From Mesostigma viride (Eukaryota > Streptophyta > Mesostigmatophyceae > Mesostigmatales > Mesostigmataceae), in assembly GCA_009746045.1 (NCBI GenBank), contig RPFO01000131.1:1220966-1284965 (forward strand): DNA of 64,000 bases, written 5' to 3'. The number at the start of each line of letters is the position of its first letter. Positions within the stretch are counted from its first letter, which is position 1. Below the pieces are notes generated by a model that had not been told where the DNA came from, ran no database searches, and was given only the letters and a program-made list of their open reading frames with translations. Below are positions 1 to 64,000 of the stretch, one piece after another. The position numbers and the translations under genes were made by a program.

Positions 1-188
1 CATATGCTGCCATGAACGCCGACAGGCCCACCATCGCAATCGCAATCCCAAAGACGGTGGGTCGTATGGCGATGGCAGTGTGGATTCCCCATGCAAGCAT
101 GGGTATCACGGGCGCCAGCAGAAGAAGATGCGCAAACAAGGCCAGCAGCAAGCCTGGCCAAGCCACGTATCCTCGGGCGATGATATAG
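1..188 (-). CDS. Partial exon of a possible multi-pass membrane protein
   Basis: On the minus strand this stretch reads without stops into a very hydrophobic peptide: YIIARGYVAWPGLLLALFAH, then a run with LLLLAPVIPMLAW and a further AIAIRPTVFGIAIAMVGLSA segment. This is what two to three transmembrane helices would look like. A good acceptor (pyrimidine-rich tract ending in CAG) lies just upstream at 189-191, so it can be read as an internal exon that continues beyond the left edge. I do not recognise the family. The call rests on hydrophobicity plus the splice acceptor, and the other frames are less protein-like. It may be a chance reading. Confidence 0.35.
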
Positions 189-191
189 CTG

Positions 192-3100
192 GATGACGAC
201 GGCACGCACAGCAGGAAAGCGAAGAGAAAGTATAGCAGGCAGCATAAACGAAAAGCAGGCGGCTTCGAGCGCGGCCGAAATTCCTGCTAGATTGTTGATT
301 AAGATATGCGTGCGATAGATATGCTCGCGCAACCTGATTTATGGCCACTGTTGGCATGTAATCTTACCTTACAATCCTCCATGGGCGGAATCGGATGCGA
401 CTCAAGAAATAAGCCCATGGTATCGAAAACCCGAGAACAATGGGCCCGTAAATACTGCACAGGTGTTCAAAACTGTCCCCGTCTCGATATTTCTTGATGG
501 TTTCATCCCACACACTGAATCCCATTGTTAAAGTGCCAGCATGCCTCTAGAAATTCCATGCTGGCGTAGTGCCATGTTCAACATAAATTAATCTTCTACC
601 TAGGCAGCTGTGTGCATATACGACATCTGGGCAGTCGCTTCTGCGTATGCATTGTTGTAAGCCCGTCATAATATCCCCCATTTCGTCCTGGCAGTTAACA
701 TAATATATGCAAGTGTGGATCAGCGAAAAGGTTCGTCGAAGTTCTGGCGAGTTATGGTCTTGTGGAGTAACGTCCATAACAACACTGACACCAGTCTACA
801 CTCGATTCTTAATGGCTCAGACGGCCCTGACGTTGGGACGCAGTGAAATGACCTCTCGGAGGCACACGTCGCCCCGAGTACCGTCGTTCCGGCCGCGCAC
901 GGTGACCGGTCCCGCAGCACGGAGTGACGGAAGCTTTCGAATCTATTGCGGAAACTTGGAATGGTGTCATCCGCACCTTGCTGGTCCGCTTGTGGCTGGT
1001 CAAGACTCACGGCTGTACGAGCTCCGCTGAAGAAGATCCGGCAGGTTGGAGTATCTTCAGGGAATCTTGCACAAGGTACCTGATTTTTTGGACAAGTATC
1101 CTTGAATATCCATAAAAATATACTTGTCGCTCGTGGCAGCTCGTGGCGTCTCGACGTACATAACAGCTCGTACTTATCGTACTGTTCGTACTTTTTCGCG
1201 CTTTCAAAAACTTTCGCCACCTGTCCCTTTCCTACGATGGATTCGATCGAGGGAGGTCGGGGGCCGCACCCGCGGGGGCGCGGGGTGCGAAAATAAATGT
1301 CTCTGCTTGTAAGCTTACGGTCGCTCGTGTCGATTACGCGACGCGTTCGCAGCTGGGCTGACGGCATAATTATTGGGATCTCGGTTTCCCTTTCAAGACG
1401 TGAGAAGTGAGAGCTGTTGATGATTCCTAACTGCGCCGCGCCGACTGTATGTACTCGGACCCCACTGCGTCCATTGCAGCTGTGACACGTGTCCGCTAGC
1501 TGGCTGCCTACTTGGACGTTGCAATGAAATGACTTTCATTTCTCATATTTGTCTCATGTCTGCGCTCGGCCGAATCTTTTGTTGGGGGTCGGGGTCAGTT
1601 TCACATTTGTAGACGACAAGGCCTGTGCGTCGTCAGCCGACACGGGACAACGCCTGTGCCCGTTAACGATCATGTCCATCGTTTCTTCATGGGAGATGGA
1701 GCGTTTCATCTGCCTGCATAGAGTCACGGGGATGAACCGTGTGTTCGTGGCTCGGCCGCGCAATTCTCTGACACCCATTCCCGGGGGTACCCTCTACCCG
1801 CACAGTGCGTGGCATGGAGGCTCTCGTGCAATGGATTTGCGACGGTTGGGATTATACAATGAGCCAATTGGATAACTTACTCACGAACAACCGCGCTGCC
1901 GTCTCGGATATCGAGTAAGCTGACGTCCGGCGCCCGTATCACTCATGGCTGGGTTAGCTTGCACGCCGGGTGCCTGATTGCAATGTGACTGATACTTCAA
2001 CAATCAATTTCTTGGCGGTGATATTTTGTCCTTGGTCTCGTTTTTTAATCTCGTTTAGCTTGGCCTTGTCTGATATTGCCCACATTACAATCCTAACTTG
2101 TTGTCTGATGGGTCTGGCACCCTGATTGAATCGCTGCATTCTCTTTCCTTGGCGTTACAGCTGTGTTTAGGGTAACGAGGCTTGCCTGATTCCTAGGGCT
2201 TGACCCACAGCTAGCTGCTTCTGAACTATGCAGTCCGTCTAATTTTACAAGCTACTCGGGGCTGGTAGGTGCGGCCCCAGAGTTTGAAATGTAGATGCTT
2301 CCCGTATTTGCTTCATCTTACCTGCAACTGAAGTTTTAGCGCAGTCTTTCGTGTTTGCTTCCTTTTGGAACCCCACTCACGCAGCACGCAGCCAAATAGT
2401 AAGGGGTCACCGTTCCATATATAATTTGTTGGGTGGACACCAGCCTGCAGTACTGTGCCGTAGGTCACTCCCTTGCTACGATAATACCACCCGTCAGCGT
2501 GGATTGCTCACCTGTAGGTAAATTTCCATTGCTCTCACTGCTGGCATCTTTTCTTGTCTCGATCTACTTTCATGCGTGGCACTCTTATATTTCTGCGGCC
2601 ACCCATCACGACAGTGCCATCTGGCAACCGCAATTGGACGCCTTCTCTCCGGAGGGCGCGCGCCGCAGCCCTCCTGCCGCCCGCAAGAAGCGCAAGGACC
2701 GGTTCAAGTGCTGGCAGTGCGGCGCCAAGACCGCGGTGCCCCAGCTGTGGCCATCCTCTTGGGTCGACAAAGGCGACGCCGCGCACCTGGCGGTGGGTCG
2801 CCTGATCCTGTGACGTCATGTCCAAGTCTCGAGGCCTTAGGGCAATATCAGGGGCTATCTGCCTGCCTGTGGGTCGGAGTAGAACGGGTCCGAGTAGCAC
2901 GTTGGAATCCAGCCCCTTTCTAGGGCCCTCGATGCCTCCGTTAACTAAGCCCTATCTAGCCCCAGCTAGGGTTGGGTTGGAATTCGTAGGAGGGTGTCAT
3001 GTTTGGCTCCAGCCCACGTTGTGGATCGTCCGCTGCTACGACTGCGATAGCGGGTTGGCTTGCTATAATGTTGTATGACACGCGATATGAGAGCCTATCA

Positions 3101-3396
3101 CAAGTATGGCCAACTAGCCAGCATGAAAAAGTAGATGTGTTGTGAAGCAAAACACATCGAATAATCCAGCATGCACGCTGCCCACTGAATGGTCATGGCC
3201 CTGTGGTCAACCCCCCCCTCCTGTCCCCCAAACACCCCTTTCTTGCCCCTCTGCTGTTGGCCTCCTGCCCCACGCCAGGAGATGCCAGGGACGTGCATGC
3301 AACGCACGCACCTAGCGCCCGCCTCAATGGGTGTTGCGTCATCGCACCCGCAAACGTCATGGTCACCCGACCCCCTCAGCCCCGTATCAACCCGCA
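192..3396. other. Stretch without a recognised gene
   Basis: I see no convincing gene, RNA or mobile element here. One GC-rich island at about 2620-2812 reads on the plus strand as a basic peptide with RKKRKDRFKCWQCGAKT, a half zinc-ribbon-like CxxC. It has no clear partner cysteines, so it is not called as a gene. It could be an exon of the RING gene that follows or an unrelated relic. Confidence 0.4.
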
Positions 3397-4475
3397 GCAT
3401 CAACTCCACCTGCCCGACCTGCCTGGATGACTTCTACTCTGGCCAGTCAGTGCATGTGGCCCCCTGTGGTCACAGCGTGTGCACCCTCTGTTTCCACCAG
3501 TGGTGCGTCTGGCAGCAGAAGCACAAGGGGGGGAGGCAGGCGACTTGGGAAGAGGCGATACTGGCGTCCCCCGTGGCACCTCCCAATGAGCACACGCCGC
3601 ATCCACCGAGCCTAGCCCCTCCTGCCATGCATGCGCGTGTGGAACCCATGGATGTGGTCACAACCGCTGTGCCAGGCAACACCTTGCCCAGCGCCGCAAG
3701 CGTAGCAAGAACGCCGGCGCAGCGAGCCCATCTGCCAAGGGGGGGACAAGGGGGGGGGCCTTGTCCCGCCCAGAGACTTGGCACTGTTTCTACCGCGGAT
3801 AGCCGGGGGACGTGGGATGCGACACATTTTTTTCCGCCCGCCCTGCACCTCTGGGGCGATCGTGATGGCAGCATGCGTGGCCGGTCCTGTCGTGATGCGC
3901 GCACGCCAAGCGGTGCCCGCTTGGCCTGTCCCGGTAACACGGTGTGCGGTATGTCCGGCACGGCCATGGAGGGCAGGAATGATCGGGGTCAAACGGACAC
4001 CAGGTGGTACAGCTCGGGGCATGGCCGACCCGGGTCGGTTGGCTGCGTGCGCAACAGCACTGCCAGCGAAGGGGGGGTTAGCGGGCGTGGGCGCGGCGCT
4101 GATAGCCCAAATGGCGCGCAATCAATGACGTCGGTGGGAGGGTCGGGGCTGGGCAGGGGTGGGGCAGCTGGCAGCATTGCCACGGTGTCTCGGGGCCTAT
4201 GTGGGGGGACTGCCCCTTCATGTGGGGGGACTAGCCTGTGTGGTCCTGGCCCCGCGGGCTGTTGTACAGGGGTCGAGGCAGCCGCCGTGGCACAAGGGGA
4301 GGGAGGCGGCGGGAATGTGTCGCACAAGCGGGCATCAAGGATGGCCGCAAATGGTGGCGGTGATGGCGGCGGTGACCATGGAGCGGGTGGCATCTCGGGT
4401 GGGAGGAGCCAAGAGGCCAGGGGGGTGCGTGTGCGCTTCTTCTGGGTCTGCCCGTTGTGCCGCGTGAAAGCGAAG
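3397..4475 (+). CDS. RING-finger (C3HC4) protein, partial gene model
   Basis: Two plus-strand exons can be joined. Exon a (about 3397-3502) encodes CPTC, then PCGHSVCTLCFHQ. Exon b (4421-4475) encodes FFWVCPLCRVKAK and ends at a strong GTAAGT donor. With a GTGCGT donor at 3503 and an AG acceptor at 4420, the 918-base intron is a multiple of three. Removal joins CFHQW directly to GVRVRFFWVCPLC, giving the full C-x2-C, C-x-H-x2-C-x2-C, C-x2-C zinc pattern with normal RING spacing. Unspliced, the frame is also open, but it puts about 306 low-complexity residues in the middle of the RING. RING domains usually act as ubiquitin E3 ligases; substrate and other domains cannot be seen. Upstream and downstream exons are not identified, so this may be a fragment. 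Confidence 0.45.
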
Positions 4476-5625
4476 GTAAGTCGCTCATCCCGCCAGAAAA
4501 GATTGGAAGCCAAACCCTTTCAAAGCCGTTGTGAGACAGAGGAAGTTGTCATATGTGTTGCAGTGCCATGCGAACCAAGGTATCGTGATTCTTGCAAAGC
4601 CTGAGTGGGTTGCCTCATCTTCTGCGGAGTGTGGATGTTTGCATGTCGCATGCCACAATTCCGAATGTCGGTTACTTGTCGGATGTCAACCGGGTTATGA
4701 TTTGTTTCCTAGTATTTGCATGTATGGTTCTGTGACACGTAAACTTGCTGAATGAAAATTTTACATGCTCGGCTACCTTGCCCTCCTGTGCTTGCCCACC
4801 GTGCCCTCCTGCAGATGCAATGTGCAAGTTGCGGCCAATGGGACTGCGGCGCTCACGATGCATCAAAGAGCCCCCACGGTAGCATTGTGGAGAATAGCAG
4901 CATTCATGTTGATGGGTGCACCCGATGGAGCTGGTGGTGGGCAGCGGCAGCCAGGTCCAGTTACAACATTTGGAATTGTGGCTATGTTGATGATGATTAA
5001 CTATTATCCGCCTATTGTCATGTGAGACAAGCAATGCAATATATATGTGGCCATTGTGGACTGTGAAGACAATGAAGTGCATGCAGTTTGTCGGCGAGCT
5101 TGTTTTGTTCTATATTTCTGTATAATTTAGTTGAATATGAAGCTTGTGCCAATATTTCTTGTGGGCGATCTGATCATCAGAAGGAGCCAACGTCATGTAC
5201 CCCTCAGCTCGTCAAGTTGTGGTGCCCCTTTTGATGGTTAGCAAGCTTCTCGTATAAATTGGCTGCAGCGATCTCCCACTCGTATGCGACAACTAAGACG
5301 GGCGCGCGTGTGTAATTAATTAACAAGTAACAGTGTGTGTGTGTGTGTATATGTATATACCTTGGCATGCACAGGGTAACCCAGGCATGCTGGCTGGCGA
5401 ATGATTAGACCGGATTATTGCTGCCTTCTGTGCACATCTGAAATGCCAAATATCTTGCGGATGATGTATGGATGCAAGGTCGCGTGCTGATGCGCGGACC
5501 CAAGTAGTGCAAACTGGTTGTTCGATCTGTTGTTCGGTCTGCAACTGCTGGCCAGTTAGCACGCCTGGTTTTCGCTGACGGATTTGTGAGTTAATAGTTT
5601 TTGTTCATTTGGACAATCAATTAAT
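4476..5625. other. Stretch without a recognised gene
   Basis: Follows the RING exon. No further exon could be assigned with confidence. A short (GT)n microsatellite lies at about 5332-5349 and an (ATTA)n tract near 5618-5633 that belongs to the next LINE tail. Nothing else stands out. Confidence 0.4.
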
Positions 5626-5735
5626 TAATTAATCAGACTCGTGCTCCCGTTGGGGAGTCACGGAGCATGAACCCCGATGGATGGATGCATGGGGACACAC
5701 AATCCTACCGGTCTAATCTTTCTACAACATCAAGC
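5626..5735 (-). mobile_element. LINE 3'-end relic (type I stem-loop)
   Basis: Read on the minus strand, this ends with the same 3' terminal block seen at several other sites: a GACCGGTAGG segment, ATCCATCC repeats, then a stem-loop at 5640-5662 (arms CTCCC and GGGAG around loop CAAC, flanked by CGTG/CACG) and a (TTAA)n tail. It is 5' truncated and diverged. No clear TSD was found, so it is an older copy. Confidence 0.6.
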
Positions 5736-6246
5736 CAACTCTATTATTCTAAGCTGTCTACCCTAGGGGTCCTGTCTAGCGTGCTTCCCGCGTTTGCAAA
5801 CACGCGGCTTCCCCACGGGAGGGGGGTCGTTGTCCTCTATGACCTGGGCCCACTTGGACCATTTGGACCATTGATGGGCCATTCACTAGTCCATGGTGAC
5901 GGAATGACTGAAGCTAGCATATCAGTCAACAATTGGAGTGTCGGTTGTCGTGACGGATTCGACCTAAATCACAAATCGGCCGGCAGCCTTCTTCATTCTC
6001 AATGCCGCACGTCAACGACCAGCTAGTAGAGGACATGAGGGGCTCGCCAGTGCTGTATAGATAGATGTTGTAGTTAGTAATTAATTAATTAATTAATTAA
6101 TTAATTAATTAATTAGGAACATAACTCCGTTGGGAGTATATGTAGTGCTCACATAGCCCAGAGAAGGGGCATATGGCCTATCATACATTCTAAGCTACTT
6201 CCTGCAAGGGTGGGAATGTAAACGACCCTTGCTCTAGGTGCACCAG

Positions 6247-6405
6247 ATAGATGTTTTAGTTGGAATGCTGTTAGATAGATGTAGTATATGTAGCCGATGT
6301 AGATAGATTAGACCGGTAGGACTGTTTGCACCCATCCATCCATCCATCGGGGTTAATGCTCCGTGACTCCCCAACGGGAGCACGAGTCTAATTAATTAAT
6401 TAATT
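6247..6405 (+). mobile_element. 159-bp LINE 3'-end insertion
   Basis: A severely 5'-truncated plus-strand LINE end: TAGATAGATG motifs, GACCGGTAGG, ATCCATCC repeats, stem-loop at 6362-6384 and (TTAA)n tail. Perfect TSD AGGTGCACCAG lies at 6236-6246 and 6406-6416. The matching position in the sister element (about 40570) has no insertion, which confirms the boundaries. Confidence 0.88.
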
Positions 6406-6687
6406 AGGTGCACCAGGGCACTTGCAGCCCCATGATCTTCAAGCTATGCCCAGCGAAGGGGGAGCCTGTCATGGGGTGGAAGATCAGCATAGCTATACAA
6501 AAAAGCTAGGGCATGGCGTCTCAGCAGAGAGTTACTCCCTGCATGGGCACAACATAACTAAGTAAAGCTAGGCATCATCTGGAGGGTGGCTCATCATAGG
6601 CACACATGTATACATGATTAAATAAAGCGCGTGGATTAGCTGGGATAGTGCCTCTACGAGGCGTACATGTACATGGCCACGGTCTAT

Positions 6688-8150
6688 CTATTCTACACTA
6701 CTACTGCGGTATTCCCCTAAGCTGGGGCGGCTGGAGTCGCTGGGGCCGCGGGGGTCGCCTGCCAGGGCTTGTGGCCGACGTAGATGGCTGCCCCCTTCCC
6801 GTACACCGGCTGCCCCGCCTTGGTCTGCCGGAGCTGGAGGTAGGTCGGCCATAGCTCCCGTCGCCGTTGTTGAGCACTGCGCCAGGGTCAAGTCGTCATC
6901 AAGGGTGAAGAGAGTCTTCTCGAGCCGCTTGCGGCGTCTGAGAAAAGAAATCTTGTCCGCCGGGGTCTTAAAGGTGAGAAGGAGCGGGGGCGCCCCTGCC
7001 TTACCCCGCGCGCGGGGGAGCTAGGCGGTGGGCGACCAGCTCGATCTCACCATTAAGACCCATGCGACCAAGGATTTCTCTCTCAAACGCACGCGTAAGC
7101 TTCTCGGAGTTCTCACCTTCCTCCATGGTGAAGTTCTTGACAATGACGTTGAGGCTGCGCTTGGCGAGCTCGGCCTCCTCGCGGAGGTCAAGCGTCTGCC
7201 GTTGGAGCTGGGCTGCGACGGCGGAGGTGGTGGAGGTGGTATGTTGCTTAAGCATGTCCGCCCAGGTGGTGATGGGAGGAGCATCGCTGGCCAGGCCAGC
7301 CGGGGCTGGCTTGGCGGCAATTGATGTCCTTCACCGCCTGGGCGGTGAGGCCTGCGGTGTTCTGCAGAACCTCGATAGCGATGGCGTTGTCCTTAAGACG
7401 CTGGTCGATGTCACGGAGCTGGGCGGTGATGGCGTCGGAGGTGGGGGTGGTGGCGGTGGAGGAGGCGAGAAGCTAGAGTGGAGGTGGCAGTGGAGATGGT
7501 GGAGAGGAGGGGGAGCTCGGCAGCCAGCGTGCTGCCCATGACCGCCACATCTGCAGCGATGGGGGCCACGTGTTGCTCGAGGGCCTCCTGGAGGAGTTAG
7601 CGGATGGATCGAGGATTCGGTTAAGGTGGTGGTGAGGGGCTTTGGGGGCCAAAGCTCCTCGATGGAGCGTCCAAGGAGGGATCGAAAAGAGAGCGGATTG
7701 CTGGAGGTTGGGGCGGCGGATCGAGGCTGGGAAAGCGGTCGAAAGAGGAGGCGCGATTCTGGTGAGGATCAAAGAGGCGACATCGGATGAAGAGCTGCTT
7801 GCACAGTTCAACAAGCGAGGCGTGTGATCCAAAAAACACGCAGGCCAGGATGCGTTCCTCGGTAAACTTGATTGTCAAAGAAGTCGGGCTGGCGGGCTTC
7901 GGCTACAAATTCAATCTCGACCCAGCTCGGCTCGGCAGGGCGACTGCGCTTGGGTTCAGTCAGGCGACGCTGCTGGCGAGGCGGGCTCAGCAGGGGGCTG
8001 GACGACCACTAGAGCTTGGCTAGTGGCGCCGCTGTCTGCTGGGCCGGTTGGCGAAGCTGCAGCCGGAGCTGCAGACGTATTTTCATTGCTGAGCGCAGCC
8101 GCCACTGAGGCTGCGTTGCGTCGAGAGGCGTTTGCTCATCGTATATTGCG
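6688..8150 (-). pseudogene. LINE ORF1 protein (RRM type), degraded
   Basis: Minus-strand ORF1 of the ORF1-only LINE, broken by several frameshifts. Readable pieces are TLDLREEAELAKRSLNVIVK with EILGRMGLNGEIELVAH downstream (a likely RRM-like RNA-binding core) and, at the C-terminus, ADLPPAPADQGG. The same blocks occur in the copy at 40941-42373. LINE ORF1 proteins of this kind are RNA-binding chaperones that coat the element RNA. The reading frame is not intact, so this copy is probably dead. Confidence 0.65.
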
Positions 8151-8479
8151 TAATAGCTTCGGAAAATTATATCAGCATGTGCGTCGTAGAAAGACGCGTC
8201 GATTGTGATATTCACGGCTAAATTTGGTGCTCAAACGTGAAAGTTATGAGCTCCGCCGTCAGCCATGGCTACCTCGTGGCTCGTGGGGGCATATGGCTTT
8301 TAATACATATAGTAGTTAGTAATGCTGTTAGATAGATGTCGTAGGTAGCTGATGTAGATAGCTTAGACCGGTAGGTCTGTTTGCACCCACCCATCCATCC
8401 ATCGGGGTTAATCCTCCGTGACTCCCCAACGGGAGCACGAGTCTAATTAATTAATTAATTAATGAGGGGCTCGGGCCTC

Positions 8480-8925
8480 TCAGTAATGAAACAACTACTC
8501 CTGGACGCATGGCGATCCAACGTCAGCCCTGGAAGGACTAGTGCAGTTGCCTGAGAGGAAATCTTGACGCGAATCTACCGCGGGAGCCGGGTGGCTATCT
8601 GTAGGAAGACCTGCATGGAGAAAGATGCCGAACAAGTCCATCTGGGCCCAAGCGGTAGAGGACAATGCTCCCCCCCCGTGGGGAAAAAGCGCGACACCCA
8701 TCATGGGAAGAACCGCGCCCCCGGCGGCGTGACCGCTAGCGCACTTGGCACTACCGGCCCGCTACGTGGCATGCATGTCAGTCCCTTGGTTTGTTAGTCT
8801 AGGCATTAGATAGATAGAATAGAACGGCCGTAGGATTGTTCGTCCGCCGGCCGCATCGATCCGCCCATCCATTCATTGGGGTTAGTTCTCAGTGACTCCC
8901 CAACGCGAGCACGTGTTTAAGAGTA
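8480..8925 (+). mobile_element. Old LINE 3' end (ORF2 C-terminus plus tail block)
   Basis: The plus strand around 8610-8720 resembles the C-terminal end of ORF2 of the LINE at 42749-45331 (compare its GPSGRGQ..PPVGKKR reading with EDNEPPPVGKRPRVQ). It is followed by the TAGATAGA, CCATCCATTC and a decayed stem-loop near 8890-8914. There is no intact tandem tail or TSD, so this is an older, diverged copy. Confidence 0.5.
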
Positions 8926-9179
8926 ATTCTCTGAGATTAATTCTCCATGGCATTTGACCAATGCCGCCGGGGCAAAATGAAGGTTAATTGAATGAAACAG
9001 CCCATACGCCGTCTGGGCCTGGCCTGTCAGTCATGGTCGCCGGTCTGGATTCGTCATGATGATGCCGGAGCTGACGGTATAACCGGCCGACCGAGTATGA
9101 TGATGAACTGAATGTCATCATTGATTGTGCCATGACCTGGTCGTTCAGATTGAACCTCGCCATAAACAAATACATCAGT
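8926..9179. other. Short spacer with no feature seen
   Basis: Sequence between an old LINE end and a young LINE insertion. Nothing recognisable. Confidence 0.3.
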
Positions 9180-9191
9180 ATGCTGGTTGTC

Positions 9192-9917
9192 CTTACGAGT
9201 CCTCACAGTGCTTACGTATGGCGCGCCGAGGCGGCATGGACACTCACGGACACACTGGCAACCAAGCTAGACGGCACGGTTTATAGGATGCTCCGATAGT
9301 AGGTTTTGAATGTAGGGTTTTCCAAGCATAGGTCATTAGAGTCTTTTTATCAGGGTATGCCTCGAATTTCGGACGAGATTATGCAGCGTAGGATAGCATT
9401 TGTAGGACATCTTGCACGCACCAGTCAGGTCGACAGCGCCCTTGGTCTGGCCGGCCCCCAGCGGCTAGGCCAACCACGGCGGCACATCCTGACCTGGCTT
9501 GGCCCCAAGGACATTCCTAGAAAGCTAGGTAAACCTGCCATGAACTACATCCAGATGTTGTTGGCCGACCTAGTGGTCCCAGCTCAGTTTGAACACCGCA
9601 TTCACTCCCTCTAGTCTCTTCTTTGGACTTCTACAGTGTAGTCGGTATGCAGAACAAGAAGAGGCCGGGTGGCAGAAGATTGTCCATGCTCACACACCAG
9701 CCCCTGTGGGCCGGCAAGGCCCCGCCCCCCAAGCGGAAGGGGCGTTTTGCTGAGTAGCGTAGTTAGGATTTTATAGACTAGATAGCTTAGACGGAGGTAG
9801 GTTAGTTCGATAACGCAGCTTCGCCCACCTCCACCCGGCCATCCATCCGGCAGCAAGGAATATAGTTTGCCCTACATGATCTCCCAACGGAGTCATGTTA
9901 TAATTTAATTTAATTTA
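9192..9917 (+). mobile_element. 5'-truncated LINE (ORF2 C-terminal end)
   Basis: A clean insertion flanked by the 12-bp TSD ATGCTGGTTGTC at 9180-9191 and 9918-9929. It carries the last part of ORF2 (QGMPRISDEIMQRRIAFVGH, then LGPKDIPRKLGKPAMNYIQM and EHRIHSL), a 3' UTR, a stem-loop at 9874-9898 (inner CTCC/GGAG around CAAC, outer ACATGA/TCATGT), and a (TTTAA)n tail. It is related to the split LINE ending at 24308 and serves as the uninterrupted reference for the hAT insertion site there. One stop lies in the ORF2 part near 9298. Confidence 0.88.
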
Positions 9918-9929
9918 ATGCTGGTTGTC

Positions 9930-10150
9930 TCAGTGTTATTGATGACGAGCTCGTTGACGGAAGAGCTCAATGAAGCCGCCCGTCCGGCGTCCACCGGTCT
10001 TCAATCGGCGCTGAGTGCAATCGGCGCTGGGTACCCGGCTCCCCGGTTCCGGCCCGCGTCGCGGCACGCCGTGCACTCCGCGCTGGCGCGGAGATACCAT
10101 TCACTCGCCGAACACCGGGGTCACTGTACGGCGTACGCGCGCACGTCACA
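9930..10150. other. Short spacer with no feature seen
   Basis: GC-rich sequence between a LINE and a MITE-like element. No gene or repeat recognised. Confidence 0.3.
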
Positions 10151-10830
10151 TGAGGGCTAACTCACACGGGTCGCGATCCGTAGTTCGTGAGCACTCTTGT
10201 CATGCGTGGCAGGAATCTTCTCACGGCGTCGGCAGATAGTGCCGGAAAACGGGCATGGTTCGCGACCCGACTTTGTGGTTCGCGGGAAATCGTGTCGCGA
10301 CCCATGTTCACGAGAGAAAAGTCCACGTGTCCGTGAATCGAACCTGACAAGTGCGAAAAAGACCTGAAAGTACGGGAATTAATGGTACGAATTCAGTCGG
10401 CGTAGAACCAGTACGGCAGGGTGCTGAAGAAAACTGGACAGTTTCGATCCAGCGAAGCCGGTCTCGCCAGGTAGAATTTAGTATCGTCCAGTAAAGACAA
10501 ATAATCACTGGATACACCCGAATAATCAGAATACGATATCGTAGATATCCCGCTGTATGTGTAAATCCAAGGACAGGTGGCGACAACGAGGAGATTGAGG
10601 AGGAGTGCGGAAAAGAGCGCAAAGTGCGGAAACTCCAGAAAAAAAGGTACTGTGAACCAATCTTTATCTATCTGAACAATCCGAACGCCCGCGACCCGCC
10701 GTGTGAGTGCGACCGGTTCGTCAACCAATTTCTGTTCCACGTGGCAGAAAGTTCGATGCCACTCGGCAAAGCGGTTCGCGAACCATGACCGTACGAACCA
10801 CGGACCGCGACCCGTGTGAGTTGGCCCTCA
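10151..10830. mobile_element. MITE-like element with about 38-bp terminal inverted repeats
   Basis: The left end reads TGAGGGCTAACTCACACGGG followed by TCGCGATCCGTAGTTCGT. The reverse complement of the right end reads TGAGGGCCAACTCACACGGG followed by TCGCGGTCCGTGGTTCGT. That is three differences in 38 bp. The interior is about 600 bp with no recognised protein; the word CGCGACCC/GGGTCGCG recurs inside. The TSD is not resolved (GTCACA occurs near both ends). It is probably a non-autonomous DNA transposon just upstream of SEC23. Confidence 0.65.
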
Positions 10831-11311
10831 GTGGTCACATCCAGCTTAGATCGGAATACCTCGGCCGGAGCGGTACGGCCGTGCTATATTGAGCTTGGGC
10901 ATGATACGGCCAATCCTGATACAGGGCCATGCCTGTTTGCCGAGTTGGGGCGCGTGTCGCAGCCTGGCACTCTCTACGGTACTTTCCAGCCAGGCGCGCA
11001 TGGGGTGCGTTCGTGCATCATGTGCGTGCGGGAAATGAACCAAGGCGGTGCGTATTACTGTACAAGTGGCGACTAAAATGACTTCGGCGCCCATTCAGCT
11101 TCCATGACACACGGGGTGTAAAGCCTTCGTTGTATGGAAGTGGCGGTTTTGACGGGGTGCCAACCGTCGGCCTAGCGAGAAAATGGGATGGGAGAAAACT
11201 TGGCGGACTGTCGTTTTTCCAAAGGAAAAGCGCGCGGTGGGTTAGTCGCTGTCAGCCCCCTCTTTTCACTTTAACTGCGTGTGTGGGAGGCAGGTTAGAG
11301 ACTAGAACAAA
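10831..11311 (+). promoter_or_regulatory. SEC23 upstream region, presumed promoter and 5' UTR
   Basis: The 480 bp between the MITE-like element and the SEC23 start codon. No clear TATA box or other element can be named; the promoter role is inferred only from position. The MITE lies within 500 bp of the start codon and could affect expression. Confidence 0.3.
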
Positions 11312-22712
<11,401 letters not shown>

Positions 22713-23765
22713 TGGCAGGCACCGCGCGGGCGGGCATTCCCTGTGGCACGCGACGGCTGCTGGCCACGCTGTCTTTCTCGTCCCAACTCGTCCGTTTGAA
22801 GATGCAACACCCTGTGGATGGGGGCCACCTGGTGGTGGTCGCTCGGAGAGTGAGGGTGGTTGCACTGCGTGGGCTGGACAGACAGGCACCTCCAGACAAG
22901 GAGTTGTGCCTGTGGTTGCTCCGGGGCCATTGTGCAGAATTTCACATTGGGAGCCTGGGGATGGCAGCCAGGTGCTCGATGGCAACCGCCAAAGGCAGAC
23001 GTCTGTAGTGGTTGGATTCCCAAGCCATAGATCATAGAGGCATCAGCGGGGATTGCGAAGCAGTAGGGTATCTTGGAATGGACGATGTGTGGGCGACAAG
23101 CATAATGTTTTTTAAAACCAAATAACAGGGGTGCCTGCCCTTCTGTAGTTCATGGGTGCACCTAGCATTATGCATTTTAATGTAATGCAAGGTAACTAAC
23201 GAAGTAACACCTGAGAAGTGTGATGTGAAATAGTATACGTGATATTGATCGTAGCTATGGATGCTAAATAGACGTCTTATTTTGCCACCAACATTTCGGC
23301 AACGTCTCCAGCTCCTGACGCTCGCACTTTGGATACCATTACTTGCCGCAAACAAACTCGATCATGGCGCCGTAATCACCAAGAACGACGCTAACAAACG
23401 GCCAAGAAATACCGCAGCAGTTTCCATGGCAGCTGACGACAACACATTGCACCAGATACCTTTGGCAACGCATGCCTATCGGCACTCGCTTGCAGCCGGC
23501 TGCCATTACTACATTCTTCAGCATGACTGCCGATCGCCAGGCAAAAAATATTCTCGATCAAGCTCCGCAGCGAGAATGGCGGCCAGATCCGCCACCCTTG
23601 TACTGGCAAGGTTTTGGCGGACGGCGATATGCATGCTTCCCAGGACGAATGGCATAACTGGACGAATGGTTGTCTCCTTGATATGCTTCCCACGACGAAT
23701 GGCATAACTGGGAGCTCAACCAGCTCCATCCTGCCTGCCTTTTTACGTGCTGCCCTGAACTCTGC
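22713..23765. other. SEC23 3' flank without a recognised gene
   Basis: Contains the unmapped SEC23 3' UTR. A short local duplication (CGAATGGCATAACTGG) occurs at about 23643-23712. No other gene is supported. Confidence 0.35.
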
Positions 23766-24240
23766 GAGCCGCTGGTGGCGGCCATTGCTACATCCGCCCA
23801 AGCAGCGGATGCCACCGCGCTGCTGCACGACATGACGCAGCCTCTCACCTCTATGCGAGGCGAGATGAAGACAACGGCGCCGACGGAGGCCTCTGCAGCC
23901 ACGACAGCTAGCAATCCTGCTGTAGCTGAAGGCGGCCATGGCGGCCCCCCCTCCCAAGCAGACCTCATTCGCCGACGTATCAACCATTAAGAACAGCTAG
24001 CTGACCGCCAGATGTCGTCAACCAGGCTGCCAAGACCGCAGCTACTGCTGTTGTGTCCCAGAATGTGGCTCAGCAGCGACATGCACAATATCATCCTCAA
24101 AGGCTTTCAGGTCGGCGTGCACCAGAAAGAGACGGCCCAGCAAGTTACCGAGGCCCTACATGCGAGGCTCGGATTTCTTGGTGGCGGTACGTGCTGCAGC
24201 TCCGCAACAGTGCTGTAGTTGAACGCGCCATTCGACTGCC
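23766..24240 (+). pseudogene. LINE ORF1 fragment, plus strand
   Basis: Broken reading frames resemble the ORF1 proteins elsewhere in the window: an Ala/Thr-rich segment ending GGPPSQADLIRRRINH, a stop, then NIILKGFQVGVHQKETAQQV and TEALHARLGFLGG, which fit the RRM-like core (compare CRVILRRFDMLPEETPDSLL in the copy at 44284-44985). No start, tail or TSD was found. Confidence 0.45.
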
Positions 24241-25099
24241 TGGCCCTCGATCTGGGCCTGGCCCTTTCTACATGGCATTTATGCATGCACGACAAGCGGC
24301 GTGTCATTAAATTAAATTAAATTAAATTAAATTATAACATGCCTCCGTTGGGAGATCATGTAGCACATATTCCTTGATGGATGGGTGGGGTGGAAGGAGC
24401 TGCGTAATCGAACTAACCTAACTCTAATCTAGCTAGTCTCGAAAAGTCCTAACTACCCTACTCATCAAAATGCCTCCTCCGCTTGGGGGGAGGTGGTTTG
24501 CCCACAGGGTCGGGCGTGTGAGCCTTGACAATCCTCTTCCACCGCGTCTTGTTCTGCATGGCGGTCCAAAGAAGGGAGAGAGAGTGGATGCGGTATTCAA
24601 ACTGGGCTGGGACCAGTAGGTCATCCAGCAACATCTGTACGTAGTTCGTGACATGTTTCCCTACCTTTTTGGCAATGCCCTTGGGGCCAGGCCAGGTCAG
24701 AATATGTGCCGCCCTGGCTGGCCAAGCCGCTGGGGGCCGGCCAGCAGAGTGCAATCGTACGTTATACGCGTTATACGGTCACGGTGGAGTATAATGTATA
24801 ATAATACGGTATAATGCGGTATAATACGGTATAATACGGTATAATACGGTATTATACGGTATTATACGTTTTCGTACGGACACACTCAGAATACTCTGAT
24901 TTTACACATTTTAAGACACCCACCATCAATCCACATGTTTTTAACACTGTTTTGGACATAATCCAAGGTTGCCCTACCCTCGGCTATACTCTATACGGTG
25001 GATATTGTGGACACGATCGATATATTGCATGTAATACTGAGAATGTAAACGTGCGCATGCATAATTGTGTGTATGTGTATAACTGTATATATGTGGCTT

Positions 25100-26013
25100 C
25101 GCTCTCCGCCACCATCGCTCTCCGCCATCGCTCTCCGCCACCAGCTCTTTGCCCCGCAACCTCTCATCACGGCGGATGCGTCCTGCGGCAGCTGCGGGCT
25201 TGCTCTGGATACTACTGGGACGCACTACATCGCGTGCATGGGTGGCCAGCAGAACCAGAACTGGTTCCTCTATCTCCGTACCGCTCTCCTCCGGGTGGTG
25301 TGTGCCATGGTTCGGTCGGTCTTTCCCCACTCCACCATCAAGTGCGAGGACGCGGATGGGGCCGCCCTCTACTCACCCAACCACCGCCCCGACATTACCG
25401 TGCTTGACTACGACGGGCAGGGTTGCCACCTGCTCATCGATGTCTCCGTGGCTCGGCCGCTTTCCGGTCGCCACATCCTCCGGGCGGCTGTGGATGCCGG
25501 CGCTGCTGCCGCTGTGGCTGAGCGCGACAAGTTTGCCTCCTACGGCAATGTGGGGCCCCACCGGGTCATCCCCTTTGTCCTTGAGGAGTTCGGGGCCATG
25601 GGCCCCAAGACAGCGGAGTTTTTCCACGAGTGCTGCCAGCGCCGTGAAGACCGCCTCGACCTCGAGGGTCAGACCGCCCCGTGGTCGGCCCGCACGTGGT
25701 CCTCGTATTGGCGGCAGCGCCTGTCACTCGCCCTCACTCGCACCGTGGCTGATGTGTTATTCCGCCGCACCCGGGCCGACTTTGTCGCGACCCATGCGGT
25801 CTAGATCCCTTCCAGGCCTGCATGGTGGGCCGGCAGCGCTGTTGCTGCGTGTAGTTTTGTGATGTATAGTTAGTTGTACCTTGTGCCGCTGGCGAGATCC
25901 TTGGATGTCTGTGTCGGATTACTATTAATTTCTTCAGGGTTATTCTCCCAGTTATCGGGTTTTTCCTTATGTTGCATGCCTATCTCACCTCCGTAATCTA
26001 TCATTCTCAATGA
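25100..26013 (+). mobile_element. 5'-truncated LINE with restriction-like endonuclease domain
   Basis: Flanked by the 13-bp TSD ATATATGTGGCTT at 25087-25099 and 26014-26026. It contains the C-terminal coding end of a retroelement ORF (stop at 25802-25804) and a 210-bp 3' UTR without a simple tandem tail. It differs from the other LINEs here, which have stem-loop ends. Confidence 0.8.
25135..25804 (+). pseudogene. Retroelement C-terminus: zinc knuckle plus PD-(D/E)XK-like nuclease
   Basis: About 220 codons, 5' truncated. An N-terminal CGSCGLALDTTGTHYIAC resembles the Cys/His motif that follows reverse transcriptase in RLE-type LINEs. It is followed by HRPDITVLDYDG, CHLLIDVSVARPLS and AERDKFASYG, the PD...D.V...K spacing of a restriction-like endonuclease. 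Such domains nick target DNA during retrotransposition. No reverse transcriptase is left. The frame is intact from the truncation point to the stop. Confidence 0.6.
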
Positions 26014-27454
26014 ATATATGTGGCTTTATATTGGTTATGTTAAAAACAAAGGTTCCCCTGACGACCCCGCCAACTACAGAGGAGTCTGCATCCAGAGCGC
26101 CGCACTTAAGTTGTTCATGCGCATGATCCTCAACCGCCTTCGTTCTGCTCTCGACTGTCACCTTGGGGAAAGTCAAATGGGCTTCCGTCCTGGGCGCAAC
26201 ACCGTCATGGCCATCTTCGTCGCGCGTCGCCTCTTCGAGGAAATCGCTCTCCTGCAACCTGGTGAGTTTCCCGCCATCCTGATCTTCGTCGACTTCATCA
26301 AGGCTTTTGATTCTGTCCTCTGGGACGCTCTATGGGCTGTACTTGCTCGCGCTCGCGTCCCCACTCCCCTGATTACCGTCATCCGCACGCTGTATGAGGG
26401 GTCGACCACTTCGGTGCGCACTCAACACGGCATTACCCCGCCCTGCCCACTGCAGACCGGCGTCTGGCAGGGTTGCGTCCTGTCGCCGTACCTGTTTATT
26501 ATTGTAGTGGATTATGTTATGCGCCAGGCACGTGCTCGCTTTGCTAGCATTGCAGGCCGTGCCCCTGGCCTAGCGATCACGAACGAGCTTGGGGAAGGGG
26601 GCCGACTAACAAGCAGAATTTACTAGCTGACCTCATTTATGCCGACGACATCACGCTCATCGAGAAGCCGGAGTCTGCCCAACTTTGGCTGGACTGCCTG
26701 GCGCTCGAGGCTCGGGCGGTTGGTCTAGAAATCAGCCCCAAAACGGAGGCCCTGGCCCTCGGCATGGCAGGGCCCCCACCCACACTCCGCCTCTTAGACG
26801 ATGCCGAGGTCAACTACCCTACTTCAGGCCGCTTCAAGCTGCTCGGCAGTTGGCTTCCTGACTGCGAGGACGACATGACGAAACGGATCGGCATGGCGTG
26901 GGCGCACCTCCATGACCACCGCCGCTGGTGGAGCAACCCCGCCCTACCCCGGATCGTCAAGCGTGACCTCTTCAAGGTCGTCATTCTGACGATCCTGACC
27001 TACGGCGCCGAGACGTGGACACTGATGCAGGAGCTGGAGCAACGACTCGACGGCGCCGTCACCAAGATGCTGCGCAAGGCCCTTAACATCCCCTTTGGTT
27101 TGCACATTAGTAATGAGGATTTGTACGCTGATTTGCCCTATGTTTCCCACATTATTAGGCACAGGCGCCTGGGCCTAGCCGGGCACCTGGCCCGCACAGA
27201 TCAGGTAGATACCACTAGGAAGGGGGGTGTGACATTTTGTGATATTTTGTGACATGTCACGTGACATTTTGTGATGTGGATGTGACAAAATGTGACACTT
27301 TGTGATTTTTTGTGACAAAACTGTGATATTCTGTGACATTTCGTGACAAATCATGTGATAAAACCAGCATATTCTGTGATTATCTTTGTGACAAAAACAA
27401 GGAAATTATCACAAAATATCAATGTCACGACTTGACAAAACGCACTGACAAAAT

Positions 27455-27720
27455 CCGTGACATTATCACTGATATATCACGAAAAAAAGGGTGACAAATC
27501 CGTGACATTATCACTGATATATCACGAAAAAAAGGGTGACAAATCCGTGACATTATCACTGATATATCACGAAAAAAAGGGTGACAAATCCGTGACATTA
27601 TCACTGATATATCACGAAAAAAGGGTGACAAAATCCGTGACATTGTCACTGATATATCAGGAAAAAAGGGCGACAAAATCCGTGACATTGTCACTGATAA
27701 ATCTAGGGAGAAAACAGTGA
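27455..27720. repeat. 45-bp tandem array in the CACTA element
   Basis: Six copies start at 27455, 27500, 27545, 27590, 27635 and 27680. The unit contains CCGTGACATTATCACTGATA, then a TATCACGAAAAAAAGGGTGA segment. GTGACA and its complement TGTCAC recur, linking the array to the subterminal repeats. Confidence 0.93.
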
Positions 27721-28148
27721 CATAAAACCACGGGCGATCATGACATATCACACAGATATATCGTGACATGTCACACAGATATATCAGAACACATTCCAAA
27801 GCAAAACGGATGAAAAGCACGCCTCGCGATTTCTTTATTACAAATATAAAGATAAATGTAACAGATCTTCATTCTTCAGTCTTGATTCTTCATTCTTCAA
27901 CAGTGATTATCGATCAGTGACAATTTGCAAACGCCGGCTTGGCGCTTGTCGTTGCGTGACAGAAATCTCGGAATGTTCCTGGAATGCATTAAAAAACGCA
28001 CATGCGCAAGAAACATGAACGGATGGTTGGTGTCAATTGTCTCATCTGCCACCGCACCCTAGTAACCAATTCATGAACAAGAAAGCGCTCGGTATAGATC
28101 AAGAAAACAAAAACAAACATGCGCAGCCGTAGTGCCTAGATGACGATG

Positions 28149-29720
28149 TCAAGTGGACGACGACGAGGAGGCCGGCACCTTGTCTCCCTGTGAGCAGAAA
28201 AAAAAGGCAAGTTTAAACACTCAAGATGTGTCATAGCCTTTCACAGCCTCGATCAATAGAAATGTTGCACATCAAAATCAACGTGTTGCCTAGAACATCC
28301 TTGAATGGGTTTCAAGAACAGCAAGGCGGCCTCCCCCGCCCGCAAACTCATAATCCCAGTGTTTACAACCCCCTCATGAGGGGGTTGTAAAATTGCAATC
28401 ACTCATTAAAAAAAAAAAAAAAAATCCCAGTTTCACACACTGCCCACTCATAAATAATCCCAGGTTCTGACAGCCCCCGCTCAGCCCACTCATGAACAAC
28501 CCAGTTTAGACCCCCCCACTCATACACTATCCCAGTTTCCCACAGCCCCCACTCAGCCCACTCTGACATAAACCACCCCAGTTTAGACCCCCCTCTCATA
28601 AATAACCCCAGTTTCCCACAGTCACCACTCAGCCACCCATAAACCACCCAGTTTCCAACCCGCCCCCCCTCATAAATAATCCCAATGGTTTACAACCCCC
28701 TCAATCAGTAATCAAAAACAAAAAAATCCCACTTTTCACACACTGCCTACTCATAAATAATCCCAGTTTATGACAGCCCCTGCTCAGCCCACTCATAAAC
28801 AATCCAGTTAAATACAACCCCCCACCCACACATTATCCCAGTTTCCCACAGCCCCACTCAGCCCACTCTGACATAAACCACACCAGTTTAGACCCCCCCT
28901 CTCATAAATAACCCCAGGTTCCTACAGCCCCCCACTCAGCCCACTCATAAACCACCCATGCAGTTTACAACCTCCCCCTCATATTAACCCCAGTTCTCCA
29001 CAGCCCCCGGGGGCTATGAAAAACGAGTGCGCCACTCAGCCACCTCAAATGCCACCGAGTTTACAGTCCCCCCCCCCCTCATAAATAATCCCAAGTGTTT
29101 ACAACCTCCTCAATCAGTTGTTAAAAAAAAAAAAAAAACAGTTTCACACACTGCCCACTCATAAATAATCCCAGTTTCCGACAGCCCCCGCCCAGCCCAC
29201 ATAAATAACGCGGTTGACAACCCCCCAACAGCCCCCGCTCAGCCCACTAAAAAACAACCCAGTTTACAGCCCCTCCACTCATAAATAACCCCAATTTCCC
29301 ACAGCCCCCACTCTGCCCACTCATGAACTACCCCTGTTTGCAACCCCCCAAATCACACCACTCATAACCATGTCCAGGTTTACAACCCCACCCACTCCTG
29401 AGACTTACTTCAGGGGTTGCATGGGAGACATCGGCCGCCTTTCTGGCTGCAATCATTGCCTCCTTCTTGGCAAGGAGCGCGGCCAGCGCCGCCTCTACCG
29501 AGGCCATGTCTTCATCTGCTCTTTGCGCAGGCAACATGGATGATGGCACCGATGCTGTGGCGGTTGTTGAAGGGAGTGCTGTCGGGGGCAGGATTGTCGG
29601 CGCTGCCGGCGGTGGTGGTGCTGCTGCAGGCAGCTTTGCGAGCTTCGTGCACGGCTGCACTCTTGGATCGGCAGCGCTGCGTTTCTCTCGGCGTGAACCG
29701 GCCTTCACTACGCTTCCCAT
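28149..29720 (-). CDS. Possible two-exon small gene in the CACTA element
   Basis: Minus-strand exon 29409-29720 starts MGSVVKAGSRREKRSAADPR, has a Pro/Ala-rich middle and an alanine-rich helix (SVEAALAALLAKKEAMIAAR), and ends at a GTAAGT donor. A second exon, 28149-28187, follows a strong pyrimidine-rich acceptor (TTTTTTCTGCTCACAG) and reads in phase GDKVPASSSSST then stop. The product would be 116 aa. Upstream exons may exist, since the frame is open 5' of the Met and another AG acceptor lies nearby. No family recognised. It may be an accessory protein or the C-terminus of a larger transposon gene. Confidence 0.3.
28330..29400. repeat. Degenerate CCCAGTTT/ACTCATAAATAATCCC repeat field
   Basis: Many imperfect copies of units such as CACTCATAAATAATCCCAGT, ACAGCCCCCACTCAGCCC and TTTACAACCCCC, with poly-A runs at about 28407-28424 and 29123-29138. 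Higher-order copies of about 330 bp and 100 bp can be seen. C-rich on the plus strand. Confidence 0.75.
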
Positions 29721-29759
29721 TTCAAATCGATGACCATTGAAGCCTAATTGACTAAAAAT

Positions 29760-32700
29760 GAGATTGCTGAAGGGCACTAACATTGTAAGGGTGACCAAGT
29801 GAGACCCTAGCACTACTACTATGAAGATGCCAAAGACCAAGAAACCACGAAATTGGATATTATGAGCAACATGTTGAAAGAAGCAAAGCTCATAACTGCG
29901 TGTGCTACCAACTCCCTTGCTGCCCCCATGAGGAATTATTAGCCCCCCTCCGCCTGTCCCATGATAAGGAATACATAACTAACTGACTGACAAGGAATAC
30001 GCAACACAATCACAATGATTAGAAAGGAGCTATGGCGTTTCAGAGAAAAAATGATTTTCTTACAAAACCTTAAGCGTGCTGCTCTCAGTCAGTGTTCCAA
30101 CAAAAAGTTCTGGTTCAAGATAACTCGTCCAGTGGTGTGACTCTTTGGAGGTTTTATCCCAAAGGACGAGCCTCAAAGTTGATCACACATGTCTCCTAGA
30201 GCCCAATGACTGAACTCCTAATAAAAATAGGCACAAGGATTTTTCTCATATATATTAGACAGTGTCATTTTTACAATTTGCTAACAAGGTTAAAAGCGCT
30301 GATTGTCAACAAAAAGGAGCTGATGGAAAGTGCAGCAGAGACGGGGTCAATGGGGGAAAACCGGAGAAAGTCGCAGCAGACGGGATGTAAATAGCAGAAA
30401 GACAGTTTACGGCTTTCAACAACAAAGAAGCCTTATGAAAAAATGCAACGCATGTGTGTTTAAATGTAGGCGGAGCATGATTGCAAAAATGCCAAGTAAT
30501 TGGAGTTAGAAACAGGAAGAACTGGATGCATTCTAGCAATGCCACATACAGCACGTCGATAACAAAGTACAGACTCCAGGTATGCGATGGTACCCACTAC
30601 TCACCACAAGTCTCGACCAGGAGCTAGCCTGCCATTCGCGGGTAGGCCGCAGGTGAGGCCAGCCCAACGGTATCAGTCACCCGCAGGTACACGCGCAATT
30701 GAAGAGGAAAACGGCAATTCGAAGGCACACATAAGATGCCGAGCGCAGAAAGCACCATGGTATTGAAAGCCTTCAGAGAATACATATTCAAAGCTCTCAA
30801 AGACATGGCCAGCTTTACCCGGCCGCCATGAAATGGCCTCATACACATGAGCACGGCATGCTAACCGCTGTAAAAGAAGCTGGCAGAATTTTGCTAACCT
30901 TAGCGGCTAAGGAGCTTGGCGGCAGGTTCCGGAGATCTTGCTTGCGCTGTGTTTCAGCGTAAAGAACGGCTTGATTCAGAACTGGATATGATGTGTCTCA
31001 GTCCCTCATTGCTACCTCCATGCTTAATTAAACTCGACATACATCCTAAGTGCACCTACATCATGATCCAAACTGCTACGCCGCAATTGCTAGAGAAATC
31101 ACGTCGTTTCGTGGACCTGCAGCCCCGTTTGTTATTGCACACTCTGTGGTTACATAAAACTAGGTGGCCCCTTCGCTCGAGCGTACCCTCAGCCCCTCAC
31201 TGCCTTAGCCATTGCGTGCACCTAGTCGTTTGCCATCGGTTTCGGCGTAATATTTGAATTTTGCGCAAGGATCCTGACGGGTTGATTCCAGACTTGCGCA
31301 TGTTGCGAAAGATTTTTGTCCATTCATTCCAGACTCCCAAGCTAGGGGCTGCTGTGGACTGTAGTCTGAACGGTACGGCTAACAGTTACGATGCCAGGCC
31401 AGCGGTCCCAACCAAGCGATACTAGAGAGTCATGTCAGTCGTCTTTTTACTAGTTTCGTCAGTCAGTTATTCCTAATGTATGGCAAAATGCAAACTTCTA
31501 CTTGGGGCGAGATGTAGTAGCGGCGAAATCGGAAGGGGACGTGGGCAGGGGGGGGGGCGGGAAGTACGACTGATGCCATCTACCGTACGTTATTATCGTC
31601 ACAAAGCGAGTGACTGACGATAGTAAAGGCCTAAAGGGCCTCTAATGACGACAGTAATGACGATAGTATTTGGCACTAATGATTGATGACAGGAAGAGCG
31701 ACGACACCAGACTTTGCGACGTTGATGGGACTTGGCGAATTGCGAGCCCTAATTCCAGTGGTTGCGCGGGTGTTACCGTTGAAGTTGAAGTTAAGACGAC
31801 GCGAAAAAAAAAAGACCTTAGAGTTGCACATCTATCCACGCTGCACAGGTGGGAAAGGTGGAAGGGAGCTGCGATCGGCTCGCAGCCAAGGCGGGATTAT
31901 GTGCCTTTTGATTTCCAGCAATGTCGCTTCTGTATGAACGCACGTGGTGGTTGGAATAGGAGCATAGGCTCACTGATGACCGTCGTGATTTATGTAGCCA
32001 TTAGGGCGTCGTCTCAAATGAATTCAGGAGCGAGCTCGGACAAGGCTACAAGCAGCCATCGGGGGAGAAACATAGGCATGGTCTAGAATAAAGCTTTAAT
32101 CGATCTGTTCGCTCAGTGGTACGCACAGCACATTCGGACATCCAGAAGCTGCCCACTCTTTACCAGTTGAGGTGAGCAAGGAATTCCTCGCCTGAAATAC
32201 TAATAAGTTTGCATCGACTTTAACATGCATGCCGTACGCACGTGGCATTCTCACGTATCGCCCTAGGGCCAAGGCTGCTATGGGCCGCTCGGTTTCATGC
32301 CAAGTTAGCCGTGCTTGCCATGAATGCTGCAGCAGTTTCACTATCTCATTCGTACAAGGTCAATAGACTATGCAAACGACATCTGATTTAGTTTTCATGA
32401 AGGGCATAACCTTGTTCAGATTGAGAGTTGCATGACATGGGCTGCTCTTGCGCCACTTTCCTTGTCTTAACCAACTGATTCTCTGTTTATGCTTTCGGTC
32501 GTTATACATTCGTATGTGTGCATCTGTGTTGCCATTGTGGTGTCAATTTTGCGCGTGTACTTGTGATGCCTAATACCGTTGGGCTTGCACGCGGCCCCAT
32601 CGCATGTGGCAGCGACAAGCTCTTGGTCGCCTGTCCAGCGCGGCGAATTCTTGATGGTGAGCAACGGTGATCATTCTTTATGTAGTGCTCATTCCTCAAA

Positions 32701-33527
32701 TTATCAACGTGCTGTGCGCGTCAGCCACCATTGGCCTTGTTCTTCCAGCTTCCGTGCATGATTTTTTTGTAGCCCGCTGGTGATGCTCTCAGCTACAAAT
32801 AGTTGGCATTATTCGTACCAATTCCTTCGCTGTCGGTAGAACCTTCTTTGCAATCCAGTAGCCTCGGCTGACATTCGTGGCATTGCTGGACTATGTCTCG
32901 CTTCCTTGCATGGGTAGCATCTTTGCATATTTATCCTTTTTGCTCAGATCACAGCTTTTTGTCATTCCCTCCCCCCCACACCCCACCCTGAACGACTCCT
33001 GCTAGTGTCAATTGCAGACGTAGAGCCTTCAGCCTCGTTAGAGTTCATCCTACCTGTAACGGGGCATATTGTTGGTTGATTGGCCTTGCTTTTTCTTGGC
33101 ACTAATCAGGCGTTTCTTTCTTATTGCCGTATTAACCATACAGAGATTGCAATGAAGTAGATTGTGAGGCCTCTTGGCATGTTAGGGAACCTTTGCGACT
33201 CCAGGATTCCTGGGTGTGCAGTTCCCTACAACTTGTGAGGCATGTAGATACAATTTAGGTGAACATCCATGGCCAATTTTTTTCTCGAGCACCCCTGTCT
33301 CTCTCTTGGCCCAGTATCTCACCTTCTTTGTCCTAAAACTAGGCCGGTACTCATAGATAGCCACGCAACTGCTGCGATCTCCCCCGCATCCTTACATACA
33401 AGTGAACTGAAGTCATGCAAAGTTGACAGTTGTTGGCGCGTCCAGCGCGTGGCTTCATCTCACTAACAAATTTTTGTGTGTACCGATGCGTGCTTTGCCG
33501 GATGATGTATTTTTGTCTTGCATGCAG
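29760..33527. other. CACTA interior without a recognised gene
   Basis: AT-richer sequence with short open frames on both strands, none convincing. A multi-exon transposase gene with short exons could be hidden here; splice-aware protein alignment would be needed to tell. Confidence 0.35.
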
Positions 33528-33764
33528 GCAATATACCTAACACAGTCGGGCTGGGCACATCCGTCAGTCCAACACGGCGAGAGGCCACATGCGGATGCAG
33601 ATTTTGTAGGCTCTGAGCCTTGGTCACATTGCCGTAGCACTCGACAGTGTCCTGTGATTGTTTCTAGAGAGTCATCCAGATATTTCAGCAATGGTGGCTG
33701 GGACAGCCCTCGTAATGGTTTCAGTGATGATGAGGATGATGACTTTGATGACGAGGACTGTTGA
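33528..33764 (+). CDS. Possible last exon with acidic tail, in the CACTA element
   Basis: Preceded by a TTGTCTTGCATGCAG acceptor. The frame runs AIYLTQSGWAHPSVQHGERP and ends SDDEDDDFDDEDC, stop. The acidic C-terminus and acceptor suggest a real terminal exon of a plus-strand gene inside the transposon. No family recognised and upstream exons are not assigned. Confidence 0.3.
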   Translation, partial: AIYLTQSGWAHPSVQHGERPHADADFVGSEPWSHCRSTRQCPVIVSRESSRYFSNGGWDSPRNGFSDDEDDDFDDEDC

Positions 33765-34540
33765 GCCCCGTTGTGCTTGTCGGTCAACAGATTTTATATT
33801 GCATTTGTGAGATGATTGTGGGTGTCCATTTTGCACACCACCCACAGCCATGCTTGAGTGCACCGTTCCTTGTGTGTGTATCAATACAGTTGGTGTTCGT
33901 ATTTGATCAGTTGTGCCATTTCATCGGGTTGTTGCATGCCATCTGAACATGTTCACTCCCCGTTGCCATTTTATCATACCAGTGTTGTGAGCTCAGAGCA
34001 ATGGATGCATGATGCAGTGTTGTGATTTAGTGTAGATATTGACGATGCCACCTTTGATCAGCATGATGGATGCTTGGCCAGCGATGGGTCGGAGGTTGAC
34101 ACTTGATGACCGTGATGACGATTGCCCTGAATGTTCAATATTGGTGTTTTTCTTAACATCCCAGTCGATATTTTTGCAATAAACCATGTCTCCCACGGCT
34201 CATGACATTGTGGTGCATTTTATCATGCACCTGAGAGTGTTTCCAGCTTGTTTTGTCAGTTCCTTTCAGTACCCCCCTCTGGTTTTTCAAGTTGTCACCT
34301 GCAATTAAGAACTTTCTCAGTGGCGAGTTCTTGGTGTCATCCTTTGAAAGCTTGCCCCGTACCGCTGCACGTGTTGTCTCTCCTCCTGGCATTGCCACCT
34401 TGCCGTGTCCCACCTTGGCCTTTTCCTTCTCCATCTCTGCTGCGGCATGCACGCACTTCCTTGCTGCGGATGTGCATTATGCGTGCTTTGTGATATATCA
34501 CTTCCCCTGAGTGGTCGTGATTTATCACCTTATCACATTT
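33765..34540. other. CACTA interior, 3' part
   Basis: No gene recognised. From about 34490 the subterminal GTGACA/TGTCAC repeats begin. Confidence 0.35.
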
Positions 34541-35237
34541 TGTTTTTCTGTGGGTTTGTGACATTTTGTGACACTTTGACATTTTGTGATAATGACGTTA
34601 TCACAAAATATGCTGGTTTCATCACGTTTGTCACGTTTTGTCACAATCATGACATGTCTCGATCACAATTTGTCACAGTTTTATCACATTTTGTCACGTT
34701 TTGTCACGTTTTATCATTTTTTTATCACAAAATGTCACAAAAGTGACATTTTGTGATAAAAAAATATCACAAAATGTCACAGACCCCTTCCTAGTGACAT
34801 CAGATAGACTAGCTGGCACCAAGCCCGCCCAGCCTGGGCGATATGTCCTCACCTGGCGTGCCCCCGGCCGCGCGCGGCAGGGCCGCCACCCGTGGACTTT
34901 TCGTGATAGACTCGGCATGGACATGTGCTACACTAGACGTGACGGGCTCACCCCCGGGCAGCCTCCTGGTTTGTCTGTAATATGGAGGCAGATGGTGCGC
35001 AAGGATAGATGGCAAGTAGTGATGAAGGAGACCACCCCCAAGCCTGTGGGGGCTCCGCGTGTGACCAAGTATGGCATTCATAGCTCGATTCGGGCCGCGG
35101 TGCCCACACCCCTGTAACTAGGACCTAGATAGCTTATACCATCCATTCCATCCCATGTTCCCCTCCCACTGAGGACTTATGCTCACGTGACGCAGTCACG
35201 TGTCTATTAATTAATTAATTAATTAATTGGTTATGTT

Positions 35238-36379
35238 TACTTGGGTGCCTTCACTTTGATGCAAGTAATTATATATCATTGGTAAAAAGGCCAGCAATAA
35301 CTAGGGGACCGTGCAGTGGGCCAGCAAGGGGCCAACATGTTAAACATGGCTAAACAGGTGGGGATGTGATAATAAGTAACTCACATATTCTCACCTTCCA
35401 TACAACAACCTTGTTTTCCAGCAGGCTGAAGAGCATGACAGGCGTCTATGAGCTCGCCAGCTCCTTGCAACGGTGATGCCGCTCCCAGGCAGCTAGGGTC
35501 CTTGACTTCGCAATATAGAATGTCTACCGTGTGAAAACCTCCATACAGGAAGCGTAGCAAAGCCAGATAACTGCCCGATCAATTCTGGGTAGCTTTAGGA
35601 AGCATGGCATACGCATGCAGCGTAAGGAAAACCATTGAAAGCTGCGGAAAATCTGATAGCACAACTGCAACAAGTGGAGAACAAAATAGCAAGAAAAACC
35701 CAGAAACGGCGCAAAAAGTTTCATGCCAGGTTCATTAAGAGCGCAAACAGACTGGGCGGTGACATGCGGCAAATCAACGTACCACGGCCGGCATTATTTC
35801 CTACCCAGGCGCGCAAGAAAAGCCAGCCAGCCATGGATGGATTAACCGCGGATCGCGCAGGCCTGAACGAAATCATTTTAGAAATGACAGGAAATGGCCG
35901 CAGATCGAAGATGCTTAGGTTATTTTCATGGTGTCCGTTACTAAACGGCTCTTCAGCTGCATCAAAATAACCCACGAATATCGAGTTCTACCGTCGCAGG
36001 CACACATGCTAGATTATTCATCGCGGCCAAGTTGTTGGATGAGACCCCCGTGCAAATCTGTGCCAACAAAGGCAGCGAATTTGCAAATAGTGCAGATCTT
36101 GCTATGAAACATCATAGTAGAACATCACTTTTAACCATCGGCTTAATTTTTTCGCCTGTCGCCCGCCGGATTAGCCATATTTTAACGGAACGCACGTCGC
36201 CATGGCCACCTCCGCACGGTGCGCGCACTGTGCACCACAATTTCAAAATAAGATCGCGTCGAATTGTGAAAGTTCAGACGGGTCAGTACTTAGTAGAGAT
36301 ACGAAATCTGTTGCTTCAAATCGTTGCCCTGTCGTTCTGGCATCCTAGCCGCGCAAAACGTAAAAAAAACGCGGAAAAC
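35238..36379. other. Right interior of the hAT-like element
   Basis: No transposase (BED finger or hATC dimerisation domain) recognised. A plus-strand open frame at 35635-35970 (basic start, NLIAQLQQVENKIARKTQKR) has no clear family. Confidence 0.35.
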
Positions 36380-38129
36380 ACGGCATTATACGGTATAATA
36401 CGGTATAATACGTCATTATGCGCTAAAACGTATTACGTATGAAAAATCATACGCTCAAAGCCAGCGTATTACGTATTATACCGTATTATACCGTATTATA
36501 CGGCGTATGATTTTACACTGCCGGCCAGACCATGCAAGGGCGGTGTCGACCTGGCTGGTGCGAGCAAGGTGTCCTACAAATGCTATCCTACGCTGTCTAA
36601 TCTCGTCCGAAATACGAGGCATGCCCTGATACAAAGACTCTGATGACGGGCGCTTGGAAAACCCTACGTTCAGGACCTGTCGGAGCATCCTGTAAACTGT
36701 GCCGTCTAGCCTAGATGCCAGTGTGGGGGTGAGTGTCCACGCCTCGGCGCCATACGTGAGCACCGTGAGGACGAGGACCTTGAAGAGCATACGCTTGCGG
36801 TGTTCGCCCAGGCCCTTGGAGCGCCAGTAAGTGTTGAGCGAACGGAGCCTAGCCCAGGCTGGCCAGGCCAATGCGGGTGACTCCACATCGTCGGCTCTGT
36901 CAGGAAGCCAGCTCCCTAACAGTTTGAAGCGGTTGCGGAACGGGACCGTCGTCCCGTCGAGCAAGCGCGGCAGCGGCGGTGGACTGGTGGAGGCCCCAAT
37001 CACCATCGCCTCAATTTTGACACTAATATCTCCAACCCCACCGCCCTCGCCTCCAGGCCCAGACAGTCCAGCCAGGTCTGAATGTCCTCGGGGCGCGCGA
37101 TGAGGGCGGTGTCATCCGCATAAATCACTGAGGTCGGCCAGGCGGTAGCCAGGCTCAATCCCACCGTGCTCTTTCTCGTTAAGGATGTCCAAGCCTGGCT
37201 CGAACCCCTTATAAGAGCAGTAAAGCGCGCACGTGCTCGGCGCATGACGTGATCCACGACAATAATGAACAAGTATAGGGACAGGACACAACCTTGCCAC
37301 ACCCCGTGGTGAAGGGGGAATGGTGGGGTGGTGCCTTCCGCAGTCCGCACTACTGCCTGTGAGCCCTCATACAGCCGGCGAATGGCAGCAATAATAAACG
37401 CAGGTGGCACTCGATCCAGAGCTAGGATGGCCCAAAGAGCCTCCCAGAGGACCGTGTCAAAGGCCTTATTTGATATAGTCAACAAAAATGAGGACCAACG
37501 GCAAACTGTCAGGGGGAAGGCGACGCACCTCCTCCATCAATCGGCGCGCGACAAACACAGCCATGACAGTGTTACGACCACGACGGAAACCCATCTGAGA
37601 CTCACCCATGCAGGTGTGGGTCCAGCGCGGCCCGGAGCCTGCTGTGCAGCATCATGCGCATGAAGACCTTCAGCGCGGCGCTCTGGAGGCAGACACCCCG
37701 GTAGAACTTTACCGGGGTCAGCAGCAGAGCCCTTCTTGTACAGCATGACGCGGATGGCCGTCTGCCACTCAGCAGGCGGAGGCTCGTCAGAAAGCAGGAC
37801 ACGGTTGCAGAACGCCAGCAGAAGATCCCTAACCGCCGGATCAGGGGTCTTCAGCAGCTCGGCAGAAAGGTGGTCAGCACCGACCGCCGCATCGTACCGG
37901 AGGCGAGCAAGGGCGCCGTCCAGTTCCTTCAAAGTGAAGCGGGGTGGACGACGTCGTTGACAGTGGCAAGGCAGCCCTCCTGCAAGGCCGGGACTTGGTA
38001 GTCCGCAGCCGAGGAGGGGGGCGCTGGCGGCGGCGGGGGTCCGGCAACCCCGAGGCGGGCGGCCGTCTCGCCCGGGGTGAAGCGGCGGAGGGGGGGCGCG
38101 AGCCCCACCGGTCAAGAAAACATTGTGGG

Positions 38130-39918
38130 CCCACTCGCCATCGTCCTTGCCCAGCCGCCTGGGCTCACAACATTGCCAGCAAACCCATCGCCAAGCGCCT
38201 CGCCCGAGCCCAAGAAACCCTGCCACAAACACAAATGGCGAAAGTACCTACCTGATTACGCCCGCTTTTCTTTTCAGCACTGGCTAGAGCTGACCACAGA
38301 AGAATGCGCCGAAATACTATATAGTGCGTATTTTGGCACAGGAACGCAAGCTCCATGGGGCCACAGGGCCCATCCCCGACAAGAACCTCAGGGAGAGGTT
38401 CTTTACCAGGGGAGAGCTCAACCACCGCCTCGCCATCCTGTGCAGCTTCTACCAGCTACCTATACGGCCAAAATCGACGCCAAGATCCGCGCCCCATGCA
38501 GCCCAGCCTGCGCGGCCGACAGCCACATCGGCTTCCTCCCTCTGCAAGGATGACATCCGAGCAGTGCTGGAGGAGCACGTGACCTGGCCGTTGGCCGAGA
38601 AGCTGACCTCGCTGAACACGACGCTCAACACGGTGGAGGCCCGGGTCTCCAATGTGGAAACCAAGGTCGCCCACAAGCTCGATCCAGCCCCAGTTCACGA
38701 CGCTGCACACCGCGGCGCAGGCATCTGAGACGCACGCTGCACTTGTCTCTCTCCAGGTGGAGGGCATGCAAGTGCGGCGTGCTCATGAAGAAGCTTGAAG
38801 CCATCACCGCCATGCACAACGAGGCCCTTGCCTCACAGGTCCCAAAGATAGCGGAGCAGACGGCCACCATCGCATCCCAGCCACCCCGGCTGGATGCTGG
38901 TGACCTCCCACCCCTCTCCTATGCGGACCTGCTGCGGACAGCGACCGCCTCCACATGTATGCACCGACGCCATCTCTACGAAGCTCCAGGAGCTTGAAGA
39001 CCTTCGCCAGGCTCAACAACGGGAGGCCACCGACCGCGCCCGCCGCGACTGCCGGGTGGTGCTGCGTCGCTTCCCCCAGAAGCCAGGTGAGACGTCAACC
39101 TCCCTTGCCGACGAGCTCAAGGACCAGCTCCTTACCCTCATGGGCCTGGTATATAGGTGAGGTAGAACCGCGTGGGTGCCACCGCCTTCCCCACTCACGG
39201 GACAAGGCGGCTCCCCCACGTACCAGTCCTGCTCACCTTCCCCTCCCGTGAGGACAAGCAGCGGTTCCTCTCTCGTCGCAAGCGGTTGCACGACCTCACC
39301 TAGCTGGACGCTAGACGACGACCTGGCCCGGCCCCGCTCAGCATGCACAGCAGCAGCGACGTGACCTGTGGCCTGAATGCCTCCGCCACAAGCAGGACCC
39401 CCAGAAGCCCAAGGTGTACTCAGTGGAGGGACGGGGACCTGATGATCAACCACAAGATGTGGACGCGCCCCCAGCGGGCTAGAATAGCTTGTAGCCCTAG
39501 CTTGACTTCATTGGTAGTCACTGCCGCCATGGCAGCCATGCTTAGAATGTTTGCCTAGTTGTGCCACCTTACTACCTACTCACGTGCACCGCTAACGCAC
39601 GGTACACAACCAGCCATAGCCTTAGCTTATTAGTCATTGTATAGCCATGCTATGTCCTGGCTTCGATCAGATTATACTTGCCTAGTAACGCTCCTTGTTA
39701 TGATATGCTCACATGGGTCTTATTGCACCCACAGACTGCCGGATCGTTAGCGTGCCCGTTTAGCTAGCGTGCCCGCATGCAGCTGTGGCATGCCTTTGGC
39801 ATGAAGGAGGCTGGGGGTCTCTGCCCTTTCTCCTGTTGTGCACACACAGGGATTAAAAGCACTTCGGTGCTCCGTGACTCCCCAACGGGAGCACGTGTTT
39901 AATTCATTCATTAATTAA
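38130..39918 (+). mobile_element. ORF1-only LINE, plus strand, degraded ORF1
   Basis: Plus-strand ORF1 pieces in order: SASPEPKKPCHKHKWRKYLP, HWLELTTEECAEILYSAYFG, a likely coiled coil (AEKLTSLNTTLNTVEARVSN), then CRVVLRRFPQKPGETSTSLA and LDDDLARP. A 3' UTR follows with a stem-loop at 39873-39895 and a short TTCATTCATTAATTAA tail. No reverse transcriptase. It is inserted into the end of a minus-strand LINE (39919 onward). The 5' boundary is approximate. The 3' UTR matches, inverted, the LINE split at 47327-55819. Confidence 0.65.
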
Positions 39919-40434
39919 GCTATCTAGTCTAGAAAATCCGAACTACACTACTCAGTGCTCAAAACGACCCTTCCTCTTGGGGGGAGGCCGGTGGCTTGCC
40001 CACCGTGGCTGGCGTGTGGGCCTGGACAATCTTAATTTCTGCCACCTCTTCTTGTTCTGCATATATGGCAGTCCAAAGAAGGGAGAGGGAGTGGATGCGG
40101 TGTTCAATCAAACTGCCAGGGCGCTGGGACCACTATGTTGGCCAGCAACATCTGGGTGTATAGTTCATGGCAGGTTTACCCAGCTTCCTAGGATCGAATG
40201 TCCTAGCTTGGTTGGGGCCAGGCCAGGTCAAGATATGCCGCCCTGGTTGGCGGCAAGCCGGCGCTGGGCCGGGGCCGGCCAGACCAATTAGGGCGGTGTC
40301 AACCTGGCTGGTGCGAGCAAGATGTCCTACAAATGCTATCCTACGCTGCCTAATCTCGATCGTCCGAAATATGAGGCATCCCCGGCTACAAAGACTCTAA
40401 TGACCTATGTATGCTTGGAAACAAAAACTCTAAT
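39919..40434 (-). mobile_element. LINE 3'-end relic, minus strand
   Basis: Resembles, in order, the 3' end of the LINE at 24430-24744: the reading ends in a PPP/KRR-rich tail near 39960-39990, with LARTSQVDTAL near 40300 read on the minus strand. Its tail is missing because the ORF1-only element 38130-39918 is inserted at that side. The other side is cut by the element beginning at 40435. Confidence 0.55.
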
Positions 40435-42565
40435 TAATTAATTAGGAACATAACTCCTTTGGTCGAGTAAATGTAGCATGCATAGCCCAGAGAAGGGGCA
40501 TATGGCATATGGCATATGGCTATTCTAAGCTACTTCCTGCAAGGGTGGGAATGTAAACAACACTTGCTCGAGGTGCACCAGGGCACCTGCACCCCCAGAG
40601 TCTCAAGCAACACCGCGGCCCAACTAAGGGGAGCCTGTCATGGGGGGGGAAGATCAGCATGGCTATACAAAATTAAAGGTATAAGGCATGGCGTCTCAGC
40701 AGAGAGTACCTCTCTGTGTAGTCACAGCATAACTAAATAAATAATAAAGCTACTATAAGGCGGCATCTGGCTGGTGTGTGGCGCGTCATGGGCACACATG
40801 CATGTACATGACTAATTAATGTTCATGATTCATGAGTCAGCAGCCTGGTATAGTACCTGTAGTAGGCGACGTGTGCACATGTACCGCAAGGCCACTGTCT
40901 AACTAGTCTACACTACTACTACTACTACTGCTGTATTCCCCTAAGCTGGGGCGTCTGGAGTCGCTGGGGCCGCGGTGGTCGCCATGGGGTCGCGTGCCAG
41001 GGCTTGTGGCCGACGTAGATGGCCGTCCCCTTCCAGTACACTGGCTGGCCCGCCTTGGTCTGCCGGAGCTGGAGGTAGGTCGGCCATAAATCCCGGCTGT
41101 CGCCGTTGTTGCTGCGCCGGGGTCAAGTCGTCGTCCACGGCCGGTGAAGGGAGTGTTCTCGAGCCGCTTGCGGCGTCTGAGAAACGAAATCTTGTCCGAT
41201 GAGGAGAAGCGGAGGCGCCCCGGCCTTACCCCGCGCGCGCGGGGAAAGCGGTGGGCGCGACCAGCTTAATCTCACCAAGAAGGCCCATGCGATCAAGGAT
41301 TTTGCTCTCAAGCGCATGCACGCGCAAGCTTCTCGGAATTCTCACCTTCCTCCATGTCGAAGTTCTTGAGTATGACGTTATAATAAGGCTGCGCTTGGCG
41401 AGCTCGGCCTCCTCGCGGAGGTCGAGCTTCTGCTGCTGGAGCTGTGCTGCAACGGCGGAGGTGGTGCATGGAGGTGGTGTGTTGCTTAAGCATGTCCGCC
41501 CAGCAGGTCTGGGTGGGAGGAGCATCGCCAGCGGCCGGGCCAGCGAGGGCTGCATGGCTTGGCAGCAATGTCCTTCACCACCTGGGCGGTGAGGCCTGCG
41601 GTGTTTTGCAGGACCTCGATGGCTATGGCATTGTCCTTAAGACGCTGGTCGATGTCGTGGATCGAGCTGCATATGGGCGGTGATGGCGGCGGAGGATGGG
41701 GTGGTGGCGGTGGAGGAGGTGAGGAGGGTGGATGTGGCGGTGGAGATGGTGGAGAGGAGGGGGAGCTCGGCAGTCAGCGTGCTGCTCATGGCCGGCCGCC
41801 ACATCTGCAGCGATGGGGGCCATGTGCTGCTCGAGGGCCTACTACTTAAGGAGTGAGCGGATGGAGGATTCGGTCAAGGTGGTGGTGAGGGGCTGGGGGG
41901 GCCATAGCTCCTTGATGGAGCGGCCAAGGAGGGAGAAGAGGGTGCGTTTCTGAAGGTGGTGGCGGCGGAGGGTGAGGATGGAGTCGAGGTTGTAGGCGCG
42001 CCTCTGGAAAGCATCGACGAGGCGACCTTGGTGGAAGAGCTGCTTGCACAGCTAGTTCAAGAAGCGAGGCATACGATCCGCAGAACACGTAGCTCAGGAT
42101 CTTGTCGTGGTTTAGCTTGTCGAAAAAGCCGGGCTGGCTGGCGTCAAAGTCGCACGTGTCCCCGTTCGGCTCGGCCGGGCGACAGCGCTTGGGCTCAGGC
42201 GACGCTGCGGGCGAGGCAAGCCCGGGAGGGGGCTGGGCGACCACTAGAGCTTGGCTAGTGGCGCCGCTGCCTTCTGGGCCGGAGGGCGAAGCTGCAGCCG
42301 AGGCTGCAGACGTATTTTCAGGGCTTAGCATAGCCGCCAGGCTGCGTTGCGCGGAGGAGCGTTTGCTTGCCATATATTGCGTAATAGCTTCGGAAAATTA
42401 TATCAGCGTGTGCGTCTTAGAAAGACTACTAAGCGATTGTGATATTCACGGCCGAATTTGGTGCCTAAACGTGAAAGTTATGAGCTCCGCCGTCAGCCAT
42501 GGCTACCTCGTGGCTCGTGGCTCTCTCTATTCTCTTCTCACGCGCATGTGTGCCCATTATGTGCC
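40435..42565 (-). mobile_element. ORF1-only non-autonomous LINE, copy 2
   Basis: Flanked by the 13-bp TSD CAAAAACTCTAAT at 40422-40434 and 42566-42578. Minus strand, with the decayed stem-loop (40446-40475) and TTAATTAA tail at the low end. Sister of 6082-8311. The two share the 3' UTR, ORF1 and a nearly common 5' end, where TGGCTCGTGG near 42520 matches 8273-8283. Contains no reverse transcriptase. Confidence 0.85.
40941..42373 (-). pseudogene. LINE ORF1 protein (RRM type), frameshifted
   Basis: Likely start MASKRSSAQRSLAAMLSPEN at 42373, then AQPPPGLASPAASPEPKRC, FDASQPGFFDKLNHDKILSY, a coiled-coil/RRM part (LDLREEAELAKRSL, KILDRMGLLGEIKLVAP) and the C-terminal DDDLTPAQQQRR. The same order is found in the ORF1 at 44284-44985. 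Frameshifts near 41850, 41550 and 41230 break it. The role is expected to be RNA binding in a LINE ribonucleoprotein. Confidence 0.65.
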
Positions 42566-42578
42566 CAAAAACTCTAAT

Positions 42579-42736
42579 GACCTATGCTTCTCAGGGATAT
42601 GTGCTACATGTATACTCCCAACAGAGTTATGTTCATAATATTAATTATAACTAACTAGTGCTCCGTCAAGTCCGGTGTTTTTTGCAACGTCTTACCCACA
42701 TCTGTTCGGTGCTGCCCCTTGGCACAAGCTCTACCG
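42579..42736 (+). other. R1 flank with a decayed LINE tail
   Basis: Carries a plus-orientation decayed stem-loop at about 42614-42640 (ACATGTATACTCCCAACAGA) followed by TTAATTATAA. After it comes unclassified sequence leading to the R1 repeat. Confidence 0.4.
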
Positions 42737-43876
42737 TAATGACTGACTGCAACGCCTTCAGCCTGGTGAGTCCCCTTTGCACCTTGTGCTGGTGGACTTC
42801 ATCAAAGCCTTCGATTCGGTTTTCTGGCCTGCGCTTTGGGACATCCTCGAGTTGTTCCGGATCCCCCGCCCCCTGATTGCTGTCATCCGCAACCTGTATG
42901 AAGGGTCCACCACTTCGGTGCGCACTTCTTACGGGACCACGCCCCCATGCCCTTTACAGAAGGGTGTGTGGCAGGGCTGTCGCCCTACCTGTTCATTATT
43001 GTTGTCGAATACGTAATGATTCAGGCGCGCAAGCGATTTGCCCGCATCGCGGGCAGGGAACCAGGAGTGCAGGTTGCTAACAAATTCTGGCATGGCGGGG
43101 CGGACACGGAGATTCAGCTGGCAGACATCATCTACGCAGACGACACCACCCTCTTCGAGGACACTGAGCACGTGCAGACATCATGGCTTGACTGCCTGGC
43201 TCTCGAGGCCCGTGCAGTGGGGCTTGAGGTCAGCAAGAAGACAGAGGCCCTGGCGGTTGGGCTCACCAACTCACCGCCGCCCCTCTATCTCCTAGACGGC
43301 TCTCGAGTCCTGTATCGGGACCGCGTTAAGCTGCTAGGCAGCCTGCTCCCCAGCTGCGGGGTTGATGTGGACCATCACATCTCCCTCGCCTGGCACGCTT
43401 TACGCCAGTACCGGGCCCTGTGGCGCAAGCCCCTGGGCAAGATCGAGAAACAGGACCTGTTCAAGGTCCTCGTCCTTCCTGTTCTCACGTATGGGGCCGA
43501 GACGTGGACCCTCACCGCCGACCTGGCCCGCAAGCTGGACGGCGCGGTCACCAGCATGCTGCGTTCCATTTTCAGAGTAGGATATGCTGCTCATGTCCGC
43601 AATGAGGACATGTACCAGGGCATGCCCTATATCACCAGCACCATTAAGCAACGCCGCCTGCAGCTAGTAGGGCACCTAGCTCGCACCAACCAGGTAGATC
43701 GACACCTCACGTGCCCCCCCCGCGCAGGACTGCGACCAGCCCAGCCTGGCCGGCACCTCCTGACGTGGGCTGGGCCCAGTGATGTTAGACGCCGCAAGGC
43801 CCGCACCTTCACAGAACAGCTAGTCGAGTCCTGACATGGGGGGCCTAGGCCTCTCTGTGATTTGGAAGAAGATGAT

Positions 43877-45037
43877 AATAATAATAATAATAAGCACGTG
43901 ACTGCGTCACGTGGGTGCCAATACAGAGTAAAGGAACCTTCAACCCTATATACACCGTGAGAAGGAGGGAGGGCGCCCTAGCTTCTCTCACTGCCGCAGG
44001 TGGGCAGGCCACAGAGCGCTCTCTCCACGGCATGGTGCCGGGGCGCAACACTGTGGGTGCAATACAACCAGTGCAATACCATAGGTAGGCTGACGCATAG
44101 CTTATGCTACAAATGTGAGGTGGGCTCAAGACGTCGGCTAATTAAGGCGCAAGCTGATGGCCACAAGGTGCCAGAGCTAATTGAAGGTACTATAACGCTG
44201 TGCGCTAATATCGTTTCAAGTGCTGTAATGCCTAAGCTATCCCATCATCGATTGCCCCCATCTAGACAACTAGCTGGAGTGCTCTATCCCGGGGAAGCCC
44301 GGGGGGGCTTCCACAGTTTCTTGTTGACATAGAGGTCCCCGCCCCGCCAGTACACTTGGGGCTTCTCGGGGTTGGTCTTGTGGCGGATGTAGTCGGGCCA
44401 CTGATCGCGGCGTTGCTGCTGCTGGGCTGGCGTCAGGTCGTCGTCAAGCGACCAGGAGGTGTCCACCAGCTTCTTGCGGCGAGAGAGGAACCGAACTCGG
44501 GCTGTGATGTCGCTGAAGGTGAGGACCACTGGAGGGGGCCCAGCCTTGGCCCGTGGATGGGGCAGGCGGTAGGCGCCCTGCAGTATCACACCTGGCAGCT
44601 GCATGCGCGCCAAGAGCTGTTTCTTCAGCTCGTCGAGAAGAGAGTCTGGGGTCTCCTCCGGCAGCATGTCGAAGCGCCTGAGGATGACCCGGCAGCGGCG
44701 ACGGCCGCGGTCAGCGGCCTCGCGGCGCGTGTCTTCCAGCTCCTGGAGCTTGGTGGTGATGGCGGTCGTGGTAGAGGATGCCTGGCTCTTGAGCAGGTCC
44801 GCCCAGGAGGCGCGAGTCGAGGGGTCATCGCTAGCCCTACCAGCAGGTTGGGCGGCGATGGTGGCCGTTCGCTCGGCGATCTCGGGGACCTGCGTGGCCA
44901 GGGCGTCTACCTTGGCAGCAACTGCCTCAAGTTTCACGGTGCCTTGGCCGACTCGGCCTTCCACCTGGTTAAGGCGGGTGGTCACAGTGGCTGTGGCCTC
45001 GGAAACTTTGGTGGCAATGTGCTCTTGCGTAGCAGTA
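43877..45037 (-). mobile_element. ORF1-containing LINE with type II stem-loop
   Basis: Flanked by the 12-bp TSD GAAGAAGATGAT at 43865-43876 and 45038-45049. Minus strand: 5'-truncated ORF1, 3' UTR, stem-loop at 43895-43913 (CACGTGAC/GTCACGTG) and a (TTA)n tail instead of (TTAA)n. The same 3' UTR occurs in the fragment at 59734-60368. The stem-loop is shared with the reverse-transcriptase LINEs at 26042-35225 and 48400-51116, although the UTRs upstream differ. Confidence 0.88.
44284..44985 (-). CDS. LINE ORF1 protein, best preserved copy (233 codons)
   Basis: Open frame with a heptad-like N-terminus (LNQVEGRVGQGTVKLEAVAA, a probable coiled coil), an RRM-like core (CRVILRRFDMLPEETPDSLL, ARMQLPGVILQGAYRLPHPR), FSDITARVRFLSRRKKLVD and a C-terminal segment beginning SLDDDLTPAQQQQRRDQWPD. 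The order coiled coil, RRM and C-terminal domain is that of L1-type ORF1p, a trimeric RNA chaperone. The frame probably began upstream, since the element is 5' truncated, so the Met may not be the original start. Confidence 0.7.
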   Translation of the reverse strand: MTTRLNQVEGRVGQGTVKLEAVAAKVDALATQVPEIAERTATIAAQPAGRASDDPSTRASWADLLKSQASSTTTAITTKLQELEDTRREAADRGRRRCRVILRRFDMLPEETPDSLLDELKKQLLARMQLPGVILQGAYRLPHPRAKAGPPPVVLTFSDITARVRFLSRRKKLVDTSWSLDDDLTPAQQQQRRDQWPDYIRHKTNPEKPQVYWRGGDLYVNKKLWKPPRASPG

Positions 45038-45343
45038 GAAGAAGATGATGGACAAGGCCAAGTGGGCCCAGGTCATAGAGGACAACGAGCCCCCCCCAGT
45101 GGGGAAGCGCCCGCGTGTGCAATCCCGTGGGAGGCACGCCAGATAGCTCCCCTAGGGCAGCGTGCGGCTGCCTAGATAGATGCTGTAGTTAGAATGCTGT
45201 TAGATAGATGTAGTATGTAGCCGATGTAGATAGATTAGACCGGTAGGACTGTTTGCACCCATCCATCCATCCACCGGGGTTAATGCTCCGTGACTCCCCA
45301 ACGGGAGCACGAGTCTTATTAATTAATTAATTAATGACTGACT

Positions 45344-45572
45344 AGCTAGCTAGAACTTTTAAGTGGTTTTCCATTTGCGGGCATTTCCTCGTAAATGGTG
45401 GGAGAGCGATCGCAGCAATGGTGCTCACCACTAGACACTCCCGGCCAGTTAATTAGGCTCGAAACACACGCCCTGATATACAAGCAAGCTGTTTCCGCCC
45501 CCATCGTCTACCTGTCATCTAGTCGCTCTACACGTAAGCTGGCCATAATTTCAATGCACAAGGCTACACATT
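45344..45572 (+). repeat. Right part of repeat R1
   Basis: Matches SEC23 intron 9 (about 21843-22046) until CACAAGGCTACACATT. There the similarity stops and TGTCACGG begins, which marks the left border of the gypsy element. Confidence 0.8.
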
Positions 45573-47042
45573 TGTCACGGACGCGAGCTATGTCATCCGG
45601 GCGCCCACTATGCACAAGACCGGTGACGTGCGCAAGGAATGTGTTTTCTACGCATTTTCGACAAAGGCTAGTGACCGGGGGGGGACACTAGCGCTTGCAG
45701 CATAAGAGCGGACGAAAGTGTACGTGCACGCGCGCCGGGCCAGGCACAGCTGGGCGCGCAGCACTGACTTGAGCGGACGGCAGCACAAGTGTGCAGCGTC
45801 GAGAGGATCATACGCGTGTTAGTGGACAGCTGCATGGAGCTGAAGCTGGACTGCTGGACTTCAACAGCGCCGAGGCTATTGACAGGCCAGGTGTCTTTGT
45901 GGTGTAGAATAGCGGGTCAACGTTATGAGGACTGGACAGAAAATGGAAAAGGACAATTTGCGGTGCGGAGCCAGATCGCTGGAATGAATGCGAAATCGCT
46001 GGCAGCCCTACAAAGGGATTTCTTCTAGAAAGGAACGATTAGACGCAATGTTTGCTGGGCCACTCACACGCAAGGTGTGAGCGTGCAGATTGTCTGAAGG
46101 ATATTATGCTTCGACCTTGCTGGACGTGACTCAATGTCGGACATTCCCAGGGACAGAAATGCCGGAGCCTCTAGGAGATGAGATCGGCAACAGGGTAGCA
46201 ATTTAGATTTGTCGGGATGCCTTCCTGCTTTTGTTGGCATGTGTGGTAGAAAGCCAGGACGGCAACTGGAATGCGGTTTCTATTCGCATGGTTCAGGCAG
46301 CAAGATAGTTTTGGCATTCCTGGCTGGACTGACAAGTGTGGCGTGTGTCATGCGTGTGGCATGACGAATGGTTTGGTTCATAGTCGAAGAGGACTCTCAC
46401 GCAGCGTGTAGTCTCTTCGAGTCTCTCGTTAGTGGCCTTCGTGTTTCTCCCTTTCCTTGGGAGCAAGGCCGGTAGCATGTCATGGAGCGCTGCCTAACTG
46501 CGGGCTCGTGAGCATGGAGTGCATCGATATTGAGACTATCAACGTGTTGTAATTGTATTAACTTTCTCAATAAACTCCGCATGTGCGGCTTCATCATCAG
46601 ACTGTGCAAAGTGTGTGTTTTGAAAGCATTATTCTATAGCAGGGGAGGCAATATAAAGGTGGTTATCAGGCACGAGGGACAGTTCCTTGTCCTCGGCTGA
46701 GAGCCCTCCTTTCTTTACTCGAAGAGACTACCCGGTAGTCTGCTTCCTTCTGTTCGAAGCCAAGACGTTGGCTTTAGTGTTTAGCAACCATCAGCAGTAC
46801 AGGGAACGGCCTGGCTGACAGTTTGTAAAGGAAGTGTCTTGAGACAGATTTTAAGAAAATAGAACTAGCCAGAATTTGCTGGCTCTTGTCTTTTTCTGGC
46901 AGGCTAGTCGAGTCGTTATCCTTGACACCTGTTATAAAGCCTTTGGTTGTTGCTTCTTCTCAGCGAAACCTAGGCTTGTTGGTTCTTGTTTTGCCCATCG
47001 GTCAGCTGGTGCATGCCACTGACGCGAGCGCAGACTCGAGCC
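45573..47042 (+). promoter_or_regulatory. 5' LTR and leader of the gypsy element
   Basis: About 1.4 kb between the element start and gag. A TATA-like ATATAAAGG lies at 46651-46659 and a CAATAAAC polyadenylation-like word near 46569. The LTR end cannot be set without the 3' LTR. A possible primer-binding site is the TGGTGCATGCCACTG at about 47007, whose first seven bases fit a tRNA 3' end, but this is weak. Confidence 0.55.
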
Positions 47043-47559
47043 ATGGCAGATGCAAATAGAGCAGATGCCGACACGTCCGCTCCGGGGTCGAATGGCGGGA
47101 TTCCTCCCGCCGTACCCGCAGTGGGTGAGAGTCGCGACCAAGAAGCGCCGCTGAGTATGGTGGCGCTGTTCGCGCAGATGCAAGCGCAGATGCAAGCGCA
47201 GATGCAGCAACAGTCGCAACAGTTGCAGCAGCAATTGGCGATGCAGATGCGGGAAGTGACCGACAGATTGGTGGCCGTAGAGGGTCGTCATCTGCAGTCC
47301 ACACCATGGGACGGGCAGGCATCGATTAATTAATTAATTAATTAAACTCGTGCTCCCGTTGGGGAGTCACGGAGCACCGAAGTGCTTTTAATCCCTGTGT
47401 GTGCACTACAGGAGAAAGGGCAGAGACCCCCAGTCTCCTTCATGCCAAAGGCATGCCACAGCTGCAATCGGGCGCGGCTAGCTAAGAGGGGATTCATAAG
47501 TGTTTGCTCAATTTCATAAATTTTACTCAATTTTTCCACATGTGATTAAATCCTTATAT

Positions 47560-48387
47560 TTGTCAATAAAGCAGGGGTCATCCAGCCTTCAGACCATGAA
47601 AATAGACCACCCACAAAAATTGGGCTCATTCTGAGCTCAAATGGTGACATGTGACATGCAGCATACATGTGCAGTTTTTCGTCATTTTCCCCCTTTTCTT
47701 ACATGAAACAAATATGAATAGTGAACAAATGAACTCATATCAGGCTGGATTCTTGCAGGCAGCATTTATACCATGAAAATAGACCACCCACAAAAATTGG
47801 GCTCATTCTGAGCTCAAATGGTGACATGTGACAGCATACATGTGCAGTTTTTCGTCATTTTCCCCCTTTTCTTACATGAAACAAATATGAACAGTGGACA
47901 AATGAACTCGTATCAGGCTGGGTTCTTGCAGGCAGCATCTAGACCATGAAAATAGACCACCCACAAAAATTGGGCTCATTCTGAGCTCAAATGGTGACAT
48001 GTGACAGCATACATGTGCAGTTTTTCGTCATTTTCCCCCTTTTCTTACATGAAACAAATATGAACAGTGAACAAATGAACTCATATCAGGCTGGGTTCTT
48101 GCAGGCAGCATCTAGACCATGAAAATAGACCACCCACAAAAATTGGGCTCATTCTGAGCTCAAATGGTGACATGTGACAGCATACATGTGCAGTTTTTCG
48201 TCATTTTCCCCCTTTTCTTACATGAAACAAATATGAACAGTGAACAAATGAACTCATTTCAGGCTGGATTCTTGCAGGCAGCATCTAGACCATAAAAATA
48301 GACCACCCACAAAAATTGGGCTCATTCTGAGCTCAAATGGTGACACGTGACAGCATACATGTGCAGTTTTTCGTCATTTTCTCGGTT
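47560..48387 (-). repeat. 173-bp satellite, left arm
   Basis: About 4.8 units of the same satellite as 53413-55420 but in inverse orientation (GACCATGAAAATAGACCACC, TTGGGCTCATTCTGAGCTCA, ACATGTGCAGTTTTTCGTCA). It is cut by the LINE at 48400 and resumes, diverged, at 51117-51340. Confidence 0.92.
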
Positions 48388-48399
48388 ATCTTACATGAA

Positions 48400-51116
48400 T
48401 TATTAATTAATTAATAGACACGTGACTGCGTCACGTGAGCATAAGTCCTCAGTGGGAGGGGAACATGGGATGGAATGGATGGTATAAGCTATCTAGGTCC
48501 TAGTTACAGGGGTGTGGGCACCGCGGCCCGAATCGCTATGAATGCCATACTTGGTCACACGCGGAGCCCCCACAGGCTTGGGGGTGGTCTCCTTCATCAC
48601 TACTTGCCATCTATCCTTGCGCACCATCTGCCTCCATATTACAGACAAACCAGGAGGCTGCCCGGGGGTGAGCCCGTCACGTCTAGTGTAGCACATGTCC
48701 ATGCCGAGTCTATCACGAAAAGTCCACGGGTGGCGGCCCTGCCGCGCGCGGCCGGGGGCACGCCAGGTGAGGACATATCGCCCAGGCTGGGCGGGCTTGG
48801 TGCCAGCTAGTCTATCTGATGTATCTACCTGATCTGTGCGGGCCAGGTGCCCGGCTAGGCCCAGGCGCCTGTGCCTAATAATGTGGGAAACATAGGGCAA
48901 ATCAGCGTACAAATCCTCATTACTAACGTGCAAACCAAAGGGGATGTTAAGGGCCTTGCGCAGCATCTTGGTGACGGCGCCGTCGAGTCGTTGCTCCAGC
49001 TCCTGCATCAGTGTCCACGTCTCGGCGCCGTAGGTCAGGATCGTCAGAATGACGACCTTGAAGAGGTCACGCTTGACGATCCGGGGTAGGGCGGGGTTGC
49101 TCCACCAGCGGCGGTGGTCATGGAGGTGCGCCCACGCCATGCCGATCCGTGTCGTCATGTCGTCCTCGCAGTCAGGAAGCCAACTGCCGAGCAGCTTGAA
49201 GCGGCCTGAAGTAGGGTAGTTGACCTCGGCATCGTCTAAGAGGCGGAGTGTGGGTGGGGGCCCTGCCATGCCGAGGGCCAGGGCCTCCGTTTTGGGGCTG
49301 ATTTCTAGACCAACCGCCCGAGCCTCGAGCGCCAGGCAGTCCAGCCAAAGTTGGGCAGACTCCGGCTTCTCGATGAGCGTGATGTCGTCGGCATAAATGA
49401 GGTCAGCTAGTAAATTCTGCTTGTTAGTCGGCCCCCCTTCCCCAAGCTCGTTCGTGATCGCTAGGCCAGGGGCACGGCCTGCAATGCTAGCAAAGCGAGC
49501 ACGTGCCTGGCGCATAACATAATCCACTACAATAATAAACAGGTACGGCGACAGGACGCAACCCTGCCAGACGCCGGTCTGCAGTGGGCAGGGCGGGGTT
49601 ATGCCGTGCTGAGTGCGCACCGAAGTGGTGGACCCCTCATACAGCGTGCGGATGACGGTAATCAGGGGAGTGGGGACGCGAGCGCGAGCAAGTACAGCCC
49701 ATAGAGCGTCCCAGAGGACAGAATCAAAAGCCTTGATGAAGTCGACGAAGATCAGGATGGCGGGAAACTCACCAGGTTGCAGGAGAGCGATTTCCTCGAA
49801 GAGGCGACGCGCGACGAAGATGGCCATGACGGTGTTGCGCCCAGGACGGAAGCCCATTTGACTTTCCCCAAGGTGACAGTCGAGAGCAGAACGAAGGCGG
49901 TTGAGGATCATGCGCATGAACAACTTAAGTGCGGCGCTCTGGATGCAGACTCCTCTGTAGTTGGCGGGGTCGTCAGGGGAACCTTTGTTTTTGTACAGCA
50001 TAATACGGTAGCTGTGCTGCCACTCAGGAATCGGCGGCGCGTCGGCAAGCAGGATCCGGTTGCAGACGTCAAGCAGGAACCCCGTGAGCGCCGTCAGCTT
50101 AATCACCGGGGCTGGGAGCTGGTCAGGTCCAACGGCAGCATAGAAGCGGAGTTGCTTGGCGGCGGTGCTCAGCTCGAGCTCGGTGAACGGCGGGAGCTCG
50201 TTGGGGTGGGCCAGGGGTTCCGTCAGGGCTGGGTACGTGTAGTCCTGCTCAGCGGCGGGCGGCGTGGGCGGCGCAGGGACGTCCGCCGGTGCTACTGCCA
50301 GGCGTGCGGCCGCCAGAGGGCCAAGCGGCGGAGGCGGCGGGGGGGCGCCGAGCAGCCGGGACTGGGAGGAATACCACTGGTTGAGCTGCTGCTGCGGTGA
50401 GCCAGAGAGCGTCCGCGGCGCCGGCTGCGCGCCGCCGGCGGGCCGTTGGGCGTGACGCAGGCGGGTCCAGGCGTACTTGCCGTGCTGGTCCTTGAGGTGG
50501 GCGAAGTACTCGCGGACATGAAGGTCCTCCTGCTCCTTGGTCGCCTGCCGGATGGCCGAGTGGTAATCGGCTTTGAGGCGGGCGTAGCGGGCGGGGTCGC
50601 GGTTGTCGCGCAGGGCTTGCCGGGCCTGGATGACGGCGGGGAGCCGGTGCAGGCTGGTGAAGCGGGGCCGGCGGCGGGGGGGCAGTAGGGCCCCGGCCGC
50701 GGGCAGCTTGTCAGCGAGGTGCCGAAGGGCCGATGCCGGGCCGGCAGCGAACAGCTGGGCGTGGCTGGCCGGGATGTCCAGCGCGTCGACGAACGCCTCT
50801 GCGGCGCGCTTGTGGGCGCGTTTTTCAGGGAAGTCCTCCAGAGCGTCGTCAGATTTCTCGAGCAACTGAAGTGTGCGCAAATCAGGTGGTGCCACGTGCT
50901 TACGAAAGGGCGAGGGGAATCGCAGGCGGATGCGGGCGGTGACGATGCGATGATCGGAGCGCACCAGGGGGATCACATGCGAGCGAGCAGCTAGTACAGA
51001 TCCTTGATGACGCTTGCGCATTACAACATAGTCAATGCAGCGTTCAGTGCCAGTTGGCGAGGTGTGTGTGACCAAAGCATCTGGACTATGTGGAAAGCGG
51101 GTGTTCTTACATGAAC
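48400..51116 (-). mobile_element. LINE with nearly complete reverse-transcriptase ORF
   Basis: Flanked by the 12-bp TSD ATCTTACATGAA at 48388-48399 and 51117-51128. Minus strand, type II stem-loop at 48419-48437 and (TTAA)n tail. 5' truncated within the endonuclease domain. At the 5' junction a second partial copy of the target (TTCTTACATGAA, about 51103-51115) is present. Very similar to 26042-35225 and the youngest layer of a four-deep nest. Confidence 0.92.
48493..51116 (-). CDS. LINE ORF2: endonuclease C-terminus plus reverse transcriptase
   Basis: An 874-codon open frame within the LINE; the frame extends by chance to 51327 in flanking satellite. N-terminal part: CIDYVVMRKR and VRSDHRIVTARIRL, fitting the last blocks of an APE-type endonuclease (the SDH motif). 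Reverse transcriptase: NYRGVCIQSAALKLFMRMIL, SQMGFRPGRNTVMAIFVARR, VDFIKAFDSVLWDALW, GVWQGCVLSPYLFIIVVDYV, then IYADDITL with catalytic YADD at 49384-49395. C-terminal block: LTYGAETWTLMQELEQRLDG, RRLGLAGHLARTDQVD, LTWRAPGRARQGRHPW. The fingers/palm motifs look closest to the RTE clade. It would carry out target-primed reverse transcription at the insertion site. 5' truncation removes most of the endonuclease, so it is not autonomous. Confidence 0.88.
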
Positions 51117-51373
51117 ATCTTACATGAAACAAATATGAATATTGAACAAATGAACTCAGATCAGGCTGGAAACTTGTAAGCAGCATGTAGACCATCAAAA
51201 TAGACTGTTTACAGCTCAAAAGGTGACAAATGAAAGGAAAACAATGCAGTTTGATGCCATTGCCACTGTTCTCTTGAATAAAACATTTTTGTGCGACCAA
51301 ATGAAATTCATGGGCATTCATTGACAATCCTCGAGGTTCGTGCAGTCTGAATTTCGTACAACGGTAGTATGAA

Positions 51374-52462
51374 GTTCAGACTGGACGGGCAGTCTCGGGT
51401 CTTCGATGAATGAATTCCAGTGAATGCAAGATGAATTGCCGAGACCGACCTGTTAGCAAGGAAATTCGTCCTTTTCGTATGTTCAGACTGGACGGGCAGT
51501 CTCGGGGCTTCGATGAGTGAATTCCAGTGAATGCAAGATGAATTGCCGAGACCGACCTGTTAGCAAGGAAATTCAAGTCCTTTTCGTATGTTCAGACTGG
51601 ACGGGCAGTCTCGGGGCTTCGATGAGTGAATTCCAGTGAATGCAAGATGAATTGCCGAGACCGACCTGTTAGCAAGGAAATTCAAGTCCTTTTCGTATGT
51701 TCAGACTGGACGGGCAGTCTCGGGGCTTCGATGAGTGAATTCCAGTGAATGCAAGATGAATTGCCGAGACCGACCTGTTAGCAAGGAAATTCAAGTCCTT
51801 TTCGTATGTTCAGACTGGACGGGCAGTCTCGGGGCTTCGATGAGTGAATTCCAGTGAATGCAAGATGAATTGCCGAGACCGACCTGTTAGCAAGGAAATT
51901 CAAGTCCTTTTCGTATGTTCAGACTGGACGGGCAGTCTCGGGGCTTCGATGAGTGAATTCCAGTGAATGCAAGATGAATTGCCGAGACCGACCTGTTAGC
52001 AAGGAAATTCAAGTCCTTTTCGTATGTTCAGACTGGACGGGCAGTCTCGGGGCTTCGATGAGTGAATTCCAGTGAATGCAAGATGAATTGCCGAGACCGA
52101 CCTGTTAGCAAGGAAATTCAAGTCCTTTTCGTATGTTCAGACTGGACGGGCAGTCTCGGGGCTTCGATGAGTGAATTCCAGTGAATGCAAGATGAATTGC
52201 CGAGACCGACCTGTTAGCAAGGAAATTCAAGTCCTTTTCGTATGTTCAGACTGGACGGGCAGTCTCGGGGCTTCGATGAGTGAATTCCAGTGAATGCAAG
52301 ATGAATTGCCGAGACCGACCTGTTAGCAAGGAAATTCAAGTCCTTTTCGTATGTTCAGACTGGACGGGCAGTCTCGGGGCTTCGATGAATGAATTCCAGT
52401 GAATGCAAGATGAATTGCCGAGACCGACCTGTTAGCAAGGAAATTTTAGTCCTTTTCGTATG
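51374..52462. repeat. 109-bp tandem array, ten units
   Basis: Units begin (GTTCAGACTGGACGGGCAGT) at 51374, 51481, 51590 and then every 109 bp to 52353. Inner units are almost identical. The first and last share a variant (GATGAATGAATT versus GATGAGTGAATT). Each unit holds the inverted pair GTCTCGG/CCGAGAC, able to form a hairpin. Confidence 0.95.
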
Positions 52463-52517
52463 TGCGCGAAACATGAGGGGTGGGAAAACGGAATAAGCAC
52501 AGAAAACGGAATCAGCG

Positions 52518-52808
52518 ATGGCGGAGAAGACGGCGATGGCACTTTTCAAATCGCATGTCATGGACGTGCACGAGCCGGAATGGTTGGTGGGGACCCCGGT
52601 ATGCAAGATATTTTCAGGCCCAAACTCAGGGGAGAAGCGGTATCATGCCCATGTGACGGCGTTTAATAAGGAGCACAACATGGTCCATGTGCTCTACACA
52701 GACGGGGACGATGAAATAGTAGGGTTAGATGAGGTGCGAGCTGCGCTTTGCGCATGCCCAGGTGTAGAGTTACCCAATCTGCCACCCGACTCGACTGCGC
52801 GAGGTTAG
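52518..52808 (+). CDS. Small Tudor-like protein in the TIR element
   Basis: Intact 96-codon ORF, start MAEKTAMALFKSHVMDVHEP. The middle reads LVGTPVCKIF, KRYHAHVTAFNKEHNMVHVL and YTDGDDEIVGLDEV, the beta-barrel signature of Tudor-like domains (G-x-V-x-K-x-F, Y-x-A-x-V, V-x-Y-x-DGD-x-E). Tudor-like folds bind methylated lysine or arginine on chromatin proteins. A targeting role for the transposon is possible but only inferred. It is the only clean ORF in the element apart from the nested LINE. No introns are evident. Confidence 0.5.
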   Translation: MAEKTAMALFKSHVMDVHEPEWLVGTPVCKIFSGPNSGEKRYHAHVTAFNKEHNMVHVLYTDGDDEIVGLDEVRAALCACPGVELPNLPPDSTARG

Positions 52809-53201
52809 GCGGAGATAGTAGAGTGCGTTCGGATCGAAGCAGGTCGCACACCGGGGCACGGCTAGCAAGCAAGCGAAGGCGACCCCGCGCCACAAGCGCC
52901 GCCCTCCCCACATAATTGATGACTCAGACTCAGACTAGCCTTATTGATGTGAGTTTAAATTTTTCAGTTTTAGATCCCAGCGTGCAACATACAGGGATGA
53001 AAAGCACTTTAACATGTATTATTGTGCTCTGCGACTCCCCAATAGGAGCGCGTGTTTTATCAATGAATTATTTAATTAATAATTTTTTCAGTTGGAAATG
53101 ACGTCAAAACTGGGCTGAGTTTAAATGTTACTTATATATATATACTGTCCTGAGCCAGTAGACATCGCGCCTTACGCGGATCCGCGCTTTTTACGTTTCA
53201 G
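52809..53201 (+). mobile_element. Spacer with an old LINE tail
   Basis: 52809-52950 has no feature. 52975-53085 is a decayed plus-strand LINE end: ACAGGGATGAAAAGCACTTT, a mutated stem-loop (GACTCCCCAATAGGAG, about 53031-53046) and TTTAATTAATAATT. It matches the end at 39850-39918. Confidence 0.55.
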
Positions 53202-53405
53202 TTCAGACAACTGGTCTCAGACATGCACGGGGCTCGGCGTGCCATGCTTCCACGTTTGTTGTCTCTTTTCAGACAACTGGTCTCAGACATGCACGGGGCT
53301 CGGCGTGCCATGCTGCCACGTTTGTTGTCTCTTTTCAGACAACTGGTCTCAGACATGCACGGGGCTCAGCGTGCCAATGCTTCAGTCCACGTTTGTTGTC
53401 TCTTT
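53202..53405. repeat. 66-bp tandem array, three units
   Basis: Units start at 53202, 53268 and 53334 with TTCAGACAACTGGTCTCAGA and contain CATGCACGGGGCTCGGCGTG and CCACGTTTGTTGTCTC. The third unit is slightly diverged. Confidence 0.92.
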
Positions 53406-53412
53406 TCATATA

Positions 53413-55420
53413 CTGTCACATGTCACCATTTGAGCTCAGATCGAATGAGCCCAATTTTTGTAGGTGGTCTAGTATTATGGTTTAAATGTTGCTTGCAAGA
53501 ATCCAGCTTGATATGAGTTCATTTGGTCATGATTCCTATTTGTTTCATGTAAGAAACCGGTGCAAATGGCGTAAAACTGCATATTCATACTGTCACATGT
53601 CACCATTTGAGCTCATAATGAGCCCAATTTTTGTAGGTGGTGTAGTATTATGGTTTAAATGTAGCTTGCAAGAATCCAGCTGGATATGAGTTCATTGGTT
53701 CATGATTCCTATTTGTTTCATGTAAGAAACCGGTGCAAATGACAAAAGGTTGCATATTTATACTGTCACATGTCACCATTTGAGCTCATAATGAGCCCAA
53801 TTTTTGTAGGTGGTCTAGTATTATGGTTTAAATGTAGCTTGCAAGAATCCAGCTCGATATGAGCTCATTTGGTCATGATTCCTATTTATTTCGTGTAAGA
53901 AAACGATGAAAATGGCGTAAAACTGCATATTTATACTGTCACATGTCACCATTTGAGCTCATAATGAGCCCAATTTTTGTAGGTGGTGTAGTATTATGGT
54001 TTAAATGTTGCTTGCAAGAATCCTGGCAGCTCGATATGAGTTCATTTGGTCATGATTCCTATTTGTTTCATGTAAGAAACCGGTGCAAATGACGAAAAGC
54101 TGCATATTTACACTGTCACATGTCACCATTTGAGCTCAGAATGAGCCCAATTTTTGTGGGTGGTCTATTTTCATGGTCTAGATGCTGCTTGCAAGAATCC
54201 AGCCTGAAATGAGTTCATTTGTTCACTATTCATATTTGTTTCATGTAAGAAAAGGGGGAAAATGACGAAAAACTGCACATGTATGCTGTCACATGTCACC
54301 ATTTGAGCTCAGAATGAGCCCAATTTTCGTGGGTGGTCTATTTTCATGGTATAAATGCTGCCTGCAAGAATCCAGCCTGATATGAGTTCATTTGTTCACT
54401 ATTCATATTTGTTTCATGTCAGAAAAGGGGGAAAATGACGAAAAACTGCACATGTATGCTGTCACATGTCACCATTTGAGCTCAGAATGAGCCCAATTTT
54501 TGTGGGTGGTCTATTTTCATGGTCTAGATGCTGCCTGCAAGAATCCAGCCTGATATGAGTTCATTTGTCCACTATTCATATTTGTTTCATGTAAGAAAAG
54601 GGGGAAAATGACGAAAAACTGCACATGTATGCTGTCACATGTCACCATTTGAGCTCAGAATGAGCCCAATTTTTGTGGGTGGTCTATTTTCATGGTATAA
54701 ATGCTGCCTGCAAGAATCCAGCCTGATATGAGTTCATTTGTTCACTATTCATATTTGTTTCATGTCAGAAAAGGGGGAAAATGACGAAAAACTGCACATG
54801 TATGCTGTCACATGTCACCATTTGAGCTCAGAATGAGCCCAATTTTTGTGGGTGGTCTATTTTCATGGTCTAGATGCTGCCTGCAAGAATCCAGCCTGAT
54901 ATGAGTTCATTTGTTCACTATTCATATTTGTTTCATGTAAGAAAAGGGGGAAAATGACGAAAAACTGCACATGTATGCTGTCACATGTCACCATTTGAGC
55001 TCAGAATGAGCCCAATTTTTGTGGGTGGTCTATTTTCATGGTCTAGATGCTGCCTGCAAGAATCCAGCCTGATATGAGTTCATTTGTCCACTATTCATAT
55101 TTGTTTCATGTCAGAAAAGGGGGAAAATGACGAAAAACTGCACATGTATGCTGTCACATGTCACCATTTGAGCTCAGAATGAGCCCAATTTTTGTGGGTG
55201 GTCTATTTTCATGGTCTAGATGCTGCCTGCAAGAATCCAGCCTGAAATGAGTTCATTTGTCCACTATTCATATTTGTTTCATGTAAGTAAAGGGGGGAAA
55301 TGACGAAAAACTGCACATGTATGCTGTCACATGTCACCATTTGAGCTCAGAATGAGCCCAATTTTCGTGGGTGGTCTATTTTCATGGTCTACATGCTGCC
55401 TGCAACAGTCCAGCTTTAGG
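53413..55420 (+). repeat. 173-bp satellite, right arm, about 12 units
   Basis: CTGTCACATGTCACCATTTG begins each unit at 53413, 53590, 53763, 53936, 54113, 54286, 54459, 54632, 54805, 54978, 55151 and 55324. The four inner (left) units are diverged (GTAGTATTATGGTTTAAATG), while the eight nearer the terminus are almost identical. Confidence 0.95.
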
Positions 55421-57204
55421 TACCCTCAGATCTGAAAGATTTTTTTTTTACTCATTTGAAGACTTGTGAAATTGAGCAAACACCTATGAATCCCCTCTAA
55501 AAGGACAGGCTAACGATCCGGCAAACTGTGGGTGCAATAAGACCCATGTGAGCATGTCATAGCAAGGAGCGTGGGCAAGTAATCTGAACATAGCCAGGGC
55601 GTAGCATGGCTGTACTAGAACTAGGCTAAGGCTATGGCTGGTTGTGTACCGTGCGTTGGCGGCACGTGACTAGGTTTGTTGGCACAGCTAGGCAAACATT
55701 CTAGGCATGGCTGCCTTAGCGACAGTGACTCCAATGGTTACAAGCTAGGGCTATTGCTATTCTAGCCCGCTGGGGGCGTCCACATCTTGCACACTGCAGC
55801 CCGCTGGGGGCGTCCACATCAGGCATCGATGCCGGGCCCCAGTGGTGTTGCCGCGGAGCCGAGGGAGCGGGACCAGCCGCCAACCTCAGGTAATGCGGCG
55901 GGAAGGGCTTCGATGGAACCGGGGGTTTTGGCTGGGTCGCTAACCCAACACGACTTGCTTGGTGAGGCGGATGGTCAGCCACGGGGCGAGTATACGCTGG
56001 CGCCCAGGCGCCTGCCTTTCGATCAAGCGCGAGACGGATTGCACGAGGAGAACGGGGCAGGGCTGCATGGCGCGCGCGATGGACCCACACAGGGGTGCAC
56101 CAGGACGCATGCTGCCAGGCGGGGCCTCAATTCCGTTTGGGCGAGGCGGTGGGGCGCTGACCGGCGGGTCGACTGCACGGTGGTCAAGTGTGCCAATCGG
56201 GCGCATTCCGCCCATGGAGGACATAACCACGCCGCTGGCTTTCCGAGTACGGGAGGCAGCACGACCAAGCACGCTGGCGCAGGGACGCGCAGCTCAGCGA
56301 CCGCCGGAGGATGCCGATGGGGTGCAGTACCCGCAAAGGGTGCGCCTCATACCGGAAGGCGCGAAGATGCCCACCCTACCACGGGTGGACATGCGCGAGA
56401 AGTTCTCCACAACCGGCAATCTGGCCACGCTGGCGCAGGCCTACAACGCGTACAAGTCATGGATTGATCTGCAATACATGACTACGCAAGGCGCTGTAAT
56501 GCATGAGTTTGTGATGAACAACATGCATTTTTTCTTTCACGGCCTTACGCTGAGGCGAGTGGCTAGGCTGGTGGAGCAGTGGAGAGAGGTCTCGCTGTAC
56601 ACGCGTCACACGGACGTGTGGTTCGGCTTCGACGGGCGTGGCCAGCCCGACTATGACAACATCATGTATGGTGTCGACCCTGCCGAGGAACTGTGGGGCC
56701 TCCTTCGCCAGGAATACCCGGTGGAGACCATCAAGGCAGAGCGTGAGTGGCGCAGTTTCAAGATAGCCGAGGGTGAAACCCCGGAGCAATCTTACGAGCG
56801 CCTCATGGAGTTCGCCGGCGAAGTGGAGGACTGGTCCGAAAAGCTGGCGTGTCAGAAATGGCTGCAAGCGCTAGGCTCCAAGGAGATGGAGCTGCCCACG
56901 CCGCCCAACGGCCAGCCGTGGCGATTGCGGTCACTGTGCATTGAGGTCAGGGCCATGATGCGACGACACGCGCAAGGCCGGATCTCGGTAAGCACGGTGG
57001 TGGCCGAGCTGCAGGCCAAGGTCGACGCGCTGACCAAGGCCAAGTCGGGTGAGTCGTCTGCCACAAGACAAGCGCGCCCGCAAGGCGGCCACGGTGCTAG
57101 CAGGAACCAAGGGGGGTCTCGCAACGCCTCATCGCATGATGCAACCCAGGGTAACGCCGCTGGCGGCAACAAAGACGCTGCCGCCCCGACGCGAGCTGGG
57201 GGGG

Positions 57205-59733
57205 CACGTCCTCACAGACGGGTACTAGGACGGATGCGCGCAAATCGGGCTGCTTCCTTTGCGACAAGGATGGGCACCTTAGTCGCGAGTGTCCAAGCCG
57301 CTGCACGAAGCCGCATGGGGCAGACACGAAGTGGCACCTGATGAACAAGTGTCCAGCCGCGGGCATCAAGACGGTCCACTTCGCCGAGATGGCGGGCAAG
57401 ACCGACTCGATGGAAGCCCAGGTGGCTGCCATCAAGCATGGTGAGGAGGCGACGGCGCCCCCCAACCAATTCGAGACGGTGTACCGGGAGGACCCATTCT
57501 GGGCGCCCATGCCGGGTGACGTCGAGATCAACGCTGCGGAGGCTACCAAAGGCAAGCAGGCACGCAGCCCGCTTTCTTTTCAGCAGGCACCCATGTTGCC
57601 TGCCGGGCAGTTGCCCGCGTCCTTTTCCATGCCGCTGGCTGGGGTGCAATCTGCTTTTGAGCATGCGAACCCTGCTGGGCTGGAGCAGCGTAGGCGATTG
57701 GCGCCTGTGTACCCAATGCCGTTCATTGTGGACGTACCCATGTTTTCAGCACGGCAGGTGGTCGACACCTTCGGGCAGAAGGGGGTTGAGTGGCTGGGGT
57801 CGGTTGTGTCCGAGATCCAGTTGTTCGCAGATGGGCATGATGTGCGCACCTTGCGCAATTCTGAGTCCGTCACCTACGGGCGCCAGCCGGTAGAAGCCGC
57901 AGTGCCCGTGGTGCAAGCGGGAGTGGTCAGCACAAGTAGCCAGCAGCGCACTAGTGCAGTCCCCCAGGTTCCCACGGTGGTTCCATACCCCAATGGTGAG
58001 CCGTCCATGGCGTTCCAAGCAGTTGGAGCCTGTGGAGATGTATGGAGCGACATGGTGACATGTCCGTTGGTTGGCGCAGTCAAGCTTGATAGCGGTGCTC
58101 AGCCGCTAGTCATCAGCACGGACTTGGCCACCATGCTGAACCTGACCTACGAGAACGGTGGCTTAGTGGAAAGCCCCGTGTCTGTGTCAGGTTGGCAGGG
58201 TCCGGCTAGTAAGCCGTACGCTATGACGGCGGTTAAAGTCAACGTGATTTTCAATCCGTTGCGCGCCTCTAGCATGACCACCGTGTCCGCGTATGCGCTG
58301 GTGGTCAACAAGTGTGGATATTCCGCACTACTCGGGGTGGATGTCCTTGCTCGCGCCATGGTTCAGGTGGACTATAGGGCGGAGGAGGCATCTTACATCC
58401 CTGATTGGGATGGGGCTGGCCTGAAGCGGGCCAGTGTGCCGGTCTCATGCTTCAGTTCTTCAGCCGGGGCTGCACGCCTCAACCCTTCCGCGGCTGCGGG
58501 CGTGGTGGAGGTCAGCATGGTGGAGGTACGGGCGGCGGGCTCATCGGCGTGGGACAAGCATCGGACGGTGCTGCCCCAGCCAACGGCGAGCATTGCCAAG
58601 ATGCGCACGCAGTGGTCGCTGGATGCTGTGACGTCCACGCGGCAGCTGGCTATGCGCAAGCGGGTGACTGAAGCCGTCATCACCATTCCTCAGATGGCCA
58701 GCCATGGCCTCACTTTGCTGCAACCGGGTGTCTCGGAGGCCCAAGGTAATTTTTCTGCTGCAATCTTACCGCAGGCCCCTGATTTTGCCAAGGGTGCGGT
58801 AGTGTTGGAACTGTTTGCGGGGATCGGAGGGGGCATTGCAGGCTTTTTGGCCGCAGGCGGCGTGTGCCGTAAACTCATCGCGGTAGAGCCATCGCACAAG
58901 GCGCGTCAGGTGTACTTCAGTCACTGTGGCGTGTTGTCGCGAGAGTATCCCGCGCAGTTTCCGCCATCAGCATGGCGTGACCCGTTTGGGGAATGTCCTC
59001 AAGATATCCGAGCCATCGGTGAGGTGCAGGTGCAGCAGTTGTTGCGCAGGCATCATGCCATCGACTTGGTAATTGCGGGTTGGGAGTGCCAGGGCCTGAG
59101 CCAGGCAGGGCAAGGGCGGGGGCTAGCCGATCCGCGTAGCGCGCTGTTCTGGGAACTGTTGCGTGTGGTGGGACTGTTGCAGTCGCGTCAGCCCCATCCG
59201 CCTGCGTATCTGTTTGAGAACGTTGTGGCGGGTGACAGCCCACATCAGGCGGTGCGGGAGGACTGGGCTACAATCGTGGCACTCCTGGGGGAGCCCATCG
59301 TGTGTGACAACGCAGGGCTGGGTGGGCTCACGCATCGTTTGCGTGCCTATTGGACCAACGTGGCGTGTGCGACCGATGTGCAGGCGGTCTTGGGGGCCGT
59401 AGCAAGGCAGCATCCGAGTGTGTCTGCGGAGGTAGCATTGCCTTCCCACCTAGTCACGCAGAAGGTGGATAGCGAGGATCGCCCACCGTATGCACGCGTC
59501 AACCGGGTCGGGAGCCCCATGTGTGCACTGCCGACCCTGGTCAGTTACCAAGGGTCGACAGCATACCGTGATCGGGGTAAGGGTCTCGTTTGGGACACTA
59601 CCACCGGTCTGTTGGTGCAGCCACCCGCAGAATTTCGTGAGGCCAGCATGGGTTTTCATGTCGGGGCCTCGGCGCTGCCGGGCGTGCTCGAGAGTGAGCG
59701 CTGGTCTTTGATAGGCCAGGCTATGTCGGTGTT
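57205..59733 (+). CDS. gypsy pol, first part: zinc knuckle, protease, methyltransferase
   Basis: Open frame with first in-frame Met at 57341, but coding clearly starts earlier. A CCHC knuckle (CFLCDKDGHLSREC, C-x2-C-x4-H-x4-C) lies at 57251-57292, upstream of that Met, so expression needs a frame change from gag at the G7 run or a separate start. Counting from 57341, the aspartic protease is at about residues 235-350, with VKLDSGAQPLVIS (Asp250; DSG rather than the commoner DTG) and the flap-distal SALLGVDVLA. A linker follows, then the methyltransferase from about residue 475. The frame is cut at 59733 by a LINE insertion and resumes at 60380, after the second TSD copy. Confidence 0.85.
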
Positions 59734-60420
59734 CCTCTCTCGCCGCAGTTCGGTTCCTCTCTCGCCGCAAGAAGCTGGTGGACACCTCCTGGTCGCTTGA
59801 CGACGACCTGACGCCAGCCCAGCAGCAGCAACGCCGCGATCAGTGGCCCGACTACATCCGCCACAAGACCAACCCCGAGAAGCCCCAAGTGTACTGGCGG
59901 GGCGGGGACCTCTACGTCAACAAGAAACTGTGGAAGCCCCCCCGGGCTTCCCCGGGATAGAGCACTCCAGCTAGTTGTCTAGATGGGGGCAATCGATGAT
60001 GGGATAGCTTAGGCATTACAGCACTTGAAACGATATTAGCGCACAGCGTTATAGTACCTTCAATTAGCTCTGGCACCTTGTGGCCATCAGCTTGCGCCTT
60101 AATTAGCCGACGTCTTGAGCCCACCTCACATTTGTAGCATAAGCTATGCGTCAGCCTACCTATGGTATTGCACTGGTTGTATTGCACCCACAGTGTTGCG
60201 CCCCGGCACCATGCCGTGGAGAGAGCGCTCTGTGGCCTGCCCACCTGCGGCAGTGAGAGAAGCTAGGGCGCCCTCCCTCCTTCTCACTGTGTATATAGGG
60301 TTGAAGGTTCCTTTACTCTGTATTGGCACCCACGTGACGCAGTCACGTGCTTATTAATTAATTAATTAATGTCGGTGTTGCAGGTCGGGTATGTGCTGCT
60401 TGCATCGGTTGCCGTGCGCC
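58790..60420 (+). CDS. C5 cytosine DNA methyltransferase domain inside gypsy pol
   Basis: Transfers a methyl group from S-adenosylmethionine to cytosine C5. Motifs in canonical order: I VLELFAGIGGGIAGF (SAM binding, residues about 488-502 from 57341), II IAVEPSHKARQVY, III near PQDIRAIGEV, IV DLVIAGWECQGLSQAG with the catalytic Cys583, VI YLFENVV with Glu626, VIII THRLRAYW, a target-recognition-like part (RVGSPMCALPTLVSYQ), and IX/X SERWSLIGQAMSV. Motif IV reads ECQ where most enzymes have PCQ or PCN; the nucleophilic Cys is kept. Spacing and motif IV resemble bacterial-type C5 enzymes more than plant CMT/MET1. The LINE at 59734-60368 sits in motif X and disrupts this copy. Placement between protease and reverse transcriptase shows it is part of the polyprotein. 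Confidence 0.88.
59734..60368 (+). mobile_element. 5'-truncated ORF1-type LINE inserted in the methyltransferase
   Basis: Flanked by the 11-bp TSD ATGTCGGTGTT at 59723-59733 and 60369-60379. Contains the last part of ORF1 (SLDDDLTPAQQQQRRDQWPD, VYWRGGDLYVNKKLWKPP), 3' UTR, type II stem-loop (60331-60349) and (TTAA)n tail. Nearly identical to the 3' half of 43877-45037. Its 5' end has a short duplication of CCTCTCTCGCCGCA. Confidence 0.92.
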
Positions 60421-62690
60421 AGTCTGGGGGGGCGTCCCCAGCCAATCCGCCTCAGCAGGTTGAGGCGCGCGCAGCCAAACTGAAGCGCCCTGCAGCGACG
60501 GGGACTTCATCAGCATGGGGGTGGCGTCTGCGACAGGTGTGGACTATCATTCTCATGACCGCCCTGCTGACCAGCACCGTGCTGGCCGGCGAGCCCACGC
60601 TGCATCGGGTAATACACCGTGCGGCACGCGAGGCTCCGGCGGTGGGTGTCACACCAGGCGTGGCAGCCTTTTCCTTGTTCCACGACGATGCGGCTAGGGC
60701 GCCGCATCTTGAGGCACATGCGGTAGCTGTGGGTGATCCCGCGGATACGCACCCCTGGGCTATTGGCGAACACCTTTCTGATGCGCAGCGCTCAGCCATG
60801 CTAAAGTGGCTAGGCACTGCAAGGGGGGCCTTCGCTTTCACAAGTGATGAACTGGGGTGTTTCAATGGTGGGACCATGCGTGTTCCATTGGACACTGACA
60901 CTCCTTTGTTCCGACGCCAGCATCGCCTGAGTCAGGCCGAGTTGGATTTTGTAGCCGAGCAATGCAAGGAGTTAGAGGATGCCGGTATCATCAGGCAATC
61001 TTCCTCCAGCTATGCCGCTGCCGTTGTCGTTGCGCCCAAGAAGGACGCTATCACCGGGGCATGGACGGGTATGCGCATGGCCACCGATCTGCGGTTGCTG
61101 AATGCACACACACCCGTGGACCGTTACCCCATGCCACGTGTGGATGATGTCCTGGATAAGATATCTCCTCATGTGAAGTTTGTGTCCTCGCTGGACCTGC
61201 GTAGCGGCTTTCATCAGATCGCAGTTGCGCCGGAGGATCAGCGGAAGCTTGCATTCTGGGGGGGCGGCAATTTGTATGAGTGGGTGCGCATGCCCTTTGG
61301 GCACCGCAACGCTAGTGCTGTTTTCCAACGAGCTATGGAGGCCGGGCCCACTTCAAATGTTCCGCCGTCCAAGCCAAGTGTGTGACACTTTTTCGCTATT
61401 TTCGCAAAAAAAAAATAAAATTTCGCACGAGTTCGCGTGATTTTCGCGTGATTTTCGCAAAATTTTCACACATTTTCGCACGATTTCGCACGATTTCGCA
61501 CAATTTTGCATGATTTCGCACAATTTCGCATGGATTTCAACCAAGGGTCGTTTTGGGGAGTGACGTTTGACAAAATTTCGCATGAATTCACACACGTTGT
61601 GCACATCAAAATTTTTTACCGTCGACATTTTTCACATGAAATTTCGCACAATTTCAGCAAATTTCGCACAAATTCGCACGATTTCAGCAAATTTCACACG
61701 ATTTCAGCAAATTTCGCACAATTTCGCACGATTTCGCACGACGAATCACTCTGCAGAGTGACGATCGTCGAAAAAGTCAAAAAAACGACCAAAAGTGTCA
61801 CACTTTTCGGAACATTTGAAGTGGGCCCGGCCTGGACAAAGTGCTTGCAGGTCTTCCTTTCGCCGCTTGTTACATTGATGATGTAATCGTCTTTAGCGCG
61901 ACATTTGAGGAGCACCTGGCGCACTTGGAGCAGGTTCGCTTGGCTCTCGAGGAGCATAATATGCGGCTGCACCCTGAGAAGTGCAAGTTCGCCCAGCGGA
62001 CCCTCTCATTCCTTGGTCATCAGATTGTGCCGGGTGGCCGGACGCCTGATGCCGCCAAGGTCGAATCCATTGTGCAGGCCGCCGTACCCACGGATGTCTC
62101 AGGGGTGCGGGCGTATTTGGGTTTGGCTGGCTATTACCGAGGTTACATTGAGAACTTCAGCAGCAAGGTGAAGCCCTTGACCGAGTTACTCAAGAAGGGG
62201 TGCGTGTGGGCGTGGGGTCCCGCACAGCAACGCGCCATCGAGACAATCAAGCAGGAGCTCACGTCGGCCCCGATTCTGCGCGCCCCTGACTATGCTTTGC
62301 CATTTGTGTTATATACCGACTGGTCCAAGGTAGGACTGGGTGCGGTCTTGGCGCAAAAGGATGGTGATGGGCGCGAGCACGTTATTGCTTATGCTAGTCG
62401 CAGCAACAACCCAGCGGAGAGCCGGTATTCTTCCTATGAGGGGGAGGCACTGGCTGTGGTGTGGGCCATCAAGCACTTTCGCCCGTATTTAGTTGGGCGC
62501 GTGTTTACTCTGGTGACAGACCACCAGCCGCTTCAGTGGCTAATGACCAACACCAACCTGACGGGTAAGCTCGCCCGATGGGCCATGATTATCCAGGAGT
62601 ACCACATGACCATTGTGCATCGGGCCGGCAAGGACCATGTCAACGCCGATGTGCTATCCCGATACGCCATGCCTACCACTGTTGACCACA
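60380..62690 (+). CDS. gypsy pol, second part: reverse transcriptase and RNase H
   Basis: Continues the polyprotein in frame after one TSD copy. First comes a hydrophobic stretch (VWTIILMTALLTSTVLAG, about 60538-60591), unusual inside a pol and possibly membrane-spanning. Reverse transcriptase: FRRQHRLSQAELDFVAEQCK, MRMATDLRLLNAHT, SSLDLRSGFHQIAV (first catalytic Asp at 61194-61196), MPFGHRNASAVFQRAMEAG, then after the MITE LDKVLAGLPF and the catalytic YIDD at 61871-61882. RNase H: LPFVLYTDWSKVGLGAVLAQ, SSYEGEALAVVWAIKHF, VTDHQPLQWL, HRAGKDHVNADVLSR. Apart from the MITE at 61346-61826 no stop was found, so this copy died recently. Confidence 0.9.
61346..61826. mobile_element. 481-bp MITE in the gypsy reverse transcriptase
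   Basis: Perfect 19-bp terminal inverted repeats GCCCACTTCAAATGTTCCG, followed by GTGTGACACTTTT at both ends. The likely 4-bp TSD is CCGG (61342-61345, 61827-61830). Discounting the element and one TSD gives the uninterrupted codons MEAGLDKVL. The interior is packed with TTTCGCACGATTTCGCACAA-type words. No coding capacity. Confidence 0.88.
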
Positions 62691-62989
62691 CTGGAGCCCG
62701 GGCCATGGGTGCCGAGGGCTCGTCGGGTTCTGTGGTCTTTGTGAACGCTGCTGGGTATGCGGCCGACGATGAGGAGGAGGCGTGGTGGCGCAGTGTCGAG
62801 TACTCTGTGGCGGACTTCGGCATCAGCGACGACCCGGTGCGGCCGTCGCCATTCACGCCATCCAAAGCTGTGTGCGCTATGGAAGAGGGTAGGTCTCTGT
62901 CCTTTGACATTGATCCTTCTCTGCAGCAGCTGATCGCTGTGCAGGCTCTCTTAGCGCGTAGCTCTCTTGCTGATTGCTACACCGCTGAT

Positions 62990-64000
62990 ATCTGGCTAGA
63001 TGGTCGAGTTTTGGAGCAAGTGCAGGGTGCTGTCTTGACTCCTACTCCAGTCGATTGGACTCCTGCTCAGAAGGCGACGGAGTTGAACAGGGTGCAGCAC
63101 AGGGCTGCAACCTATGGTTGGGAAGATGGGGTTTTGTACAAGCTGTTGGGCAAGCGTAGGGTGGTCGTCCCACCGCCTGACAAGCGCGTTGCTATAGTGC
63201 AGGCGTACCACGAGCGGTATGGTCACTTGGGTGGCAATCGCACGCTCAGCCTCGTACGGACCAGCTATTGGTGGAATAACATGCGACACACAGTGGCCCA
63301 GGTAGTGGCCAGCTGTGTCCCGTGTGCTCGAACCAAGGCTAACTTTAGCGCAGATCATGGTGCCAAGAAGGAGCTGATGTCGCTTCCCATCAAGGGCTTG
63401 TTTTATCGCTGGCACGTCGATCTGTGCGGGCCGTTTCAGGAGAGCCCTGACGGCAACCTCTATGTCATGGTATGCGTGGAGAGCTTTAGCAAATGGGTTG
63501 AGTTGATCCCCATTGCTGACAAGCATGCCGCTACCACAGCGAAGCATTTTGCAGACATCATCACCAGGTTTGGGGCTCCCACGGAGGTAGTCACGGACCA
63601 GGGTGGTGAGTTCAGGGGTGAGTTCCAGGAGTTGCTGGATGGATGTCTTATTGATCACCGTCGCACTTCTCGGGAGCATCCTCAGGCCAATGGTTTGGCT
63701 GAGAGATTGGTGCAGACCGTCAAGCAGGCGCTGCGCAAGTGGAGCCTGCAGGTGCCGGAGTCGGCCAGGTGGGATCGCGAGTTGGCATGGATTGCCATGG
63801 GTTATCGCATGTCTCCCCAGGAGTCTCTCGCTACCTTCTCCCCGTATTTCCTTCTGTTCGGGCGTAATCCTCTTTTGCCTACGGAGGCACAGGTTGCGCA
63901 CCCCGAACCCATGGCCTTCGACAACGCTCAGCAATTTTTGGTTGAGGTGCTGGCCAGGGCAGAGACTTTTAAGAAGGTCATGCCCATCGCAATGAACAAC
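62990..64000 (+). CDS. gypsy pol, third part: integrase (runs off the window)
   Basis: In frame with the reverse transcriptase. Zinc-binding HHCC: YHERYGHLGGNRTLSLVR then ASCVPCART. Catalytic core: RWHVDLCGPF (Asp, codon 63419-63421), VVTDQGGEF (Asp, 63596-63598) and HPQANGLAERLVQTVK (Glu, 63701-63703), with 35 residues from second Asp to Glu. Downstream is FSPYFLLFGRNPLLP, a common Ty3/gypsy feature. The C-terminus, any chromodomain and the 3' LTR are beyond 64000. This enzyme inserts the cDNA into host DNA. Confidence 0.9.
   Translation, partial: MWLDGRVLEQVQGAVLTPTPVDWTPAQKATELNRVQHRAATYGWEDGVLYKLLGKRRVVVPPPDKRVAIVQAYHERYGHLGGNRTLSLVRTSYWWNNMRHTVAQVVASCVPCARTKANFSADHGAKKELMSLPIKGLFYRWHVDLCGPFQESPDGNLYVMVCVESFSKWVELIPIADKHAATTAKHFADIITRFGAPTEVVTDQGGEFRGEFQELLDGCLIDHRRTSREHPQANGLAERLVQTVKQALRKWSLQVPESARWDRELAWIAMGYRMSPQESLATFSPYFLLFGRNPLLPTEAQVAHPEPMAFDNAQQFLVEVLARAETFKKVMPIAMNN

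Follow-up and report, generated by a model that had tools for sequence, protein, structure and literature searches.

A Ty3/Gypsy retrotransposon of Mesostigma viride that carries a C5 cytosine methyltransferase domain

The window, the whole 64,000-nucleotide stretch of Mesostigma viride DNA that was analyzed, contains a Ty3/Gypsy retrotransposon copy with a C5 cytosine methyltransferase (MTase) domain. The first-pass annotation had described a Gypsy element encoding its own C5 MTase in the order protease-MTase-reverse transcriptase (RT), and this was upheld by a 2074-aa frame in copies free of inserts. The overall reading that we favor, at about even confidence, is that this is one damaged copy of an element that apparently multiplied recently, with the order zinc knuckle-protease-MTase-RT-RNase H-integrase-PHD. 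The element would be of the published KnitGypsy-Dnmt3 kind, and it may methylate its own cDNA and integrate from a circle. Because cytosine methylation is a main host route of transposon silencing, an element that keeps an MTase is a standing puzzle.

The window copy and its methyltransferase domain

The copy is damaged. It occupies 55820-64000 on the forward strand, as do all its domains, in three pieces that match the loci L174 and L173 at 99.7-100%; both loci are free of the two inserts found in the window copy and hold one 2074-aa frame each. No homology to L174 was seen 5′ of 55820, and the alignment to L174 of the piece 55820-59734, which contains gag, has gaps totaling 4 bp. The 3′ repeats in L170 place the 3′ end beyond the window, at about window-equivalent 67674; L170 also has a third insert past the window edge. 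The gag-like open frame (55944-57341) has no Pfam match, overlaps the pol frame, and is −1 relative to it. In L174 the gag-like frame of 615 aa, likewise without a Pfam match, is accompanied by the 2074-aa pol frame. The overlap of the two frames in the −1 sense points to frameshifting.

The open reading frame 57155-59800 (+) holds both a zinc knuckle and the C5 methylase domain. The CCHC zinc knuckle, which lies early in the pol frame (57248-57298; PF00098, E = 6.4e-4), scored 20.1 bits, 0.7 bits below the Pfam cut-off of 20.8. It is followed by an aspartic-protease-like region with the motif LDSGA (58022-58444), found with our own HMM at E = 5e-68, a value that is not independent because the HMM was built from the window element's copy, family b, and L081. 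The MTase domain (58775-59734) was recognized by Pfam, alignment, AF2 model, and HMM. Its last motif is interrupted by a LINE-like insert (59734-60368, +), absent from L174 and L173 and flanked by the 11-bp target duplication ATGTCGGTGTT at 59723-59733 and 60369-60379. A 99% copy of most of this insert sits at 43879-44500 of the window, and the insert was judged by eye to be the 3′ end of a LINE. The RT is split into a first part (61035-61340; PF00078, own HMM) and a second part (61832-62026; Pfam, own HMM) by a second insert that was missing from the first-pass annotation. Inverted ends and a duplicated TGGA mark this MITE-like insert (61340-61832, 493 bp, no strand assigned), which has no counterpart in L173 or L174. 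RNase H (62213-62602; PF17917/PF17919, own HMM) and a DDE integrase with H2C2 zinc and rve domains (63215-63997; PF17921, PF00665, own HMM) follow within the window.

In the insert-free copies the frame runs continuously from the MTase into the RT, as had been proposed after discounting the LINE, and the order of the 2074-aa frame is PR-MTase-RT-RNaseH-IN-PHD. Pfam matches in the L174 pol frame comprised methylase, RVT_1, RNase H, H2C2, rve, and PHD; the RT-RNaseH-integrase order with rve and H2C2 is that of Gypsy elements.

The presence of the MTase motifs in one frame with the upstream protease was borne out by the Pfam match, the invariant catalytic columns, and the protease-like region in the same frame. 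DNA_methylase matched ORF 57155-59800 at E = 1.6e-11 and 44.7 bits (cut-off 22). An alignment of 14 element domains had 20 invariant columns, including Cys110, Gln111, Glu153, Arg193, and Arg195; we take Cys110 to be the catalytic cysteine, Glu153 the motif VI glutamate, and Arg193 and Arg195 part of motif VIII. An AF2 model of 58760-59734, with the alignment of these 14 domains as input, reached a mean pLDDT of 89.1 and a pTM of 0.89. The catalytic motifs and the fold of DNMT3 enzymes are conserved, and profile and predicted structure favor the DNMT3 class. DNMT3A/DNMT3B and plant DRM have the same fold and motifs, with DNMT3 as the best match, but the element domain is ∼18-25% identical to them in structural alignments. 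It is not permuted, unlike DRM. No PWWP or ADD domain was found among the Pfam matches of the element polyprotein; its PHD finger lies at another place in the polyprotein. In motif IV of the window element the proline is replaced by glutamate (WECQ), and among 116 motif matches in 161 sequences xECQ accounted for 87 and xPCQ for 27.

Several tandem arrays were observed elsewhere in the window, at 51374-52463, 53202-53408, 53409-55414, and 11933-12842; they include a 109-bp unit repeated 10 times at 99% and a 173-bp unit repeated 11.5 times. The array at 53409-55414 stops ∼400 bp short of the start of element homology. The minus strand carries a LINE-type RT frame of 960 aa at 48493-51375, part of which recurs in inverted orientation at 26042-27212 (99.5%).

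Copies, termini, and integration

The 440-Mb assembly was searched for matches to the MTase domain. All 123 scored candidates (513 in a first look), the window copy included, matched it at 100% (rounded). Frames of 2074, 1042, and 1195 aa were seen in 39, 21, and 10 of these candidates, respectively, and 29 of 29 further loci that were fetched proved identical over the initial 974 bp of domain DNA. A PF00145 scan of the assembly gave 127 matches (123 of 414 candidates scored), other methylases among them. Copy numbers are uncertain because some small contigs may be redundant, but differing flanks and duplications reveal at least 8 independent insertions, and the element has apparently multiplied recently. 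A second Mesostigma family, family b (L171/L172/L177), is 67.5% identical in DNA to family a in the domain. Its frame of 1642 aa has the order methylase-RT-RNaseH-IN-PHD in L171 and L177 (L172 is truncated by the limit of its stretch), and its protease sits in an upstream frame.

Capture of a host MTase fragment by a single copy, or chimerism of the assembly, could be suspected from the rearrangement of the window copy, the only point in favor of such an origin. The domain was found in other copies on many contigs, with different flanks and duplications in those read, in relatives from other species, and in two Mesostigma families. The chance of a capture or chimera is thus negligible, and we regard it as ruled out.

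A common stop, 1521 nt downstream of the MTase start and immediately ahead of the RT, occurs in 12 loci. These comprise every fetched member of the 1042-aa class (10 loci: L182, L186, L188, L190, L191, L192, L194, L196, L203, and L204), together with L201 and L202. They may represent either a truncated lineage that spread with its MTase intact or a natural MTase/RT end as in L081. The best protein match of the searched region was the M. viride gene model P0002 (Mesvir1/13565), 99% identical over 84%. Its protease-MTase part matches at 99%, and by eye its gag-like N terminus is clearly unlike that of the window copy, which could reflect either subfamily exchange or a spliced gene model.

The termini have the layout A1-internal-B1A2B2, with split repeats and TG...CA ends; copies start with TGTCACGG and finish with GCGACA. 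The two ends of the copy on contig C133 are identical repeats of a 1282-bp unit X. At its 5′ end the C1690 copy has only the part of X that starts at base 145/146 (A), and at its 3′ end it reads B-A-B, where B denotes the first ∼143 bp of X; the 3′ end on C1657 is also B-A-B. Except on C133, typical copies, which carry A on the 5′ side and BAB on the 3′ side, therefore do not have identical long terminal repeats at both ends, and the element is filed as Gypsy because of its proteins only. The A2|B2 join was present in 8 of 10 3′ ends, the exceptions being C1468 and C1469; in family a the A|B join reads TTT-AATC. Target duplications of 4 bp, compared by eye, agreed in 8 of the 10 copies with both ends read, compared with 0 of 90 swapped pairs; the exceptions were C998 and C1646, the latter beside Ns, and the sample leaves out C2133b (no ends) and C1657 (no 5′ end). 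The C133 copy itself (C133:14671-25402; L174, L208) has a BA-internal-BA layout and no matching flanks, in contrast to the A-internal-BAB copies.

The B1-A2 junction reads GACA-GC-TGTC in family a, in family b, and in L081, with a G-run upstream of each. In family b the A repeats measure ∼1128 bp, and a 92-bp part of B2 is visible. L081 showed no A1 and no B2, and its genome contains the 19-mer that follows the G-run a single time. Inspection by eye revealed no tRNA-like primer site.

Split repeats, TG...CA ends, and 4-bp duplications together suggest integration from a circle. The G-run would serve as the polypurine tract, so that reverse transcription would yield a BA-internal-BA linear DNA whose ends could be joined into a circle. 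The integrase would then cut the built-in GACA-GC-TGTC junction between B and A and insert A-internal-B-A-B. The A1-internal-B1A2B2 arrangement is the layout of PAT/Ngaro-like elements, and the repeats might instead stem from a tyrosine-recombinase (DIRS/PAT-like) cycle. The repeats of the Klebsormidium nitens element, known by description, are termed DIRS-like in the Fig. 4 legend of PMC5890265, and those seen here in Mesostigma DNA have a DIRS-like layout. However, the Pfam matches of the polyprotein include an rve integrase and no tyrosine recombinase, and the 4-bp duplications and TG...CA ends fit DDE integration, which makes a tyrosine-recombinase cycle very improbable; DIRS/YR elements are characterized by a tyrosine recombinase and lack target duplications. 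With DDE integration from a circle, the termini offer a concrete, testable integration model for Gypsy elements with DIRS-like repeats.

Relatives, domain orders, and trees

A protein search from the window returned three proteins, Closterium among them. Starting from Closterium, 34 proteins were obtained (query included), comprising partial proteins from K. nitens (P0022) and Marchantia (P0025) and many Closterium polyproteins. A search from P0020 gave 174, and two Haematococcus lacustris proteins were among the 120 listed. Our own HMMs served to read the domain orders of 161 proteins; 5 of these came from fetched DNA and the other 156 from the searches or the window. The type I order, PR-MT-RT-RH-IN(-PHD), was seen complete or partial in Mesostigma and Closterium. 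The partial K. nitens and Marchantia proteins showed PR-MT alone; the domain probably sits in a polyprotein of this liverwort as well. The type II order, RT-RH-MT-IN-PHD, was found in 80 of the 161 proteins, with 5 more having a protease in front and partial forms besides; it occurs in Haematococcus and many further sequences. The Pfam methylase model PF00145 was reported in P0024, P0022, and P0014 and not in P0090 or P0020, and precomputed Pfam lists a methylase for 34 of the 120 listed relatives of P0020. Since type II domains often lack a PF00145 match, Pfam-based surveys would miss many of them.

The contig L081 (CADCWO010000201.1), filed in a Synechococcales MAG, encodes protease and MTase together in one frame, with RT-RH-IN-PHD in the frame that follows. 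It is an algal-looking Gypsy contig, probably mis-binned in a cyanobacterial MAG. L081 was the only whole-domain match among the best 80 of 298 relatives in prokaryote genomes, which gives no sign of a bacterial origin. Nor was a viral origin indicated: viral contigs gave 97 relatives, the best 80 of which were all partial, weak matches, and the best of them, L001, adjoins ORFs of phage-like look (by eye).

The MTase tree was built from 41 rows hand-chosen from those found, with one host DNMT3 as reference. Type II formed one group (100/99), Mesostigma families a and b grouped together (100/100), the bacteria stood apart, and P0022 of K. nitens was placed among the type I rows. Type I was not one group in the best tree (two changes) and was one group in 2% of bootstraps. 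In AU tests, neither a type I clade (p-AU 0.279) nor a grouping of Mesostigma with type II (p-AU 0.201) was rejected. All 33 element rows, K. nitens included, lay on one side of a branch with an unstarred support of 77/73, opposite a single long-branched host DNMT3; the program warned of long branches for host DNMT3, P0037, and one bacterial branch. A separate acquisition, which had been considered possible for this element, was not supported, and the tree neither established nor contradicted a single clade of all element rows, the MTase grouping with K. nitens and other green-lineage elements at this level only. Judged against the one host reference, the domain was not nested in a host clade lacking other element copies. 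A midpoint-rooted RT-RNaseH tree of 27 rows, without outgroup, split type I from type II at 100/99. The type II and Mesostigma groups recur in both trees, which indicates that MTase and RT travelled together. P0037 contains an MTase, an RT, and a C-terminal part resembling a recombinase (by eye), and is possibly a DIRS-type relative.

On domain content, the Mesostigma element appears to join the kind described as KnitGypsy-Dnmt3 of K. nitens by de Mendoza et al. 2018 (PMC5890265), with which it shares a Dnmt3-type domain in Gypsy Pol and DIRS-like repeats. For that element, purifying selection was reported and the acquisition was read as independent, in the K. nitens lineage (PMC5890265). P0022, a partial sequence, has the order zinc knuckle-protease-like-MTase. 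The two differ in motif IV, FPCQ in KnitGypsy-Dnmt3 and WECQ in Mesostigma, where there are also more copies and the terminal layout and duplications are resolved. The Mesostigma element has a PHD finger, whereas P0022 is partial and the main text of PMC5890265 mentions no PHD, nor Mesostigma or Closterium. SymbioDIRS-Dnmt3 of Symbiodinium likewise has a DNMT3-type enzyme in Pol, with proposed cDNA self-methylation, but it differs in having a tyrosine recombinase, no DDE integrase, and activity demonstrated in yeast (PMC5890265). P0037 may be of that general type; it branches apart, on a long branch. SymbioLINE-Dnmt is also a retroelement with a C5 MTase, but it is a LINE with an orphan MTase lineage (PMC5890265), and the algal Sola1 elements with their own DNA methyltransferase are DNA transposons with ParB and N4C/N6A rather than C5 enzymes (PMC12477816). 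Passages of PMC12344493 (2025) mention streptophytes and dinoflagellates alone and class the LTR elements as Copia; those of PMC11105155 deal with other subjects. In the paper listings and text passages covered, no report of C5-MTase Gypsy elements in Mesostigma, Closterium, or chlorophytes was found. The additions made here are the high copy number in Mesostigma, the presence in Closterium and probably Marchantia, the PHD finger, the resolved termini, and the second domain order in Haematococcus and further sequences. The published Gypsy case was one alga; the same kind is now seen in several streptophyte algae and a chlorophyte.

More tentatively, these elements may form an old, green-plant-wide Gypsy lineage that combines a PHD reader with a DNMT3-type writer. 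Its hybrid cycle would join Gypsy-style reverse transcription to a circle and a DDE integrase cutting the palindromic GACA-GC-TGTC, with a 4-bp duplication, and its chlorophyte branch would have the MTase between RNase H and integrase. That the Pfam methylase model lists about a quarter of the members would help explain why this branch was overlooked.

Possible roles of the methyltransferase

Selection was assessed by comparing families a and b. The pN/pS values were 0.229/0.74 for the MTase, 0.418/0.883 for the MTase-RT linker, 0.136/0.781 for RT, 0.077/0.798 for RNase H, 0.185/0.806 for integrase, and 0.166/0.806 for PHD. Synonymous sites are saturated, so that these values show constraint without a rate and a true dN/dS is impossible. 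There was no signal of CpG decay.

In the reading that we favor, the protease would free the MTase inside the particle, and the MTase would methylate the double-stranded cDNA or its circle before integration, most likely at CG sites. A new element copy would thereby resemble the methylated host genome. With many near-identical copies and a host methylome published as CG-rich, this self-methylation idea is directly testable. The first-pass annotation had stated that retrotransposon enzymes of Symbiodinium and Klebsormidium can methylate CG sites de novo. This holds for the Symbiodinium DIRS enzymes, but the K. nitens enzyme was without activity in yeast, a result termed inconclusive there (PMC5890265).

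That inactivity (PMC5890265), despite a PCQ motif, is one reason to consider that the domain no longer methylates and is retained in the particle as a module for nucleic-acid binding or folding. The glutamate in motif IV and the faster evolution of the MTase relative to RT point the same way. We nevertheless consider such a module unlikely, since the cysteine, the motif VI glutamate, and the two motif VIII arginines do not vary across the 14 divergent sequences, and binding alone would need none of them.

The C-terminal PHD finger had BAZ2B (E = 3.9e-16), Lid/KDM5, BAZ2A, and CHD4 as its nearest PDB structures, with UHRF1 lower. Several of these fingers bind histone H3 unmethylated at K4, and we infer from the similarity that the finger may be a histone reader. 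The MTase could then act on host chromatin instead of cDNA: methylation of the insertion site or of sibling copies would damp spread or hide the element. The kinship of the finger speaks for this role, which we still find doubtful, as the family is strongly spread.
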